Assembly: GCA_030692515.1 (NCBI GenBank)
Contig: JAUXZS010000014.1
Coordinates: 1-64,000, forward strand
Reading direction: 5' to 3'
Source of the DNA: Bacteroidota bacterium
GTDB lineage: Bacteria > Bacteroidota > Bacteroidia > B-17B0 > Aurantibacillaceae
DNA length: 64,000 nt
Shown here: one piece after another, positions 1-64,000 of the stretch
Position numbering within the stretch: the first letter of the stretch is position 1
Layout: the number at the start of each line of letters is the position of its first letter
Made by a program: the position numbers and the translations under genes
The notes under the pieces: generated by a model
Databases searched by the model: none
The model's input: the letters and a program-made list of their open reading frames with translations, nothing else
What the model was told of the DNA's origin: nothing

Positions 1-1190
1 TATTTGAGATGTGGCAAGTGTTGGTGTTGTAATTGTTCCACTTCCTCCTATTACTGTCCATGATCCGCTTCCTACTGCTGGTGTATTGGCAGTCATTGTA
101 TAAGTGCTAGAACAAATAGTTTGTGATGTTCCTGCGTTGGACATAGATGGAAGCTGATTAACAATAACAGACATTGTAGATATAGATGGAGGGCAAACTC
201 CACTTGTAATTGACCATTCAAAAACATTAGTACCAATTGCTATTGAATTTACATTGGTTGTTTCAAGAGTTGAATTTGAAATAGAACCAGTACCCGAAAT
301 AATTGTCCATAAGCCAGTGCCTGATGTAGGTGTGTTCGCCGCCATGGATACGCTAGGGCTACTTATACAAATTGTTTGATTAGCGCCGGCTGAAGAAACA
401 GTGGGCACTTTATCTACAAAAATTGTAACCGTTGAAGTTGATGCAGGACAAGAGCCGTTAGTAATTGCCCATTGAAAATTGTTTGAAGGCACACCTAATC
501 CCGTAACCGTTGTGTTTGAAAGGGTGGGAGTGGTAATTGATCCTAATCCTGTAATTAGTGTCCATGAGCCAGTTCCAACTGCTGGTATATTTCCATTTAA
601 AGTAACACTTGAAGTATTTGCACAAACAGTTTGAGAACTTCCGGCAATAGAAACAGAAGGCATTTGATCAACTGTAACTTGCATTGTTGAAGAAGATGGA
701 GGACATGACCCATTTGATATTGTCCATTGAAAAACATTAACGCCAACAGCAATTCCGGTTACTAGAGTAGTGGCCAAAGTGGGATTAGAAATTGTGGCTG
801 TACCACTAATAACAGACCATGATCCAGTACCTACAACTGGAACATTCCCATTCATAGTTACTGTTGGATTATTAATACAAACAGTTTTGCTTGCTCCTGC
901 AGCAGAAATGGAAGGCGACGCGTCTCTTTTTATTTTTATTGTATCAATTGATGGATTACATAATTTATTTGCAATTACCCAAGTAAATATATTTGTTCCT
1001 ATGCTTAAACCTGTTAATGTATTTGTTGGGCTTACTGAATTTGTTAATGTTCCACTTCCTGTAGAGTTTAACCCCTCTACTACATACCAATTTGCAGATC
1101 CAACTATTGGAGTATTGGCAGAAATAGTAGTGGTACTAGAACAAATATTTTGATTTCCACTAGTTGCTGCAATTGAGGGAGGAGCTGGGC
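1..1190 (-). repeat. Tandem ~85-residue Ig-like modules inside the secreted protein
   Basis: Five module boundaries are marked by the codons for (N/S)xTxC, near 1139, 879, 623, 366 and 112, so the period is 254-260 bp. Each module carries a version of GSGSWTVISGxGTI, then TNxxxxGLGVGxNxFxWTI, then CPPSxSTxxVxV. The first module (nearest the propeller) is the most divergent and the next four are close copies. The array continues beyond the window. Confidence 0.8.
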
Positions 1191-2730
1191 AGCAATTATA
1201 AACAATGGCGTCACTATTTAGATTACCCATTGCCAAATAAATATTATCATCTGAAAATCCAGCAGTTAATGGCAAACCCGGAAAAGTTATATCATCTCTG
1301 TATTGGCCTGCTAAGATTAATTTATTTCCAGTAATTGCCGCATCAGAAATAAAATTACCATTGTTGCCATAAATACCTTGTACCCAAAAAAATGTTCCGT
1401 CTGTTCTGTATTTCGAAACAAACATTTCAGATTGGCTTGTGGCTCCTAAATTTCCATCTGGGACAAAGAAACCAGTAGACTTAAAATTTCCAATCACATA
1501 GATATAACCTTTTCCATCTGATTTTATAGTAGAAACTACATCTTCGTGTTGGGATTTACCACCTGTTTGTGTCCAAATTTTTCGCCAAGTATCAATACCA
1601 GTTGCTCGGTTACATCTTGCCATAAAAGGAACGTCGTGAACACCAGAAACAACTACATTGGCAGAAGGGAAAGTTGCATTAGGATGAATACATCCACTAA
1701 TATATATACCTCTACAATCACCGGCAATAGCGAAGCCAGCATTTGCACCTCCACTACCACCAGACCCAGCTTGTATTTTTTGACTCCAAATCCAAAATCC
1801 ATTTAAATTTAATGCAGAATAAAATACACATTGGTCTCCCGTTGTATTTGCAAGTACAGTTCCAAATGAAGTTGTATTAGAATTAATAAATGTCATGTTG
1901 TTACCAACCATATTCCCTATTAAGAACAGTGTATCATTTGAGCAAATGATTTTAGAATGATTATTTGGAAACACTTCATTTGTTATATCATCATCATTTG
2001 ATTTTGCCTCACTTAACCAAGTTTCGTTACCTGAAAAATCGTAGCTGACTATAAAGTGGTTAACTTTAGTATTATAAAGTGCGGTTGTAGTCAAAGAGCC
2101 AAAACTTGCAGCGTTTTTGTATTTACCCATTACGTATACAAATTTACCGGAAGATGTGATTGATATTCCAAAATCATCTCCGCTTGAACCCCCTCCCCTT
2201 TTTGCCCATCTGAATTTTCCATTTGAATTGTAACTTGCCGTAAAAACATCTTTACTACCTGAAGAAGCAGCCAAAGTAAAATTTGGTGACCCAATTGATT
2301 TAAACTGCATAGTATTTTGGTAAGAACCCGTTATATATATATTTCCATCAATTGCTTGCTGAACACTATAGGTTTCATCATTTGATGTGGACCCCATATT
2401 TACAGCCCAAATTAAATTCCCAGAAAAATCGTGTTTTGCTAAATAACCATCTCTATTTCCATTTCCACCACCAAAATTCATTTCTGCAGAGGCAATACCA
2501 GTGAAAGTATTTGCGTGTTCGAAAAAACCACATGTGTAAATAACCTTATTAAGAGAATCAACAGTCACTGAATAAGAGGCTTCATCTTCACTATTGGTTG
2601 CATGAGATTTTGCCCAAACATAAGTTGGCGCCTGAGAAAATAAAAATTGAATAGAAAAAAATAATAGAATAAAAATAAATCTAAAATGAACTAAACTAAA
2701 ATATTTAGATTTAAAATTGGGAGTATGCAA
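1..2730 (-). CDS. Large T9SS-type secreted repeat protein, 3' end beyond the window
   Basis: About 910 codons are open on the minus strand without a stop and continue past the left edge. No ATG precedes the signal peptide. The best start is TTG at 2728-2730, giving a basic N-terminus, a hydrophobic run (key part FIFILLFFSIQFLFSQ) and a cleavage-like FSQ-AP. The first ~500 residues are Gly/Asn/Ser-rich propeller-like sequence, with short recurrent blades such as YVWAKSHATNSEDE and WAVNMGS, as in Bacteroidota SBBP-like propellers. From about 1190 down to 1 the protein becomes tandem Ig-like modules with the theme GSGSWTVISGTGTI and TVC/TIC anchors. Such proteins normally end in a T9SS sorting domain, but that end is not in the window. 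Likely a cell-surface or secreted adhesin; the function is inferred only from architecture. Confidence 0.8.
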   Translation of the reverse strand, partial: MHTPNFKSKYFSLVHFRFIFILLFFSIQFLFSQAPTYVWAKSHATNSEDEASYSVTVDSLNKVIYTCGFFEHANTFTGIASAEMNFGGGNGNRDGYLAKHDFSGNLIWAVNMGSTSNDETYSVQQAIDGNIYITGSYQNTMQFKSIGSPNFTLAASSGSKDVFTASYNSNGKFRWAKRGGGSSGDDFGISITSSGKFVYVMGKYKNAASFGSLTTTALYNTKVNHFIVSYDFSGNETWLSEAKSNDDDITNEVFPNNHSKIICSNDTLFLIGNMVGNNMTFINSNTTSFGTVLANTTGDQCVFYSALNLNGFWIWSQKIQAGSGGSGGANAGFAIAGDCRGIYISGCIHPNATFPSANVVVSGVHDVPFMARCNRATGIDTWRKIWTQTGGKSQHEDVVSTIKSDGKGYIYVIGNFKSTGFFVPDGNLGATSQSEMFVSKYRTDGTFFWVQGIYGNNGNFISDAAITGNKLILAGQYRDDITFPGLPLTAGFSDDNIYLAMGNLNSDAIVYNCCPAPPSIAATSGNQNICSSTTTISANTPIVGSANWYVVEGLNSTGSGTLTNSVSPTNTLTGLSIGTNIFTWVIANKLCNPSIDTIKIKRDASPSISAAGASKTVCINNPTVTMNGNVPVVGTGSWSVISGTATISNPTLATTLVTGIAVGVNVFQWTISNGSCPPSSSTMQVTVDQMPSVSIAGSSQTVCANTSSVTLNGNIPAVGTGSWTLITGLGSITTPTLSNTTVTGLGVPSNNFQWAITNGSCPASTSTVTIFVDKVPTVSSAGANQTICISSPSVSMAANTPTSGTGLWTIISGTGSISNSTLETTNVNSIAIGTNVFEWSITSGVCPPSISTMSVIVNQLPSMSNAGTSQTICSSTYTMTANTPAVGSGSWTVIGGSGTITTPTLATSQI

Positions 2731-3076
2731 TTTACTACTATTCAATTTGATAACTAGTGTTTTAAATTTTTCTGAATATAAATATAAGATAAAAACTAAA
2801 TTGTTTTAGGTAAAACAAGTTTTAAAGCTAAATTTTAGCTGGGAACTGAACTTTATACGATTATACAGCGAGAATAACCGATCAAAATAACTAATATTTA
2901 CACTAATTATCAAGCAAAACACCACCTTAAGTTTTGAAAATAACCTTGCGAGAGCATTAAAATTAAAGCGGGCTAGTAAATAATTCAACTTTTTCGTTTA
3001 CGTTTTTTTTTATGATTTAAAATCATTTGAGTTTATAAAAAAGTGTATTTAAAAGCAAACATTAATGAAATAAAAT
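2731..3076. other. Intergenic gap between secreted-protein gene and mscL
   Basis: AT-rich sequence of about 345 bp. A 60-codon minus-strand frame (2806-2988) has no family resemblance and is probably chance. I see no tRNA fold, terminator hairpin or repeat here. The left part must hold the promoter and leader of the minus-strand secreted protein, but no convincing TAnnTTTG box was found. Confidence 0.5.
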
Positions 3077-3457
3077 CTACTTTTTTAAAGAATCTCTAAT
3101 CTCCATTAATAATTTTTCTTGCGTTGTTGGTTCATCAGGAACAGTTGGTAATGCCTCCTTTTTCTTCTTTGCCGCATTCAAGCCTTTAATAATTAAAAAA
3201 AGGACAAAAGCTATAATAGTAAAATTTATTATTGCTGATATAAAACTCCCATATTTAACCGAACCAAACACCGTTAATTCCTCTAAGTTTTTTAAATTGG
3301 CGGCATCTAACGCCGGTTTTAAAAGCAAAGGTGTTATTACATCATTAATTAATGACGAGATAATTTTACCAAAAGCTCCGCCAATTATGACACCAATTGC
3401 TAAATCAACAACATTGCCTTTCATTGCAAATTCCTTAAATTCTTTAATTACTCCCAT
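3077..3457 (-). CDS. mscL: Large-conductance mechanosensitive channel MscL
   Basis: A 126-residue protein slightly shorter than the usual ~136. The N-terminus ([15 protein letters not shown]) and TM1 ([20 protein letters not shown]) are the MscL signature. TM2 is the hydrophobic segment near residues 73-92, followed by a Lys-rich cytoplasmic tail ending in the helix [13 protein letters not shown]. The family forms a homopentameric inner-membrane pore that opens under membrane tension to release solutes on hypo-osmotic shock. It is a single gene; the neighbour at 3522 runs in the same direction, 64 bp away. The identification is secure. Confidence 0.97.
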
Positions 3458-3521
3458 AATCTTAATTTTATATTTACTATTTTATTTATTTCAAAAATGT
3501 TATTTCAGTTATTATTTCAGT

Positions 3522-4490
3522 TTAAAATTTGTAAGAAAAGCCCACAGCCAAAATTTCTTTTAATTGTAAACGTGGTCCAAAACTTTCTTTTACCCCATCT
3601 CCATTTCCATCAACTGGTAATTTAATATCATCATCATAAACAAGTGTAGTACTAATTGTTGCCGAAATAAATTTATTTACTTTTAAACCAATAATTGTTT
3701 CCCAATTCACATCTATGTTTTGTGGGTTATGTAAATAATTAGAAAATAAATCCATATTTGATAAAAGTGTAACGCTTTTATCTTTGAATAAAGTAGTTTT
3801 GTAAACTAATCTAATATAGCCGCCAAATTCACTTCTATATTTTTCTCCGTGTTTAATAACGTTACCGGAAGTATCGTAGCTTGCTTTTGTAACACCAAAA
3901 GCTCCAGCGTCAGCCAAATCCTGAACATTTACAATTGTACTTTTAGATGTTAAGGGAGCAATAAAAGCACTAAAATTATCATTTGGTTTATAATCCATAC
4001 CAATTGCTGCAATAATATATGCTGGCGCCAAAAAATTTGAAATTATATTAGAATCATTTGGGTAATTATAGCCCGGAGCCATTTGCGTTTTAAAATTTAG
4101 TAGCGCAGCATAATACCAATCCTTGCTTGCATTTCTGCCGTATTTAGAATTTAATTCGATTTTATCATCAGATTTTATGAATTTTCCTTTATCTCCTTGC
4201 CTAAAAATTCCATAACCTACGTTCAACATATTATCCCATCTATTTTTATTTTTTTTTAGATTCGCAAATAGATACAAGGAGCTGTTTACATTAATAGAGT
4301 TTTGGCCGCCACCTGCCCAATCGGAGAAAGAGGCTTGTGATAAATTTAAACTAAATAAACCACCTTTTTTCCAACCATCAATAGTATCATTGTTAGCGGT
4401 TCTTAAATTTTTTTCTTCATCTGTTACCTGCCCAATAATTGATACAGAAAACATAAATAAAGAAGAAAGAAATAATAATTGTTTTTTCAT
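3522..4490 (-). CDS. DUF3078 outer-membrane-type protein
   Basis: 322 residues with a cleavable signal peptide (MKKQLLFLSSLFMFSVSIIG-Q). The conserved blocks match DUF3078: GWKKGGLFSLNLSQASFSDW-AGGGQNS, then KSDDKIELNSKYGR, WYYAALLNFKTQMAPGYNYP, NFLAPAYI, and GMDYKPNDNFSAF. The many alternating-hydrophobic strands and the terminal aromatic (VGFSYKF) suggest an outer-membrane beta-barrel. No biochemical role is established for the family that I know of. It lies upstream of mscL on the same strand, but the 64-bp gap and unrelated roles make co-function uncertain. Confidence 0.85.
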   Translation of the reverse strand: MKKQLLFLSSLFMFSVSIIGQVTDEEKNLRTANNDTIDGWKKGGLFSLNLSQASFSDWAGGGQNSINVNSSLYLFANLKKNKNRWDNMLNVGYGIFRQGDKGKFIKSDDKIELNSKYGRNASKDWYYAALLNFKTQMAPGYNYPNDSNIISNFLAPAYIIAAIGMDYKPNDNFSAFIAPLTSKSTIVNVQDLADAGAFGVTKASYDTSGNVIKHGEKYRSEFGGYIRLVYKTTLFKDKSVTLLSNMDLFSNYLHNPQNIDVNWETIIGLKVNKFISATISTTLVYDDDIKLPVDGNGDGVKESFGPRLQLKEILAVGFSYKF

Positions 4491-4648
4491 AGAGGTTTAT
4501 TTGTTTTGTTAATAGTCATTTTTAGTCTTTAAATATTAAGTTTTAATCGCCACTAAAAATACAGTTTATTTTTAGCGAGTTTTAATTTTTTAGTTACAAA
4601 CTAAATTATTACTTTGATTTAAAATTGACGATTTAAAAAGACATCAAA

Positions 4649-5200
4649 ATGATAGACAACGAAATTATTTTAAACAAAGCTACTTTTAACCCAAAAGTTA
4701 AAACATACATTTATTTAATTGTATTATTTTATTTATTTGTTTCGGTAATTGGCTGGTTGCTTCTCCCCTTTTGGCTATTAGGCTTAGGCAATTGGATAAG
4801 TACAAAGTTTTTTAATACGTTAGAATGTCAGTTAACGTCAAAAAACCTTCGTTTTTCGAAAGGTATTATTTTTCATATCGAAAAAACTATTCCTCTTGAA
4901 AACATTCAAGACCTTTCTTTTTATGGCGGACCAATACTAAGAGCATTTGGCTTAACCCTTATTAGAATTGAAACGGCGGGAGGTGGTGGCAAACATGATA
5001 ATAACATGATGAGCATGTTAGGAATAAATGGCGCCGAAAATTTTAAAGTCGAAATTTTAAATCAACGCGAAAAAGTGATGAAAGAAAAATATCAATTTTC
5101 ATCTCCTGTTTTGGATAATACAAATTCTGAAAAAAGCGATGAACTGCTTAGAGAAATAAAAAATGTTTTAGTAGAAATTAAAGAAGCTTTGAAGAAGTAA
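4649..5200 (+). CDS. Bacterial PH-domain (bPH2/DUF304) membrane protein
   Basis: 183 residues. A hydrophobic hairpin at about residues 20-50 (YIYLIVLFYLFVSVIGWLLL and FWLLGLGNW) is followed by a bPH2 domain: ECQLTSKNLRFSKGIIFHIE, then KTIPLENIQDLSF and LTLIRIETAG. This is the YdbS/YdbT-type fold. The C-terminal ~30 residues form a charged helix (LLREIKNVLVEIKEALKK). The ATG at 4649 begins just before the first conserved segment. It is transcribed divergently from the DUF3078 gene. Its role is unknown; a scaffold function at the membrane is an inference. Confidence 0.8.
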   Translation: MIDNEIILNKATFNPKVKTYIYLIVLFYLFVSVIGWLLLPFWLLGLGNWISTKFFNTLECQLTSKNLRFSKGIIFHIEKTIPLENIQDLSFYGGPILRAFGLTLIRIETAGGGGKHDNNMMSMLGINGAENFKVEILNQREKVMKEKYQFSSPVLDNTNSEKSDELLREIKNVLVEIKEALKK

Positions 5201-5351
5201 TTATTTTAGGTTACATTCTCTTCGTGCGTGAGAAAAATATACTTCTTGACTAATCGTTATCTTGAAAATAAAGTTTTTTTTTGAAATCCCTCTAACTCCC
5301 TTTTCTAAGGGAGAAATAATTTATTTTATTTTCAAGAAAACAGTAAATAAA

Positions 5352-6578
5352 TTATTTTCTATCTTTTCTATCCTTATGAATACGAGCATGAGGTTTGCTT
5401 CCAAACTTTGATGGCTTTTTTACAATAGCACTTGGATTATAAACCGGACCAACTCCTAACTCTGCCGGAAGAGGCATCTTAACAACATCATAGCCCATTA
5501 AAGCCTCAATGCGACCAAATTTTTGTTGGTCATATTGATTAATGAAGGTAATAGCAACGCCAGCCTTTGAAGCTCTAGCTGTTCTTCCAATACGGTGAAT
5601 ATAATCTTCAGGATCGCCAGGTGCATCAAAATTAACAACCAAACTAATTCCATCAACATCAATACCACGCGATAAAATATCTGTACCAATTAAAATACGT
5701 AATTTTTTTGCTTTAAAATCACGCATAATTTCTTCGCGCTCAGCTTGCTCTAAATCCGAATGAAAGCCTTTTATTGAGCCTTCAATATTTCTTAAATTTT
5801 TCTCTAATTGTTTTACGTTTTCTTTCGTGGATGAAAAAATAATTACCGATTGGTAATCATCATTCTTCAAAATACTTTTTAATAAAGCTTCTTTTTGACC
5901 ATCAAAAACTAAATAAGCTTGTTGCACTATTCCTGCCGCTGGCTTACTAATAGCAATATTAATTTGTTCTGGATCATTCGAAATTTCCTTTGCTAACAAA
6001 CGCATTTTAGGAGGCATGGTTGCTGAAAACAATATGGTTTGACGTTCTTTTGGCAAATAACTAATAATTGCTTTAATATCATCAAAAAAGCCCATATCTA
6101 GCATTCTATCTGCTTCATCAAGGACTAAATGTTGTAGGTGTTCAAAATTAATATCCTTTGCTTGTAATAATGAAATTAAACGTCCGGGTGTCGCAACAAC
6201 AATATCAACACCTTCTTTAAGTGCACGTTTTTGTTTTTCCCAGGTCATTCCATCGTTTCCACCATAAATACCCATAGAGCCTACTGAACAAAAATAGCCC
6301 ATACCATCAATTTGCTGATCAATTTGAACAACTAATTCGCGGGTTGGAGCTATAATTAAGGTATTTAAATGGCGCGTAGGCGCGTGTAAAATATGATTGA
6401 TGATTGGTAAAAGATAAGCCGCTGTTTTACCTGTGCCTGTTTGAGCACAAGCAATAAGATCTTTGTTATTTAAAATAACTGGGATTGCTTGTTCTTGAAT
6501 TGGTGTGGGGTTTTTATAACCCATACTGTATAGTCCTTCCAATAAAGAACTTTCAAAATTAAAATCGTCGAATGTCAA
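5352..6578 (-). CDS. DEAD-box ATP-dependent RNA helicase, RhlE-like
   Basis: 408 residues with the complete helicase motif set: Q motif (PTPIQ, Q28), Walker A AQTGTGKT (45-52), PTREL (78-82), TPGRL (130-134), DEAD (154-157), SAT (185-187), SRGIDVD (about 303-309) and HRIGRTAR (328-335). The basic tail (KPHARIHKDRKDRK) is typical for RNA binding. The start is TTG at 6576-6578, because the family N-terminus (MTFDDFNF) aligns exactly there and no ATG is available upstream. The protein unwinds RNA in ribosome assembly or mRNA decay in homologues, and the exact paralogue is not decidable here. It lies 55 bp downstream of the lipoprotein gene in genome order but is transcribed away from it. Confidence 0.93.
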   Translation of the reverse strand: MTFDDFNFESSLLEGLYSMGYKNPTPIQEQAIPVILNNKDLIACAQTGTGKTAAYLLPIINHILHAPTRHLNTLIIAPTRELVVQIDQQIDGMGYFCSVGSMGIYGGNDGMTWEKQKRALKEGVDIVVATPGRLISLLQAKDINFEHLQHLVLDEADRMLDMGFFDDIKAIISYLPKERQTILFSATMPPKMRLLAKEISNDPEQINIAISKPAAGIVQQAYLVFDGQKEALLKSILKNDDYQSVIIFSSTKENVKQLEKNLRNIEGSIKGFHSDLEQAEREEIMRDFKAKKLRILIGTDILSRGIDVDGISLVVNFDAPGDPEDYIHRIGRTARASKAGVAITFINQYDQQKFGRIEALMGYDVVKMPLPAELGVGPVYNPSAIVKKPSKFGSKPHARIHKDRKDRK

Positions 6579-6633
6579 GTATTATTTTTTTAAATTGTAT
6601 GCTGTAAAGATAGCCATTTGAAAGGAGAAAGAA

Positions 6634-6942
6634 CTATTTTTTCTTCTGAGCTACTCCGTCTTTATAGAAAGTGGTGTCTTTTATGAACCCTTTATTATCC
6701 GGTAAAATACCGTTATTAGTAATCCAGATACCTTGTTTTAAACCAAATTGGTCTTTCACGTTAATTGTATCGCCTTCAGCGGTTACTTCCATAGAACGTT
6801 GGTCTAATAACTCGCCTGGTCCATTATCAGTAGATTTAGCTGAATCCATTACAGTTTTGAAATTTGTTTCAGCGTCATCAGAACAAGATACTAAAACAAA
6901 AAAACTAATTATTGCGCTTAAATAAACTATATTTTTTCCCAT
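6634..6942 (-). CDS. Small lipoprotein with a KQGxW motif
   Basis: 102 residues with a lipoprotein signal (lipobox LVSC, Cys20). The mature part is acidic and contains DQFGLKQGIWI near residues 64-74. That resembles the D-x-G-x-KQG-x-W unit of YwqK/MORN-like proteins, and the same motif recurs in the phosphatase at 56963 (DEKGDKQGRWI). I do not recognise a named family and cannot assign a function. It is likely anchored in the periplasmic or outer-membrane leaflet. Confidence 0.6.
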   Translation of the reverse strand: MGKNIVYLSAIISFFVLVSCSDDAETNFKTVMDSAKSTDNGPGELLDQRSMEVTAEGDTINVKDQFGLKQGIWITNNGILPDNKGFIKDTTFYKDGVAQKKK

Positions 6943-6978
6943 TTTACGAATAATGATTTGTACAAAGTTAGTGAAAAT

Positions 6979-7521
6979 TTACTCTGTAAATGCAGAGATT
7001 TTCCAACCAGCCTTAGTTTTTCTGAGCATCATAATGTAGGGCGAACCAACAAAATTTTCGGGTTTCTTTTCTTTTGGAATATCTCCAATAACCAAATAAT
7101 CGTTTTTTGTAAAGAATTTATTAAAGGCATTAACGCGCATTAAGCACATTGGCGAACCCGACATTTCAAAAAAATATTTCCGTAATTCGGCTCTATCTGG
7201 TGAAGTATATTCATTATAATCCATAACAGCCACTAAATAATTTTTAAAATAATAATCAAGCGATTTTGTTTTTTCAATATAGGCTGTAAACTTCTCGCAG
7301 GATTTCTTTTTTTCAAGTAATAACTTAGAACTAATATGGTCGTTTGTATTTACATTTAAAAGTGTAATAGAATCGTTTAAATTCGAATAAAATTTAGTGC
7401 AATCTTTTTTAAAATAACAACTAACAATATCCATAAAAGCTTTTTTTGCTTCCTCTTTTTCTGATTGAGCATTTGAAAAGACCCAACTAAAAATTATAAA
7501 TAGTATTACAAGAATTCTCAT
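6979..7521 (-). CDS. Exported protein of unknown function
   Basis: 180 residues with a clear Sec signal peptide (MRILVILFIIFSWVFSNAQ). The mature protein contains DIVSCYFKKDCTKFYSNLND and a C-terminal block KKPENFVGSPYIMMLRKTKAGWKISAFTE. That ending looks like the last strand of a small NTF2- or SnoaL-like fold, but this is only a shape impression. Two cysteines (SCYFKKDC) could form a disulfide. I do not recognise a family. It sits 36 bp upstream of the lipoprotein on the same strand, so the two may be co-transcribed. Confidence 0.55.
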   Translation of the reverse strand: MRILVILFIIFSWVFSNAQSEKEEAKKAFMDIVSCYFKKDCTKFYSNLNDSITLLNVNTNDHISSKLLLEKKKSCEKFTAYIEKTKSLDYYFKNYLVAVMDYNEYTSPDRAELRKYFFEMSGSPMCLMRVNAFNKFFTKNDYLVIGDIPKEKKPENFVGSPYIMMLRKTKAGWKISAFTE

Positions 7522-7640
7522 ATTTTATTTATTGATACTAATTTACAAAAAAAATATTTTAATGAAAATTGAAATATAGAAAATCGCCAGAGTCGAATAA
7601 TCTTCTGATAATAAAAGCTAATTCGAAAAGGTAAGTTGTA

Positions 7641-8600
7641 TTATTTACTAAACAAACTATCTACAAACTCAACAGAATTAAATACTTGGAGGTCGGTCAT
7701 TTTTTCGCCAACGCCAATATACTTAACAGGGATTTTAAATTCGTCAGAAATGCCAATAACAACACCACCTTTAGCGGTGCCATCTAATTTAGTAACGGCC
7801 AAAGCAGTTACATCTGTTGCGGCAGTAAATTGTTTACACTGCTCAATTGCATTTTGTCCGGTACTGCCATCTAATACTAAAAGTACTTCGTGAGGTGCAT
7901 CTGGCAATACTTTTTTCATGACGTTTTTAATTTTTGTCAACTCATTCATTAAGTTAATTTTATTATGTAAACGTCCTGCTGTATCAATAATTACTACATC
8001 AACATCTTTTGATTTTGCACTGCTTAAAGTATCAAAAGCAACACTTGCAGGGTCGGCACCCATACCTTGACTAACAATTGGCACTCCCACTCTTTCGCTC
8101 CAAATAGTTAATTGCTCTACTGCTGCTGCTCTGAAAGTATCTGCTGCGCCTAATATTACCGATTTACCTGCTAATTTGTATTGGTATGCTATTTTGCCAA
8201 TAGATGTAGTTTTACCAACACCATTTACGCCAACCACCATAATTACATGAGGTTTATTTTTTAATGGTTCTGAAAAATGGGAAGAACCTTGATTACCACT
8301 GTTTTCTAATAATAAACCAGATACTTCTTCTTTTAATAATTTATTTAAAGCATCTGCCCCAACATATTTATCTTTTTTCACGCGTTCTTCTATGCGCTTA
8401 ATTATTTTTAAAGTGGTATTAACGCCAACATCTCCGGTAATTAATACTTCTTCTAAGTTATCTAATACCTCTGCATCAACAGAACTTTTTCCAGCAATGG
8501 CCTTGGTTATTTTACCAAAGAAACTTTCTTTAGTTTTAGTAAGGCCTTGGTCTAGACTTTCCTTATTTTCTTTTGTAAATAATTTTGAGAAAAAACTCAT
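7641..8600 (-). CDS. ftsY: Signal recognition particle receptor FtsY
   Basis: 319 residues, the usual length for a Bacteroidota FtsY without the long acidic A domain. The N domain (1-110) precedes the G domain with GVNGVGKTT (124-132), the DTFRAAAVEQL block, DTAGR (206-210) and TKLDGTAKGG (270-279). It is the SRP-type GTPase that docks Ffh-bound ribosomes at the Sec translocon. It lies downstream of rpmB, rpmG and the DUF4295 gene on the same strand. A hairpin with a T-tract at 8637-8665 separates it from them, so expression may be partly independent. Its partner ffh starts about 2 kb away. Confidence 0.97.
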   Translation of the reverse strand: MSFFSKLFTKENKESLDQGLTKTKESFFGKITKAIAGKSSVDAEVLDNLEEVLITGDVGVNTTLKIIKRIEERVKKDKYVGADALNKLLKEEVSGLLLENSGNQGSSHFSEPLKNKPHVIMVVGVNGVGKTTSIGKIAYQYKLAGKSVILGAADTFRAAAVEQLTIWSERVGVPIVSQGMGADPASVAFDTLSSAKSKDVDVVIIDTAGRLHNKINLMNELTKIKNVMKKVLPDAPHEVLLVLDGSTGQNAIEQCKQFTAATDVTALAVTKLDGTAKGGVVIGISDEFKIPVKYIGVGEKMTDLQVFNSVEFVDSLFSK

Positions 8601-8636
8601 TTTTGAAATAAATAATAATTAGAAACTTGGTTAAAC

Positions 8637-8665
8637 AAAAAAGTCTTTCCAGTTTAAAGGAAAGA
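8637..8665 (-). terminator. Rho-independent-like terminator after the L28/L33 genes
   Basis: On the minus strand TCTTTCC pairs with GGAAAGA (plus positions 8659-8665 and 8644-8650) around an 8-nt loop, followed by CTTTTTT. It sits between the DUF4295 gene and ftsY, so it could attenuate rather than fully stop transcription into ftsY. Confidence 0.55.
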
Positions 8666-8700
8666 ATTTCTTTTAAGAACTAAATAAAATGTTTGTTAAC

Positions 8701-8856
8701 TTATTTCGATTTCAAGAAATCAGCAACGTGATCGTTGTGAACGATTTCTTCTTTAAAACCATAAGCACCAGTTTTTGGTGATCTTACCATTTTAATAACT
8801 TTTGTAAAATCTTTACCTTTTCCGCTTTTTAGCGTTGCAACTACTTTCTTTGCCAT
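8701..8856 (-). CDS. DUF4295 small basic protein
   Basis: A 51-residue frame starting MAKKVVATLKSGKGKDF and ending NDHVADFLKSK, with the central RSPKTGAYGFKEE typical of DUF4295. It starts at ATG 8854-8856 and ends with TAA at 8701-8703. The protein is short, basic and located directly behind rpmG (19 bp), as in many Bacteroidota. That position suggests a ribosome-associated role, but none has been shown that I know of. Confidence 0.88.
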   Translation of the reverse strand: MAKKVVATLKSGKGKDFTKVIKMVRSPKTGAYGFKEEIVHNDHVADFLKSK

Positions 8857-8875
8857 TTCTTCTAAACTTTAATGG

Positions 8876-9058
8876 TTATTTAATTTCTTTATGAACAGTC
8901 ATTTTCTTTAATACTGAATTATATTTCTTTAATTCAATACGCTCAGTAGTGTTCTTTTTGTTTTTTGTTGTAATGTAACGAGACGTTCCCGGCTTTCCGC
9001 TTTCTTTGTGCTCTGTACACTCTAAAATTACTTGAATTCTATTACCTTTTTTAGCCAT
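8876..9058 (-). CDS. rpmG: 50S ribosomal protein L33
   Basis: 60 residues, full length for L33. The sequence shows [18 protein letters not shown], then [21 protein letters not shown] and the family end (MTVHKEIK). Only one of the usual four zinc-binding cysteines remains (in LECTE), so this is a zinc-independent form. It lies 18 bp downstream of rpmB in the same operon. Confidence 0.97.
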
Positions 9059-9076
9059 TGCTTTACTTTTTTAAAA

Positions 9077-9316
9077 TTACGCTGCTAAAATGCCACTTGC
9101 TTTGGCTTCTTTTATGCAGGCACTAATACCTTTTTTATTAATATTTTTTAATGCTGATGTAGAAACGCGCAAAGTAATCCACTCTCCTGTTTCAGGGATA
9201 AAAAAACGTTTACGTTTTAAATTTACCTTAAACTGGCGTTTAGATTTACTATTTGAAAACGATACTTTGTTTCCACCCATTGCTTTTTTTCCTGTTAACT
9301 GACAAATACGTGACAT
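9077..9316 (-). CDS. rpmB: 50S ribosomal protein L28
   Basis: 79 residues. MSRICQLTGKKAMGGNKVSF and the block KRQFKVNLKRKRFFIPETGEW identify L28. The protein is the first gene of the rpmB-rpmG-DUF4295 unit, with a consensus promoter at 9361-9390. The leader contains the small inverted repeat TCCCTTTAAAAAGGGA (9343-9358). Because it would lie at or near the predicted transcription start, I do not assign it a regulatory role. Confidence 0.97.
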   Translation of the reverse strand: MSRICQLTGKKAMGGNKVSFSNSKSKRQFKVNLKRKRFFIPETGEWITLRVSTSALKNINKKGISACIKEAKASGILAA

Positions 9317-9360
9317 GATAAATCTTATTTCTAAATTAAATTTCCCTTTAAAAAGGGACG

Positions 9361-9390
9361 CAAATATACGAGAACAAAACTAATTAGCAA
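9361..9390 (-). promoter_or_regulatory. Bacteroidota-type promoter for rpmB operon
   Basis: Reading the minus strand, TTG (plus 9388-9390) is followed by exactly 19 nt and TATATTTG (plus 9361-9368). This fits the TTG-N19-TAnnTTTG consensus of Bacteroidota primary sigma. Transcription would begin near 9354, about 38 nt before the L28 start codon. Confidence 0.72.
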
Positions 9391-9455
9391 AATTAAAAGC
9401 CAATTATTTCAACATTATGATAATTAATTTCTTAAAAATCTTAATTCTATGCTTT

Positions 9456-10490
9456 TTAACCCGAAAAACGGTACAATTTATCGGTGCCAATTAAATCAAA
9501 ATGCCCAACTAAATTTATTTGCGGAGCTTTTAAGCCATTTCCAAATTTTAAATTTGGGTTCTCAAAAACAAAAATTTCATCAAAAAGATTTTGTTGTATA
9601 AAATCATTCAATACCCTTCTCCCACCCTCTACTAAAACACTTTGAATCTTTAAATCAACCAATTTATCTGAGATTTGCTCTAATACATTTAAATCAAAAT
9701 TAAGTTTAATAAAGGTAATATTGTCTTTAACTTCATCCTTAATGGCATTAAACACAATAGTTTTGGCATTATTATCATAAACATTAAAATTTTCAGGAAC
9801 TTCTAAATCTTTATCAATAATGATTCTTCTTGGACTTTTACCTTCAACCAATCGGTTAGTTAAATTAGGATTGTCGGCCAAAACCGTATTTTTTCCAACC
9901 AAAATACCCATTTCCTCCATTCGCATTTGATGAACAATTTTTTGGGATTCAATTCCTGTAATAACATTACTGCCTCTATCTGCTGGCAACGGTATATTAC
10001 TAATAAATCCATCGGCCGTTTGAGCCCATTTTAAAATATAATAGGGTCTGTTTTTTTCATAAAAAGTAAAAAAGCGTTTGTTTAAAAGCTTGCCTTCTTG
10101 TTCTAAAACACCTGTTGTAACAACAAGCCCGGCATTTTTTAATTTTTCAACGCCTTTACCCGCTACTAAAGGGTTTACATCTAAATTACATACCATAACT
10201 TGTTTAAACCCTTTTTCTATAATTAAATCAGCACAGGGCGGCGTTTTTCCAAAATGACTACAAGGCTCAAGCGTAACGTATAAAGTACAGTCTGCAGGAT
10301 TAATATCTGAAGATAAATTATTTATGGCATTTACCTCTGCGTGTGCTTCTCCATAATTTTGATGATAGCCAGATGCCACTATTGCATCATTATAAACAAT
10401 TACACAACCCACCATTGGATTTGGTGCTACTGCCCCTAACCCTTTTTTGGCCAATTCAATAGCCTCATGCATATAATGTTTATGGTTCAT
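9456..10490 (-). CDS. ribD: Bifunctional riboflavin deaminase/reductase RibD
   Basis: 344 residues. The N-terminal deaminase domain has the zinc site H50-A-E52 and PC77-x8-C86 (PCSHFGKTPPC). The C-terminal reductase domain (about 148-344) contains ILKWAQTADGFISN and VEGGRRVLNDFI. The protein performs the second and third steps of riboflavin synthesis: deamination of the pyrimidine from GTP cyclohydrolase II, then reduction of the ribose side chain with NADPH. It is divergent from ffh with 63 bp between them. No other rib gene is near. Full length and both active sites look intact. Confidence 0.96.
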   Translation of the reverse strand: MNHKHYMHEAIELAKKGLGAVAPNPMVGCVIVYNDAIVASGYHQNYGEAHAEVNAINNLSSDINPADCTLYVTLEPCSHFGKTPPCADLIIEKGFKQVMVCNLDVNPLVAGKGVEKLKNAGLVVTTGVLEQEGKLLNKRFFTFYEKNRPYYILKWAQTADGFISNIPLPADRGSNVITGIESQKIVHQMRMEEMGILVGKNTVLADNPNLTNRLVEGKSPRRIIIDKDLEVPENFNVYDNNAKTIVFNAIKDEVKDNITFIKLNFDLNVLEQISDKLVDLKIQSVLVEGGRRVLNDFIQQNLFDEIFVFENPNLKFGNGLKAPQINLVGHFDLIGTDKLYRFSG

Positions 10491-10553
10491 TCTTTAATAG
10501 CGTAAAATTACGTTCAATTTCTTAAATTTGTATTCGTTAAAAAATTAAGTACC

Positions 10554-11903
10554 ATGTTTGATAATTTACAAGATAAACTAGATCGCGCCTTTAAACTTTT
10601 AAAAGGACAAGGCAAAATTACTGAAATAAACGTTGCAGAAACAATGAAAGAAGTGCGTAAAGCACTTTTAGATGCCGATGTTAACTACAAAGTTGCTAAA
10701 ACCTTTACAGACACTGTTAAGGAAAAAGCTTTGGGTCAAAACGTTTTAACTTCTGTATCTCCTGGGCAATTATTAATTAAAATTACGCATGATGAATTAG
10801 CCCTATTAATGGGCGGTACAAAGGAAGATATCTACTTAGGTGGTAATCCAACTATTATTTTAATGAGCGGTTTGCAAGGTTCTGGTAAAACAACTTTTAC
10901 CGGTAAATTGGCTAATTATTTAAAAACTAAAAAAGGCAAAAAACCTTTAATGGTTGCTTGCGACGTTTACCGTCCGGCAGCTATAGACCAATTACATGTT
11001 TTAGGAGAGCAATTAGACGTAGAAGTTTTTAGTAATAAAGAAGAAAAAAATCCTATAAAAATTGCCGAGGCTGCCATTAAACAAGCAAAAGAAAACGGTA
11101 ATAGTGTTGTGTTAATAGATACTGCCGGTCGTTTAGCTGTTGACGAACAAATGATGAACGAAATTGCTGACATTAAAAAAGCAATTAAGCCCAACGAAAT
11201 TTTGTTTGTTGTGGATAGTATGACCGGACAAGACGCCGTTAATACTGCTAAAGCCTTTAACGACCGTTTAGATTTTGATGGTGTAATATTAACCAAATTA
11301 GATGGCGATACCCGAGGTGGTGCAGCCTTATCAATAAAAAGTATTGTAAACAAACCTATTAAGTTTATTGGTACCGGCGAAAAAATGGATGCTTTGGATG
11401 TGTTTTATCCAGAACGTATGGCCGACCGTATTTTAGGTATGGGCGACGTTGTAACTTTAGTTGAGCGTGCGCAAGAACAATTTAACGAAGAAGAATCAAG
11501 AAAATTAAGTAAGAAAATTGCCACTAATAAATTTGATTTTAATGACTTTTTAAGTCAGTTACACCAAATTAAAAAAATGGGTAACATAAAAGATTTAGTT
11601 GGCATGATACCCGGTGTTGGCAAAGCTGTAAAGGATATGGATATTGATGATAATGCTTTTAAAGGTATTGAAGCCATTATTTTTAGTATGACCCCAGATG
11701 AAAGAAGTAAACCCGATTTATTAAATGGTTCGCGCAGACAACGATTAGCAAAAGGCAGTGGACAAGGCATACAAGAGGTAAACAAATTATTAAAACAGTT
11801 TGAAGATACTCGCAAGATGATGCGCATGATGAATGATAAAAATGCTATGAGCAAATTAATGCGTAACATGCCAAAAGGTATGACTGGTGGAATGCAGAAG
11901 TAA
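10554..11903 (+). CDS. ffh: Signal recognition particle GTPase Ffh
   Basis: 449 residues. The NG domain shows GLQGSGKTT (106-114), DVYRPAAIDQL, DTAGR (189-193) and TKLDGDTRGG (247-256). The M domain (about 330-449) contains SKPDLLNGSRRQRLAKGSG and a methionine-rich helix (RKMMRMMNDKNAMSKLM) that binds signal peptides and 4.5S RNA. Ffh with FtsY delivers ribosomes making membrane proteins to the Sec channel. A TAAATTTG box at 10523-10530 is a good -7 element, but no clear -33 partner exists at the right distance. Confidence 0.97.
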   Translation: MFDNLQDKLDRAFKLLKGQGKITEINVAETMKEVRKALLDADVNYKVAKTFTDTVKEKALGQNVLTSVSPGQLLIKITHDELALLMGGTKEDIYLGGNPTIILMSGLQGSGKTTFTGKLANYLKTKKGKKPLMVACDVYRPAAIDQLHVLGEQLDVEVFSNKEEKNPIKIAEAAIKQAKENGNSVVLIDTAGRLAVDEQMMNEIADIKKAIKPNEILFVVDSMTGQDAVNTAKAFNDRLDFDGVILTKLDGDTRGGAALSIKSIVNKPIKFIGTGEKMDALDVFYPERMADRILGMGDVVTLVERAQEQFNEEESRKLSKKIATNKFDFNDFLSQLHQIKKMGNIKDLVGMIPGVGKAVKDMDIDDNAFKGIEAIIFSMTPDERSKPDLLNGSRRQRLAKGSGQGIQEVNKLLKQFEDTRKMMRMMNDKNAMSKLMRNMPKGMTGGMQK

Positions 11904-11920
11904 GCCACAAATAAAAAAGA

Positions 11921-12066
11921 GCCACGAATTACACGAATTGCACTAAACTATAATTTAAAAAGGGCTGCTTGTTAAACTTAATTTAAAAAGGTGCCACGTC
12001 CCGATAACTATCGGGATACACGAATTGCACTAAACTGTATTTTAAAAGTGCCACGAACTACACACC
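11921..12066. repeat. Left repeat block of the first GxxExxY locus
   Basis: Three partial direct copies begin with GCCACG at 11921, 11993 and about 12051. The first two share CACGAATTGCACTAAACT followed by an AT-rich tail. The first copy's GCCACGAATTACAC (11921-11934) is a perfect 14-bp inverted match to GTGTAATTCGTGGC at 12613-12626, on the other side of the nuclease-like gene. The second copy is interrupted by the palindrome at 11999-12016. Confidence 0.75.
11999..12016. repeat. Perfect 18-bp palindrome inserted in a repeat copy
   Basis: TCCCGATAACTATCGGGA has 8-bp arms around AC. Compared with the copy at 11921, it replaces AAT inside GCCACG-aat-TACACGAATTG. It therefore looks like an insertion into an existing repeat. 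Confidence 0.65.
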
Positions 12067-12101
12067 TTATAAACTAAACAAAATTTAAACAAATAAAACT
12101 T

Positions 12102-12530
12102 ATTTTACAGGAAGAAGAAATATTTACAATTAACGAACCAGAAGGTTTATACAACGTAAATAATTTACTTTATAAAGAGGAAGTTTATTCATTTATTGCT
12201 TGTTGTTTTGAAGTACATAAAAATTTAGGGAAAGGCTTTTTAGAAGTTGTTTACAAAGATGCTTTGAGTTACGAATTGAAACAAAACAACATTCCTTTTG
12301 AAAAAGAGAAAAAGTTTGAGATAAAATATAAAAATATTATTCTGCCTCATTATTATTTTTCTGATTTTATAGTTTTTGACAAAATAATTGTAGAGATTAA
12401 AGCTCAAGAAAGTATTGCCGATACACATTATAAACAATTAATTAATTATTTGGCAGCTTCTAAAATGAAAGTTGGATTATTGGTTAACTTTGGTGAAGAA
12501 AGCTTAAAGTTTAAACGAGTTATTTTATAA
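12102..12530 (+). CDS. GxxExxY-family PD-(D/E)XK nuclease-like protein, start uncertain
   Basis: The frame is open from 12078 to the TAA at 12528-12530 but has no ATG, GTG or TTG before the conserved domain. Possible starts are ATA 12093 or ATT 12102; the only standard alternative, TTG 12264, would delete half the domain. Family homology begins at LLYKEEVYSFIACCFEVHKN and includes GFLEVVY (the GxxExxY signature), then SDFIVFDKIIVEIKA, in which D and E-x-K match a PD-(D/E)XK nuclease core, and ends KMKVGLLVNFGEESLKFKRVIL. It may use a rare start or be a start-lost pseudogene. It is bracketed by inverted repeats. The biochemical function of the family is unknown to me. Confidence 0.7.
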   Translation: MLQEEEIFTINEPEGLYNVNNLLYKEEVYSFIACCFEVHKNLGKGFLEVVYKDALSYELKQNNIPFEKEKKFEIKYKNIILPHYYFSDFIVFDKIIVEIKAQESIADTHYKQLINYLAASKMKVGLLVNFGEESLKFKRVIL

Positions 12531-12548
12531 TAGAATTAGTGAAATTAT

Positions 12549-12790
12549 CATTTATGTCGCAGGCATAAATGATTTATGAAACAAAAGTATAAATACAGAT
12601 TAGTGACAATTAGTGTAATTCGTGGCAAAAATATATAGTGGTAATGTCGAAGACAAAACTATTAAGTTTTTGGGAATAGATTAGTGTTAATTAGTGAAAT
12701 TAGTGGCTTATTGATAATTACTGTAATTTAATGTCGCAGACATAGTAAGTATTATACAACAGATTAGTGTTAATTAGTGAAATTAGTGGC
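12549..12790. repeat. Degenerate ~85-bp tandem repeats right of the first GxxExxY gene
   Basis: A 30-bp element starting AGATTAGTG and ending TTCGTGGC or TTAGTGGC occurs at 12597-12626, 12678-12707 and 12761-12790; the last two are identical. Between them lies the motif ATGTCGCAGGCAT or a variant (12554, 12644, 12731). The whole unit therefore repeats at 81-90 bp. The first motif sits inside a perfect 8-bp hairpin, CATTTATG with CATAAATG (12549-12571). Confidence 0.75.
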
Positions 12791-12822
12791 TCAATAATAT
12801 TACAGCATAGAAATAAAAATCA

Positions 12823-13239
12823 GTGGCAAAAAAAACGATATTCATATTTATTTTATTTGTGTTCTGCTTTGCTAATACTACTTGCCGCAAAAAATTATCT
12901 ACTCCAGTTAATTTATTTGGGATATGGGTTGCCGATGGACAATTATGCCAAGCTATGTTTCTAGAAATAAAAAAAAATGGAGCGAGTACATATGGCACCG
13001 ACGATCAAAATAAGGGCTGTAGCGGAAAAAGCTGGAGTGGTAAATATCGAATGAACTCATTTCAATTATATATTGGTAAAACAACCTTTAATATAATAGA
13101 ACAACCAATTTTAATAGACACTCCTGATTCAGCAGGTTGGGGTAACAAAAGAGGAAGAATTGTTGCGGAAATGACTTTAAAAAGTTCTGTTTTCCATAGA
13201 AAAGAAACTTTGACATTTCATAAAACTGTTAATTTTTAA
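12823..13239 (+). CDS. Small exported protein, paralogue of the next gene
   Basis: 138 residues from a GTG start at 12823, chosen because a signal-like stretch (KKTIFIFILFVFCFAN) follows at once. A cysteine at position 21 (NTTCRKK) may be lipidated, although the lipobox is poor. The mature part, STPVNLFGIWVADGQLCQ, NKGCSGKSWSGKYRM and a terminal MTLKSSVFH, aligns with the 13241 protein. This looks like a small lipocalin-like beta fold. The family is not recognised. It begins 33 bp after the last tandem repeat and is followed after 1 bp by the next gene. Confidence 0.6.
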   Translation: MAKKTIFIFILFVFCFANTTCRKKLSTPVNLFGIWVADGQLCQAMFLEIKKNGASTYGTDDQNKGCSGKSWSGKYRMNSFQLYIGKTTFNIIEQPILIDTPDSAGWGNKRGRIVAEMTLKSSVFHRKETLTFHKTVNF

Positions 13240-13240
13240 A

Positions 13241-13690
13241 ATGAAATTTATTTTTAAAATACTATTCTTAACCGTTATATTATTTGCTTTTAGCACTTGT
13301 AAAAAAGCTAGTTCCAAGCCAGTAAATCTTGCTGGCGAATGGGTTTCATTCTCAAACTGCCAAATGGGTTTTGTAATTAATAAAGATAATTCGGGCTCAT
13401 ACAAATCTTATAACAATAAAAAAGGTTGTGGTGTAAAAGATTGGGATGGCGATTTTTATATTACAAACACACAACTAAGATTAGAAAAAACTTCATTGTT
13501 TGGTTCTATAACTTTTAGATTTATTGAAAAGCCAAAATTATTTGTAGGCAACGACTCTATTAGCAGTTGGTCTTTAACAGGAGATGAAAAAAGTTTGGCT
13601 ACCAGAAAAATTATTGCCACCATGACTTTAAAAAACCCTGGTACTTACAATAACGAAAAAATAAAATATTATAAAATAATTGAGTATTAA
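13241..13690 (+). CDS. Small lipoprotein, paralogue of the previous gene
   Basis: 149 residues with lipoprotein signal AFSTC (Cys20). SKPVNLAGEWVSFSNCQ, KKGCGVKDWDGDFYI, RFIEKPKLF and ATMTLKNPG align throughout with the 12823 product, so this is a tandem duplication. The stop codon is directly followed by the folD ATG with no gap, implying one transcript. No function is assigned. Confidence 0.65.
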   Translation: MKFIFKILFLTVILFAFSTCKKASSKPVNLAGEWVSFSNCQMGFVINKDNSGSYKSYNNKKGCGVKDWDGDFYITNTQLRLEKTSLFGSITFRFIEKPKLFVGNDSISSWSLTGDEKSLATRKIIATMTLKNPGTYNNEKIKYYKIIEY

Positions 13691-14572
13691 ATGCAACTAA
13701 TAGACGGAAAAAAAATATCGCTTCAATTACAGGAAGAAATTGCTATTGAAGTAAAAAAAATAATGGCCTCAGGTATTAAACAACCACACCTTGCTGCTAT
13801 TTTAGTTGGAAATGATGGTGGCAGCGAAACCTATGTTGCCAGCAAAATTAAGGCTTGCGAAAATGTTGGGTTTAAGTCAACCTTAATTCGATTTCCAGAT
13901 AATGTTAGTGAAGAAGATTTATTAAAAGCAGTTAATGATTTAAACAACAATGATGATATTGATGGGTTTATAGTTCAATTACCTTTGCCCCGCCATATTA
14001 ACGAACATAAAATTATTGAGGCCATTAAACCAAGTAAAGATGTAGATGGTTTTCATCCAATAAATGTTGGACGAATGGTGTTAAATTTACCTTGTTATGT
14101 AAGCGCAACTCCTTACGGCATTGTGCATTTATTAGAAAAATATAAAATTGAAACCACAGGTAAACATTGTGTGGTTATTGGCAGAAGTCATATTGTTGGT
14201 TCACCAATGAGCATTTTATTAGCAAAAAACACAGAGCTTGGCAATTGTACGGTTACTTTATGTCATAGTAAAACAAAAGACTTAATTTCTCATACCTTAA
14301 AAGCAGATATTATTATTTGTGCTTTGGGTATTCCTGAATTTTTAAAAGGCAACATGGTAAAAGATGGTGTTGTTGTTATTGATGTTGGCACCACGCGTGT
14401 TGTTAGTACCGAAACAAAAAGCGGCTTTAAATTAAAAGGAGATGTTATGTTTAATGAAGTAGCTCCTAAATGTAGTTTTATCACTCCCGTTCCCGGTGGC
14501 GTTGGTCCAATGACCATTGCAAGTTTATTAAAGAATACATTGTTGGCTGCAAAGAAAGAGATTTACAAATAG
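13691..14572 (+). CDS. folD: Methylenetetrahydrofolate dehydrogenase/cyclohydrolase FolD
   Basis: 293 residues, the normal size. The substrate site ([13 protein letters not shown]), the block [13 protein letters not shown], the NADP region [17 protein letters not shown] and the signature [15 protein letters not shown] are all present. It interconverts 5,10-methylene-, methenyl- and 10-formyl-tetrahydrofolate in the cytoplasm, supplying one-carbon units. It is the third gene of an apparent run with two small lipoproteins. That association is probably positional rather than functional. Confidence 0.96.
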
Positions 14573-14613
14573 TTAATAGCGAATAGTTTTTAGAAATTAG
14601 GCTCTAAAACAAA

Positions 14614-14674
14614 TGTCATCCTGAGGCACGAAGGATCTCTTTTGCAAATAGATTCCTCATTCTTCGGAATGACA
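14614..14674. repeat. Palindromic TGTCATCCTGA element, copy 1
   Basis: The element begins TGTCATCCTGAGGCACGAAG and ends TTCGGAATGACA, with terminal inverted repeats TGTCAT and ATGACA plus internal AGGATC/GATTCCT-like complementarity. A related copy is at 59575-59633. Elements of this kind recur in Bacteroidota intergenic DNA. Here it lies between folD and the ABC permease gene. Confidence 0.7.
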
Positions 14675-14756
14675 ATTTACCGTTTAAAAATTCTTATTAC
14701 TTCCCATCCTATAATTCCTTTAAAGACTTACTTAATCCGTAACTTTAATATCGAGT

Positions 14757-15995
14757 TTGAATTTCCTAAGAGAAAATATTTCCATTGCGCTCGACTCCAT
14801 AAAAGCGAATCGATTAAGAGCCATTATAACCATGCTAATTATTGCCATTGGTATTACGGCATTAGTTGGTATACTATCTGCAATAGACGCTATAAAAAAT
14901 GGCATCAATAGCAATTTTACAAGTATGGGTGCAAACACCTTTACAATTCGTAATGCTGATATAAATATTAGAGTTGGTCGTAAAGGAAGAAAAGCAAAAA
15001 CCTTTGATAAAATAAAATTTAAAGAGGCTGTTCGGTTTAAAAATGAATTTAATTATCCTGTAATTACTTCTGTTTCAACCATGGCAAATGAAGCCTCTCG
15101 TATTAAGTATGAAAACAAAAAAACCAATCCAAACATTCAGGTTTTTGGCAGCGACGAAAATTATATTTTAACTGCGGGTTACGAATTAGAAAAGGGAAGA
15201 AACTTTAATGCTTATGAAGCCATAAGTGGTGCGCCACTCGTAATTATTGGAAAAGATATTGAGAAAACACTATTTGGAGATTTAATAGACCCACTAGATA
15301 AAACAATTAAAATTGGTTCGTCTCGCTATAAAATAATTGGCGTTTTAAAAAGTAAAGGCAATAGCGCCGGCTTTGGTGGCGATAAACTTTGTATTATTCC
15401 TTTAACAAATGCCCGACAATATTTTGGAAGCAATGACATGAGTTTTACTATAAATGTATTAACCAAAAACAGTGCTCAACTAGAAAATATTTTAAATGAA
15501 GCAAAAGCAACATTTAGAAAGATTCGAAAAATTCCAACTACAAATGTTGATAATTTTGACATTGTTAAATCTGATAATCTTGCTTCTATTTTAATTAAAG
15601 ATTTAAAAACAGTTACACTAGGCGCCACCATTATTGGTTTAATAACACTGCTTGGCGCTGCAATAGGATTAATGAATATTATGTTAGTGAGTATTACAGA
15701 ACGCACACGCGAAATTGGAATAAGAAAAGCATTGGGTGCAACACAAAAAGCAATTAAATCTCAGTTTTTAATTGAGAGTGTTGTTATTTGCGTAATGGGA
15801 GGACTAATAGGAATAGTATTTGGAATTATAATCGGTAATGTGATAAGTTTTGCATTAAATACAGGTTTTTTCATTCCATGGTTTTGGATAATTATGGGCG
15901 TTATTATTTGTGTAACAGTTGGTCTCTTAAGTGGCTATTTACCGGCTAAACGCGCATCCAAACTCGACCCAATTGATAGTTTAAGGTTTGAGTAA
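14757..15995 (+). CDS. ABC transporter permease, MacB/FtsX type
   Basis: 412 residues. The N-terminus NFLRENISIALDSIKANRLR leads into TM1 (TMLIIAIGITALVGIL), then a ~230-residue periplasmic MacB-like domain, then three C-terminal TM segments. The FtsX coupling motif is SITERTREIGIRKALGAT. No ATG fits; TTG at 14757 gives the conserved start. The family works with an ABC ATPase in tripartite efflux, lipoprotein release or mechanotransmission. No ATPase gene is adjacent, so its partner must be encoded elsewhere. Confidence 0.88.
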   Translation: MNFLRENISIALDSIKANRLRAIITMLIIAIGITALVGILSAIDAIKNGINSNFTSMGANTFTIRNADINIRVGRKGRKAKTFDKIKFKEAVRFKNEFNYPVITSVSTMANEASRIKYENKKTNPNIQVFGSDENYILTAGYELEKGRNFNAYEAISGAPLVIIGKDIEKTLFGDLIDPLDKTIKIGSSRYKIIGVLKSKGNSAGFGGDKLCIIPLTNARQYFGSNDMSFTINVLTKNSAQLENILNEAKATFRKIRKIPTTNVDNFDIVKSDNLASILIKDLKTVTLGATIIGLITLLGAAIGLMNIMLVSITERTREIGIRKALGATQKAIKSQFLIESVVICVMGGLIGIVFGIIIGNVISFALNTGFFIPWFWIIMGVIICVTVGLLSGYLPAKRASKLDPIDSLRFE

Positions 15996-16053
15996 TTTAA
16001 AAGGATTGCTAATTATTAATCTTATATTTAAAAGCAAAACTATGTATTTATAA

Positions 16054-17406
16054 ATGAAAAGGTTTTATCACAAAATAATAAACTTAGGATTACCACATGC
16101 TAAAAATCAAAAAGATGTAAAAAGCATCAAAATCATTAATCAAATGAGTTTGATACTTGCCATTTTAATGATCTGCTTTTGTATTATCGGTCCAATTCTT
16201 GGTTTATTTCCTGTTTTATATTTTTCAATTCCATTTGCATTTGCTTTTAGCTTAACTACTTATTTTAATTTTAAAGGATGGTTAACTTTTAATAAATATT
16301 ATTTTACGCTTGTACCAATTATTTTTATTTGCCTAATCTGTTGGCATAATGGTATAAATATGGGCGATCGTTATTTTCTTTTTGCTACTGCATTAATTCC
16401 AGTAATTCTATTCAGAAATATTGTTCTCATTTTTGCTTTATCTTACTTAAATATGGGCGCTTTCTTTTTTGTTACGTGGTATCAAACTAACTATCAACCT
16501 TATGTTAAAGTAAATCATACCGCAGAATTGCAATACTGGTTTATTTCTGTTATGGCCATATTTACAATTTTTTACTTTGCAATGCAATACTTCAAAAAAG
16601 GTTCTGAAGATTATGAACATGAAATTGAAAAAAAGAATGAAGAAATTTCCTCTAAGAATAAAGAAATTGTCGATAGTATTAATTATGCAAAAAAAATACA
16701 GAACGTATTATTAGCGCATAACGATTTTTTGCAGAAACACCTACCCGATCACTTTGTATTTTTTAAACCAAAAGATATTGTTAGCGGGGATTTTTATTGG
16801 GCTACAGAACATAACAATAAGTTTTATTTAGCTGTTTGTGATAGTACTGGACATGGCGTGCCGGGGGCTTTTATGTGTTTATTAAATATTGGTTTTTTAA
16901 ATGAAGGGATTAAAGAAAAAAACATTGAACAACCTAATGAAATATTTAATCATGTAAGAAAAAAATTAATTGCTGATATTTCAAAGGAGGGGCAACAAGA
17001 TGGGATGGATGGAATTCTTTTAAAAATTGAAACAAAGAATAATAAAACAGAAGTTGAATATTCTGGAGCGAATAATTCTCCTATTCTTATTCGTAATAAA
17101 GAATTAATAACATTACCACGCGATAAAATGCCTGTTGGGAAAGGAGAAAAAACAAATTCTTTTAATCATTATACAATTGACATACAAATAGGTGATACTT
17201 TATATTTATATACCGATGGTTTTGCCGACCAATTTGGAGGTCCGAAAGGAAAAAAATTCAAATACAAAGCATTAAATGAATTATTGCTAAATAATCACCA
17301 AAAAACAACAGCGGAACAAAATAAACTATTTGATTCTACTTTCGAGAATTGGAAAGGCAATTTAGAACAAGTAGATGATGTTTGTTTGATAGGAATAAAG
17401 TTTTAA
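16054..17406 (+). CDS. Membrane-bound SpoIIE-type serine phosphatase
   Basis: 450 residues. About six TM segments fill residues 28-190, a short charged coiled coil follows (EHEIEKKNEEISSKNKEIVD), and then a PP2C/SpoIIE domain (about 215-450). Metal-binding motifs are visible: KDIVSGDFYWA, CDSTGHGVPGAFM and YLYTDGFADQFGG. SpoIIE-type phosphatases dephosphorylate STAS-domain anti-sigma-factor antagonists. A STAS gene lies at 62712 and a second phosphatase at 56963. The membrane part could sense a signal, but no ligand domain is recognised. Its stop overlaps the convergent gene's stop by 4 bp. Confidence 0.88.
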   Translation: MKRFYHKIINLGLPHAKNQKDVKSIKIINQMSLILAILMICFCIIGPILGLFPVLYFSIPFAFAFSLTTYFNFKGWLTFNKYYFTLVPIIFICLICWHNGINMGDRYFLFATALIPVILFRNIVLIFALSYLNMGAFFFVTWYQTNYQPYVKVNHTAELQYWFISVMAIFTIFYFAMQYFKKGSEDYEHEIEKKNEEISSKNKEIVDSINYAKKIQNVLLAHNDFLQKHLPDHFVFFKPKDIVSGDFYWATEHNNKFYLAVCDSTGHGVPGAFMCLLNIGFLNEGIKEKNIEQPNEIFNHVRKKLIADISKEGQQDGMDGILLKIETKNNKTEVEYSGANNSPILIRNKELITLPRDKMPVGKGEKTNSFNHYTIDIQIGDTLYLYTDGFADQFGGPKGKKFKYKALNELLLNNHQKTTAEQNKLFDSTFENWKGNLEQVDDVCLIGIKF

Positions 17407-19349
17407 TTTCCAAAACTAACAGCAATAATTTGAATTTTTCGTTCAGATGCTGCCGCAGGATTGTAAACCGAATTTCGTTTATCTTTTAAATCATCACTTA
17501 CTTTACTTGCAACCAATTCACCAATTTCTACATCTTCAAAAATAATTTTTCCTTCGCCTGGAGTTTCATTATTAAAATATTTTACAAAAAAACCATCTTT
17601 TGTTTCAGTAAAATAATTACGCAAACTGCTTATTCTTCGTTTAGCTAAATTAATATTGTAATCTGTACTTGCCAATGGACTGCAATATCCTTTCATAGTA
17701 ATTTTTACAGTTTCGCGATTTTTTAAAACCTTAACTAATAAATCAGAAAATCTTTTTAAGTCGTCCATTCCTGCATCAACACTATCCGCAAAAAAATTCT
17801 CCACTCTATTGGTAGCCTTTTCTTTCATTTCGCCCTCTAAACCTTTAGGGAATTCGGCTACGTATTGTGGAACTAAAACTTTATATTCATTATAAGTTGT
17901 TTCGTAGTTTTTGGTAGTAGTAATGTTTTTTGTTTTAGGGTTAGGTTCGTCATTATGAAAATATAAGGTTAAAGGCACCAATAATTTCATCTGGCCCCTT
18001 ACCATTTCCATAGTATCAATTGGTAATGGCGGTAAACTCAACGGCTCAATTGTAAACCTATAAATATCATTACAACAATTTAATTTATTTTCAAAATAAG
18101 ACCCTACCCTGTTGCTAGAAAGATAAGCTCTATCTCTACTTTTATTAACCGAATAATAAATATCGTTATAACTGCTATTAATGGGATATCCGGCATTTTG
18201 TGGTTCTAAAAAAACAGAATCTTTAAATTCACTTTTAAAAATATCAAAACCTCCTAATCCTTTGTGGTATGTGCTGCTAAAATACAAAGTGTTTCTTTCG
18301 TTTACATACCAAGGTGTAATTTCATCGTCGGGTGTATTTACTTTTTTTCCTGCGTTTATAGGTGTATTATACGTTCCATCAGAATTTTTAATACTGTACC
18401 AAATGTCTAAATTACCCTCTCCTCCTGCTCTATTACTTGCAAAAAACAAAACCTCATTGTCATTCATCATGCCAAAACTTGGTTGCGAAGTGTTTACACC
18501 TTTTAAATTTATTGGTTCGGGCATACGCTCTAAAGGTTGCCATTTGTTATTTACATAATTACTAGCATATAATTCGCAGATATATTCGCTTGCATTTTTT
18601 GCTTTACAACGCGAAACTATCATTTGTTTATAATCATTACTAAAACAAGTATTGGCATTGTGCAAGTACGTAGCATTTATATTTGTATCTAATGCTTTTA
18701 CTTTTTGCCATTTCGTCATTTTAATTTCCGACTTGTAAATTTTATTAAAACTCACATCGTTCTCATCTTTTTTTGCAGAATTTTTTAAGGATGAAAAATA
18801 AAGTGTACTGTCTTTTTCAAAAGCAGCATACTCACTTACTTTACTATTTATTGTTGTGTCTAAATGTTCTATTTTAGAGGTAGTTGGACTTTTAATGAGC
18901 AACTGAGCAAGGTCGCAAGCTTCAATCTCAAGCAAAGATTTTTTTATATAATAATTAAAATCAATTTTATTATTTTTCTTTTTTATTTTAGAAAATTTTG
19001 TAAACCATTTTTTTGCATCTTTATATTGCCCTTTGCTTTTAAGTAATTGCCCAATCCAATAAAAAGTTAAAGGATATTTTTTACCATTGTCAACAGATGC
19101 AACTCTATAATACAAACGTAAAGCAATATCAATATCAAAGTTTAATCTACTCGCCTCAGCGAATTTATATTGCAAACTAATTTCGCTGCTATCTCTATAA
19201 TATAAGCGATTATAGCTTTGAGCGGCGCTATACCAATCTTTATTTGCCATTGCGGCATCGCCTTGTGCTAAAACTAGGCGATTTGATTGTCCAAAAAAAG
19301 AAAAGGCGCAACCTAAAAAAAATGGTATGAGAAGTTTGATTTTTTTCAC
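17403..19349 (-). CDS. TPR-PD40-OmpA protein, PorE-like T9SS/envelope component
   Basis: 648 residues with a signal peptide (FFLGCAFSFFGQ). N-terminal TPR-like helices (about 25-150, GDAAMANKDWYSAAQSYNRL) are followed by WD40-like PD40 strands (about 190-430; FASNRAGGEGNLDIWYS, SYHKGLGGFDIFKS). A linker and a C-terminal OmpA-like domain come next (MKGYCSPLASTDYNINLAKR). This order matches PorE-type proteins that tie the T9SS to peptidoglycan. It is 1 bp downstream of the PorP gene, the usual pairing for such proteins. The specific PorE assignment is inference; the OmpA/PD40 architecture is visible. Confidence 0.82.
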   Translation of the reverse strand: MKKIKLLIPFFLGCAFSFFGQSNRLVLAQGDAAMANKDWYSAAQSYNRLYYRDSSEISLQYKFAEASRLNFDIDIALRLYYRVASVDNGKKYPLTFYWIGQLLKSKGQYKDAKKWFTKFSKIKKKNNKIDFNYYIKKSLLEIEACDLAQLLIKSPTTSKIEHLDTTINSKVSEYAAFEKDSTLYFSSLKNSAKKDENDVSFNKIYKSEIKMTKWQKVKALDTNINATYLHNANTCFSNDYKQMIVSRCKAKNASEYICELYASNYVNNKWQPLERMPEPINLKGVNTSQPSFGMMNDNEVLFFASNRAGGEGNLDIWYSIKNSDGTYNTPINAGKKVNTPDDEITPWYVNERNTLYFSSTYHKGLGGFDIFKSEFKDSVFLEPQNAGYPINSSYNDIYYSVNKSRDRAYLSSNRVGSYFENKLNCCNDIYRFTIEPLSLPPLPIDTMEMVRGQMKLLVPLTLYFHNDEPNPKTKNITTTKNYETTYNEYKVLVPQYVAEFPKGLEGEMKEKATNRVENFFADSVDAGMDDLKRFSDLLVKVLKNRETVKITMKGYCSPLASTDYNINLAKRRISSLRNYFTETKDGFFVKYFNNETPGEGKIIFEDVEIGELVASKVSDDLKDKRNSVYNPAAASERKIQIIAVSFGN

Positions 19350-19350
19350 T

Positions 19351-20406
19351 TTACATAAACACAGGACAAACCCTTTTTTTAAGAAAATTACTTGGCTTCC
19401 GAAAAATTACATAATTAATAAATATTTCAAAAGCGCCCCTTCTATTGGTTGCCGCAGTGAATTTACTCGTATTAATATCATACGCTATTCCACTTTGCAA
19501 AGTTTTATGAGTATAACCAAACCTAAAAACAACTGCATCTTTTGTGCGTAAACATATGCCAGCTAAAACAGCTTTATTATCATCTCTATTAAAATAATAT
19601 TTTAAAGAGCTATGTGGAATTATTTCGTAATTTTTTGCTTGCTTAGAGATGAGTGCTTCGGCAATTACATCTACTTTTTGATTTATAGGAGTTGAATAAC
19701 TTAAATAATTTGTCATTTTAAAATCTAATCTACTTAATTTATTTCCTTGATAAGTGATTACAGGATTAGTAATATGGTGAAATCCTAAACCAACAGTAAA
19801 CCTATGTTTGTTATTTAAGATGTATTGAATTCCAGTTCCCATATTTACATCAGCGTAATTAAATTTGGTCCAATCAAAATTTTCGCCGGCAGCTGTAGTT
19901 TTGTTATAATTTACACCATCAAATTGATTATCAAATGTCATTTTATCATAATCAAAACCAACCTGACACCAACCTAAATTCATTCCTGCAGTAAAAAGTA
20001 AACTACTATCTGCCTTCCCTAAAAATATATAAGAACCATTGGCATACAATTGTGTTGTACCATATCTTGCATCTCCGGCTCTATCACTATTAAACACTAA
20101 ACCAACACCAACCATATCTTTTACTAATTGTTTTGGTTTTATGCGAGCTTCGCCATTCATACTAAATGTTGAATAAGGAACGGGAACTGCTTGCCATTGA
20201 CTGCGGTAGATTGCACCCACTCTAAAATCTCCATTAAATAAACCAGTAAAACCAGGTGTAAGGTTTAATAGAGAGCCATTAAATTGCGAAAAGTGAATAT
20301 CTTGTCCAAAAGAGACTTTAAACAAAAAAATTGTCCAGAATAAATATTTTAATCGCTTTTTTATAAAAAATCGTTCCTTTAAAAATACGAATTTTTCAAA
20401 TAACAA
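19351..20406 (-). CDS. PorP/SprF-family T9SS outer-membrane protein
   Basis: Up to 351 residues. The signature FGQDIHFSQFNGSLLNLTPGFTGLFNGDFRVGAIYRSQW is the PorP/SprF start of the mature barrel (quoted here only as its two ends: QDIHFSQF and GAIYRSQW). Later blocks are GVGLVFNSDRAGDARYGTTQ, GFHHITNP, and a final strand near FEIFINYVIF. The start is ambiguous: TTG at 20404-20406 or ATA at 20362-20364, which would give a neat signal peptide MKKRLKYLFW. It is paired with the PorE-like gene. PorP-family proteins sit in the outer membrane and serve T9SS or cargo anchoring. Confidence 0.85.
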   Translation of the reverse strand: MLFEKFVFLKERFFIKKRLKYLFWTIFLFKVSFGQDIHFSQFNGSLLNLTPGFTGLFNGDFRVGAIYRSQWQAVPVPYSTFSMNGEARIKPKQLVKDMVGVGLVFNSDRAGDARYGTTQLYANGSYIFLGKADSSLLFTAGMNLGWCQVGFDYDKMTFDNQFDGVNYNKTTAAGENFDWTKFNYADVNMGTGIQYILNNKHRFTVGLGFHHITNPVITYQGNKLSRLDFKMTNYLSYSTPINQKVDVIAEALISKQAKNYEIIPHSSLKYYFNRDDNKAVLAGICLRTKDAVVFRFGYTHKTLQSGIAYDINTSKFTAATNRRGAFEIFINYVIFRKPSNFLKKRVCPVFM

Positions 20407-20414
20407 ACAAAGCT

Positions 20415-20443
20415 TTGTTTACCATGTTTAATTATTAAATTTG
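20415..20443 (+). promoter_or_regulatory. Promoter of the acyl-CoA dehydrogenase gene
   Basis: TTG (20415-20417) is followed by 18 nt and TAAATTTG (20436-20443). The ATG at 20463 lies 20 nt downstream of the box. The element partly overlaps the beginning of the divergent PorP gene, which argues for the shorter PorP start. Confidence 0.6.
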
Positions 20444-20462
20444 TACTTCAATTTTAAAGACT

Positions 20463-21641
20463 ATGGCAACAGATAATTTTCAAGCTCACGATTACTATTT
20501 AATGGATGAGCTATTAACAGATGAACATAAATTAATTAGAGATACAGCCCGCGCTTGGGTTAAAAAGGAAGTAACACCAATTGTTGAAGAAGCTTGTCAA
20601 ACAACAGTTTTTCCAAAACAATGGATAAAAGGTTTGGCTGAAATCGGAGCTTTTGGTCCTTACATACCAGCAGAATATGGTGGTCCGGGATTAGATCAAA
20701 TTTCATACGGCTTAATTATGCAAGAATTAGAGCGTGGAGATAGTGGATTACGTTCTACTGCATCGGTTCAAAGCTCTTTAGTAATGTATCCTATTTATGC
20801 CTATGGAAGCGAGGAACAAAAGAAAAAATATTTACCAAAATTAGCCACAGGCGACCTTATGGGTTGCTTTGGTTTAACAGAGCCAGACCATGGAAGTAAT
20901 CCAAATGGTATGATTACAAACTTTAAAGATAAAGGAGATCATTATTTATTAAATGGCGCAAAAATGTGGATTAGTAATTCACCCTTTGCTGATATTGCAA
21001 TAGTTTGGGCAAAAGATGAAACTGGAGAAGTAAGAGGTTTAATTGTTGAAAGAGGAGATCCAGGCTTTACAACTCCTGAAACTCATGGTAAATGGAGTTT
21101 ACGTGCGAGTGCTACTGGTGAATTAGTTTTTGATAATGTAAAAGTGCCAAAAGAAAATTTATTACCAAATGTAAAAGGCTTAAAAGGACCATTAGGTTGT
21201 TTAAATAGTGCTCGATTTGGAATTGCATGGGGAGTAATTGGTGCAGCTATGGATTGTTATGACAGTGCATTACGTTATAGTAAAGAAAGAATTCAATTTG
21301 GTAAACCAATAGGCGCTTTTCAGTTAACACAAAAAAAATTAGCCGAAATGATTACTGAAATTACAAAAGCGCAATTATTAACTTGGCGTTTAGGTGTATT
21401 AAAAAACGAAAATCGTGCTACACCTTCTCAAATTAGTATGGCAAAAAGAAATAATGTAAACATGGCATTACAAATTGCTCGCGAAGCGCGTCAAATACAC
21501 GGCGCTATGGGTATTACAGGCGAATATCCAATTATGCGACACATGATGAACTTAGAAAGTGTAATCACTTATGAAGGTACACATGACATTCACTTATTGA
21601 TTACTGGAATGGATGTTACAGGATTTAATGCCTTTGGCTAG
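20463..21641 (+). CDS. Acyl-CoA dehydrogenase, glutaryl-CoA dehydrogenase-like
   Basis: 392 residues, the full family length. Features include FGLTEPDHGSNP (FAD/substrate loop), GAKMWISNSPFAD, RSTASVQSSLVMYPI near the substrate site, and the catalytic base Glu371 in VITYEGTHDIH. The pattern RSTASVQSSL and YEGTHDIH is characteristic of glutaryl-CoA dehydrogenases, which convert glutaryl-CoA to crotonyl-CoA in lysine and tryptophan breakdown. The FAD-dependent mechanism is certain; the substrate is inferred from residues. It is monocistronic, ending at a strong bidirectional terminator. Confidence 0.9.
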   Translation: MATDNFQAHDYYLMDELLTDEHKLIRDTARAWVKKEVTPIVEEACQTTVFPKQWIKGLAEIGAFGPYIPAEYGGPGLDQISYGLIMQELERGDSGLRSTASVQSSLVMYPIYAYGSEEQKKKYLPKLATGDLMGCFGLTEPDHGSNPNGMITNFKDKGDHYLLNGAKMWISNSPFADIAIVWAKDETGEVRGLIVERGDPGFTTPETHGKWSLRASATGELVFDNVKVPKENLLPNVKGLKGPLGCLNSARFGIAWGVIGAAMDCYDSALRYSKERIQFGKPIGAFQLTQKKLAEMITEITKAQLLTWRLGVLKNENRATPSQISMAKRNNVNMALQIAREARQIHGAMGITGEYPIMRHMMNLESVITYEGTHDIHLLITGMDVTGFNAFG

Positions 21642-21665
21642 TCCTTAATAAAAAATAAACCTCAT

Positions 21666-21704
21666 AAAAAATCCCCTATCAAATTATTGATAGGGGATTT
21701 TTTT
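21666..21704. terminator. Bidirectional terminator
   Basis: A/T-flanked hairpin with arms AATCCCCTATCAA and TTGATAGGGGATT around a short loop. It lies between convergent genes ending at 21641 (+) and 21723 (-), and both strands have a T-tract after the stem. Confidence 0.9.
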
Positions 21705-21722
21705 ATTAAGACTATTTAATAA

Positions 21723-22706
21723 TTATTTATATCCAATAACTTTTTTCTTAGTTTTATTTTTGTGCTTCCACTCAACCTTCCAACCGTAAGGGCAAGAATT
21801 TGCGGCAGCGCTAACAGGGTTGCCACTTGCATCCACACTAAATAATACTTTTAACGCAAAATCTTTATCCTCCACTTTAATATTTACTTCGCCTTGCACT
21901 GGTGCCCACCATCCGCAAGTCCAATTCCAAACTATTGGAGTAGTTACTTGACTTGTAAAAGTGTTACCTTCACGAGTAGTTCCAAAATTTTCAAGGCTGC
22001 TTAAATCACCATTACTTCCAATACCTTCTCCAGTACAAGTTAATATCCCGCCAGGTAAAGTATATGTAAATCTACGGTTGATGTTATATACAGCAGTTTT
22101 ATCTCCGTCAAAAGTGACATTTAAATTGCTACCATTAACAGAGCTACCCAAACTTGCTTGTGTTTTAACAATTAATAATTCCCACCAAGAACCACCAGTA
22201 TCATTAGTGATAAATTGAGTTCCATTTAACTCTACGCTTTTAGAATCTGAAGAGCGAGTAACTTTAAATGCTAAATAATCAACTTTTAACACACATCCTG
22301 CTTGCTTCCAACGTTTACCTAGGGCGTAATCAACAATAGTTAATCTAATAGAACCAGATTTAAGACGGTTATTAACTACTGTAACTCCATCATAATTAAT
22401 TTTGATGGTTCCTAAATAAGCGCCTGTTGTATCAATTGTATATGGTACGGCTGTAATACCAAGAGTAGAATTAATAGCTTCAATACCAGAAACGCTAGTT
22501 CCTCTACCATGTAAAAAATTGTTATTACCGGCAACGGTATTTACATCACTTACGGCAGCGTCATTTTCTGTTTGAACAGATCTGTTATCTTCAGAAGCTT
22601 GGCCATCTTCCTCTTTAAAGGCTTTTTTCTTTTTACAACTTGTAAATACTAAAACGCTTGTTAACATAACAAGAGAAAGAGAATAAATTAGTTTATTTTT
22701 TTTCAT
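21723..22706 (-). CDS. Large lipoprotein of unknown function
   Basis: 327 residues with lipobox FTSC (Cys24) followed by a KKKK stretch and an acidic linker (KEEDGQASEDNRSVQTENDA). The rest is beta-rich: ALGKRWKQAGCVLKVDYLAF, LTCTGEGIGSNG, and a cysteine-containing end WNWTCGWWAP and NSCPYGWKVEW. A protein of the same length and layout is encoded at 52341-53324, so this appears to be a paralogous pair. No named family is recognised. The location, at the membrane on the periplasmic or surface side, is inferred from the signal. Confidence 0.65.
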   Translation of the reverse strand: MKKNKLIYSLSLVMLTSVLVFTSCKKKKAFKEEDGQASEDNRSVQTENDAAVSDVNTVAGNNNFLHGRGTSVSGIEAINSTLGITAVPYTIDTTGAYLGTIKINYDGVTVVNNRLKSGSIRLTIVDYALGKRWKQAGCVLKVDYLAFKVTRSSDSKSVELNGTQFITNDTGGSWWELLIVKTQASLGSSVNGSNLNVTFDGDKTAVYNINRRFTYTLPGGILTCTGEGIGSNGDLSSLENFGTTREGNTFTSQVTTPIVWNWTCGWWAPVQGEVNIKVEDKDFALKVLFSVDASGNPVSAAANSCPYGWKVEWKHKNKTKKKVIGYK

Positions 22707-22814
22707 TTTTTATAAGTTTTTTATTTTGACTAATAGAGATTTAAAAAGTTTAACGAATATATTAAATAAAAAATAAAAAAAGAATCTTGCCGGTAATAAC
22801 CTGATTATCAACCC

Positions 22815-24161
22815 TTAATATTTGATATAAATTAGTTCCAAAAAAGTAAGACTTTTTAATTTTATGGTTGAAATGTCCTTATTTTCATCATTAATTTTGT
22901 AAAGCCCTTGAATTGGAAAACCATTTATTTTGGTTTTACCTCTGGTTTTGGGTTTTAATAAAAACAAAGTTGATTGATCATCAAAATCTTTATCAAAAGA
23001 AACAGAATAAACAACCACATCATCAAATAATAAATATTTATTGGTAATAATAGCGTTAACTGGATTTTTTAAAAAACTATTATTTTTATTTACCGGACAA
23101 ATAACTATGGTCTTATCTATATACTTTGTTGGAATATGTTCTTTAAAATTCTCTCCTCTTATTTTTATAGGCAAATTAATAAATGGAATCATAAAATCTT
23201 CATCATTATTTCTAGTAACATAAAACGGAAATTGAATGGTTACATTAATGTATTTTAATTTATATATTTTAAAACGACTGGCGCTCAACATTACTACTAA
23301 AAACAAAAAACCATCAGATAGTAGTCCCAAGATAAAGTATATAATAGAAGATTTTAGATCTGATACAAAAAAATTATTTACAAAAGTAATAAGGACTGTT
23401 AAAGAATACCAGAAAAGTAGTCTAAAAAAAATATTTTCATTGAAATGAATTTTATCGTAATCAAAAAATTTAGAATAATTATTGGCATTATTCAACATTT
23501 GAATCCAAAAATTTATTCCAAATAAATAAATAATTATAGAAATAAAAACCGTAAAATATCCTAAGAAACCGTCTATTAAAAAAAAGTCGAATAAACCGTG
23601 AGAGGCAATGGCTAAAGACACTGATAGTATAATGTTAATGTAGTGATTTCCTTTTTTAAATATTTTATATCTGTAAAACCCATAAACAATAATGGTAGTA
23701 TTAATTATATGTTCTAATGAAGAGTAAAAAGTTCGAGGAGTGATAATTCTAATACCATATAAACTAAAGTATTTAAAATTTTCTATCATAGCAAAGCCAA
23801 TGGCTGTTACACCAGCAAAGATAAAAATATCAATAGGTTCGTCTAATCTCTTTCTGAAAATTGTGAGTACAAGAATAACTCCAATAATTTTAGATAATTC
23901 TTCGTTTAAGCCAACACCAATTATTGAATATAAAATATCATTAATAAACTCTCCATTTTCGTGAAAACCGATTTTATAAAGTAAGCTATAAAAATATAAA
24001 CTAATTGCTGGGGTTAAGCAACCAATAAGTAATGCAATTATTAATGGCCCAATTTTTTCGCGTTTAAAAACATCAATTCTTCTAAAATAATCAACCCACA
24101 TTGTTGCCGAAACAATAACAGCAAAAGACGTAGCTAGTAAAGTTATAGTTGAATTATCCAT
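22815..24161 (-). CDS. PrsW-family intramembrane protease with C-terminal extension
   Basis: 448 residues, about twice a typical PrsW. The N-terminal half has the family motifs NEELSK (E87, E88), AMIENFKYF (E127), SSLEHI (H151) and SHGLFDFF (H188, D192) in consecutive TM helices. The second half has two or three more TM segments (about 245-300) and then a soluble beta-rich domain (about 315-448: IPFINLPIKIRGENF, NGFPIQGLYKIND). PrsW cleaves anti-sigma factors in Bacillus; the target here is unknown. A TAGCTTTG box at 24168-24175 may serve as its -7 element. Confidence 0.75.
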   Translation of the reverse strand: MDNSTITLLATSFAVIVSATMWVDYFRRIDVFKREKIGPLIIALLIGCLTPAISLYFYSLLYKIGFHENGEFINDILYSIIGVGLNEELSKIIGVILVLTIFRKRLDEPIDIFIFAGVTAIGFAMIENFKYFSLYGIRIITPRTFYSSLEHIINTTIIVYGFYRYKIFKKGNHYINIILSVSLAIASHGLFDFFLIDGFLGYFTVFISIIIYLFGINFWIQMLNNANNYSKFFDYDKIHFNENIFFRLLFWYSLTVLITFVNNFFVSDLKSSIIYFILGLLSDGFLFLVVMLSASRFKIYKLKYINVTIQFPFYVTRNNDEDFMIPFINLPIKIRGENFKEHIPTKYIDKTIVICPVNKNNSFLKNPVNAIITNKYLLFDDVVVYSVSFDKDFDDQSTLFLLKPKTRGKTKINGFPIQGLYKINDENKDISTIKLKSLTFLELIYIKY

Positions 24162-24183
24162 TTAATGCAAAGCTAAAGCAAAA

Positions 24184-24210
24184 AACCCACCACGTTAAAC
24201 GAGATGGGTT
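24184..24210 (-). terminator. Terminator of the rpsF-rpsR-rplI operon
   Basis: Minus-strand stem AACCCATCTCG with CGTGGTGGGTT around TTTAA, followed by a run of T. It lies immediately after rplI and before the PrsW-like gene. Confidence 0.8.
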
Positions 24211-24233
24211 CTAAAATAAAAATATTCACAAAT

Positions 24234-24680
24234 TTATTCAGCTACAACTTCAAAAGCTACTGTAGCAGAAACTTCTTTGTATAAACGAACTTTTGCAGAA
24301 TAAGTGCCTAACTGCTTAATATTATCTTCAGCAATTTCGATATTTTTACGTTCAACAGCATAACCGGCTTTTTGCAAAGCATCAGCAATTTGAATATTGG
24401 TTACAGAACCAAATATTTTTCCGCTTTCGCCAGCTTTTGCACCTACTTTTATGCTAACTTCTGATAATTTCTCAGCGTTTGCAGTTGCTTCCTTACGTAA
24501 TTTATCTTCTTTAAAAGCACGTTGTTTTAGTATTTCGGTGTGCATTTTCTTCACACTTTCAGTAGCTAAAATTGCCATTCCTTTTGGTAATAAAAAGTTA
24601 CGACCATAACCGTTACGCACAGTTACTTTGTCATCTTTGTAACCTAATCCCTTAACATCTTGTTTTAAAATAACTTCCAT
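24234..24680 (-). CDS. rplI: 50S ribosomal protein L9
   Basis: 148 residues, full length. The N-terminal domain MEVILKQDVKGLGYKDDKVT and VRNGYGRNFLLPKGMA is the L9 signature; a long connecting helix and the C-terminal domain (VGAKAGESGKIFGSVTN) follow. It is the last gene of the S6-S18-L9 operon, 18 bp behind rpsR, and is followed by a strong terminator. Confidence 0.98.
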   Translation of the reverse strand: MEVILKQDVKGLGYKDDKVTVRNGYGRNFLLPKGMAILATESVKKMHTEILKQRAFKEDKLRKEATANAEKLSEVSIKVGAKAGESGKIFGSVTNIQIADALQKAGYAVERKNIEIAEDNIKQLGTYSAKVRLYKEVSATVAFEVVAE

Positions 24681-24698
24681 TTTAATTTCTTCTATAAA

Positions 24699-24965
24699 TT
24701 ATTTCATTAAATCGGCTACATATGGCATTAACGATAAATGACGAGCACGTTTTACCGCTTGCGCCACTTTACGTTGGAATTTCAATGAAGTTCCAGTTAA
24801 ACGGCGAGGTAATAACTTACCTTGTTCGTTAACGAATTTCAATAAAAAATCAGGGTCTTTGTAATCTATGTACTTAATACCACTTTTCTTAAAGCGGCAA
24901 TATTTTTTCTTTTTTGCCTCAGCTGTTGGAGGGTTAAGATATCTTATGTCTTTTGGCGCTGCCAT
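24699..24965 (-). CDS. rpsR: 30S ribosomal protein S18
   Basis: 88 residues. [20 protein letters not shown], then ISPRR-like [20 protein letters not shown] and [12 protein letters not shown] identify S18. It pairs with S6 on the platform of the small subunit. It is in the middle of the S6-S18-L9 operon. Confidence 0.98.
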
Positions 24966-24992
24966 TTTTTCTAAACGTTAATTGGTTAAAAC

Positions 24993-25364
24993 TTATGCGT
25001 TAGCACTTTCTTTCTTTTTTGTCTTAGATTCTGCTCTAATGCCCTTACGCTTATCAGCGTATGCAACAGCATGTTTATCTAATGAAACAGTTAAAAAGCG
25101 TAATATACGCTCATCACGTTTGTAAGTAACTTCCAAATCGTTAACTATTTCTTCACCTTTACCTGAAAATTCAAGTAAATGGTAAAAACCAGTTGTTTTC
25201 TTTTGGATTGGGTATGCTAATTTTTTTAAGCCCCAGTTCTCTTCATTAACGATCTTTCCTCCTAAATCGGTAATGGTTTTTTTAATTTTCTTCGCGGCCT
25301 CCTTTGCCTGATCATCAGACAAAACGGGAGTTAAAATGAAGACCGTCTCATAACGTTTTTCCAT
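24993..25364 (-). CDS. rpsF: 30S ribosomal protein S6
   Basis: 123 residues. The ferredoxin-like core begins with YETVFILTPVLSDDQ, contains VNEENWGLKKLAYPIQKKTTG and FYHLLEFSG, and ends with a basic tail (KGIRAESKTKKKESANA). It is the first gene of the operon, 27 bp upstream of rpsR. A TATCTTTG -7 box lies 23 nt upstream. Confidence 0.98.
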   Translation of the reverse strand: MEKRYETVFILTPVLSDDQAKEAAKKIKKTITDLGGKIVNEENWGLKKLAYPIQKKTTGFYHLLEFSGKGEEIVNDLEVTYKRDERILRFLTVSLDKHAVAYADKRKGIRAESKTKKKESANA

Positions 25365-25386
25365 TGTTTATTTTTTAATTGGGGTG

Positions 25387-25394
25387 CAAAGATA
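25387..25394 (-). promoter_or_regulatory. -7 element of the rpsF operon promoter
   Basis: TATCTTTG on the minus strand matches TAnnTTTG and is 23 nt upstream of the S6 start codon. I find no exact TTG at 19-21 nt; the -33 region is a T-run. Confidence 0.5.
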
Positions 25395-25503
25395 ATAAAA
25401 TAATCTAAAAACCGCATGAAAATGCAATTATTTTAACCTGAAATTGAAGAAAATTTGACTAAAATTACAATAGTGCGAACTTATTGGGTAAAGGGTATTA
25501 GAT

Positions 25504-26379
25504 TTATTTCTTGGTTTCTTGCTCAAAAACACCTTCAGTTATTGAAGATTGGTCTCTAAAACAGGCTACTCCACCCCAATTAAATATCTTTTTTTGATAC
25601 ATCCAAACATCATTTTCAATCACTAAAATACGTTGGATAATATAAACTCCATTTCCCTCTATAATTTCTTCTGTTACCCCTTGTTTATATTTAGCTAATA
25701 AGGCTAAAGTACGACTATCAATTTTGCGGTTTGTGTTTGAGGTATTAGCTACAGAAAACTTTTGCTCCGAAGGTTTATATTGAGCTATTGAATTTGGCAA
25801 AGCTGGGGTATTTTGCGGGATATATCCAACTTTTGAAGCTGCTAAAAGCTTTCTATCGGCTGCTTGTTTTTCACGAATAAGTTTAATTGCTTCGCGCTCG
25901 GCCTTTTTAATTTCTTTCATAGCCTCCTTCATTTCTTTTAAATATGGCTCATCATAATCAATATTATTATTTTTGGCATTATATTGATATTTATTTATTG
26001 GTTGATCAAATAATGAATAATCTATACCATCATAACGCGTAAATAAAACAACATCTGCGACATAAGTTGGGAATTTTGTCATTTCAGTAGATTCTTTTAT
26101 CCCTTTTGTGCTTACAAAAAACTTTTTTTGAACGTATCCTTCTTTAACAATAGTTACATCAAACTCACGATTTAGCGGTAAGTACAAATTATAATTGCCA
26201 TCTACATCTGTTTGTGTATTGCTAGTTAAAAAGGCATCTTGTACTACCTGGACGTTTGCACCACCAATTACAGCGTTTTTATCGTTATATATTTTACCCA
26301 TAAAATGAATTGTCATTTGTTGTCCAAAACAAAATTGTAGGCTTACAAGTAATACGGTAGTAAATTTTAATCTATTCAT
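25504..26379 (-). CDS. Exported protein with carboxypeptidase-regulatory-like domain
   Basis: 291 residues with signal peptide (FTTVLLVSLQFCFGQQ). Residues ~22-105 form a regulatory-like Ig fold: IHFMGKIYNDKNAVIGGANV, TDVDGNYNLYLPLN and VTIVKEGYVQKKFFVS. A charged coiled-coil segment follows (KEMKEAMKEIKKAEREAIKL), then a Gln/Asn/Ser linker and a C-terminal block (TEEIIEGNGVYIIQRILV). A similar regulatory domain occurs inside the phosphatase at 56963. Likely periplasmic; function unknown. Confidence 0.7.
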   Translation of the reverse strand: MNRLKFTTVLLVSLQFCFGQQMTIHFMGKIYNDKNAVIGGANVQVVQDAFLTSNTQTDVDGNYNLYLPLNREFDVTIVKEGYVQKKFFVSTKGIKESTEMTKFPTYVADVVLFTRYDGIDYSLFDQPINKYQYNAKNNNIDYDEPYLKEMKEAMKEIKKAEREAIKLIREKQAADRKLLAASKVGYIPQNTPALPNSIAQYKPSEQKFSVANTSNTNRKIDSRTLALLAKYKQGVTEEIIEGNGVYIIQRILVIENDVWMYQKKIFNWGGVACFRDQSSITEGVFEQETKK

Positions 26380-26601
26380 AGTATCAATTTAACGGCTTAT
26401 ACCATAAATTGGTCGGCGAAGTTACATTTTTAATCGGATTACTAATTAACTTTTACTTGTTAATAACTGTTATAAAAATTTAGATTTATTTAAAAAAAAT
26501 CTTCCTGTTTATTCAACTATTTTTTATTTTCAATTTCTATCTAACTTCAAATCTGAGACTTATATATCTTTCATTAATTTTTTAGTTTAAATGCTTACAT
26601 T

Positions 26602-26609
26602 TATCTTTG
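26602..26609 (+). promoter_or_regulatory. Possible -7 box upstream of the M1 peptidase
   Basis: TATCTTTG fits TAnnTTTG and lies between the two candidate ATGs (26591 and 26627). If it is real, transcription starts near 26616 and the ATG at 26627 must be the start codon. The -33 region has TTT rather than TTG. Confidence 0.4.
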
Positions 26610-26626
26610 TTTCCCGATTTAAGCCT

Positions 26627-29600
26627 ATGATTTTCTTTAAATACAAATTTTATCTCCCAATATTAATTGTTTTTTTAACATTTTTTTCTTTTTCACAAAA
26701 CGAATTTATCGATTATCGCTCAGCAACCAATCCACTATATTGGAAAAACCGTAAACCTTTTGAGGGTTATTGGCAGCAAGATGTTCACTACAACATTAAA
26801 GCAGAATTAAATGATAGTACAGATATTCTTACCGGAAATGAAGAGCTAACTTACTGGAACAATTCACCTTACGATATTTCTTTTGTTTATTTTCATCTTT
26901 ATTCAAACGCTCAAATTAAAGATTCTTATTGCGCCGACTTGTATAAGAATAATGATTATAATTTAAAATTCGGTAAATATCGGTCTAATGGTCTTGGCAC
27001 CCAGGTAGAAAAAATAACGGTAAACGGCGCAGAACTAAAGACAGAATTAGATAATACCATCTTAAAAGTATATTTCCAAAAACCTTTAAAATCAGGCGAA
27101 TCAATAACAATGACGTTAGATTTTAAAACTTATTTTGATACAGAAGCAATCCGTAACAGAATGAAAATGTTTAGTACGTTTGGTTTTAAACACTATGATA
27201 TTGTGCATTGGTACCCAAGAGTTGCTGTTATTGATAGTAAATTTGCTTGGAACACCGATCAACACATGGATCATGAATTTTATGGCGATTTTGGTTCTTT
27301 TAATGTTGAAATGACTCTTCCAAATAACTATGTAGCTGATGGGACAGGAACTTTAATAAATGAAAAAGAAGTTTTACCGGATACGCTTCGCAAAAAATTA
27401 GACATTAGTAATTTCCTTAAAAAACCTTTTAACTCTCCCCCATCAATAATCACAAAAAAGGATGGCACAAAAAAAACCTGGAAATTTTCTGCAATTAATG
27501 TCCACGATTTTGCTTTTACCGCCGACCCAACATACCGAATTGGCGAAACAAATTGGGATGGCGTTCGTTGTATTGCGCTGGTGCAAGAGCCTCATGCTGC
27601 TGGATGGTATAATTGTTCCAACTACATTGCTAAAATATTAGAAGTTAATTCTTACAATATTGGACCTTACCACCACCCTAAGATGATAGTGGCTGATGCA
27701 CAAGATGGCATGGAATACCCAATGCTAACATTGTGCGGTGGCTTTGACCCAGGTTACCGCTCTTTATTAATTCATGAAATTACCCATAATTGGTTTCAAG
27801 GTATGGTTGGAACTAATGAAAATTACCGAGCATTTATGGACGAAGGATTTACGCAATTTTATACCGCCGACACTTATCAATACATTGATGGGCCTATAAT
27901 GGTGACACAAAAACCTAAAAGCAATTACGTTGAAAAGTTTACGGAGCCAGTAAAAGTTTTAGATAATCAAATTTATAATTCATTTTATTATAATGCGGTA
28001 ATTAAAGAAGAAGAACTGCCCCTTAATACCCATAGTGATGATTTTAATGGTGCAATAAGGCATGGCGGTGGCTATGGGCAAGTTTACACCAAAACTGCTG
28101 CAATGCTTAAAAACTTAGAATATGTTTTAGGGCGTTCGTTTTTTGATAAAGCAATGCAGCATTATTTTAAACAATGGAAATTTTGTCATCCCTACCCAGA
28201 AGATTTTAGAAACTCAGTTATTGGTTTTACGGGTGTAGATTTAAACTGGTTTTTTGACCAATGGTTAGAAACCACAAAGACTGTAGATTATAAAATTGGC
28301 CGAATAAAACATAAAAAAAATGATGTTTACGAAATTACTTTCAAAAGAAAAGGTTCTATGCAAATGCCAATTGATTTTGTTGTAATTGATAAAAACGATT
28401 CTGCCCGTCACTACTATATACCCAACACTTGGTTTGAAAAACCCACAGGTGCCAATACTTTACCTAGATGGATTGGTTGGGGACCAAACTTAAAACCAAC
28501 TTACACAGCTACTTTAAATATTGGTACCAAAATTAAAAATGTAATAATAGATCCATCTTATCGATTAGCGGATGTAGACATGACTAACAACGTGAAACAT
28601 GGATTTATTAATGTGCGTTTTGATTCTCATGTTTATAACCCGCTAAACTGGAAAAAATACGATATGCGTATTCGACCGGCACTTTGGTATAACGGTTACG
28701 ACGGTGCCAAATTTGGAGCAGTATTATCTGGCGATTACCTATTAACCAAACATGTTTTTGAATTTGGTGTTTGGTTGAGTAGTGGCTTAGGTCAAGCTTA
28801 TATCGATAGTAATGATAAAGTGAATAGCTTTAATAAAATTTCGTTTTTATTAGATTATAAAACTTCGCTTAATAAATACATTAAAAAATCTAATGTTTAT
28901 TTACAATTAAAATCTTTAGATGGATTAGATGCCGGAACTATTGGTTTTGAAAAAAGAATTAATAACAACAACACTCGCCTATACACACATTTAAAAGCTA
29001 TGTTAAGAGATATGCCACAAGACATGGTATACTTAATTAATGATAAAGAATGGGGTTATCGTAAGTTAAACAGTGCTATACATATTGGCTTAGAACACAA
29101 TTATAAATATAAACGAGGTGTCGGCAATATTTTATTGAATTTACGGTCGGCAGCATTTACAAATGATTACGATTTTTCTGCAGCCACAATCACCAGCGTT
29201 AACAAAAATGATCTTGGTAAAATTAATATTAACACTAGAGTTTTTGGACAAATTGGATTTGGAAATAGTTTACCTTCCGAATCAATGTTATATGTTGCAG
29301 GCGCTAACAATGAAGACTTAATGGATAATAAATATACCCGCTCAATGGGGATAGTACCAAGAGATTGGGGAAATTATGGAACTACAACCAACCATTTTAC
29401 TTCCGGTGGTGGTTTGGGTTTAAGAGGTTTCTCAGGTTATTTATTAGCGCAAAAAAATGCCGACGGCTCATTTAGTTACAATTACAAAGGCGCAAGTGGA
29501 GCAGCTTTTAACACCGAAATTGAATTTGGAGAACTATTTAAATTCATGAATCCTAAATTTTTAAAGAACAGCATTAAATTACAACCTTATATTTTTGGTG

Positions 29601-29830
29601 ACGCCGGAATAATAAATACAAATCCTGCAAATAAGGCAAATGTAATGAGCGATATAATGTTTGATGCTGGTGTTGGTACAACTCTAAGCATTGTAAGATG
29701 GGGGCAACTATATAATATAAAGCCATTAACCGTTAGGTTTGACATGCCATTTTTCATTAACAGATTACCTTATGCTGAAAAAGATTATTTTCAGTTTAGA
29801 TGGATGATTGGCATTAATAAAGCATTTTAG
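26627..29830 (+). CDS. Secreted M1-family metallopeptidase with C-terminal barrel-like region
   Basis: 1067 residues from the ATG at 26627, chosen because a good signal peptide (FYLPILIVFLTFFSFSQ) follows; an upstream ATG at 26591 would add 12 residues. The M1 zinc site is H383-E-x-x-H387 (HEITHNW) with E406 in FMDEGFTQF. The substrate-site motif is DGMEYPML in place of the usual GxMEN. After ~residue 650 the protein has alternating strands (YNPLNWKKYDMRIRPALWYN, ending FQFRWMIGINKAF), resembling an outer-membrane barrel or assembly domain. It is probably a surface aminopeptidase; substrate unknown. Confidence 0.87.
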   Translation: MIFFKYKFYLPILIVFLTFFSFSQNEFIDYRSATNPLYWKNRKPFEGYWQQDVHYNIKAELNDSTDILTGNEELTYWNNSPYDISFVYFHLYSNAQIKDSYCADLYKNNDYNLKFGKYRSNGLGTQVEKITVNGAELKTELDNTILKVYFQKPLKSGESITMTLDFKTYFDTEAIRNRMKMFSTFGFKHYDIVHWYPRVAVIDSKFAWNTDQHMDHEFYGDFGSFNVEMTLPNNYVADGTGTLINEKEVLPDTLRKKLDISNFLKKPFNSPPSIITKKDGTKKTWKFSAINVHDFAFTADPTYRIGETNWDGVRCIALVQEPHAAGWYNCSNYIAKILEVNSYNIGPYHHPKMIVADAQDGMEYPMLTLCGGFDPGYRSLLIHEITHNWFQGMVGTNENYRAFMDEGFTQFYTADTYQYIDGPIMVTQKPKSNYVEKFTEPVKVLDNQIYNSFYYNAVIKEEELPLNTHSDDFNGAIRHGGGYGQVYTKTAAMLKNLEYVLGRSFFDKAMQHYFKQWKFCHPYPEDFRNSVIGFTGVDLNWFFDQWLETTKTVDYKIGRIKHKKNDVYEITFKRKGSMQMPIDFVVIDKNDSARHYYIPNTWFEKPTGANTLPRWIGWGPNLKPTYTATLNIGTKIKNVIIDPSYRLADVDMTNNVKHGFINVRFDSHVYNPLNWKKYDMRIRPALWYNGYDGAKFGAVLSGDYLLTKHVFEFGVWLSSGLGQAYIDSNDKVNSFNKISFLLDYKTSLNKYIKKSNVYLQLKSLDGLDAGTIGFEKRINNNNTRLYTHLKAMLRDMPQDMVYLINDKEWGYRKLNSAIHIGLEHNYKYKRGVGNILLNLRSAAFTNDYDFSAATITSVNKNDLGKININTRVFGQIGFGNSLPSESMLYVAGANNEDLMDNKYTRSMGIVPRDWGNYGTTTNHFTSGGGLGLRGFSGYLLAQKNADGSFSYNYKGASGAAFNTEIEFGELFKFMNPKFLKNSIKLQPYIFGDAGIINTNPANKANVMSDIMFDAGVGTTLSIVRWGQLYNIKPLTVRFDMPFFINRLPYAEKDYFQFRWMIGINKAF

Positions 29831-29858
29831 CGAATTATTATATTTGTTTAAAGAGTTA

Positions 29859-29890
29859 TTGTTTAAAAACTTTTATATATTTAAGTTTTG
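29859..29890 (+). promoter_or_regulatory. Candidate promoter of the type B adhesin gene
   Basis: TTG at 29859-29861, 20 nt, then TAAGTTTTG at 29882-29890, one T longer than the consensus. The start codon at 29913 is 22 nt downstream. Confidence 0.4.
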
Positions 29891-29912
29891 AGTAAATATA
29901 TTTTTTTATTTA

Positions 29913-32900
29913 ATGAATAGAAATTTTTACAAAATAATATTTATTTTTTCTTTGATTATCTTTTCAGGAAAAAAATTCTATTCTCAAAACCCGGCTGCTT
30001 GTAACAATACTCAAAATCTTTGCACGAATTCTGTTTTCAGTTTTTCGGCCAGTTCAGGTACAGGTTTAACACCTGGCTTAAATGTTAGTAATCCCTTTGG
30101 TAATCCACAAGCTGTAAATGCAGGTTGTATGTTTACTAATGTACCAAACCCACAATGGTTAATGATAAACGTTACATCAAGTGGTAACCTAGGCTTTTCA
30201 TTCGGTGCTTTTGGTTCCGCATTTCCACAAGCTGGCAATTATGATTGGATTATGTGGCCATATTCACCAACAACTTGCGATGATATTTTTAATAACACCT
30301 TACCACCGGTTGCCTGTAATTGGAATTGCACTGGGTCTGGCGGCACAGGCATGGGAACTGTACCTTTTGGGGGCTCTGCCTGCAATTTCCAACCTTCAAT
30401 TCCAGTTTTACAAGGACAACAATATCTTGTTTTAATTACCAATCCAAGTGGCGTAAACACAAATGTTTCATTTGCCAATACAGGCAGTGCAGGTATTTCG
30501 TGTAATCCGCTACTATATCCGAGTCTTACGGCATGCCCAGGACAGTTAGCTGTTTTTACAGGTACATGGGTTAATGCAGTTAGTGGAACTTATACACTTT
30601 ACCCAGGCGCGGTTGTGCAAACAAATCCTTCGTTTACAGTAAGCTCATTGGTTAATCAGGTTTACACGGTTCAGGCACAAGGATTGAATACTTCAGCGGG
30701 TGCAATTGCAGACCAAACGACTTTTACTTTAACAATAAATCCTGTTATACCCATTTCAGTAACTACACCAACTAACTTTTGTTACGGCAGTAATGCCGCT
30801 TTTACTATCAATCCAACTGGTGCTGGGTCTTTTAGTGTTACAGGTCCAGCTTCTCCAACATCTACTTTTGGGACAACATCTATTTCTATTCCAAATATTA
30901 CCACACCAAATATTGGTACCTTTTCTGTAATTGCAAATTACACCAATGGTTGCATTGGCACGCAAACTACACAAGTAAATGTAGCGCCTAATCATTCAAT
31001 TGCAATAAGTACTAACAGCAATGTCTGCCAAGAAGGAATAGTAAACTTAACTTCGTCGATGCCAACTGCCACGGCTTATGCGTGGTCTGGGCCAAGTGCA
31101 TATGCATCAGCTTTACAAAATCCAATAATCAATACAATTCAACCTACTGCATCCGGTATTTACACAGTAAGTTCAAATATTAATTTTAATGGTATTACTT
31201 GCCCAAGAACGAACACAACTCAAATATCTGTAGTTCCAACGAGCACTGTTGCCGTTACACCAAATTTTACATTGTGTCAGGGAGCAAATTTAAATTTAAC
31301 ATCAAGTGCTACTCCAGCTTTTTCTTATTCATGGTCAGGTCCCAGTAGTTATACTTCCGGATTGCAAAATCCAGTGGTTATAGGTATTCTTCCTTCGGGT
31401 GCAGGTAATTATTCTGTTATAGCTTCTTTTTCTAATAGCGCATTAACTTGCACAACAGGTGCTGTTTCTAACGTTTCTGTAGTTGCCACATCACCCGTAA
31501 CAGTTGCTGTTCCAAATAATATTTGTCAAAATGCTACAGCTAACTTAACCGTTACAACTTCTCCTACTCCGTTATCTTATTTATGGTCTGGTCCAAATTC
31601 TTTTACATCTAATTTAAGTAATCCTTCTATTACCAACATACAACCTATTGCCTCAGGTATTTATTCAACAACTGCAACCTACGCTATTGGGTCTGTTAGT
31701 TGTACCACAACTGGTACAAACCAGATTAGCGTTGTTGGAACAAACACTGTTGCTGTTGCGTCGAATTTTACAGTTTGTGAAGCATCCAATGTAAATTTAA
31801 CTTCAAGTGCTACAGGAGCAACATCCTATTCTTGGAATGGACCAGGAGCTTATAATTCTGCGGTTCAAAACCCAACAATTACTTCAATTCTTCCTTCTGG
31901 CTCAGGTAATTATACTGCAACTGCTTTTTTCACTAATGGTTTTTTAACTTGTACAACAAGTGCCCTTGCTAACGTTTCGGTAGTTGCCACTCCTACAACA
32001 ACTATTATTTTTCCAGCAAATATTTGTCAAAACGCCACTGCCAATTTTACGGCATCAGCTGCCGGTGCCATTTCTTATACATGGGCTGGACCAAATAGTT
32101 TTAATTCAACTATTGCAACGCCAACTATTCCAAATATTCAAACTAATGGCTCTGGAATTTATACAACTACCACCATGTTTGCAATGGGAACGGTCAGCTG
32201 CACAACTAATATAACAAATTCGTTAAGTGTTGTTGGCACTAACACTGTGGCCGTATCATCCAACTTTACTGTTTGTGCTGGAGCCAATGTAAATTTAACT
32301 TCAAACGCCACCTCTGCAGTTTCATATTCTTGGAATGGACCTGGAGGTTATACATCTGCACAGCAAAATCCAACAATAAGTGGCATTCTTCCATCAGGCA
32401 CGGGTATATACACTGCCACGGCTTTTTTCTCTAATAGCATTTTAACTTGTACTACATCAGCTGTTTTGAATGGATCTGTGATTCCAATTCCCCCACTAAA
32501 TGTTACCATGACGAATAGTAATATTTGTACTTTTCAAAGCACAACTATTACTGCAACCGGAGCTATTAATTATACCTGGACACCATCTGCAACTTTAAGT
32601 TCTAGTAATGGCGCAAGTGTAACAGCAAACCCATTAGCAACCACGGTATACAGCGTTACAGGTGCTGATGCTAGTGGTTGTTTAAAAACAAACACTTTAA
32701 TGTTAACAGTTAACCCCTTACCAACGTTAACAGCTACAAGTAATACAATGTGTTTGGGAACAAGTGCTTCATTAACAGTTAATGGAGCTGTTGGCTATAC
32801 ATGGACTCCTGCCGGATCTCTAAACAACCCCAACGGTTCAACGGTTACCGCAACACCAACAACAAGCACTATCTATACTATTACTGGAGTAAGTAATAAA

Positions 32901-34106
32901 GGGTGTTCCGGCACAACCACAACTAGCGTTTCTGTAAAACCCTTGCCAGTATTAGCTATATCAAACCATACTATTTGTTCTGGTAATTCGGCAAACATCG
33001 GTGTATTAGGTGCAAATAATTATACTTGGTCGCCAGGTACCGCCTTAAACGCAACTAACATTGCAAACGTTATTGCTAATCCTTTACAAACAATTACGTA
33101 TACTGTTATTGGTAAAGATTTAAATGGATGCGTACAATCAACTATATCAACAGTTGTTGTTAATCCCCTTCCTGTAATTAGCATCACATCACCAAGTGCA
33201 ATTTGTAGGGGTCAAAATGCACTAATGTCGTCAAGCGGTGCTGTAACTTATACATGGAATAATTCTGTCAATACTTCATCTCAATCTGTTAATCCAATTG
33301 TTACAACAACTTATAGTGTAGTTGGCCAAGACGCAAATGGCTGTAGTAATACTGGAACTGTACTTATAAACGTATTTACTCAACCAACTTTAAATATTAC
33401 GGGAACGCCAACAGTATGTGTTGGAAATGCAATAACACTTAGTGCTAATGGAGGGATTAATTATAATTGGAACACTGGTGAAACTACAAATACCATTACC
33501 ATTGAACCACAAGTAAACAGTGTTTATACAGTAAGTTCCGGAATATCACCTTGTAACTCTTCAACAATTTTTGCAGTTACAGTTTATACACCACAATCTC
33601 AAACACCTTTTGCAAATCCATCTACCATTATTTATGGTTCATCTAGTGTAATTTATGCAAATAGTATAGCCGGCAACATATTTAATTGGTCCTATTCCCC
33701 AGATATAAGCTGTAACAGTTGCGAAACGAATACGGTTAGCCCAAATACAACAACTATTTATACAATAACTGCTACAGATAATAATGGTTGCATTGTTACA
33801 AATACAGTTTTAGTACAAGTAGATATACTTTGTGGAGATAATTTTGTTCCATCTGCTTTTAGCCCTAATGGCGATGGTTTTAATGATTTTTGGTGCGTTT
33901 ATGGAAACTGCATTACCACGATGAACTTACAACTATATAATCGTTGGGGAGAAAAAGTTTTTGAGAGTGATAATAAAAATAATTGTTGGGATGGAACCTA
34001 TAATGGTGTAATGCAAAATGACGCTGTTTTTATTTACCAATTAACAGCCATATTAATAAATGGAGAAAAAGTAGTTAAAAAAGGAAATGTAACCTTGAAA
34101 AGATAA
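29913..34106 (+). CDS. T9SS type B sorted repeat adhesin (gliding-motility-associated C-terminal domain)
   Basis: 1397 residues. A signal peptide (IIFIFSLIIFSGKKFYSQ) is followed by a Cys-containing N-terminal domain (about 30-200), a long stalk of Cys-anchored Ig/PKD-like modules, and a C-terminal CHU_C/type B sorting domain with FVPSAFSPNGDGFNDFW, LQLYNRWGEKVFES and GTYNGV. The stalk has about seven modules of ~248 bp then five of ~212-230 bp. Type B substrates are exported by the T9SS and usually need a PorP/SprF partner; one is encoded 46 bp downstream. Likely a surface or released adhesin. Confidence 0.93.
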   Translation: MNRNFYKIIFIFSLIIFSGKKFYSQNPAACNNTQNLCTNSVFSFSASSGTGLTPGLNVSNPFGNPQAVNAGCMFTNVPNPQWLMINVTSSGNLGFSFGAFGSAFPQAGNYDWIMWPYSPTTCDDIFNNTLPPVACNWNCTGSGGTGMGTVPFGGSACNFQPSIPVLQGQQYLVLITNPSGVNTNVSFANTGSAGISCNPLLYPSLTACPGQLAVFTGTWVNAVSGTYTLYPGAVVQTNPSFTVSSLVNQVYTVQAQGLNTSAGAIADQTTFTLTINPVIPISVTTPTNFCYGSNAAFTINPTGAGSFSVTGPASPTSTFGTTSISIPNITTPNIGTFSVIANYTNGCIGTQTTQVNVAPNHSIAISTNSNVCQEGIVNLTSSMPTATAYAWSGPSAYASALQNPIINTIQPTASGIYTVSSNINFNGITCPRTNTTQISVVPTSTVAVTPNFTLCQGANLNLTSSATPAFSYSWSGPSSYTSGLQNPVVIGILPSGAGNYSVIASFSNSALTCTTGAVSNVSVVATSPVTVAVPNNICQNATANLTVTTSPTPLSYLWSGPNSFTSNLSNPSITNIQPIASGIYSTTATYAIGSVSCTTTGTNQISVVGTNTVAVASNFTVCEASNVNLTSSATGATSYSWNGPGAYNSAVQNPTITSILPSGSGNYTATAFFTNGFLTCTTSALANVSVVATPTTTIIFPANICQNATANFTASAAGAISYTWAGPNSFNSTIATPTIPNIQTNGSGIYTTTTMFAMGTVSCTTNITNSLSVVGTNTVAVSSNFTVCAGANVNLTSNATSAVSYSWNGPGGYTSAQQNPTISGILPSGTGIYTATAFFSNSILTCTTSAVLNGSVIPIPPLNVTMTNSNICTFQSTTITATGAINYTWTPSATLSSSNGASVTANPLATTVYSVTGADASGCLKTNTLMLTVNPLPTLTATSNTMCLGTSASLTVNGAVGYTWTPAGSLNNPNGSTVTATPTTSTIYTITGVSNKGCSGTTTTSVSVKPLPVLAISNHTICSGNSANIGVLGANNYTWSPGTALNATNIANVIANPLQTITYTVIGKDLNGCVQSTISTVVVNPLPVISITSPSAICRGQNALMSSSGAVTYTWNNSVNTSSQSVNPIVTTTYSVVGQDANGCSNTGTVLINVFTQPTLNITGTPTVCVGNAITLSANGGINYNWNTGETTNTITIEPQVNSVYTVSSGISPCNSSTIFAVTVYTPQSQTPFANPSTIIYGSSSVIYANSIAGNIFNWSYSPDISCNSCETNTVSPNTTTIYTITATDNNGCIVTNTVLVQVDILCGDNFVPSAFSPNGDGFNDFWCVYGNCITTMNLQLYNRWGEKVFESDNKNNCWDGTYNGVMQNDAVFIYQLTAILINGEKVVKKGNVTLKR
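31020..32500 (+). repeat. Three copies of a ~496-bp two-module unit in the adhesin
   Basis: Odd modules carry NVCQ or NICQNATANLT and even modules carry NFTxC-x-x-xNxNLTS, followed by YSWNGPG and ILPSG. The pair starts near 31020, 31520 and 32020. Units two and three are the most alike, down to SVVGTNTVAV between modules, which indicates recent duplication of a whole pair. Confidence 0.8.
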
Positions 34107-34152
34107 GATTGGAATACATGAAACAAATACTTCGCAATAAAAATAATTGAAA

Positions 34153-35178
34153 ATGAAAAAAACCTATTTCATTATTTTGATGCTGTTGGCTAAAAACATA
34201 TTTAGCCAAGATATTCATCTTACACAATATTTTATAGCGCCTCAAACCATTAATCCTTCAGCTTTCGGTGTTATCAATTCTTTTGAGGCTGGACTTCAAT
34301 ATAAGTCTCAATGGAATGCTTTTACAAAAGGATTTACTACCTACTCTGCATTTATTAATAAACAGATAACAAGTAACAGAAAAGAAAATAAAGGCTTTTT
34401 TTCAGCTGGATTAAATTTCGGTTATGATAAATCAGGAGATGGCAAACTAACAACCATTAGTGGAGGTTTACCTATTAATTATTCTCTAAAATTAAATAAT
34501 AGCCAGTTTTTAACTTCGGGAGTGTCTGTTGGTTTTGCCCAAAAATCATTAACAGGCCTTAATCAAACATGGGGCTCACAGTTTGATGGTTTTAATTTTA
34601 ATTCATCTTTGCCAAATGAAAATAAAAATCAACAATCAATCGTGGCATTAGATGTTGGCGCCGGAATTGCTTTGATAAATAAAAAGAATGGTAAAAAATT
34701 TGCTGTAAATTCTGAACCATCAAATACCTTAGGCTTTTCAGTTGCACATATTAATAAACCAAAATATTCTTTTTCTAGAAACAGTAACGAAAGATTATTT
34801 ATGCGCTTTAATTTATACGAATCGTTTAATTATTGCTTTAATGGCTCGCCCTATTCTATTTCACCATCGCTTATGGTTCAATACCAAGGCAGAGCAAGCG
34901 AAGTTATTTTAGGAACCATGTTTCTTTATCAATCAGGCAGCAATTCATACATTACTGGTATTAATCAATCAAAAACTTTTGGATTTGGGGCATATTACAG
35001 GTTTAAAGATGCTTTTGCATTAAATGCATTTGTGGAAGTGAAAAAAATAATTTTTGGAGCTTCTTATGACTTAAATACTTCTACTTTGCAAAAAACATCT
35101 AAAAGCAGAGGTGGCCTTGAAATATTTATTAAAATAAAAAACGCGAGTCACCTATATAAAGGTTTCGGCAAATGGTAA
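34153..35178 (+). CDS. PorP/SprF-family outer-membrane protein
   Basis: 341 residues from ATG 34153 (a TTG two codons upstream is less likely). Signal peptide MKKTYFIILMLLAKNIFSQ, then the family signature QDIHLTQYFIAPQTINPSAF and GLQYKSQWNAFT. The blocks SAGLNFGYDKSGDGKL and AVDVGAGI-like VALDVGAGIALINKK follow, with a terminal strand RGGLEIFIKI. It directly follows the type B adhesin gene, the conserved arrangement for SprF and its dedicated cargo such as SprB. It probably anchors or escorts that adhesin. Confidence 0.9.
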   Translation: MKKTYFIILMLLAKNIFSQDIHLTQYFIAPQTINPSAFGVINSFEAGLQYKSQWNAFTKGFTTYSAFINKQITSNRKENKGFFSAGLNFGYDKSGDGKLTTISGGLPINYSLKLNNSQFLTSGVSVGFAQKSLTGLNQTWGSQFDGFNFNSSLPNENKNQQSIVALDVGAGIALINKKNGKKFAVNSEPSNTLGFSVAHINKPKYSFSRNSNERLFMRFNLYESFNYCFNGSPYSISPSLMVQYQGRASEVILGTMFLYQSGSNSYITGINQSKTFGFGAYYRFKDAFALNAFVEVKKIIFGASYDLNTSTLQKTSKSRGGLEIFIKIKNASHLYKGFGKW

Positions 35179-35302
35179 GTTAATATATTTTTGATTAACA
35201 TTATTCTAAAACAAAATCCCTTAAATCATGTTTAATAACCATAAACTCTAACAATAATTTTTATCTTTAACCAACAAAAAATATAAACTAAAACAAAACA
35301 AC

Positions 35303-36154
35303 ATGTTACAAAAATTAAAATCATTTACTGCAGCAATTGCAATTACAGCCATTACAACAACAAGTATTAATGCACAATTAAAAGTGCCTGCTCCTAGTCC
35401 ACTACAAACTATAAAACAAGCTTTTGCTTTATCTGACATTACAATTGAATATAGCCGCCCAAGTGCAAAAGGCCGTGTAATATATGGTGATGTAGTTCCT
35501 TTTGGGAAAGTTTGGCGCACCGGAGCAAATGGTGCAACTAAAATTACATTTGGAGAAGACGTTAAAGTTGAAGGAACTGATGTTAAAGCTGGAACTTATG
35601 CGATTTATTCAATCCCAAATAAAGATAGTTGGGAAATAATGTTGTATAAAGATTTGACATTAGGTGGTGATGTTGCCGAGTACAAAAAAGAAAATGAGTT
35701 ACTACGTTTTACTGTTAAACCAACAACAACTTCAGATAAAACTGAAACATTTACTATTGATTTAGCAAACATTACATCTAATACAGTTAAAGTTCAATTA
35801 GTTTGGGAAAAAACAAGAGTATCGTTTAATGTTGTTGCCGACATTGATACTAAAATCATGAAAACGATTGATAACACAATTGTAAAAGATAACAGACCAT
35901 ATTACCAAGCGGCATCTTATTATTATGAAAATGATAAAGACCTTAAACAAGCAGTAGAGTGGGTTGACAAAGCTATTGCTAACAATCCAAAAGCTTATTG
36001 GGTACTTTTATTAAAGGCAAAAATTCAAACAAAACAAAAAGATACTAAAGGCGCTATTGCAACCGCAGAGCAAGTTATAGTTTTAGCGACTGAAGAAAAA
36101 AATGATGATTACGTTGCTATGGCAAAAAAATTAATTACTGAAAATAAAAAATAA
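35303..36154 (+). CDS. DUF2911 exported protein with TPR-like tail
   Basis: 283 residues with signal peptide (AAIAITAITTTSINAQ). The DUF2911 domain (about 25-165) shows DITIEYSRPSAKGRVIYGD, VPFGKVWRTGANGATKI, VKAGTYAIYSIPNKDSWEI and VQLVWEKTRVSF. Residues ~190-283 form TPR-like helices (YYQAASYYYENDKDLKQAVE, AYWVLLLKAKIQ). DUF2911 proteins are common exported Bacteroidota proteins without known activity. It ends at a bidirectional terminator. Confidence 0.92.
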   Translation: MLQKLKSFTAAIAITAITTTSINAQLKVPAPSPLQTIKQAFALSDITIEYSRPSAKGRVIYGDVVPFGKVWRTGANGATKITFGEDVKVEGTDVKAGTYAIYSIPNKDSWEIMLYKDLTLGGDVAEYKKENELLRFTVKPTTTSDKTETFTIDLANITSNTVKVQLVWEKTRVSFNVVADIDTKIMKTIDNTIVKDNRPYYQAASYYYENDKDLKQAVEWVDKAIANNPKAYWVLLLKAKIQTKQKDTKGAIATAEQVIVLATEEKNDDYVAMAKKLITENKK

Positions 36155-36229
36155 CATACTGTCTTTTCGAAGGGAGAATTACTGAGAAATCTCAAACACA
36201 GATTTCTTCTTTTGCAGAAAAGAGTTAAT

Positions 36230-36265
36230 AAAAAAAATCCCGCTAAATTAATAGCGGGATTTTTT
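36230..36265. terminator. Bidirectional terminator
   Basis: AATCCCGCTA and TAGCGGGATT form a 10-bp stem with A and T runs on each side, between convergent genes ending at 36154 (+) and 36264 (-). The stop codon of the symporter gene lies at the stem base. Confidence 0.9.
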
Positions 36266-37961
36266 ATACTTTAACTTTTCTACGATTTATAAACATTTGG
36301 ATAATAAAAGCAAAACCCATCACCAATAAACAGCCAATTACATTTAACCACAAAAAAGCCGTTAGATTTACTATCCAAGCGTAAACAATAAAGGCTTCTG
36401 CAATTAATGCTGCGTAAAAAACTGCCATCCCACCTACTCGCTTCATATAAAAAGCAACTAAAAATATTCCTAAAATTGTGCCGTAAAATAAAGAACCTAA
36501 AACATTTACTGCTTCAATTAAATTTCCTAACCTGCTCGCATAAAAAGCTACTACGATACAAAATAAACCCCAGGCAACCGTAATCCAACGAGAAACAGAT
36601 AAATACTTTTTTTCACTTTCATTCTTCTTAAATATGCGTTTATAAAAATCAACTACCGTTGTAGAGGCTAAAGAATTTAAACCACTCGCGGTAGAGCCCA
36701 TTGCTGCCAAAAAAATAATAGCAATTAAAATGCCAACAACCCCAACCGGCAATTGTTGAGTTACAAAACTTAAAAAGATATAATTAGTATCATTTACATC
36801 TGCCGAAGCATAATTTTTGGTCATTAAGGCTGTTACTTCTTTTTTGATAGCTGTATTTTTTTTATCAGCTGCTTGTACTTTAATTCGAGAAGCATCTATT
36901 TTAATTTCATCTTTAGAATGTAAGGCATTTACTAGTTCATTTACTTCTGTTTGTTTTTCAATATAAGCAATCGTGTATGCTTGTTCTAAATTTTTAAATT
37001 CATCTTTATAAACACTATTTTGTATTCTGTTTACTTCAACATTATTAAAAAAGATGGGAGCTTGATGAAATTGGTAAAATGTAAAAACTAAAACTCCTAT
37101 TAATAAAATAAAAAATTGCATTGGTATTTTAACTAAAGAGTTCATTATTAAGCCAAGTCTGCTTTGTGTAACCGAACTACCAGTTAAGTATCTGCCCACT
37201 TGAGATTGGTCGGTACCAAAGTAAGAGAGTTGAAGAAAAAAACCTCCAATAATTCCAGACCAAATATTGTATTTATTATTTAAATCAAAATGGGTATCAA
37301 TGGCATTTAACTTATTCATTTTACCTGCAATATGCAAAGCATCAAAAAAGGAAACATTCTCAGGTAATAAGTGTATCACCATATATGCTGCTAAAAATAA
37401 ACCGCCAAAAATAATACTCATTTGTAAAACCTGAGTGTACGAAACAGCTTTGGTTCCTCCGTAAACTGTATAGGCAATTACAATTAATCCATTAAAAATA
37501 ATGGTATAAAAAACATCAATATTTAAAATAGTAGACATAATTATTGCAGGTGCATAAATGGTTATACCTGTTGATAAACCTCTTTGCAATAAAAATAAAA
37601 AAGCGGTAAGTGTACGAGTTTTATTATCAAAACGGGTTTCTAAAAATTCGTAGGCTGTATAAACTTTTAGTTTATGAAAAATAGGGATAAACGTTATGCA
37701 TAAAACAACCATGGCTAAGGGCAAACCAAAATAAAATTGCACAAAACGTAAACCATCGCTATAACCTTGGCCGGGAGCCGAAAGAAAAGTAATAGCGCTT
37801 GCTTGAGTTGCCATTACAGATAAACCAACATGATACCAAGGTAATTTTCTATCGGCTAATAAATAACCTTCTATGTTTTTTTGACCACGACTTTTCCATA
37901 TACCATAAAGTATAATAAACAAAAGCGTAATGCTTAATACTAACCAATCAATTAAACTCAT
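36264..37961 (-). CDS. Sodium:solute symporter (SSS family)
   Basis: 565 residues. It begins IDWLVLSITLLFIILYGIWK, then YLLADRKLPWYHVGLSVMAT, QASAITFLSAPGQGYSDG (Na+ site region) and VYGGTKAVSYTQVLQM, all SSS signatures. About 12-13 TM segments. A soluble insertion of roughly 100 residues (about 295-390) is helical and charged (FKNLEQAYTIAYIEKQTEV, then KKNTAIKKEVTALMTKNY) between two TM helices. The substrate is unknown. It overlaps the preceding membrane peptide gene (37958-38050) by ATGA. A PIG-L deacetylase gene is upstream on the same strand, so the substrate could be a deacetylated glycoconjugate, but this is speculation. Confidence 0.9.
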   Translation of the reverse strand: MSLIDWLVLSITLLFIILYGIWKSRGQKNIEGYLLADRKLPWYHVGLSVMATQASAITFLSAPGQGYSDGLRFVQFYFGLPLAMVVLCITFIPIFHKLKVYTAYEFLETRFDNKTRTLTAFLFLLQRGLSTGITIYAPAIIMSTILNIDVFYTIIFNGLIVIAYTVYGGTKAVSYTQVLQMSIIFGGLFLAAYMVIHLLPENVSFFDALHIAGKMNKLNAIDTHFDLNNKYNIWSGIIGGFFLQLSYFGTDQSQVGRYLTGSSVTQSRLGLIMNSLVKIPMQFFILLIGVLVFTFYQFHQAPIFFNNVEVNRIQNSVYKDEFKNLEQAYTIAYIEKQTEVNELVNALHSKDEIKIDASRIKVQAADKKNTAIKKEVTALMTKNYASADVNDTNYIFLSFVTQQLPVGVVGILIAIIFLAAMGSTASGLNSLASTTVVDFYKRIFKKNESEKKYLSVSRWITVAWGLFCIVVAFYASRLGNLIEAVNVLGSLFYGTILGIFLVAFYMKRVGGMAVFYAALIAEAFIVYAWIVNLTAFLWLNVIGCLLVMGFAFIIQMFINRRKVKV

Positions 37962-38050
37962 TTAAAATACTGGGTGAAAAAATAAAGAAGTACAATTACA
38001 ATAACTAAAACCCCAATGACAACTGCGTAAACATTATTCCATTTTTTCAT
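37958..38050 (-). CDS. 30-residue single-TM peptide overlapping the symporter gene
   Basis: The frame encodes MKKWNNVYAV, then a TM helix (VIGVLVIVIVLLYFF), and TQYFK. Two ATGs are in tandem (38048-38050 and 38051-38053). Its TGA (37958-37960) overlaps the symporter ATG (37959-37961) as ATGA, so the two are likely translationally coupled. The positive-inside N-terminus, strongly hydrophobic core and coupling argue that it is a real gene. It may be a small subunit or regulator of the symporter, but I know no named family. Confidence 0.65.
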   Translation of the reverse strand: MKKWNNVYAVVIGVLVIVIVLLYFFTQYFK

Positions 38051-38061
38051 CATTAAAATAT

Positions 38062-38178
38062 TTATTTTGATAGAACACAGATCTTACAGATTAAACAGGT
38101 TTTCACAGATTATTATTTTTCCAATTGAACACAATTTAAACATTTTTTATTTTGATGGAACACAGATATTATAGATTA
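38062..38178. repeat. Left repeats of the second GxxExxY locus
   Basis: TTTGATAGAACACAGAT (38066-38082) and TTTGATGGAACACAGAT (38151-38167) are direct copies, each followed by a TTACAGATTA-like segment. A weaker AATTGAACACAATTT lies between them. Confidence 0.75.
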
Positions 38179-38187
38179 TTTTTTTGA

Positions 38188-38592
38188 TTATTCAATTTCA
38201 CTTTTTAAACATTTACGATCATTTGTAAATATTTTTCTTCTGAACTCTGCTTTTTTTCCAAAATTTAGTAATAATCCAACTTCAATATCGGTAGCTCTTA
38301 AATAATTTAAAAGCTGTAACTCGTTTTCGTGCACTAATACTTCACTCGCTTTTAATTCTAGTATTACAGAATTTTCAACGATTATATCCGCAAAATAATC
38401 TCCAACCAAAAAACCTTTATAATGAACTTTTATCATTTTTTGTGCTTCAGCATCTAATCCTTTGTTTTTTAATTCAAACAACATTGCGTTTTGATAAACC
38501 CTTTCAAGAAAGCCATAACCTAACTTATTATAAACTTCATAATAGGTTTTAATTATTTGCTCAGTTATATTTTCATGCAATAAAGTTTCCAT
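38188..38592 (-). CDS. GxxExxY-family PD-(D/E)XK nuclease-like protein
   Basis: 134 residues, complete, with a good ATG. The signature G27-F-L-E30-R-V-Y33 follows YYEVYNKLGYG. The PD-(D/E)XK-like core is D69 (ADIIV) and E79-L-K81 (VILELKASE), and the C-terminal block is LNYLRATDIEVGLLLNFG. It lies within a same-strand gene run, PIG-L deacetylase to symporter, and both flanks carry inverted copies of a 17-bp repeat. Family members are widespread and patchy. The biochemical role is unknown; nuclease activity is inferred from motifs. Confidence 0.85.
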   Translation of the reverse strand: METLLHENITEQIIKTYYEVYNKLGYGFLERVYQNAMLFELKNKGLDAEAQKMIKVHYKGFLVGDYFADIIVENSVILELKASEVLVHENELQLLNYLRATDIEVGLLLNFGKKAEFRRKIFTNDRKCLKSEIE

Positions 38593-38601
38593 GTAAATTT
38601 T

Positions 38602-38648
38602 ATCTGTGTTTTATCTGTTAAATCAGCTTTATCCGTGTTCAATCAAAC
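38602..38648. repeat. Right repeats of the second GxxExxY locus, inverted
   Basis: ATCCGTGTTCAATCAAA (38631-38647) is the reverse complement of TTTGATTGAACACGGAT and matches the left copies at 15 of 17 positions. ATCTGTGTT (38602-38610) is a second shorter inverted copy. Confidence 0.75.
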
Positions 38649-38655
38649 ATAGTTA

Positions 38656-41148
38656 TTATTTATTCTGTGGTAAACTTAAAAGATTGACAAATAACCTGTA
38701 AGCCCCAGGAACTCCTGCGGGAAGCTCTCTAAAAAAAACTAAGCCAGTATACACAAAATTTCCTTTTCCATATTTACCAATAATTAAACTTCCATCGCTT
38801 GCTTTTTCGTTTGGGTCGTTAATAGAAAATACTGTTTCGTATTGTTTATCAATTTCTGTAGCAAAATAAATACCCCGTTCTTGAATCCATCCATCAAAAT
38901 CTTTGTTTGTAATTTTATTAGGAAAATTTAAAGCTGAATGTTTTTCATTGATGAAATTCACTTCAGCTTTTTCATTAGTTACTCTATCTCTTGAAATAGT
39001 AAATGGATACGGGCCAATATTAGCCTTAACAGGGCCTATACGATTATTAGTATTGTATTGCACAATTAAATTACCGCCGTTTTTTACATAGTCCATTAAC
39101 TTAGAATAATGTATCTGTAAACGATCGTTAGTGTTATAGGCACGAATACCGCATACTATAGCGCTGTATTTCGATAAATCATCATTCAATAATAGCTCAT
39201 CGGTTAAAATAGTTACGTTATAACCTATTTGAGTTAATGAAGCAGGAACGTCATCTCCTGCCCCAGGTATATATCCGATGTTAGTCCCTGATTTTTTTAA
39301 ATCAATATTTATTAGCCCTGCTTCTGCTTTGTATAAAATAAATTGATAAGGAATATGATCATACTCTACCCGCTTAATACTTTGATTAAATGTGGTATTA
39401 TCTGCAGTAATAATTGATGCCTCAAAATTTCCATTTATTGCAGTTTTTTCTGGAGTGATGGTTACCTCAATAATTTTTTCATCACCTTTATTCTTCAAAA
39501 AAATGTTTGGGTCTTTAATAGTTACACTCCATCCTTGAGTAGCTTTAATTTGAAGAGAGGCATTAAAGTTGGCTTCGTTAGTTTTTATAGTTATTTGAAT
39601 TGTTTTAGATGCACCTTCGCTAAATACAAATACTTTATCAGAAACATTAATTGTAACCGGTGGCAAAATTTCAAAAGGACGATAAACTTCACCTTTAACA
39701 GGGTCGGTATATTTATAAACTAAATCTCTAGTGATTTTTAAATTTAAATCCTGAATAGTAATATCAAATACTATTTTTTCTGCCGCATCATTTTCAGGTT
39801 TTCCAATCAAAGAGGGTGTATTAACAGTATAAATTCCAACATCATGTTTTTCATTTAACCAATAAGGATTTGAGTACGGAATATAGGCGGAAATTCTTTC
39901 TTTACGTTTAAAGGTATACAATTCATTTTGCTTTAAATTGAGAACCATTGTAGTATCACTTTGTAAGAATTTTACACTATTTAATTTAACCACATTTGGG
40001 TTACGATTTACAACTTGAGTAATAACTGTTGTTTCTTGTCCGGGAATACCAATATAATCTGCAGAAAACGCTTCTAACCATAATCCTGAGCAAGCAACAA
40101 TCAAATTTTCTGTCTCTTTAATTTTTTGTTTCTTCCAATAATTGAGAGTTCTATTTTGATCATTTAATGATTTTAATTCCTTATAAACCGTCACTAATTC
40201 TTTAATACTATTTTCGGGTGCCTGCGGATTGTATTTGCTAATGCAATTATTAATTAATTTTTGAATTTTTTCAGTTTCTTTAAACTTAGTCCAGTTAGTA
40301 TTTATGCCTTCAAATAAATCTGAAGTAACACTATCCCCTTTCAATAATTTAAAATATTCTAAATTAGAACCTCTTTGTTTACTAGAACCAAAACCTTGGC
40401 TTTTGTGCATCGAACGACTTTCTGCTGCAATTTCGCCGTAACTTTTCCCTAATAGTGGATTAAAAACCCCGACATCAATTTTTAATTGGTTTGGAGCTGT
40501 TGTATTTGTAGTTCCAAAATTAAATGTATTCCAAAAAATACGTTTAGCTTGCCAAACCTCTGTATATTTTAATTGCTCCGGAAATTTTTTTGGATCAGCA
40601 GCAGCATCAAAAGCTTCAACAGCAAGTATTGCAGAAGCAGTATGGTGACCATGACCACCTTCGCCTGTAGTAGGAAAACGACAAATAATAACATCGGGTT
40701 TAAATTTTCGAATAGTAAGAACTACATCAGCTAAAATACTATCCTTGTTCCAAAAAGTAAATGTTTCTTCTGGATTTTTAGAATAGCCAAAATCATTAGC
40801 ACGCGTAAAAAATTGTTCTGCGCCATCTGTTCTGCGAGCAGCTAATAACTCTTGCGTTCTAATTAATCCTAATAATTCACCTTGCTCTTTCCCAATTAAA
40901 TTTTGACCACCGTCGCCACGCGTAATTGATAGGTAACCCGTTCTTAATTTTTTCTCATTGGCTAAATATCCCAATAGACGCGTATTCTCGTCATCAGGGT
41001 GAGCAGCAATATATAAAACACTTCCAACGGTATTTAATTTTTTTAAATTCTGAATAATTTCGGCAGAATTAAATTGAGGATTTATTTGAGAAAATAAATT
41101 TGCAGCTACAAAAAAGGGCAAGGCTAATGCTAATATATATTTGGTCAT
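38656..41148 (-). CDS. PIG-L (LmbE-like) family deacetylase, multidomain
   Basis: 830 residues with a signal peptide (ILALALPFFVAANLFSQ). The N-terminal PIG-L domain has AHPDDE (49-54) and HGHH (166-169), the zinc-binding set of N-acetylglucosaminyl deacetylases. A long middle part is beta-rich (about 390-640; ITIKTNEANFNASLQIK, IEVTITPEKTAI). The C-terminal ~170 residues resemble a glutamine-amidotransferase-like fold (YSAIVCGIRAYNTND, YVKNGGNLIVQYNTN). It is presumably exported and acts on an acetylated amino sugar. The substrate is unknown. It precedes the symporter on the same strand. Confidence 0.88.
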   Translation of the reverse strand: MTKYILALALPFFVAANLFSQINPQFNSAEIIQNLKKLNTVGSVLYIAAHPDDENTRLLGYLANEKKLRTGYLSITRGDGGQNLIGKEQGELLGLIRTQELLAARRTDGAEQFFTRANDFGYSKNPEETFTFWNKDSILADVVLTIRKFKPDVIICRFPTTGEGGHGHHTASAILAVEAFDAAADPKKFPEQLKYTEVWQAKRIFWNTFNFGTTNTTAPNQLKIDVGVFNPLLGKSYGEIAAESRSMHKSQGFGSSKQRGSNLEYFKLLKGDSVTSDLFEGINTNWTKFKETEKIQKLINNCISKYNPQAPENSIKELVTVYKELKSLNDQNRTLNYWKKQKIKETENLIVACSGLWLEAFSADYIGIPGQETTVITQVVNRNPNVVKLNSVKFLQSDTTMVLNLKQNELYTFKRKERISAYIPYSNPYWLNEKHDVGIYTVNTPSLIGKPENDAAEKIVFDITIQDLNLKITRDLVYKYTDPVKGEVYRPFEILPPVTINVSDKVFVFSEGASKTIQITIKTNEANFNASLQIKATQGWSVTIKDPNIFLKNKGDEKIIEVTITPEKTAINGNFEASIITADNTTFNQSIKRVEYDHIPYQFILYKAEAGLINIDLKKSGTNIGYIPGAGDDVPASLTQIGYNVTILTDELLLNDDLSKYSAIVCGIRAYNTNDRLQIHYSKLMDYVKNGGNLIVQYNTNNRIGPVKANIGPYPFTISRDRVTNEKAEVNFINEKHSALNFPNKITNKDFDGWIQERGIYFATEIDKQYETVFSINDPNEKASDGSLIIGKYGKGNFVYTGLVFFRELPAGVPGAYRLFVNLLSLPQNK

Positions 41149-41339
41149 AATGATTTAAAACAAGCTTTGAAGATAATAAATTAGATTTAAAGAAAATTGT
41201 TATTTAAACACCTATCTTAATATTAACAATGTTCCAATAAAAGTAGACTTAGTTGAAACGTCCAATTGAAAGCATAATTTTGAAAGTGTCTTTAAACATA
41301 AGAAACAGTAATTTTGTAGTGTAAATAAACTTAAATAAA

Positions 41340-42206
41340 ATGAAAAATATACTTCGAATAATTGGTTTTGTAGTTTTTAGTTTTAATGTTAGTGCACAAC
41401 TATTAAATGGTGGAATGGAAACCTTTACTTATACAACTAACGATACATTACCAACTGGTTGGATGGCGGAGTCACAATTTAGCACAATACCTGGTAAAAC
41501 AAATGATGCGCATAGTGGCAGTTCGGCATTTGTCATCAACGGTTTTTATTACTATTTGCCCGGAATGCTTGTTAACGGAAATCTTAATCCGGCATCTTTT
41601 TTGTTTGATTGGGTAAAAGCTGGAACTCCGATTTCAACAAAGCCAACTTCATTAAAAGGATTTTATAAATATACCAATGTTGTGAGCGGAGATTCGGCCT
41701 TGGTGAAAGTATTGTTAAAAAAACACAATACTTCTACAAATAAATTAGACACTATTGGTTTTGGGATAGCAAAACTAAGGCCTGAAGCAGCTTATACAAA
41801 TTTTGAAGTGGCTATTACAGACTATTCTGTAGGTGTGCAACCAGATTCTGTTGTAGTATTTTTTATGTCTTATGACTACCTAAAAGGTACTCAACCAACT
41901 TGTGTAGATAATTATTGCAGGTATTTATATATTGACGACTTAATTTTAACAAACACAGTTGGAATTAAAGAAAATAGAAGGGAAAATGAAATTGATTTTT
42001 TTTACTCGGCAAACGAAATTCATGTAATCAATAAAAATAGAAAAGAAGTTACAATCGATATCTATTCGATTGAAGGAAAACTAGTTTTGCAAAAAGAAAT
42101 TATAGAATCTGAAAACAGAATAGATTGTTCGGAACTTCAAAAAGGTGTTTATTTTGTTAGGTCAAAACAACTAATAGGGGAAAATTATAAGTTTTTAAAA
42201 GATTAG
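41340..42206 (+). CDS. Secreted protein with T9SS type A sorting domain
   Basis: 288 residues. Signal peptide (IIGFVVFSFNVSAQ), then a beta-sandwich-like N-terminal domain (LLNGGMETFTYTTNDTLPTG, AHSGSSAFVING, LYIDDLILTNTVGI), as in proteins that begin NGGFE..W. The last ~70 residues are a type A CTD with VTIDIYSIEGKLVLQKEI and LQKGVYFVRSK. Likely exported by the T9SS and cleaved or anchored at the surface. A TAATTTTG box at 41309-41316 is a plausible -7 element. The gene converges on rluF with a 4-bp stop overlap. Confidence 0.85.
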   Translation: MKNILRIIGFVVFSFNVSAQLLNGGMETFTYTTNDTLPTGWMAESQFSTIPGKTNDAHSGSSAFVINGFYYYLPGMLVNGNLNPASFLFDWVKAGTPISTKPTSLKGFYKYTNVVSGDSALVKVLLKKHNTSTNKLDTIGFGIAKLRPEAAYTNFEVAITDYSVGVQPDSVVVFFMSYDYLKGTQPTCVDNYCRYLYIDDLILTNTVGIKENRRENEIDFFYSANEIHVINKNRKEVTIDIYSIEGKLVLQKEIIESENRIDCSELQKGVYFVRSKQLIGENYKFLKD

Positions 42207-42904
42207 TTTAAACCTGCTAATAGTTCTGTCAATTCAGCCTCAGTCAAATCGCGCCACTCGCCTACTTTTAACTTCTCTAATTTAATATTCATTACTCTTA
42301 CGCGCTGCAATTTTATTACCTGATAATCAAACATGGTACACATCCTACGTATTTGCCTGTTTAAACCTTGTGTTAAAACTACCCTAAAAATTCGTTTCGC
42401 ATTTGGTTCGAGACTAACCGTACAAGGTTTGGTTTTAACTTTCTCGCCAAGTAGTAATACACCTTCTGAAATTTCCTTTAAAAATTGTTTTCTAACCGGA
42501 AAATTTAGAGTAACAACATATTCCTTTTCATGCTCGTATTTGGAGTTAGCGATTTTATCAATTATTTCGCTATGATTGGTTAAAAGAATTAATCCTTCAG
42601 ACTCTTTATCTAATCTACCAACAGGATATACATTTTGAGGATGTCCAACAGCATCAATAATATTGTTTGCTATTTTCTCAGATGTACATTCAATTCCCTT
42701 GGGTTTATTATAAACAATATATGTTGGAACATAATCTCTTACTTCTAACTCCTTACCATCAACTAAAACTTTATCGCCTTCTTTAACGGTTGTGCTAATA
42801 GTAGCTACTTTACCATTTACTAATACTTTTTTCTCGTCAATTAATTCGTTTGCTTTTCGTCTTGAAATAAAACCAGATTGCCCAATGTATTTATCAATTT
42901 TCAT
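42203..42904 (-). CDS. rluF: 23S rRNA pseudouridine synthase RluF-like
   Basis: 233 residues. An N-terminal S4 RNA-binding domain (MKIDKYIGQSGFISRRKANE) precedes the RsuA-type catalytic domain. The catalytic aspartate is D99 in GRLDKES (96-102), and GLNRQIRRMCTMFDYQVIKL is the C-terminal signature. The RluF subgroup modifies U2604 of 23S rRNA in E. coli; the subgroup call rests on overall pattern and the QIRRMC motif. Monocistronic. Confidence 0.88.
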   Translation of the reverse strand: MKIDKYIGQSGFISRRKANELIDEKKVLVNGKVATISTTVKEGDKVLVDGKELEVRDYVPTYIVYNKPKGIECTSEKIANNIIDAVGHPQNVYPVGRLDKESEGLILLTNHSEIIDKIANSKYEHEKEYVVTLNFPVRKQFLKEISEGVLLLGEKVKTKPCTVSLEPNAKRIFRVVLTQGLNRQIRRMCTMFDYQVIKLQRVRVMNIKLEKLKVGEWRDLTEAELTELLAGLN

Positions 42905-42992
42905 TCTGCAAATATACTGTATATAAAAATCTTTCAGTTGAAATAAGTAAATTTATATCTCTCTATATTAGCTTAACAAATAAATCACTAAA

Positions 42993-44021
42993 ATGAGTTC
43001 TCGCAGAAATTTTCTTAAAGCCTCGGGTATACTAACTGCTGCCGCGGTAATGCAGCCTTCTATAACTTTCTCACAAATACCCGAAAATGGTTTGTTAAAA
43101 ATAAAACCTAAAGCCTTAAAGTCGGGAGATACAGTTGCCATTACCTCCCCGGCCGGAGCTGTTTGGGATAGCAACCAAATCGAAATATTTGCAACTATTT
43201 TAAAAAGCTTTGGATTTAATGTTGTTTACGGAAAAACCTTAAAAGAAAAGTTTGGCTATTTTGCAGGCTCAGATGAGTTAAGAGCAAACGAGTTAAACGA
43301 TTTTTTTGCTGATAAAAACATTAAAGGGATATTTTGCATGAAAGGTGGTTGGGGTTGCGCAAGAATTTTAGATAAATTAGATTACAAATTAATAAAAGAA
43401 AACCCAAAAGTATTAATAGGTTTTAGTGATATTACAGCACTTTTATTAGCAATTACTTCAAAAACAAACTTAATTACTTTTCATGGTCCCGTGGGAAATT
43501 CGGGATGGAATGAATTTACAAAATCAGTTTTCACAAACGTAACAATGGCCCAAAAATCATTTATTTTTCCTGAAAACCCATTTGGAGAAGATAAAATTGT
43601 AACCATAACCTCAGGTAAAGCCAGTGGTGAATTATTTGGAGGAAACTTAACTGTTTTAAGTTCTTTAATAGGAAGTAGTTATTTACCACATTGGAAAAAT
43701 AAAATTTTATTTTTAGAAGAAGCTAAAGAAGAACCGTATAGTATTGACAGAATGCTGACTCAATTAAAATTAAGCGGGGTTTTAGATGTGATTAGTGGAT
43801 TTGTATTTGGCAAATGCGCAAAGTGTTTAGCAGAAGAACCTTTAAAAGCTTTTACGTTTCATGAAGTAATTATGCAACATATACAACCATTAAAGATTCC
43901 TGCGTTTTATGGCGCAATGATTGGGCATATAGAAAACAAATTAACTGTGCCATTAGGAATACATGCCACAATAGATGCTGATAAGGGAATTATTTTATTA
44001 AACGAAAGTTCTGTAGTTTAA
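42993..44021 (+). CDS. S66 LD-carboxypeptidase family protein
   Basis: 342 residues. The N-terminus SSRRNFLKASGILTAAAVM is a twin-arginine-type signal, so this is probably exported folded. The S66 elements are GDTVAITSPAG, MKGGWGCARILD, nucleophile S145 in IGFSDITAL, the Glu of FLEEAKEEPY (E242/243) and H312 in GHIENKLTVP. LD-carboxypeptidases remove the terminal D-Ala from recycled murein tetrapeptides in the cytoplasm. A Tat-exported form is less usual and suggests periplasmic murein trimming. Confidence 0.88.
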   Translation: MSSRRNFLKASGILTAAAVMQPSITFSQIPENGLLKIKPKALKSGDTVAITSPAGAVWDSNQIEIFATILKSFGFNVVYGKTLKEKFGYFAGSDELRANELNDFFADKNIKGIFCMKGGWGCARILDKLDYKLIKENPKVLIGFSDITALLLAITSKTNLITFHGPVGNSGWNEFTKSVFTNVTMAQKSFIFPENPFGEDKIVTITSGKASGELFGGNLTVLSSLIGSSYLPHWKNKILFLEEAKEEPYSIDRMLTQLKLSGVLDVISGFVFGKCAKCLAEEPLKAFTFHEVIMQHIQPLKIPAFYGAMIGHIENKLTVPLGIHATIDADKGIILLNESSVV

Positions 44022-44187
44022 CATCCTAAATAAAATTAACTTATTTTAATATAGTCTATTACTCCCTACAATTGGAGGAACTATAAGCAAACCCATAAGC
44101 TTTGTTGATTACTCAATCAGTTTCGTGAAAATTAAAATTTTGTATTTTGATGATAAGTGTATCTTTAACATAAGAAATTTAAACCCT

Positions 44188-46695
44188 ATGGAGATTTTTT
44201 TATTACTAGTAATTATTGTATTACTAATTGTTTTTCATTTGTCTAAAAATTCAAAATTAAAAAAATCAGAAGAACGACTTTCAAATATTGAAAACTATCT
44301 TAAAAAGGTAAATTTTAGTCAATCACAAAAAACAACTACTGCAACAACAGAAACGGCAAAAGAAGTTTCAGAAAAAATAATCCCACCAACTATTAAACCT
44401 GAAATTGTTCCGCCTATAATCGTTGAAACTCCACCAGTTGTAATTAAAGAAACAATTATCCCACCCATAAAAGAAGTTGAGAAAGTTATTTCAAATACAA
44501 CTGAACCAATAAAAATAATTCCACAACAACAAAAACAACCTGTTAAGCCATTAGTGCGACAAGAAGATTGGTACACTAAATTTAGAAAAAATAATCCCGA
44601 CCTAGAGAAATTTATTGGCGAAAACATTTTGAGTAAAATTGCTATTACTATTTTAGTTTTAGGTATTGCCTTTTTTGTAAAATATGCCATAGACAAAGAA
44701 TGGATAAACGAAATTGCAAGAGTTGGTATTGGTATTTTATGTGGGGGAATTGTTTTAGGATTTGCGCATTACTTACACAAAAAGTTTAAAGCATTTAGTT
44801 CTGTTTTAGTTGGTGGAGGTATTGCTATTTTTTATTTTACAATTGGAATAGCCTTTCATCAATACCATATTTTTGATCAAACCACAGCTTTTATTATCAT
44901 GCTCTTAATAACAGGCTTTAGTGTTTTTATATCTATACTTTACGACCGAATAGAATTAGCCGCCATATCAATTATTGGAGGTTTTGCAACACCATTTATG
45001 GTAAGTACAGGACAAGGCAATTATCAGGTTTTATTTACATACATATTAATCCTAGATATTGGCATGCTTATTTTAGCATATATGAGAAAATGGAATCTCA
45101 TCAATATTCTTGCTTACGTTTTTACAATGATTCTTTATTTTGGTTGGCTACAATCAAAAGTAATTGGGCAATTTAATCCTCCCTATAAAGGGGCTTTAAT
45201 TTTTGGTGCAGTTTTCTACTTAATATTTATTTTAATGAATATCATTAATAATATCAAAGAAAAAAGAAAATTTGCCGCATTAGATTTAACACTTTTAATT
45301 AGCAATACCTTTTTGTTTTTTGGTGGCGGTATGCAAATTTTAAATTATTATCATCCAGAACTAAAGGGTTTGTTTAGTATTTTATTAGCGGGCTTTAATT
45401 TAATTTGTTCGTTTTTACTATACAAAAAGTTTAAAGCAGATGCTAAGTTGGTTTATTTAATGATAGGTTTAACTTTAACATTCATAACGATTGCAGCACC
45501 TGTTCAACTTCGTGGTAATTACATAACTATCTTTTGGGCATTAGAAGCAGTATTACTTATTTGGCTGTCACAAAAATCACAAATTGTATTATTCAGGTTT
45601 GCATCAATTATTCTAACATTGTTAATGGGTTTAAGCTTATTTATAGATTGGGTAAATATATACTCAAATTACAACCATCAAACTGTAGATATTATTTTTA
45701 ACAAAGCTTTTATAACAGGTTTAATTTCATCATTATCATTGTTAGGTATTGTATTCCTGTTACGTAAAGATGAAGAAAAACTCACCTATTTAGGTATAAC
45801 GTTTAATCCAAAAAAATACAGTTCTGTTTTAAAAGGAATTTTTATTAGCTTAATTTATTTAACTGGCTTCTTAGAGGTAGTTTATCAAGTTAATGATTGG
45901 TTTGGAAATACATTAACGGTTCCTATTTTAATAATGGTTTATCATTTACTTTTCGTTGTAATTTTAAACAGTATCTCTATCAAAATTCAAAATAAAGCCA
46001 CACAAATTTTTATCTACATTTTAAATTTAATTAGTTTGATAATTTTCATTGTTGGTTTATCCTGGATGCCAATTACAGAATTAAAGGAGAGTTTATTAAC
46101 TACAGAAAGTAATCAAATAGGATTTATTTTTCATTATGTCTCTCTTCTTGCCGTAATATTTATAGTGTTTAGAATGTATAAAATGATTCATCAGAAAGAG
46201 GCATTTATTAAAGATAGAAAAATATTAAACACTACTTTAATTTCGATAGCAATCGTTTATATATCGAGTATTGAATTAATATTACACGTTTTAAAATTAA
46301 ATTTAACAAACGTATATAATCTCGCCTCTGATGATGATTATTTTGGTAAAATAATGGAAATCTCTACTGTTGAAACGCATATCATCAAAATTGGTTTTCC
46401 AATCTTATGGGGTATTTTAGCCTTTGTGTTTCTTTTTATTGGTATGAAAAAGTATAATAAAACTTTTAGGATTGCATCGCTGTTATTAATTGCACTGATT
46501 TTATTAAAACTATTCACCTACGATATTAAAGATGCTTCTGAGGCAGGAAAAATAATTGCATTTATAATTTTAGGTGTTGTATTACTAATCATCTCTTTTA
46601 TGTATCAAAAGATTAAGGCCCTATTAATAGATGACACTAAAAATAAAGAAACTTTTACAGAACCTAATCCCGATTCTGAAACAAAACAAGACTAG
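44188..46695 (+). CDS. DUF2339 polytopic membrane protein
   Basis: 835 residues from ATG 44188, because the membrane anchor (EIFLLLVIIVLLIVFHL) follows directly; a GTG 63 bp upstream is less likely. After a Pro/Thr-rich linker come WYTKFRKNNPDLEKFIGENI and ILSKIAITILVLGIAFFVKY, the DUF2339 signature, and then about 24 hydrophobic segments. The role of DUF2339 is unknown. It is followed 18 bp later by a DUF3999-like gene, a conserved pairing known from proteobacteria. Confidence 0.88.
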   Translation: MEIFLLLVIIVLLIVFHLSKNSKLKKSEERLSNIENYLKKVNFSQSQKTTTATTETAKEVSEKIIPPTIKPEIVPPIIVETPPVVIKETIIPPIKEVEKVISNTTEPIKIIPQQQKQPVKPLVRQEDWYTKFRKNNPDLEKFIGENILSKIAITILVLGIAFFVKYAIDKEWINEIARVGIGILCGGIVLGFAHYLHKKFKAFSSVLVGGGIAIFYFTIGIAFHQYHIFDQTTAFIIMLLITGFSVFISILYDRIELAAISIIGGFATPFMVSTGQGNYQVLFTYILILDIGMLILAYMRKWNLINILAYVFTMILYFGWLQSKVIGQFNPPYKGALIFGAVFYLIFILMNIINNIKEKRKFAALDLTLLISNTFLFFGGGMQILNYYHPELKGLFSILLAGFNLICSFLLYKKFKADAKLVYLMIGLTLTFITIAAPVQLRGNYITIFWALEAVLLIWLSQKSQIVLFRFASIILTLLMGLSLFIDWVNIYSNYNHQTVDIIFNKAFITGLISSLSLLGIVFLLRKDEEKLTYLGITFNPKKYSSVLKGIFISLIYLTGFLEVVYQVNDWFGNTLTVPILIMVYHLLFVVILNSISIKIQNKATQIFIYILNLISLIIFIVGLSWMPITELKESLLTTESNQIGFIFHYVSLLAVIFIVFRMYKMIHQKEAFIKDRKILNTTLISIAIVYISSIELILHVLKLNLTNVYNLASDDDYFGKIMEISTVETHIIKIGFPILWGILAFVFLFIGMKKYNKTFRIASLLLIALILLKLFTYDIKDASEAGKIIAFIILGVVLLIISFMYQKIKALLIDDTKNKETFTEPNPDSETKQD

Positions 46696-46713
46696 CATTT
46701 TAAAATCAAACAT

Positions 46714-47961
46714 ATGAAAAACAGATTTTTTATATTAATTATATTAATTAGTTGGGCTGCAAAATTTACCTCGCAATGCTACTCTCATCAAATAACTATC
46801 GATGGCATAAAATCAAACAGCTTATATAAAACACCCCTCAATCCAGAAGTAAAACAATATATGACTGCCGATTTGCACGATGTTCGAATTCACGATTCTG
46901 CAAAAAACGAAGTGCCATACGTTGTTTTAAGTGAGCCATTATTAAAATCAAAATCCGATTTTATCGAATACAAAATTGTTTCTCAAAAACATTTTAATAC
47001 TTATTCTGAAATTATTATTGCTAACCCAACTAAAGATAAAATTAGTAACATTGCTTTTAATATTAATAATTCCGATGCCTATAAATATTGTGCTATTGAA
47101 GGCAGCGAAGACATGAAACAATGGTATAGTGTTAGTGCGCAACAAGAATTAAGTTTAGCCTATAATGATGTTTACACAAACACCTATAAGTGTATTTATT
47201 TTCCGCTCAACGACTATAGTTACTTTAGATTATTAGTGGATGATTGGCACGCAGAACCTTTAAAGATTAACAGAGCTGGTTATTTTAAAAACTCAGTTAT
47301 TGCTGGGAAGCTTAACGATGTTGTATTTACAAAAAATGTAAGTGAAGATAAAGTATATAAAAAAACTATTGTACAATTATCTTTTTCTAATAATCAACAT
47401 GTAGATAGAATTGATTTTAAAATAAAAAGTCCGCGATTATTTTCTCGAAACGCAAATGTTTATGTTAATCGTGAGCGTAAATTAAAACATAATAAAACAG
47501 AAAAATATCGTGAAGTACTTTTTGGATTTGAATTAAACTCTAATAGTCCTTTACTTTTTGATATACCCTATTTGAATGAGAAAGAAGTTTTTGTTGAAAT
47601 AGAAAATAAAGATAATCCCCCATTAGAAATTGAGAGCATTAGCTGCAAACAACTAGCGAGTTACTTAGTTTGTGATTTAAACGCTGGTAATAAATACACT
47701 TTAAGATTTGGAAACAATGCATTAAAATTACCCGAATACGATTTAAGTAATTTTGTATCTAGCACTCCACAATTATTACCAGAAGTTGAATTAGGCATAA
47801 TTAAAGAAATTCCTAAATTACCCAAAGTTACAACCGAAAAACAAACTACTTTTTTTGAAACAAAACAGTTTTTATGGCTATGTTTGGGTTTAGGTTCAAT
47901 TATCATCTTTTTCTTTTCGAAGAGTTTACTAAAAGATATGGCAACAAAAAAGGAGGATTAA
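46714..47961 (+). CDS. DUF3999-like exported, membrane-anchored protein
   Basis: 415 residues with a signal peptide (FILIILISWAAKFTSQ), a large beta-rich extracytoplasmic part (ADLHDVRIHDSAKNEVPYVV, YFPLNDYSYFRLLVDDWHAE, LNAGNKYTLRFGNNA) and a C-terminal TM helix (FLWLCLGLGSIIIFFFSKSL). The pattern, and its place behind DUF2339, fit DUF3999. It probably acts with the DUF2339 protein in the envelope; the activity is unknown. Confidence 0.75.
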   Translation: MKNRFFILIILISWAAKFTSQCYSHQITIDGIKSNSLYKTPLNPEVKQYMTADLHDVRIHDSAKNEVPYVVLSEPLLKSKSDFIEYKIVSQKHFNTYSEIIIANPTKDKISNIAFNINNSDAYKYCAIEGSEDMKQWYSVSAQQELSLAYNDVYTNTYKCIYFPLNDYSYFRLLVDDWHAEPLKINRAGYFKNSVIAGKLNDVVFTKNVSEDKVYKKTIVQLSFSNNQHVDRIDFKIKSPRLFSRNANVYVNRERKLKHNKTEKYREVLFGFELNSNSPLLFDIPYLNEKEVFVEIENKDNPPLEIESISCKQLASYLVCDLNAGNKYTLRFGNNALKLPEYDLSNFVSSTPQLLPEVELGIIKEIPKLPKVTTEKQTTFFETKQFLWLCLGLGSIIIFFFSKSLLKDMATKKED

Positions 47962-47976
47962 ATCATAGAAACAGCT

Positions 47977-48387
47977 ATGCATATTTCTACGCCCAACGAT
48001 TCTGAATTTGAATCTATAAAAAAATACATTTCAGAATTCGAACTTGATAACCGAGATTTAAAAAAAGAGCAATTCATAATTGCCAAAAAAAAAAATGAAT
48101 TAGTTGGCTTTGGAAGAATAAGAAAACATAGTTCATGCGACGAACTATGTTCTCTAGGGGTAATTATAAAAGAAAGAAAAAAAGGTATCGCCAAACAACT
48201 AATTCAACAATTCATTAAATTATCTAATCAACCTTTTTATTTGGTTTGCATTATTCCTGAACTATTTATTCCATTTGGTTTTAAAATTGTTACAGAATAT
48301 CCAGAAGAACTAAAAAACAAATTACATTATTGTACTGGAGAATTAATTGTTGAAGAAGAATATGTTGTAATGAAGTATCTAAATTAA
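47977..48387 (+). CDS. GNAT-family N-acetyltransferase
   Basis: 136 residues. The acetyl-CoA-binding motif A is LCSLGVIIKERKKGIAKQLI, with the R/KxxGIA loop, and NELVGFGRIRKH forms the preceding strand. Substrate unknown. It starts 15 bp after the DUF3999-like gene and so probably belongs to the same transcript. Confidence 0.8.
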   Translation: MHISTPNDSEFESIKKYISEFELDNRDLKKEQFIIAKKKNELVGFGRIRKHSSCDELCSLGVIIKERKKGIAKQLIQQFIKLSNQPFYLVCIIPELFIPFGFKIVTEYPEELKNKLHYCTGELIVEEEYVVMKYLN

Positions 48388-48417
48388 AAAAGCCTCTGGA
48401 AAAATCCAAAGGCTTTT
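48387..48417. terminator. Bidirectional terminator
   Basis: AAAAGCCTCTGGA and TCCAAAGGCTTTT form a stem with one mismatch around AAAA, between convergent genes ending at 48387 (+) and 48465 (-). Confidence 0.8.
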
Positions 48418-48464
48418 AAATTATATAACTTTTGTTTCAAAAAATTGAAAAGCTAAGAGCTTAT

Positions 48465-50156
<1,692 letters not shown>

Positions 50157-50183
50157 TTAAAACTGTGAAACCCGAAACTGGAA

Positions 50184-50468
50184 TTAAATTATAGCGTATA
50201 TATCGCTTTCTTTCATTATCAAATAATCATTACCATCAATAGATAATTCTGTACCTGCATATTTACCATAAAGTACAGTATCTCCAACTTTAACAGTCAT
50301 AGGCTCTTCAGGTTTACCATTACCAACGGCTATTATTTTTCCACGCATTGGTTTTTCTTTAGCTGTATCAGGAATAATTATTCCTCCGCTTGTTTTGGTT
50401 TCTGCCGGTGCAGGTTCTACAAGAACTCTATCCGCTAAAGGCTTTACTTTTACATTTGATTTTGCCAT
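50184..50468 (-). CDS. groS: 10-kDa co-chaperonin GroES
   Basis: 94 residues from ATG 50466-50468. This start is chosen over an in-frame upstream one because the promoter -7 box (50499-50506) lies inside the longer version. [33 protein letters not shown] (mobile loop) and [15 protein letters not shown] are typical. It caps GroEL. Confidence 0.98.
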
Positions 50469-50498
50469 ATAATTTAAATTTTTTAAAGAATTTTTTCG

Positions 50499-50530
50499 CA
50501 AAGTTAATCGCATAAATCGTACCAAGTCAA
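50499..50530 (-). promoter_or_regulatory. Promoter of groES-groEL
   Basis: TTG (plus 50528-50530), 21 nt, TAACTTTG (plus 50499-50506), read on the minus strand. The start codon is 31 nt downstream of the box. I see no CIRCE-type inverted repeat. Confidence 0.68.
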
Positions 50531-50626
50531 TTTTTTATATGAATTTGGTCAAATTGTGCAAAAGAATAAATTTTTGGCACGTTTCGGGTGACAAGGTGGC
50601 ATTTTAAAAGAGGTGAAAAGTAAAAT

Positions 50627-51463
50627 TTATTTTGCTCTTTCTCCGTTTTTATAGGTTACAACGAAACCGTTATACCCTTTAATAACAAGGTCATCTTTCT
50701 TCTTAAAAGCTTCTTCTTTGGTATTAAAGTCGCCAATTAGTACTTTGTAAACTGCGCCCGCTTTTTCAATAGTTACTTTACCTAAATCACTATATTTTGC
50801 TTTTCCAGGATCAGAGCTAAAAGTACCAATTTGAACCAAGTAGGTTAATCCATCGTTCGAAGCACTTGAAGTGTTACTTGAAGTTGAAACCGGATTAGCT
50901 ACAGAAGCAATTGTTGGCTCAGATGTTGCTAGAAGAGTTTTTGTTGACGGTGCTACTGTATTAGAAGGTGTTGGAGGCACATTGGCTTCAATTACTTTAA
51001 CGGGCTCTTCGGGTTGCTCAGGCAAATAACTTAAAGTTTTTGATACACCGTTAGGATCAATTTTTACATCAATTTGTTGTCCAATAACTTCTTTTTTAAC
51101 GCCTGTTTCAATATAAGAAAATTTGTGGTTTAAAACTACGGGGCCAGTTGTTGAAGGTGTTTTTAATTTAAAAGAAACTACAAATTCAGGTTCAGTTGGT
51201 AAGGTTACCCAAACAATTTTTACACGATTTTTCTCGAATGTAAAATAACCCGTTTTACTGTTACCTTCACTTGCTTCAAAACCTTCGGGCAATTCTAATT
51301 CATATTTTGAGAAGTTAGCGATTGAGCCTTTATTCAATTTAACTTCCATATTTAAATTTGAGCTAGGAGCAATACTTTTGGGAATATTTGTAACCATTGT
51401 AACTTGGGCTTTTGAACAAAAATTGATCGCCAATAATAAAATGATAAGATAAAAATTCTTCAT
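50627..51463 (-). CDS. Exported SPOR-domain protein
   Basis: 278 residues. Signal peptide (YLIILLLAINFCSKAQ), a beta-sandwich domain (about 20-135; NLNMEVKLNKGSIANFSKYE, EPEFVVSFKLKTPS), a Pro/Ser/Thr linker, and a C-terminal SPOR domain (about 205-278; LTYLVQIGTFSSDPGKAKYS, AVYKVLIGDFNTKEEAF). SPOR domains bind denuded glycan strands of septal peptidoglycan. The role is likely in envelope or division, but the N-terminal domain is not recognised. Confidence 0.85.
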   Translation of the reverse strand: MKNFYLIILLLAINFCSKAQVTMVTNIPKSIAPSSNLNMEVKLNKGSIANFSKYELELPEGFEASEGNSKTGYFTFEKNRVKIVWVTLPTEPEFVVSFKLKTPSTTGPVVLNHKFSYIETGVKKEVIGQQIDVKIDPNGVSKTLSYLPEQPEEPVKVIEANVPPTPSNTVAPSTKTLLATSEPTIASVANPVSTSSNTSSASNDGLTYLVQIGTFSSDPGKAKYSDLGKVTIEKAGAVYKVLIGDFNTKEEAFKKKDDLVIKGYNGFVVTYKNGERAK

Positions 51464-51539
51464 AATTTATATTTTTAAACAAAGGTACAAAAATGATGCA
51501 AATCTTAAGGTTTATCTTAATAAATTTGAAATCCAAAAT

Positions 51540-52286
51540 ATGAAAGTTTTTATCTGTCTTTTTAGCCTTTTCTTGTTTCAAACAAAAATATATGCTCAAA
51601 TTATTAATATTGAAAATAAACGCTTTTTAAAAGATACTAATGGCTTTATTGGAAAAGCAGATGTAAACTTTAATATTAATCAAAACATAAATCAAGTTTT
51701 ATCGCTTGGTGTAAATATTCATAGCCAATATGTTCATAATAGGCATCGTATTTTAGCGATTGGCGACTTGGCTTTTATTAAAGCCGGCACGCAAGATTTT
51801 GTAAATTCAGGTTACCAACATCTAAGATATAATTATAAAATGTATAAAATTATTACTTGGGAAGCATTCGTGCAGGCACAATATAATCGTATTTTGTTAT
51901 TGGATAGAAGATATTTAATGGGAACAGGGCCTAGATTTAAACTTATCAAGAAACCAAATATTAGAGCTTATACCGCGCTTTTATACATGTACGAATACCA
52001 GAGTCAAAATAACGATTCTATTGAAAGTTACAATAACAGAATGAGTAGTTATTTAACATTAAGTTTTGGTTCAAAAAAAATTGAATTTACATCCACCACA
52101 TTTTATCAACCAAACCTTGCAAATTTTAACGACTATCGAATTGCTAACGACTCTTCTTTAGAAATTATTATTACTAATCATTTTAACTTTAGGGTTGGTT
52201 TTAATTTGCTTTATGATACAAAACAACCAATTGGTATACCTGATTTGACTTACATATTAAAAAATGGTTTAACCTTTAAGTTTTAA
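51540..52286 (+). CDS. DUF481 outer-membrane-type protein
   Basis: 248 residues. Signal peptide (MKVFICLFSLFLFQTKIYAQ), then a DUF481 pattern: GFIGKADVNFNINQNINQVL, WEAFVQAQYNRILLLDRRYL, GTGPRFKLIKK and a final aromatic strand GLTFKF. This is probably an outer-membrane beta-barrel. Function unknown. It is divergent from the SPOR gene and ends at a terminator. Confidence 0.85.
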   Translation: MKVFICLFSLFLFQTKIYAQIINIENKRFLKDTNGFIGKADVNFNINQNINQVLSLGVNIHSQYVHNRHRILAIGDLAFIKAGTQDFVNSGYQHLRYNYKMYKIITWEAFVQAQYNRILLLDRRYLMGTGPRFKLIKKPNIRAYTALLYMYEYQSQNNDSIESYNNRMSSYLTLSFGSKKIEFTSTTFYQPNLANFNDYRIANDSSLEIIITNHFNFRVGFNLLYDTKQPIGIPDLTYILKNGLTFKF

Positions 52287-52296
52287 TTCAAAAAAA

Positions 52297-52328
52297 AAGC
52301 TGCCCTTATTAGAGCAGCTTATAATTTT
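52297..52328 (+). terminator. Terminator after the DUF481 gene
   Basis: AAGCTGC (52297-52303) pairs with GCAGCTT (52314-52320), followed by ATAATTTTTTT. On the other strand the preceding A-run also gives a T-tract, so it may serve the convergent gene at 52341 as well. Confidence 0.8.
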
Positions 52329-52340
52329 TTTGTATTTAAT

Positions 52341-53324
52341 TTATTTTTTGAAATCTACTTTATAAGAAATTCCTTTAATTAAAATTGTACCACTATTATC
52401 GCAAGGAGCTCCTTCAGAACCGTAATCAATCGATCGTGGATAAATTTTCGGGTCTGTTCCAGTTGTAAATGATGCAACACCATTAATAAATGGGTGAAAC
52501 TCTGAATTAATAACAGATACAGAAGGTGTAGTTGAAATTCCAATAACTTTATCTGGTGAACAAGTATAATTTCTAACTAAAGGATTTTCAAGACCAACAG
52601 TAAATGTATAAGGTACATCGTTAAGAGTGTGCCCTTTAAAAGTGCCATCATAAGCAACAACTGCTAAAGACCAATTAACCGCAGTTAGAGCAGTTGGAAG
52701 CAATTGTTTAGTATTTGATAATGTTTTATTCAAAGTACCAACCCAAGCTAATTTTTTGCTAGGAGTGTCAATCTTTGTCATTTTAAAATAACCATCAATA
52801 CTCCATCTCAAATCTGTAGTTGCAGGATTTTGATTTGAAGCTGGAGCTAAATTTTTAATTCTAGATGCACCAACCGTAAGCGAAACTGAATCATCAATCA
52901 TCCAACCATCAACTACATAATTATTTAATGAAATATTTCCATTAAAACCATAATCACGGTAATAGTTAGAGTTAATATCAGTAAATGAGTATGTCATAAC
53001 GATAGATCCACTACGAGTTTTGCCATCCATACATTTAGTATTATTAAAAGTTATAGAAGCTGACTGAGGCGAAACTGTATTATTCACAACAGTAATAGTA
53101 CCAGTTGATCCAGGTGCAGGAGCAACAAATTTAGGATAAGAATTCTCACCTAAAAAGCCACAAATCATATCTATATCGGTAACAACAGTATTGGCAAAAG
53201 AGGCATCAATAGCCGTTTGAAATTCAGTATCCGCTTCAGGAGCAGGAGTTTCTTTTTTATTACAACTTGTTATGAAAATAGCAGTCGCTATTAAAACTGA
53301 AAAACTTAAAGTAATTTTTTTCAT
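52341..53324 (-). CDS. Large lipoprotein, paralogue of the 21723 gene
   Basis: 327 residues from ATG 53322-53324, chosen because the lipoprotein signal (ITSC, Cys21) follows; a 39-residue upstream extension is open but not signal-like. The mature protein is beta-rich: KCMDGKTRSGSIVMTYSFTD, GDTSVSLTV-like DDSVSLTVGASRIKNLAP, RNYTCSPDKVIG. Length, lipobox and layout match the 21723 product. The family is not recognised. Confidence 0.65.
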   Translation of the reverse strand: MKKITLSFSVLIATAIFITSCNKKETPAPEADTEFQTAIDASFANTVVTDIDMICGFLGENSYPKFVAPAPGSTGTITVVNNTVSPQSASITFNNTKCMDGKTRSGSIVMTYSFTDINSNYYRDYGFNGNISLNNYVVDGWMIDDSVSLTVGASRIKNLAPASNQNPATTDLRWSIDGYFKMTKIDTPSKKLAWVGTLNKTLSNTKQLLPTALTAVNWSLAVVAYDGTFKGHTLNDVPYTFTVGLENPLVRNYTCSPDKVIGISTTPSVSVINSEFHPFINGVASFTTGTDPKIYPRSIDYGSEGAPCDNSGTILIKGISYKVDFKK

Positions 53325-53397
53325 TTTGATAAATAGTTTTGAAATAATTTGTTGCAATTTAGCGAAAATATTTGAACCAACAAATAATGTTAAAAAA

Positions 53398-54231
53398 ATG
53401 CTAGTTTTCCCAAATTGTAAGATAAATTTAGGCCTAAACATTACAAAAAAAAGGCCTGACGGTTTTCATGATATTGAAACAGTTTTTTACCCCATAAATT
53501 GGTGCGATGCCCTTGAAGTCATTGAAAATAAAGAAGGAACAGAACCTTTTCTTTTATCAGAAAGCGGACTAAAAATTAACGGTAAAAAGGAGGATAATCT
53601 TATTTTTAAAGCTTGGCTACTTTTTAATAAAATTAAAGCAATTCCCCCAATTAAAGTGCATCTACACAAAAACCTTCCAATGGGCGCTGGTTTAGGTGGT
53701 GGTAGCTCCGACGCAGCATTTTTTATTAATCTCATCGACCAAAAATTTGAATTTAACCTTACAAACAGTCAAAAAATTACTATTGCTTCAAAATTAGGGA
53801 GCGATTGTAGTTTTTTTATTAATAACCAACCTGTTTTAGCAAAAGGCAAAGGCGACCAATTTTCACCTATTAAAATAAACCTTTCTAATTATTATATTTT
53901 AGTTGTAAACCCTAACATAAATTGTAATACCAAGGAAGCTTACAATAGCATAACTCCAAAACTCCCACAAATTGAATTAGTTAATATTATTGAAAATGTC
54001 GCTATCAGCGAATGGAAAACAGTATTGTTTAATGATTTTGAAGAAACTATGTTTATAAAGTATCCCGAAATTAAAGTCCTTAAAGATTCTCTTTACAATT
54101 TAGGGGCATTATACGCCTGCATGAGCGGTAGTGGCAGCAGCGTATTTGGCATTTTTGAAACAGAACCAGAATTAAAATTCAATACTAGCTATAAATATTA
54201 TTTACAAACACCTGCATCAAAAACTTTGTAA
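53398..54231 (+). CDS. ispE: 4-diphosphocytidyl-2-C-methyl-D-erythritol kinase
   Basis: 277 residues from ATG 53398, where the conserved N-terminus MLVFPNCKINLGLNI begins; a longer upstream frame is not conserved. K8 and D105 are the catalytic pair, and the GHMP ATP loop is PMGAGLGGGSSDAA (94-107). The C-terminal motif MSGSGSSVFGIF is present. It phosphorylates CDP-methylerythritol in the non-mevalonate isoprenoid pathway. No other MEP gene is nearby. It is 73 bp from the divergent lipoprotein gene. Confidence 0.95.
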   Translation: MLVFPNCKINLGLNITKKRPDGFHDIETVFYPINWCDALEVIENKEGTEPFLLSESGLKINGKKEDNLIFKAWLLFNKIKAIPPIKVHLHKNLPMGAGLGGGSSDAAFFINLIDQKFEFNLTNSQKITIASKLGSDCSFFINNQPVLAKGKGDQFSPIKINLSNYYILVVNPNINCNTKEAYNSITPKLPQIELVNIIENVAISEWKTVLFNDFEETMFIKYPEIKVLKDSLYNLGALYACMSGSGSSVFGIFETEPELKFNTSYKYYLQTPASKTL

Positions 54232-54398
54232 ATCTTAAAAAACTTTTTTTCTTTGTTGTCTGATAAATGAAATCTAATTTTCAAATAAAACATAAATGTA
54301 AATGGCTCCCATGCCATTAATCTATTATTTGAGAGCTACGGTCTCTCTTACTTTCGAAAATAAATTTATCAATTACAATTAAAAAAAAATAAACTACC

Positions 54399-55721
54399 AT
54401 GTTACTCGTATTAAAATTTGGCGGCACTAGTGTTGGTTCGGCTCAAAGAATAAAAGATCTTGTAAAACTTACAGTTAATGAAATCCCTAAAATTGTTGTG
54501 TTAAGCGCCATGAGCGGGACAACTAACGCTTTAGTGGAAATTTGCGATTCGCTTTACAATAGAAATATTATTGATGCAACAAGACAAATTAATAATTTAA
54601 AACAAAACTATTTTTCGGAAATAAAGTTACTTTATACCAACAAACAATGCATAGAAAAAGCCAACAATTTAATTGAAAACCACTTTGCATACATAACTGC
54701 TTTTACCCTGGATATGTTTACTGCCAACGAAGAAAAAGCTATTCTTGCGCAAGGTGAATTATTAAGTACTGCACTATTCCATTATTATCTGGAAGAAATA
54801 AAAGTGGATTCTGTTTTATTGCCTGCGCTAAATTTTATGCGTATTGATGAGGATGATGAACCTAATTTACCTTACATAGAAAAATACATTGCAGAAGAGA
54901 TTAATAAACATCCAAATTCAAATCTATTTATAACGCAAGGTTATATTTGTAGAAATGCTTTTGGTGAAATTGATAATTTAAAACGAGGTGGCAGTGATTA
55001 TACAGCGTCTATTATTGGTGCTGCCATAAGAAGTCCCGAAGTACAGATTTGGACCGATATTGATGGAATGCACAATAATGACCCGCGCATGGTTAGCAAA
55101 ACACATCCTATTGATGAATTAAGTTTTGATGAGGCTGCTGAGTTAGCCTATTTTGGTGCTAAAATCTTACACCCCACCTGTATTTTACCTGCCAAAAAAA
55201 GAAATATCCCAGTAAGATTAAAAAACACCTTACATCCTGAGGCAAAAGGCACTTTAATAGCAAATATTAATACTAAAGAAGGAATTAAAGCAGTAGCTGC
55301 TAAAGATGGCATTACAGCTATCAATATAAAAAGCGACAGAATGCTATTAGCGCACGGTTTTTTACGTGCTGTGTTTGAAATATTTGAACGCTACAAAACG
55401 CCGATTGATATGATTACAACTTCGGAAGTAGCAGTTTCTTTAACAATTGATAATTCAAAAAATTTAAAGGAAATTTTAGTCGACTTAAAAGAAATATCTC
55501 AAGTCGAAATTGATGAAAACCAAACAATAATTTGCATTGTGGGTCAATTACCAAAAGATAAACCTGGTTATGCCAATAAAGTTTTAGAAGCCTTAAAAGA
55601 CATTCCACTTAGAATGGTTTCTTATGGTGGAAGCGCTAATAATATTTCTGTTTTAATAAACGGGAATTTAAAAAAAGACGCTCTACAAGCATTAAATAAA
55701 GGATTGTTTAATTATAATTAA
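54399..55721 (+). CDS. lysC: Aspartate kinase
   Basis: 440 residues, monofunctional (no fused homoserine dehydrogenase). KFGGTSVGS (6-14), the catalytic region ITQGYICRNAFGEI and RGGSDYTASIIGAA, and WTDIDGMHNNDPRMV are present. Tandem ACT domains (about 300-440) begin at GITAINIKSDRML and support feedback control by amino acids. It catalyses the first step of the aspartate pathway. It is followed 6 bp later by lysA, so lysine/diaminopimelate synthesis is the likely purpose. Confidence 0.95.
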   Translation: MLLVLKFGGTSVGSAQRIKDLVKLTVNEIPKIVVLSAMSGTTNALVEICDSLYNRNIIDATRQINNLKQNYFSEIKLLYTNKQCIEKANNLIENHFAYITAFTLDMFTANEEKAILAQGELLSTALFHYYLEEIKVDSVLLPALNFMRIDEDDEPNLPYIEKYIAEEINKHPNSNLFITQGYICRNAFGEIDNLKRGGSDYTASIIGAAIRSPEVQIWTDIDGMHNNDPRMVSKTHPIDELSFDEAAELAYFGAKILHPTCILPAKKRNIPVRLKNTLHPEAKGTLIANINTKEGIKAVAAKDGITAINIKSDRMLLAHGFLRAVFEIFERYKTPIDMITTSEVAVSLTIDNSKNLKEILVDLKEISQVEIDENQTIICIVGQLPKDKPGYANKVLEALKDIPLRMVSYGGSANNISVLINGNLKKDALQALNKGLFNYN

Positions 55722-55727
55722 TAAATC

Positions 55728-56876
55728 ATGTTTACTCAAAAACATATCGATAATTTTTCAAGCCACGAAACACCTTTTTATTTCTACGATTTGGAGCTTT
55801 TAAAAAACACACTTCAAAAAATAAAAACAAGCGCACCTAAAAATTACCATATTCATTATGCTTTAAAAGCTAACGCACACCCTACTCTTTTAGAAATAAT
55901 AAGGAATGCCGGCTTAGGCGCAGATTGCGTAAGTGGTAACGAAGTTAAAAGGGCTTTGGAATGCAATTTTAAAAATTCAGATATTGCTTTTGCAGGTGTT
56001 GGAAAAAGTGATAAAGAAATAAACTTCGCTTTAGATAATTCTATTTTTTGTTTTAATGTTGAAAGTGTTCACGAATTAAAAGTGATTAATGAATTAGCAA
56101 AAAATAAATCTACAAAGGCAAATATTGCTTTACGCATAAATCCAAATGTTGATGCCTATACGCATAAATACATTACTACTGGCTTAGAAGAAAATAAATT
56201 CGGTATAAATCCATACGAGTTTGACCAAGTTTTAGATGTATTGAAAAATTTAGAAAACATAAATTTCACAGGTTTACACTTTCATATTGGTTCTCAAATA
56301 CAAGACCTAACTCCTTTTAAAAATTTATGTTTACGCGCTAACGAAATAAATAAATGGTTCATTCAAAAAGGCTATTTATTGCCGCATATTAATTTAGGCG
56401 GCGGACTTGGAATAGATTACCAAAATCCTGATGCTAATTCTATTCCTGATTTTGAAAAATATTTTGCAATTTTTAAACAGTTTTTAGAATTACAACCAAG
56501 TCAAGAAATACATTTTGAATTAGGTAGATCTATAATTGCGCAATGTGGCAGTTTAATCTCACGTGTGCTTTATATTAAGAATGGAATAAACACCAATTTT
56601 GCAATTTTAGATGCGGGAATGACAGAGCTTATCAGACCAGCTTTGTATCAAGCTTACCATAAAATTGAAAATATTTCAAAACTTGAATTACCAAATTCAA
56701 CTAAATACGATGTTGTTGGTCCAATTTGTGAAAGCAGCGACTGTTTTGGTAAAGCCGTTGAAATGCCTTTAACCGAACGTGGTGATATAATCGCCATTAG
56801 AAGTGCAGGAGCATATGGGGAGGTTATGAGCAACCACTATAATTTAAGAGATCAGGTAAAATCGGTTTTTATGTAA
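55728..56876 (+). CDS. lysA: Diaminopimelate decarboxylase
   Basis: 382 residues. The PLP lysine is K47 in HYALKANAHPTL. EENKFGINPYE, GLHFHIGSQI, LGGGLGIDYQ and the catalytic-Cys block GPICESSDCFGK fit LysA. GAYGEVMSNHYN precedes the C-terminus. It converts meso-diaminopimelate to L-lysine, the last step of the pathway. It forms an operon with lysC (6-bp gap). Confidence 0.95.
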   Translation: MFTQKHIDNFSSHETPFYFYDLELLKNTLQKIKTSAPKNYHIHYALKANAHPTLLEIIRNAGLGADCVSGNEVKRALECNFKNSDIAFAGVGKSDKEINFALDNSIFCFNVESVHELKVINELAKNKSTKANIALRINPNVDAYTHKYITTGLEENKFGINPYEFDQVLDVLKNLENINFTGLHFHIGSQIQDLTPFKNLCLRANEINKWFIQKGYLLPHINLGGGLGIDYQNPDANSIPDFEKYFAIFKQFLELQPSQEIHFELGRSIIAQCGSLISRVLYIKNGINTNFAILDAGMTELIRPALYQAYHKIENISKLELPNSTKYDVVGPICESSDCFGKAVEMPLTERGDIIAIRSAGAYGEVMSNHYNLRDQVKSVFM

Positions 56877-56962
56877 GTATAGTGTATTGCTTCTCTCCTT
56901 TTTTGTTTTCTTATTTTTTTATTTTTTAAATTATAACTATCTTTAGTTATTATAATTATTAG

Positions 56963-59284
56963 TTGAAATTAAAATTTTCCATATTACTCTTTCTAATCAC
57001 TTTTCTGGGCCAATTAAATGCTCAAAAAAACAAAACTGAATTTGAATTGTTTTTGGGTGACACCATCAATGTAATTGATGAAAAAGGTGATAAACAAGGG
57101 CGCTGGATTTATTTTGGAAGAGATAGTAAAGGCATAAAAAATAAATTACTTAAATACAATCAAATTGTTGAAGATGGTTTTTTTACAAATAATCTGAAGA
57201 GTGGGACTTGGAAATCTTATCACACTAACACCAATAAAATTAAAAGTATAGTTCATTTTGAAAATGGAGAGCCAAATGGAAAAGTAAAATTTTATTCCGA
57301 AAAAGGAAAAATAAAGCAAGAAGGTAAAGTAAACAACCATCAATGGATAGATAACATCACTTTTTATAATGATAAAGATGAATCTTATTCTAAATCGGCT
57401 GAAAACGATAAAACATCTTTACTAATTTTCTCCGGCGTAATTACTAAGAATGGAAAACCACTGGACGATGTTGAACTAATTATTGAAAATTATAATTTAC
57501 CCTTATCAAAACAAACATCCGCTAGCGATGGTAGTTTCACGGTTAAATTAAATCTTCAATCAGAATACATAATTAATTTTGTAAAAAAAGGATACTTAAA
57601 AAATTCCATTTTAATTTCCACTAAAACGTCAAGCATTGACGACCCTACTGTTTACACTTTAAATGATTGGAAAGTTTCTTTGAGTGATAATATTGCAACC
57701 GGCGCAACAAAAGACCTTTTAGGTTTTATTATTAATAAACCTTCGAATAAAATATATTTTAATAAAAAGAAAAAAGAATTTAGTGCGGATGGCTCCTATG
57801 AGCATTTATTTAAAAAACAACTAAATGAAATTAGTTCTACTACGCAGCTGTTGGTGGCTTCAACAATGGAAAGCAACAAAAAATTAGAAATTGATAATTT
57901 AAGAATGCAATCCGAAAAGAAATTGAAAGAAATTGAAATACTTAAAAAAGAACAAGATTTGCAACAAGCATTAATAAAAGAAAAAGAAAATGAACTGTTA
58001 GCCAAAAAATTAGAGGCCGAAAAAAAATCAAACGAATTAGCGCTATTTGAACAAGAAAAGAAAATAAAAGCGTTGCTATTTATTGAAAAAGAAAAAGAAA
58101 TTCTTGAAAAACAATTAGAAGCAGAACACCGTGCCAGTGAAATTGCAAGCTTAAAAGTAATTACCCACCAACAACAAATGGAAGGGATAATGCATGAAAA
58201 ACAATTAAAAGACGCAAAGGAAAAAATATTTAAAGAAAAATATTTAACCGAAATGTCAAAAAAAGAATTAAACGTAGCTAATAAAGAAAAAAAAATTCGG
58301 GAAAGTGAGATGGCCGAACGTAAAAAAGTATTTAATTATCTATTAAGCGGGTTTTTTATCATTGCTCTTTTCTCCTTCTTTTTAATCAGAAATATAATTC
58401 AAAAGAAAAAAGCCAACTCTTTACTTGCAAAACAAGCCATTGAAATTAATTTCCAAAAAGGTGAAATAGAAGAGAAAAGTCGTTTAATAGAAGAAAAAAA
58501 CCAAGAAACTCTACAAAGTATTATTTACGCTAAACGTATTCAAAACGCAATTTTACCACCCCCATCAGAAATTGATCCTTACATAAAGAATTATTTTATT
58601 TTTTATAAATCAAAAGATATTGTAAGCGGTGATTTTTATTTCTTCTCAGATAAATATGCCAAAGATCTTAAAAAGGTGATTTTCGCAGCAGTAGATTGCA
58701 CTGGTCATGGAGTTCCTGGTGCATTTATGAGTATGATAGGCACCGAAAAATTAAAAGATGCCATTGATTGTTCTTATCAACCTGGAGAGATTTTAAAAGA
58801 ATTAAATTTAGGCGTAAAGGGTGCGTTACGGCAATCGGGCGACAACCTTAATGCCACACGTGATGGGATGGATTTATCGTTATGTACAATTCCAATAATT
58901 CAAGAAGGTGATACTAAAACTACAATCGAATATTCTGGCGCCAACAGACCATTATGGGTAATTAACAACAAACAAGAGCTTATAGAGTACAAAGCCACAA
59001 AATGTTCGATTGGCGGTTTAACTCCCGATGAACAGCAATTTGAAAACCATGTTATAGACTTAGAAAAAGGAGATACTTTCTTTTTATTTAGTGATGGATT
59101 TGCCGATCAATTTGGTGGGCAAAATTCAAAAAAATTAATGACGAAAAATTTTAAAGACATTTTAATTTCTATCAATCATAAAAGCTTAGCTGATCAAAAA
59201 GAATATTTGAAAGAATTTTTTGAAACCTGGAAAGGACAAAACGAACAAATTGATGATATTTTGGTAATTGGTGTTAAGGTTTAA
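56963..59284 (+). CDS. Multidomain SpoIIE-type phosphatase with YwqK-like and regulatory domains
   Basis: 773 residues from TTG 56963; the signal peptide KFSILLFLITFLGQLNAQ follows directly. Domains in order are YwqK/MORN-like repeats (about 30-130; DEKGDKQGRWI, LKSGTWKSY), a carboxypeptidase-regulatory-like domain (about 148-230; GKPLDDVELIIENYNL), a long charged coiled coil (about 290-450; ELLAKKLEAEKKSNELALFE), one TM helix (about 457-475; FNYLLSGFFIIALFSFFLI), and a PP2C/SpoIIE domain with SGDFYFF (near 556) and DCTGHGVPGAFM. The topology implies an exported sensor half and a cytoplasmic phosphatase. Confidence 0.86.
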   Translation: MKLKFSILLFLITFLGQLNAQKNKTEFELFLGDTINVIDEKGDKQGRWIYFGRDSKGIKNKLLKYNQIVEDGFFTNNLKSGTWKSYHTNTNKIKSIVHFENGEPNGKVKFYSEKGKIKQEGKVNNHQWIDNITFYNDKDESYSKSAENDKTSLLIFSGVITKNGKPLDDVELIIENYNLPLSKQTSASDGSFTVKLNLQSEYIINFVKKGYLKNSILISTKTSSIDDPTVYTLNDWKVSLSDNIATGATKDLLGFIINKPSNKIYFNKKKKEFSADGSYEHLFKKQLNEISSTTQLLVASTMESNKKLEIDNLRMQSEKKLKEIEILKKEQDLQQALIKEKENELLAKKLEAEKKSNELALFEQEKKIKALLFIEKEKEILEKQLEAEHRASEIASLKVITHQQQMEGIMHEKQLKDAKEKIFKEKYLTEMSKKELNVANKEKKIRESEMAERKKVFNYLLSGFFIIALFSFFLIRNIIQKKKANSLLAKQAIEINFQKGEIEEKSRLIEEKNQETLQSIIYAKRIQNAILPPPSEIDPYIKNYFIFYKSKDIVSGDFYFFSDKYAKDLKKVIFAAVDCTGHGVPGAFMSMIGTEKLKDAIDCSYQPGEILKELNLGVKGALRQSGDNLNATRDGMDLSLCTIPIIQEGDTKTTIEYSGANRPLWVINNKQELIEYKATKCSIGGLTPDEQQFENHVIDLEKGDTFFLFSDGFADQFGGQNSKKLMTKNFKDILISINHKSLADQKEYLKEFFETWKGQNEQIDDILVIGVKV

Positions 59285-59342
59285 AACCAAAACTCATTTA
59301 TAAAACAGTACAAATTAACATTTGTGATTTTTTATTCTCACA

Positions 59343-59401
59343 ATTCGTGAAATAATTGTTCTAATGATCTTTGATCCTTTAGAACAATAAAATGCACGAA
59401 T
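59343..59401. repeat. Long imperfect hairpin
   Basis: Outer arms ATTCGTG (59343-59349) and CACGAAT (59395-59401) plus inner arms ATTGTTCTAA (59355-59364) and TTAGAACAAT (59379-59388) pair perfectly, with short internal bulges and a 14-nt loop. It lies 58 bp after the phosphatase stop. It lacks a strong T-tract, so it is not an ordinary terminator. Confidence 0.6.
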
Positions 59402-59574
59402 ACTAACTTAAAAAAGTCGATATATTTACTTTTGATTTATTTTGTGAAATTGGTGTAATTAGTGGCGAAAAAAAATCACTCAATCTTTTATTTCACCCAA
59501 AAAAAAAGCCAAGAAGTTCGTGAATAATACTAGTTTATAGCGATTACATTTAGTAATCAGTCCTAATTAATATT

Positions 59575-59633
59575 TGTCATCCTGACTTAGGAAGGATTTT
59601 TGAAAAGAGATTTCTCCTTTCCTAGAAATGACA
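59575..59633. repeat. Palindromic TGTCATCCTGA element, copy 2
   Basis: Begins TGTCATCCTGACTTAGGAAG and ends CCTAGAAATGACA. It has the same outer TGTCAT/ATGACA and inner AGGAAGGAT/TCTCCTTTCCT-type complementarity as the element at 14614-14674. Confidence 0.7.
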
Positions 59634-59640
59634 CATTTGA

Positions 59641-60594
59641 CTATGAAACATTTGTATTTGGTTTAACAACATCATATAAATGAATATCAGTTACAGTTAA
59701 CCGCACTCTTCCATTTTTATTTGCTTCAGGTGTTAATGGTTTAAATTTGGCGTTTTCAACCATCTCCTCCACTTTATAAGATTTACGAGAATAAACTGTT
59801 TGTGAATAAGTATCGTTTATTGCCTTTATTAAAATAATGAATTCAACATCTCTTTCCTTAAAATCTTTTATCGTTAATCCAAACAGCGGACTCTCTTCAT
59901 CAAGTGGATGAACAATAGTCCAACTAAGCGTAAGAAAATTTATACGGCTAATTTCTAATTTCAAATTAAAAAATTCACGTTTTTTTGATTCGAGATTATT
60001 TAAAGTAATAGTAACGCTTGCCTCAGACTCTATAAGTTCATATTGTTTTCTATTTGCAATACGAAACATAATTCCTTTTCCATCTTTATACGGCGAAATA
60101 AGAATGTTGTTACTATAAAGTAAATGAGCTCTTGGTCGAGAGAAACGACCATATAAAACACCAGTTGCTAAAGCAAACGTTAATAACCCTAACAAAGATT
60201 CAACTGCCGCTGCAACACTAGCTGCATTTCCTGTAGGATAAATGTGCCCATAACCTAAAGTTGTAATAGTTTGCGCACTAAAAAAAAATAAATTAATAAA
60301 TTGTTGAGATGATGTTTCTGCATCTAAACCACCAAAATTTTGTGGGCCAATCCAAAAATAAATAACAGCGAAAATTAAATTAACCAACACATAACTTGAA
60401 ATAATAACCAAAACTAAATTTAAAATTGATGTTGTTATTAACCAATGATAAACATCCAAATTTTTAATACCCATGCCTGCGCGGTGTACATTTACTTTGC
60501 CATTACTGTCTAAAAATCGTACGCGATTAGAGTAATTTTTAGAACCAAAACCAAGTTCAAGCGCTTCTTTATTTTTGTTATTAAATATTGCCAT
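59641..60594 (-). CDS. Inward-rectifier potassium channel, KirBac type
   Basis: 317 residues. An amphipathic N-terminal helix is followed by TM1 (52-78), the pore helix and filter TTLGYGHIYP (111-120), and TM2 (128-148, SLLGLLTFALATGVLYGRFS with RP after it). A C-terminal beta-rich Kir domain follows (about 155-300; ILISPYKDGKGIMFRIANR). The family forms tetrameric inner-membrane K+ channels with a cytoplasmic ligand-binding domain. Full length. Divergent from the SCO gene with a 30-bp gap. Confidence 0.92.
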   Translation of the reverse strand: MAIFNNKNKEALELGFGSKNYSNRVRFLDSNGKVNVHRAGMGIKNLDVYHWLITTSILNLVLVIISSYVLVNLIFAVIYFWIGPQNFGGLDAETSSQQFINLFFFSAQTITTLGYGHIYPTGNAASVAAAVESLLGLLTFALATGVLYGRFSRPRAHLLYSNNILISPYKDGKGIMFRIANRKQYELIESEASVTITLNNLESKKREFFNLKLEISRINFLTLSWTIVHPLDEESPLFGLTIKDFKERDVEFIILIKAINDTYSQTVYSRKSYKVEEMVENAKFKPLTPEANKNGRVRLTVTDIHLYDVVKPNTNVS

Positions 60595-60620
60595 TAAAAT
60601 AATTTAAGTATGTAACTTTG
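60588..60620 (+). promoter_or_regulatory. Promoter of the SCO gene, possibly leaderless
   Basis: TTG (60588-60590), 22 nt, TAACTTTG (60613-60620). The ATG at 60625 is only 4 nt after the box, so transcription would start at or near the A of the start codon. The TTG lies within the KirBac start region on the other strand. Confidence 0.5.
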
Positions 60621-60624
60621 TGTA

Positions 60625-61293
60625 ATGAAAGGTAAAATTAATTATTATTGGTTACTAATTTTAATTCCGGTTATTTTTGTTGGTTGGTATTTATTAAGAG
60701 TTAAGGAAGATAAACCTATCACCTACCTTGCCTACTTCGGTCCAAAACAGGCATTAAAAATTAACGACACTACTTATCATTTTATTCCTGATTTTGAATT
60801 TACCAGTCAATTTAATCAAAAAGTAACTCAAGCCGATTTAAAAGACAAAATATATGTAACAGAATATTTTTTTACTACTTGCCAAAGTATTTGCCCGGTA
60901 ATGAATACAAATTTAGAGCGTGTTTATGCCGAGTTTAAAGATAATCCAGAGTTTTTAATTGTCTCGCACACTGTAGACCCCGAAATGGATAGTGTTCCGG
61001 TATTATTGGAGTATGCTAAAAAACATGACGTTGTTAGCAATAAATGGCTTTTTTTAACCGGGGAAAAAGCTAAACTTTATGATATTGCAAGAAAAGGTTA
61101 TTTATTAAATGCTGAAGAAGGAACAGGTGATGCCGATGATTTTATACATACACAAAACTTTGCTCTAATAGATAAAGAGAAACATATTAGAGGCTTTTAT
61201 GATGGCACTGATAGTTTGGAAATTAACCGATTAATAAACGAAATTAAATTATTGATAAAAGAATATGACTATAAAAAACGCATTTCTAATTAG
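60625..61293 (+). CDS. SCO1/SenC-family copper-binding thioredoxin-fold protein
   Basis: 222 residues with an N-terminal membrane anchor (YYWLLILIPVIFVGWYLL). The copper and redox site is C86-x3-C90 (TTCQSICPV) with H175 (FIHTQNFALID). SCO proteins deliver copper to cytochrome c oxidase CuA on the periplasmic side, or act as thiol reductants. No oxidase gene is adjacent. It overlaps the TlpA-like gene by 29 bp, implying coupled expression. Confidence 0.92.
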   Translation: MKGKINYYWLLILIPVIFVGWYLLRVKEDKPITYLAYFGPKQALKINDTTYHFIPDFEFTSQFNQKVTQADLKDKIYVTEYFFTTCQSICPVMNTNLERVYAEFKDNPEFLIVSHTVDPEMDSVPVLLEYAKKHDVVSNKWLFLTGEKAKLYDIARKGYLLNAEEGTGDADDFIHTQNFALIDKEKHIRGFYDGTDSLEINRLINEIKLLIKEYDYKKRISN

Positions 61294-61753
61294 TTTTTTG
61301 TTTTTATCTTTTATAGGTAAAACCCAAATTGTAAGTTCGGTTTATAAGATTGATGATTTATTAAACCGAATAAAATCAAAAGATACAACTTATGTTATAA
61401 ATTTTTGGGCAACTTGGTGCAAACCTTGCGTGGCCGAATTACCATCGTTTGACAGTCTATCTAAAGTATCAAATGCAAAAATAATATTGGTGAGTTTAGA
61501 TTTTAAAGAGGATATTGAAAAGAAAGTAAATCCTTTTTTACAAAAGAAAAATATAAAACTAGAATGTGTTTTATTAGATGAAATTAATGGCAATGATTTT
61601 ATTAATAAAGTTGATCCAACTTGGACTGGCGCAATTCCAGCAACGTTATTTAAGAAAGATTGTAGAAGTTATTTCGTTGAAAAAAAAATTAACCGGTACG
61701 AGTTACTTAAAGGCTTAACAAGTACTGAAACTAAAAATAAATGTCCGGATTAA
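61265..61753 (+). CDS. TlpA-like exported thiol-disulfide oxidoreductase
   Basis: 162 residues with signal peptide (AFLISFLFLSFIGKTQ). NFWATWCKPCVAELPSF carries the WCKPC active site (51-55), and GAIPATLF supplies the cis-proline. The pattern fits TlpA/ResA reductases that reduce periplasmic thiols, for example for cytochrome or copper-site maturation. The overlap with the SCO gene supports a joint role in metal-site assembly. Confidence 0.92.
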   Translation: MTIKNAFLISFLFLSFIGKTQIVSSVYKIDDLLNRIKSKDTTYVINFWATWCKPCVAELPSFDSLSKVSNAKIILVSLDFKEDIEKKVNPFLQKKNIKLECVLLDEINGNDFINKVDPTWTGAIPATLFKKDCRSYFVEKKINRYELLKGLTSTETKNKCPD

Positions 61754-61770
61754 AAGTCCAATAACGATTC

Positions 61771-61967
61771 GCCGCTTGGCGCAGGGGGGATTAAAAGCAC
61801 TCCTGAGTCTACACCGACAAAAGTTTATTAAAAGTACAAAAGGTTTTTAGTGAAGGCAAATGAAAAGCGGTCTGCGAAGCAGGCTTTGGCTTGCCTGAAC
61901 GATGACCTCGTCCACCCCCTTGCGCCAAACGGCTGTTACCACGTCGCTGCCTTAATGTCGAAGCGAC
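61771..61967. repeat. GC-rich inverted-repeat element of unknown nature
   Basis: The left end GCCGCTTGGCGCAGGGGGG (61771-61789) and right end CCCCCTTGCGCCAAACGGC (61915-61933) are inverted, matching 17 of 19 positions. Inside are CAGGC/GCCTG (about 61880-61897) and ACGA/TCGT stems. Just outside, GTCGCT (61943-61948) pairs with AGCGAC (61962-61967). The block is clearly more GC-rich than the surrounding DNA and has no plausible gene. Confidence 0.7.
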
Positions 61968-61992
61968 TATTTTTAAAGAAAAAAAAGAAAAC

Positions 61993-62439
61993 TTATTTCT
62001 TTTTAAAAAGCTTACCTACACCTTTTGCAGAAATTTTTTCATTGGTGTTGTCCCCAATTATCCAAAGAAACTGCCCCTCAAAATCATAATCTATAAAATA
62101 AAGGTCTTCTTTTGCTATTGGCGCAATCCACAAAAAGTCCGCTTTTTTTTGACGATAAAACATTTGCCCGCCTTTAGCTAATAATTTTGCGTCTTTCTTG
62201 GCAAAGATAGCCACAACATTTTTCGGTTGAATAAAATTAAAACCACATAGGGTAACGTCGCCACTTGATAAATTAATTACTAATTCGCAACCTGTGGGTT
62301 TTTGCGATGTTGTACTATCTATCTCAACCCAAGTCCCTTCTAAAGAAGGTTCAAGTATGTTTTTCTTACACGATACTAATGACGACACAGTTGTTAAAAT
62401 CAACAGAATTCCTAAGAGCTTTACGAAACTTTCTTTCAT
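61993..62439 (-). CDS. Small lipoprotein of unknown function
   Basis: 148 residues from ATG 62437-62439, chosen because the lipoprotein signal (LVSC, Cys24) follows; an upstream in-frame ATG would add 14 residues. EPSLEGTWVEIDSTTSQKPT and beta-strand-like blocks (LWIAPIAKEDLYFIDYDFEG, FLWIIGDNTNEKISAKGVG) suggest a small lipocalin-like fold. It resembles in style the 12823/13241 pair (GxW after the lipid anchor) but is not clearly homologous. Confidence 0.6.
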   Translation of the reverse strand: MKESFVKLLGILLILTTVSSLVSCKKNILEPSLEGTWVEIDSTTSQKPTGCELVINLSSGDVTLCGFNFIQPKNVVAIFAKKDAKLLAKGGQMFYRQKKADFLWIAPIAKEDLYFIDYDFEGQFLWIIGDNTNEKISAKGVGKLFKKK

Positions 62440-62711
62440 AGCATAAATTTTAGAATAATCAAAAATAACAATAATTATCACAAATCAAAAAAATCTATGT
62501 TAATTGGAGATTGTATAAAGCATCCAGATTTTTGTTGTCAAGAAGGGTAGTCTGTCTGTGGTTGATTTCTTGCCTGCAGTGCTTGGTAACTATTGAATTA
62601 GCGACATTCTGCTACAAATGAAGATTGATTCTAAGGTGAAAATCGCTCGGACTGACAGTGAAAAATTAAATCAGTGCGAATCTCTGTAATCTGTGGCTAA
62701 AAACTTCCAAA

Positions 62712-63059
62712 TTAAACATCTAATAATTTAAACGCCTCTTCTTTTGTTTCGGCAACTTTAAACAATGTGTTTAATTTTGTAATTAAAATAAGCTCATTTA
62801 TTTTTTTATTCATGTTACACAAAACAGCTTCGCCGCCAGCAACCCGCGCTTTAGTTAATAATTGAATAAGGGTATTTAATCCACTACTATTCATATAAAT
62901 TAATTTTTCCATATCTATGGCCCATTTAATAAAACCTTCCGCAATTAACTCGTCCGCTTTTTCTAATAAAGGAGTTGCTTGACCCTTTTCTATTAAATTA
63001 CCACTAATGGCAACAACTGCGTGATTCTCATTTTTTTCTATCGAATAATCAAAAACCAT
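62712..63059 (-). CDS. STAS-domain protein, anti-sigma-factor-antagonist-like
   Basis: 115 residues, a single STAS domain. AVVAISGNLIEKG begins the fold and IYMNSSGLNTLIQLL carries the phospho-acceptor serine position (S58/S59). In SpoIIAA/RsbV-type proteins this serine is phosphorylated by a kinase and dephosphorylated by a SpoIIE-type phosphatase. Two such phosphatases are in this window, but no RsbW-type kinase is seen. It starts 5 bp after the Fur-family gene, so they share a transcript. Confidence 0.88.
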   Translation of the reverse strand: MVFDYSIEKNENHAVVAISGNLIEKGQATPLLEKADELIAEGFIKWAIDMEKLIYMNSSGLNTLIQLLTKARVAGGEAVLCNMNKKINELILITKLNTLFKVAETKEEAFKLLDV

Positions 63060-63064
63060 AATTA

Positions 63065-63535
63065 CTATTTTTTAAAATTATCACAAACACCCTTTTCTTT
63101 AAGATTTCTGCACTTTGCAAAAAAATTGAGCGAATGATTCACTATATCAAAATTCAACATATCCTGTGCAGACCTTTGTATTTGTTGTATTCTAGGATCA
63201 CAAAACTCAAATACTTTACCACAATCGTTACAAATTAAATGATCGTGTTGTTTGTACTTGTATGCTTTTTCAAACTGAGCCATGTTTTTACCAAACTGGT
63301 GTTTAATCACTAATCCAGCACCTAACAAAATCTCAATATTATTATATAAAGTTGCTCTACTTACTCTATACTTTTTATTTTTCATCATTAGATATAATTG
63401 TTCAATATCAAAATGACCATCGTGCGAATAAATTTCGTTTAAAATTGCAAAACGTTCCGCTGTTTTACGGTGTTGTTGCTTTTCTAAATAGTCCGTTAAA
63501 ATTTTATTTACAGCGTCCTTAGTCTCTTGGCTCAT
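63065..63535 (-). CDS. Fur-family metal- or peroxide-responsive repressor
   Basis: 156 residues. The DNA-binding region is [20 protein letters not shown] and [20 protein letters not shown]. The metal region has H97-D-H99 (KQHDHL), C102-x2-C105 ([10 protein letters not shown]) and C142 with C151 for structural zinc. Whether it senses iron (Fur), peroxide (PerR) or zinc (Zur) cannot be told. It is upstream of the STAS gene (5 bp), and divergent from the hydrolase gene at 63756. Confidence 0.9.
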
Positions 63536-63721
63536 ATCTAAGTTTCTAATTTAGACATTATTTAAGATTGATACAAATAAAAAAATAGGTCGAATTATTT
63601 TAAAATTACATCTCGAAAATAAGCTTATTCGTCAAACACTATCAATAATTACAAAGTTAATTTCCTATATCCCTATGTGGTTAAAACATTAGCAGTCACA
63701 GTATGACGGTCAGAGATTTTA

Positions 63722-63733
63722 TGTGATATCACA
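63722..63733. promoter_or_regulatory. Perfect 12-bp palindrome upstream of the hydrolase gene
   Basis: TGTGATATCACA lies 22 bp before the ATG at 63756; TGACGGTCA (63704-63712) is a second short inverted repeat just upstream. Both could be operator half-site arrangements. No regulator is assigned. Confidence 0.4.
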
Positions 63734-63755
63734 GAATTTAATTATCTTTAAGCCC

Positions 63756-64000
63756 ATGCAATATGGCATTTGTTTATTAAGTGTAATTCCCGGCAGAAAA
63801 GAAGCTACTAATACAAGCGAAATGGTTACTCAGCTTTTGTTTGGTGAGCATTATACTGTTACCGACACAACTGAAGGCTGGCTAAAAATTATGGTTGCTT
63901 ACGATAATTATGAGTGCTGGATAAACATTAAGCAACACACTAAAATTTCAGAATCAACATTTAATCAAATTCAAAAACAAGACCCAATTTATTCAAACGA
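63756..64000 (+). CDS. NlpC/P60-type cell-wall hydrolase, N-terminal fragment
   Basis: 81 codons, cut by the window end. The start MQYGICLLSVIPGRKEATNT, then SEMVTQLLFGEHYTVTD and YDNYECWINIKQHTK, matches the SH3b-like N-terminal domain of Bacteroidota C40 (NlpC/P60) peptidases. The catalytic domain would lie beyond the window. Such enzymes cleave D-iGlu-DAP links in peptidoglycan. The ATG is the only sensible start. Confidence 0.75.
   Translation, partial: MQYGICLLSVIPGRKEATNTSEMVTQLLFGEHYTVTDTTEGWLKIMVAYDNYECWINIKQHTKISESTFNQIQKQDPIYSN

Follow-up and report, generated by a model that had tools for sequence, protein, structure and literature searches.

In REPtrons, a small enzyme (TnpAREP/RAYT) goes together with palindromic repeats (REP) that have co-evolved with it, some of the palindromes being imperfect (PMC8266576). 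The intervening sequences (IVS) of 23S rRNA are short, carry inverted repeats and one small open reading frame (ORF) in the sense of the host transcript, with short tandem repeats beside the ORF, and PMC4990558 calls them selfish. The BrickBuilt MITE of Porphyromonas gingivalis is a gene-free, intergenic element with inverted, IS5-like ends and internal repeats with a unit of 23 nt (PMC4596501). The TAACTGA repeats are also among the nearest systems that we found.

Here we analyse a stretch of 64,000 nucleotides (the window) from a Bacteroidota bacterium, in which a GxxExxY gene lies between a PIG-L and a symporter gene. The cassette formed by this gene and its repeats is probably an autonomous, REPtron-like mobile element, made of one PD-(D/E)XK nuclease gene between two inverted arms. 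Like the gene of a REPtron, which is flanked by its REPs, the gene of this element is flanked by inverted repeats (the family also shows direct matches), and gene-free copies of the repeat occur in the genome. A small enzyme with palindromic repeats and many gene-free copies are common features (PMC8266576). However, REPtrons encode a HuH (Y1) enzyme, whereas the enzyme here is a PD-(D/E)XK protein and a HuH gene is absent, so that the element is not a REPtron by membership; its arms, moreover, are made of tandem units of ~9 bp, their word varies by protein clade, and one class recurs in several phyla. Likewise, inverted repeats around one small sense-oriented ORF and short tandem repeats recall the 23S rRNA IVS as described in PMC4990558, but the protein has a different fold, with no S23 four-helix bundle, and the site lies between two protein genes; being neither in 23S rRNA nor a carrier of S23, the element is not an IVS. 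With MITEs such as BrickBuilt, which comes from a member of the Bacteroidetes, it has in common intergenic elements that lack a gene and combine inverted ends with internal repeats, whereas the gene-bearing relative here is a PD-(D/E)XK nuclease element. Units of this type, with a different repeat word for each protein lineage, are found in many bacteria and appear to be mobile elements of a kind that has been overlooked. In the literature that we searched, GxxExxY was named only in passing, PDDEXK_3 and six arm words were absent, and we recognised no description of the element and found none of a single-gene PD-(D/E)XK transposition system.

The cassette and its site in related genomes

A preliminary description of this DNA had reported three 17-bp repeats around the GxxExxY gene, two direct and one inverted, and all of them lie exactly where it placed them: TTTGATAGAACACAGAT at 38066-38082 (+), TTTGATGGAACACAGAT at 38151-38167 (+) and TTTGATTGAACACGGAT at 38631-38647 (-). 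They are above chance: a pattern built from the three that tolerates at most 2 mismatches matches the window 3 times, where 0.13 matches would be expected, and none of 100 shuffles reached this number. These 17-mers are only the outer parts of longer arms, in which ACNGAT-like units continue inward at ~9-10 bp; the inner copy of the left arm (38146) is less regular in unit spacing than the other arm copies. A search for the exact 17-mers alone proved too narrow, since the repeat is a grammar of units. The element and its host flanks comprise the following features:

38066..38112, + strand: left arm, 3' of the gene; TTTGATAGAACACAGAT followed by the units ACAGAT, ACAGGT and CACAGAT, spaced by ~9-10 bp
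38146..38178, + strand: end of the left arm repeated further inward; 33 nt with 91% identity, 85 bp from start to start; a partial tandem duplication
38188..38592, - strand: GxxExxY / PDDEXK_3 nuclease gene; 134 aa, with G27, E30, Y33, D69, E79, K81, Q93 and Y97 present
38601..38647, - strand: right arm, inverted, on the 5' side of the gene; TTTGATTGAACACGGAT, then GCTGAT, ACAGAT and ACACAGAT units
38066..38647, no strand assigned: whole element, with the outer inverted pair as its limits; 582 bp, flanked by the stop of PIG-L and the start of the peptide
37958..38053, - strand: membrane peptide, host flank; 31 aa, MMKKWNNVYAVVIGVLVIVIVLLYFFTQYFK, its stop overlapping the symporter start
36264..37961, - strand: sodium:solute symporter (PF00474), host flank
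38656..41148, - strand: PIG-L family protein (PF02585), host flank; 830 aa

The genes for the PIG-L protein, the membrane peptide and the symporter form a run on the minus strand, as previously described, and the cassette separates the first from the second. The junctions of relatives show a short frame similar to the 31-aa peptide. At 36216-36281, an inverted repeat of 30 nt with 6 nt between its arms forms a terminator-like hairpin that separates two convergent genes. An Rfam search of positions 36000-42000 gave nothing at gathering score, and the sub-threshold matches at 36216-36281 probably correspond to this hairpin.

The cassette had been proposed to have inserted between the PIG-L and symporter genes, a proposal that would be refuted if the two were never adjacent elsewhere, or if relatives kept the gene at this site with no repeats. 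Among 40 genomes of the same genus, the symporter was found in 22 and PIG-L in 26; they are adjacent by coordinates in 20, the window's included, and apart in G036 and G013. We retrieved the 19 other junctions and inspected all 20. Fourteen are direct junctions, where the PIG-L stop comes shortly before the start of the membrane peptide, with little between; three (G000, G021 and G026) have the gene between ACNGAT arms, both gene-bearing relatives retaining the arms, contrary to the case that would refute insertion; two have a gene-free palindrome of another class and one has half a palindrome. The palindrome of G007 is of the form ACCACAAAG...CTTTGTGGT, that of G035 is degenerate, and G019 has one half of such an element. 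None of the 14 empty junctions contains a chain of units, and single unit-like words occur in 7; with a homing endonuclease gene, it is in such empty alleles that one would look for the enzyme's own recognition site, which insertion would interrupt. Insertion is thereby supported, although only one of the two signs suggested for it was found: the short direct junction exists in relatives (14/20), but we saw by eye no target-site duplication at the PIG-L site, where the junctions of relatives have diverged. In G026, the reading frame of the GxxExxY copy (G026:C140; L063, L135) is disturbed in its last third; this copy is a decaying element.

A tree of this site, built from PIG-L plus symporter for 14 genomes (with a named outgroup that is not one side of a branch), pairs G026 with G007 (support 100/100) and G021 with G006 and G019 (100/99). 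The occupied genomes do not form one clade, the states are interleaved, and 3 changes are needed. Since the deeper branches are empty, absence looks ancestral, which points to insertion within the genus rather than to an ancestral gene having been lost. In the protein family, the GxxExxY copies from the three occupied genomes form one group (support 99), and either one old insertion with later losses or replacement, or repeated insertion by one lineage, is possible. That these three genomes belong to one genus and that their genes group together would also suit an ordinary, vertically inherited gene with incidental intergenic repeats; we consider this very improbable in view of the 14 direct junctions among 20, of the arm statistics given below, and of same-class arms next to the gene in metagenome-assembled genomes (MAGs) labelled as several other phyla.

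Arms, gene direction and arm classes across GxxExxY loci

GxxExxY genes are present in 50 of the 60 genomes searched, with up to 20 matches in one. We compared 192 loci: 3 from the window's own genome, the best 80 of 111 named loci, 29 from relatives, and 80 further places drawn from among the relatives' matches listed. The named loci were ranked by likeness to the window protein, so that class A (see below) is over-represented, and this set overlaps that of the relatives at least in part, L004 probably being the G021 site and L063 the G026 site. An ORF was found in 190 of the 192 loci (none in L011 and L020), and 189 were used for flank comparisons, one having flanks that were not long enough. 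Neither the flank-likeness nor the chain test uses predefined patterns; the class patterns were chosen once the flanks had been inspected. An automatic unit finder, used at first, picked up so many A/T-rich words that fixed patterns took its place, and a first regular-expression scan for chains of at least 3 units labelled few loci outside the clade of the window gene and missed the window loci themselves.

When the upstream flank was compared with the reverse complement of the downstream flank of its own locus, 55 of 189 loci scored at least 40. Cross-locus pairs reached this score in 22 of 1512 cases and far-flank pairs in 1 of 178; the median scores were 31, 20 and 19, respectively. Likeness in direct orientation is also raised, reaching 40 for own flanks in 42 of 189 loci (median 21) against 23 of 1512 cross-locus direct pairs, and at scores of at least 60 the direct own-flank matches (29) exceed the inverted ones (11). 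By locus, 41 show inverted likeness only, 28 direct only and 14 both; whole palindromes on both sides of the gene, as at L010, would give direct matches. Of 189 loci, 29 have a chain of units (at least 4 copies of one 7-mer at 8-12 bp) in the upstream flank and 41 have one in the downstream flank. The corresponding numbers are 0 of 184 and 2 of 180 for far flanks, and 0 and 1 of 189 for shuffled ones. Units follow one another mostly at 9 bp (215 cases) or 10 bp (92 cases) in class A, at 9 in B and K, and at 8-10 in C and E. Class-A arms, of up to about four ~9-bp units, have the grammar GAACACNGAT-NNNACNGAT-NNNACNGAT-NNNCACNGAT, and 44 of 54 four-unit chains are spaced 9-9-10.

The direction of the gene is strongly biased. 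Among 165 loci with a neighbour called on both sides by a mechanical ORF rule (25 of 190, with no called neighbour on a side, were left out), the gene has the same direction as both neighbours in 131 (+,+), is opposed to both in 4 (-,-), and has mixed neighbours in 30. Random insertion into co-directional pairs would be expected to give equal numbers, and 131 versus 4 has a binomial probability of 6e-34, with loci that are not all independent. Selection for read-through expression is the simplest account of this bias; the alternative is a step at the level of RNA. The bias, 131 of 135 co-directional contexts, would indeed suit an RNA-level element like those in 23S rRNA, co-transcribed with the operon, whose arms pair in RNA so that a host RNase excises it or the hairpin controls the mRNA, the protein being secondary or acting on RNA. 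The Coxiella IVS also has a sense-strand ORF, heptameric repeats and excision by RNase III, according to PMC4990558. Overall, we regard such an element as unlikely here, if still to be reckoned with; against it stands, in this region, that nothing at 36000-42000 reached an Rfam gathering score, and further evidence on both sides comes from the palindromes and from the protein, considered below.

Classes of arm could be assigned to 151 of 190 loci: A ([AG]CNGAT, 80 loci), E (CRCNGAG, 20), K (CRCAAAG, 16), C (ACATAG, 12), B (CRCDAAT, 8), J (CRCTAAG, 7), M (YATGAT, 5) and three singletons; the 39 loci that received no class were left out of the tree counts. In a far control, the same patterns labelled 6 of 138 usable rows, all as A. 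On the protein tree, arm class changes 21 times, whereas 300 shuffles needed 67.7 changes on average and never fewer than 63. When classes were shuffled only within genomes, so that the host is constant, there were 19 changes against a mean of 47.4 and a minimum of 35 (87 loci, 41 genomes). More than one class was found in 24 of the 25 genomes having more than one labelled locus and, for instance, the three GxxExxY copies of the window's genome are of classes B, A and C. The third of them is:

C54:26941-27270: third GxxExxY copy of the window's genome (L002); a third repeat word, ACACATAGAAACATAGA upstream and TATGTATCTATGTGTTT downstream

Chains of class A lie within 500 bp of the gene in records labelled Bacteroidota, Ignavibacteria, KSB1, Delongbacteria, Cloacimonadota, and Roseiflexus and Thermoflexales, both of the Chloroflexota, where mis-binning of single MAGs is possible. 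As judged from sequence comparison, the arm motif follows the protein clade and not the host. The statement in the preliminary description that the repeats of the two window loci differ agrees with this, the first locus (12180) having the word CAC[GT]AATT. The arms of that locus (11922-12799; class B) are arrayed, with two upstream copies 87 bp apart (11930 and 12017) and three downstream copies at 81-83 bp (12579, 12660 and 12743).

These patterns suggest selection on the arm word, although linkage might suffice to tie arm class to protein clade with no recognition. On the tree, the end of the unit changes between T and G only 3 times and CGC alternates with CAC 10 times. A recognition code, relating protein residues to repeat letters, was looked for and set aside, as Val121 goes with CGC in about 3 of 4 independent pairs, too few to count. 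A gene that regulates itself, with the arms as operators for its own protein and the scattered arms as targets of a nuclease that serves the host and has no present mobility, would also explain why arm class follows protein clade and why many arms have no close partner. Nonetheless, unit chains lie on both sides of the gene and not on the promoter side alone, a genome may have anything from 0 to 20 copies, and near genomes differ in what occupies the PIG-L site, where a motif of another class was also found; we consider self-regulation improbable.

Gene-free palindromes and single arms

Across 198 genomes of this bacterial class, the class-A pattern was matched 415 times and its reversed version 4 times. 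The gene of the window clade was found in 19 of these genomes at E<=1e-38, a cut that also admits L095 (class R) and the unlabelled L178 and L183. The class-A motif occurs in all 19 genomes with this gene versus 42 of the 179 others; because the gene brings its own arms, a count of three or more matches is the fairer comparison, and it was reached by 15 of 19 gene-bearing genomes versus 19 of 179 others, the genomes in both comparisons not being independent. Many class-A motifs and no window-clade gene at E<=1e-38 were found in G184 (47), G140 (19), G085 (17) and G156 (14). Genomes that are rich in motifs and show no gene may have lost it, may carry one too divergent to pass the cut, or may be incompletely assembled, and these four are possible orphan repeat populations.

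Convergent class-A pairs, of which we measured by hand the 24 among the places listed, have outer lengths of 63-193 bp in 21 cases and of 449-568 bp in 3, and the three long ones enclose the gene; most gene-free palindromes are of about 80-130 bp. An inverted partner within ~195 bp (score of at least 30) accompanies 22 of 60 motif places in seven genomes, compared with 0 of 60 for the upstream control. Several motif places below this score resemble decayed partners, and most of those in G229 and G176 show none. The window's genome has two gene-free palindromes at C66:605478-605720 and more single or degenerate copies elsewhere. At this place (L152, C66:605200-606000), the two class-A palindromes lie within a tandem duplication of ~155 bp that includes flanking DNA.

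The palindromes fold well as single strands or RNA (n=32, median z -5.4, 26 of 32 below -3), in keeping with an element that acts in RNA. The pairing of arms gives a mixed answer on this point. In 58 class-A pairs, the free base of unit 2 matches less often between the arms of one element than between arms re-paired across elements (0.16 vs 0.28), and 396 of 400 re-pairings gave at least the observed value, which is what a preference for a mismatch would produce. For the free base of unit 1, there is no clear excess over re-paired arms (0.45 vs 0.36; 39 of 400). From the standpoint of a perfect hairpin, the first-unit free base is identical in 16 of 40 against 14.35 expected. By contrast, at most of the other free positions the arms of one element agree slightly better than re-paired arms do, for instance at the R of unit 1 (0.83 vs 0.74) and at linker base 3 (0.74 vs 0.65; each 7 of 400), as arms that pair in RNA would; arms with no partner within ~195 bp, common in G229 and G176, argue against this. 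As the counts are mixed, they show neither a kept stem nor its absence, and both folded arms with regular mismatches and binding as a duplex are possible. Together with the flank matches in direct orientation, these counts led us to give the mobile-element readings a slightly lower weight, and the RNA-level one a slightly higher weight.

The nuclease might instead break arm DNA with no transposition at all, and ectopic gene conversion and slippage where the DNA is broken would then be the sole means by which the repeats spread. Such amplification would leave tandem palindromes and partial duplications, as seen at L006, L010, L017, L025 and L152 and in the 85-bp duplication in the window, but homology alone does not explain arrival at a repeat-free site such as the PIG-L junction, and the 14 empty junctions contain no unit chain and only, in 7 of them, single unit-like words; there is little probability, in our view, that amplification is the whole explanation.

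The nuclease, a possible route of movement and a second family

The GxxExxY protein matches TIGR04256 with 130.2 bits (cut-off 35) and PF13366 with 135.7 bits (cut-off 22), the only families at E<=0.001 in a profile search of the window protein that gave no DDE, HuH, serine or tyrosine transposase family, as a classical insertion sequence would. An alignment of 103 proteins shows no variation at G27, E30, Y33, D69, K81 and N110 and conservation of at least 90% at E79, Q93 and Y97. The D-(x)9-ExK site is complete and is accompanied by the QxxxY motif of RecB/Cas4-type nucleases. A search by sequence retrieved no solved relative (best E 0.12). A structure model (pLDDT 92.0, pTM 0.85) was compared with Foldseek, which ranked SSO0001, presumably a Cas4, first (E 1.2e-4), followed by LHK-Exo (9.3e-4) and lambda exonuclease (3e-3). 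VIA-align gave Z scores of 9.3 for SSO0001, 8.1-8.2 for several restriction-endonuclease-like proteins, 6.5 for Hjc and 5.8 for the fdxN-element excision controlling factor, of which those of 8 or less may reflect a common fold only. The protein thus keeps the PD-(D/E)XK site and is predicted to have a Cas4/exonuclease-like fold. It has the same fold and catalytic layout as the Cas4/RecB-like nucleases and exonucleases (SSO0001, LHK-Exo, lambda exonuclease) but, unlike them, it is a single domain of about 130 aa, and we saw no CRISPR or helicase gene among the ORFs at 32000-44000, three of which were scanned against families. Models of anti-phage defence gave only one weak Cas4b match (E 0.012). 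In tblastn searches (E<=1e-5), the gene was found in none of 50,697 phage records and in 8 of 72,556 plasmid records. Metal-nuclease sites of this kind belong mostly to DNA enzymes, and the presence of one in the GxxExxY protein speaks against an element that acts in RNA.

For the autonomous mobile element that we favour, the sequences would fit a route in which the nuclease recognises its own arm units, either as a folded-out hairpin or as a duplex, and cuts at them, so that the unit and the gene-free palindromes would be moved or copied into intergenic gaps, with host repair completing the event. Insertions in the direction of the host operon would survive best because the gene would be expressed by read-through from it. 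At the PIG-L site, the element would have landed between the PIG-L stop codon and the start codon of the membrane peptide. It is the recognition of the arms, their cutting and the movement that we would attribute to the nuclease.

Genes of the four-helix-bundle family TIGR02436, which we take to be that of the 23S IVS proteins, are present in 36 of the 41 genomes searched. Likeness between own flanks in inverted orientation reached 40 in 5 of 29 loci (L275-L304, one of 30 being too short) against 0 of 174 cross pairs, with medians of 28 and 18, a small sample that serves as a lead only. Short periodic words were seen by eye in these flanks. The genes show the same directional bias as the GxxExxY genes, with (+,+) in 25 cases, (-,-) in 1 and (+,-) in 3. 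More broadly, and tentatively, since we would put its chances somewhat below even, the GxxExxY units may be a large, undescribed class of autonomous mobile elements, with one PD-(D/E)XK nuclease and a lineage-specific word of ~9 bp, that shed gene-free palindromes and single arms, and the S23/four-helix-bundle genes may be a second family on the same architecture, of which the 23S IVS would be the best-known case.

If this reading holds, the GxxExxY family gains a function and many intergenic repeats gain a source, and the clade-specific pairs of nuclease and repeat are a natural set in which to study how a small PD-(D/E)XK protein selects DNA. The parallel with the four-helix-bundle genes would, in turn, bear on the nature of the 23S intervening sequences.
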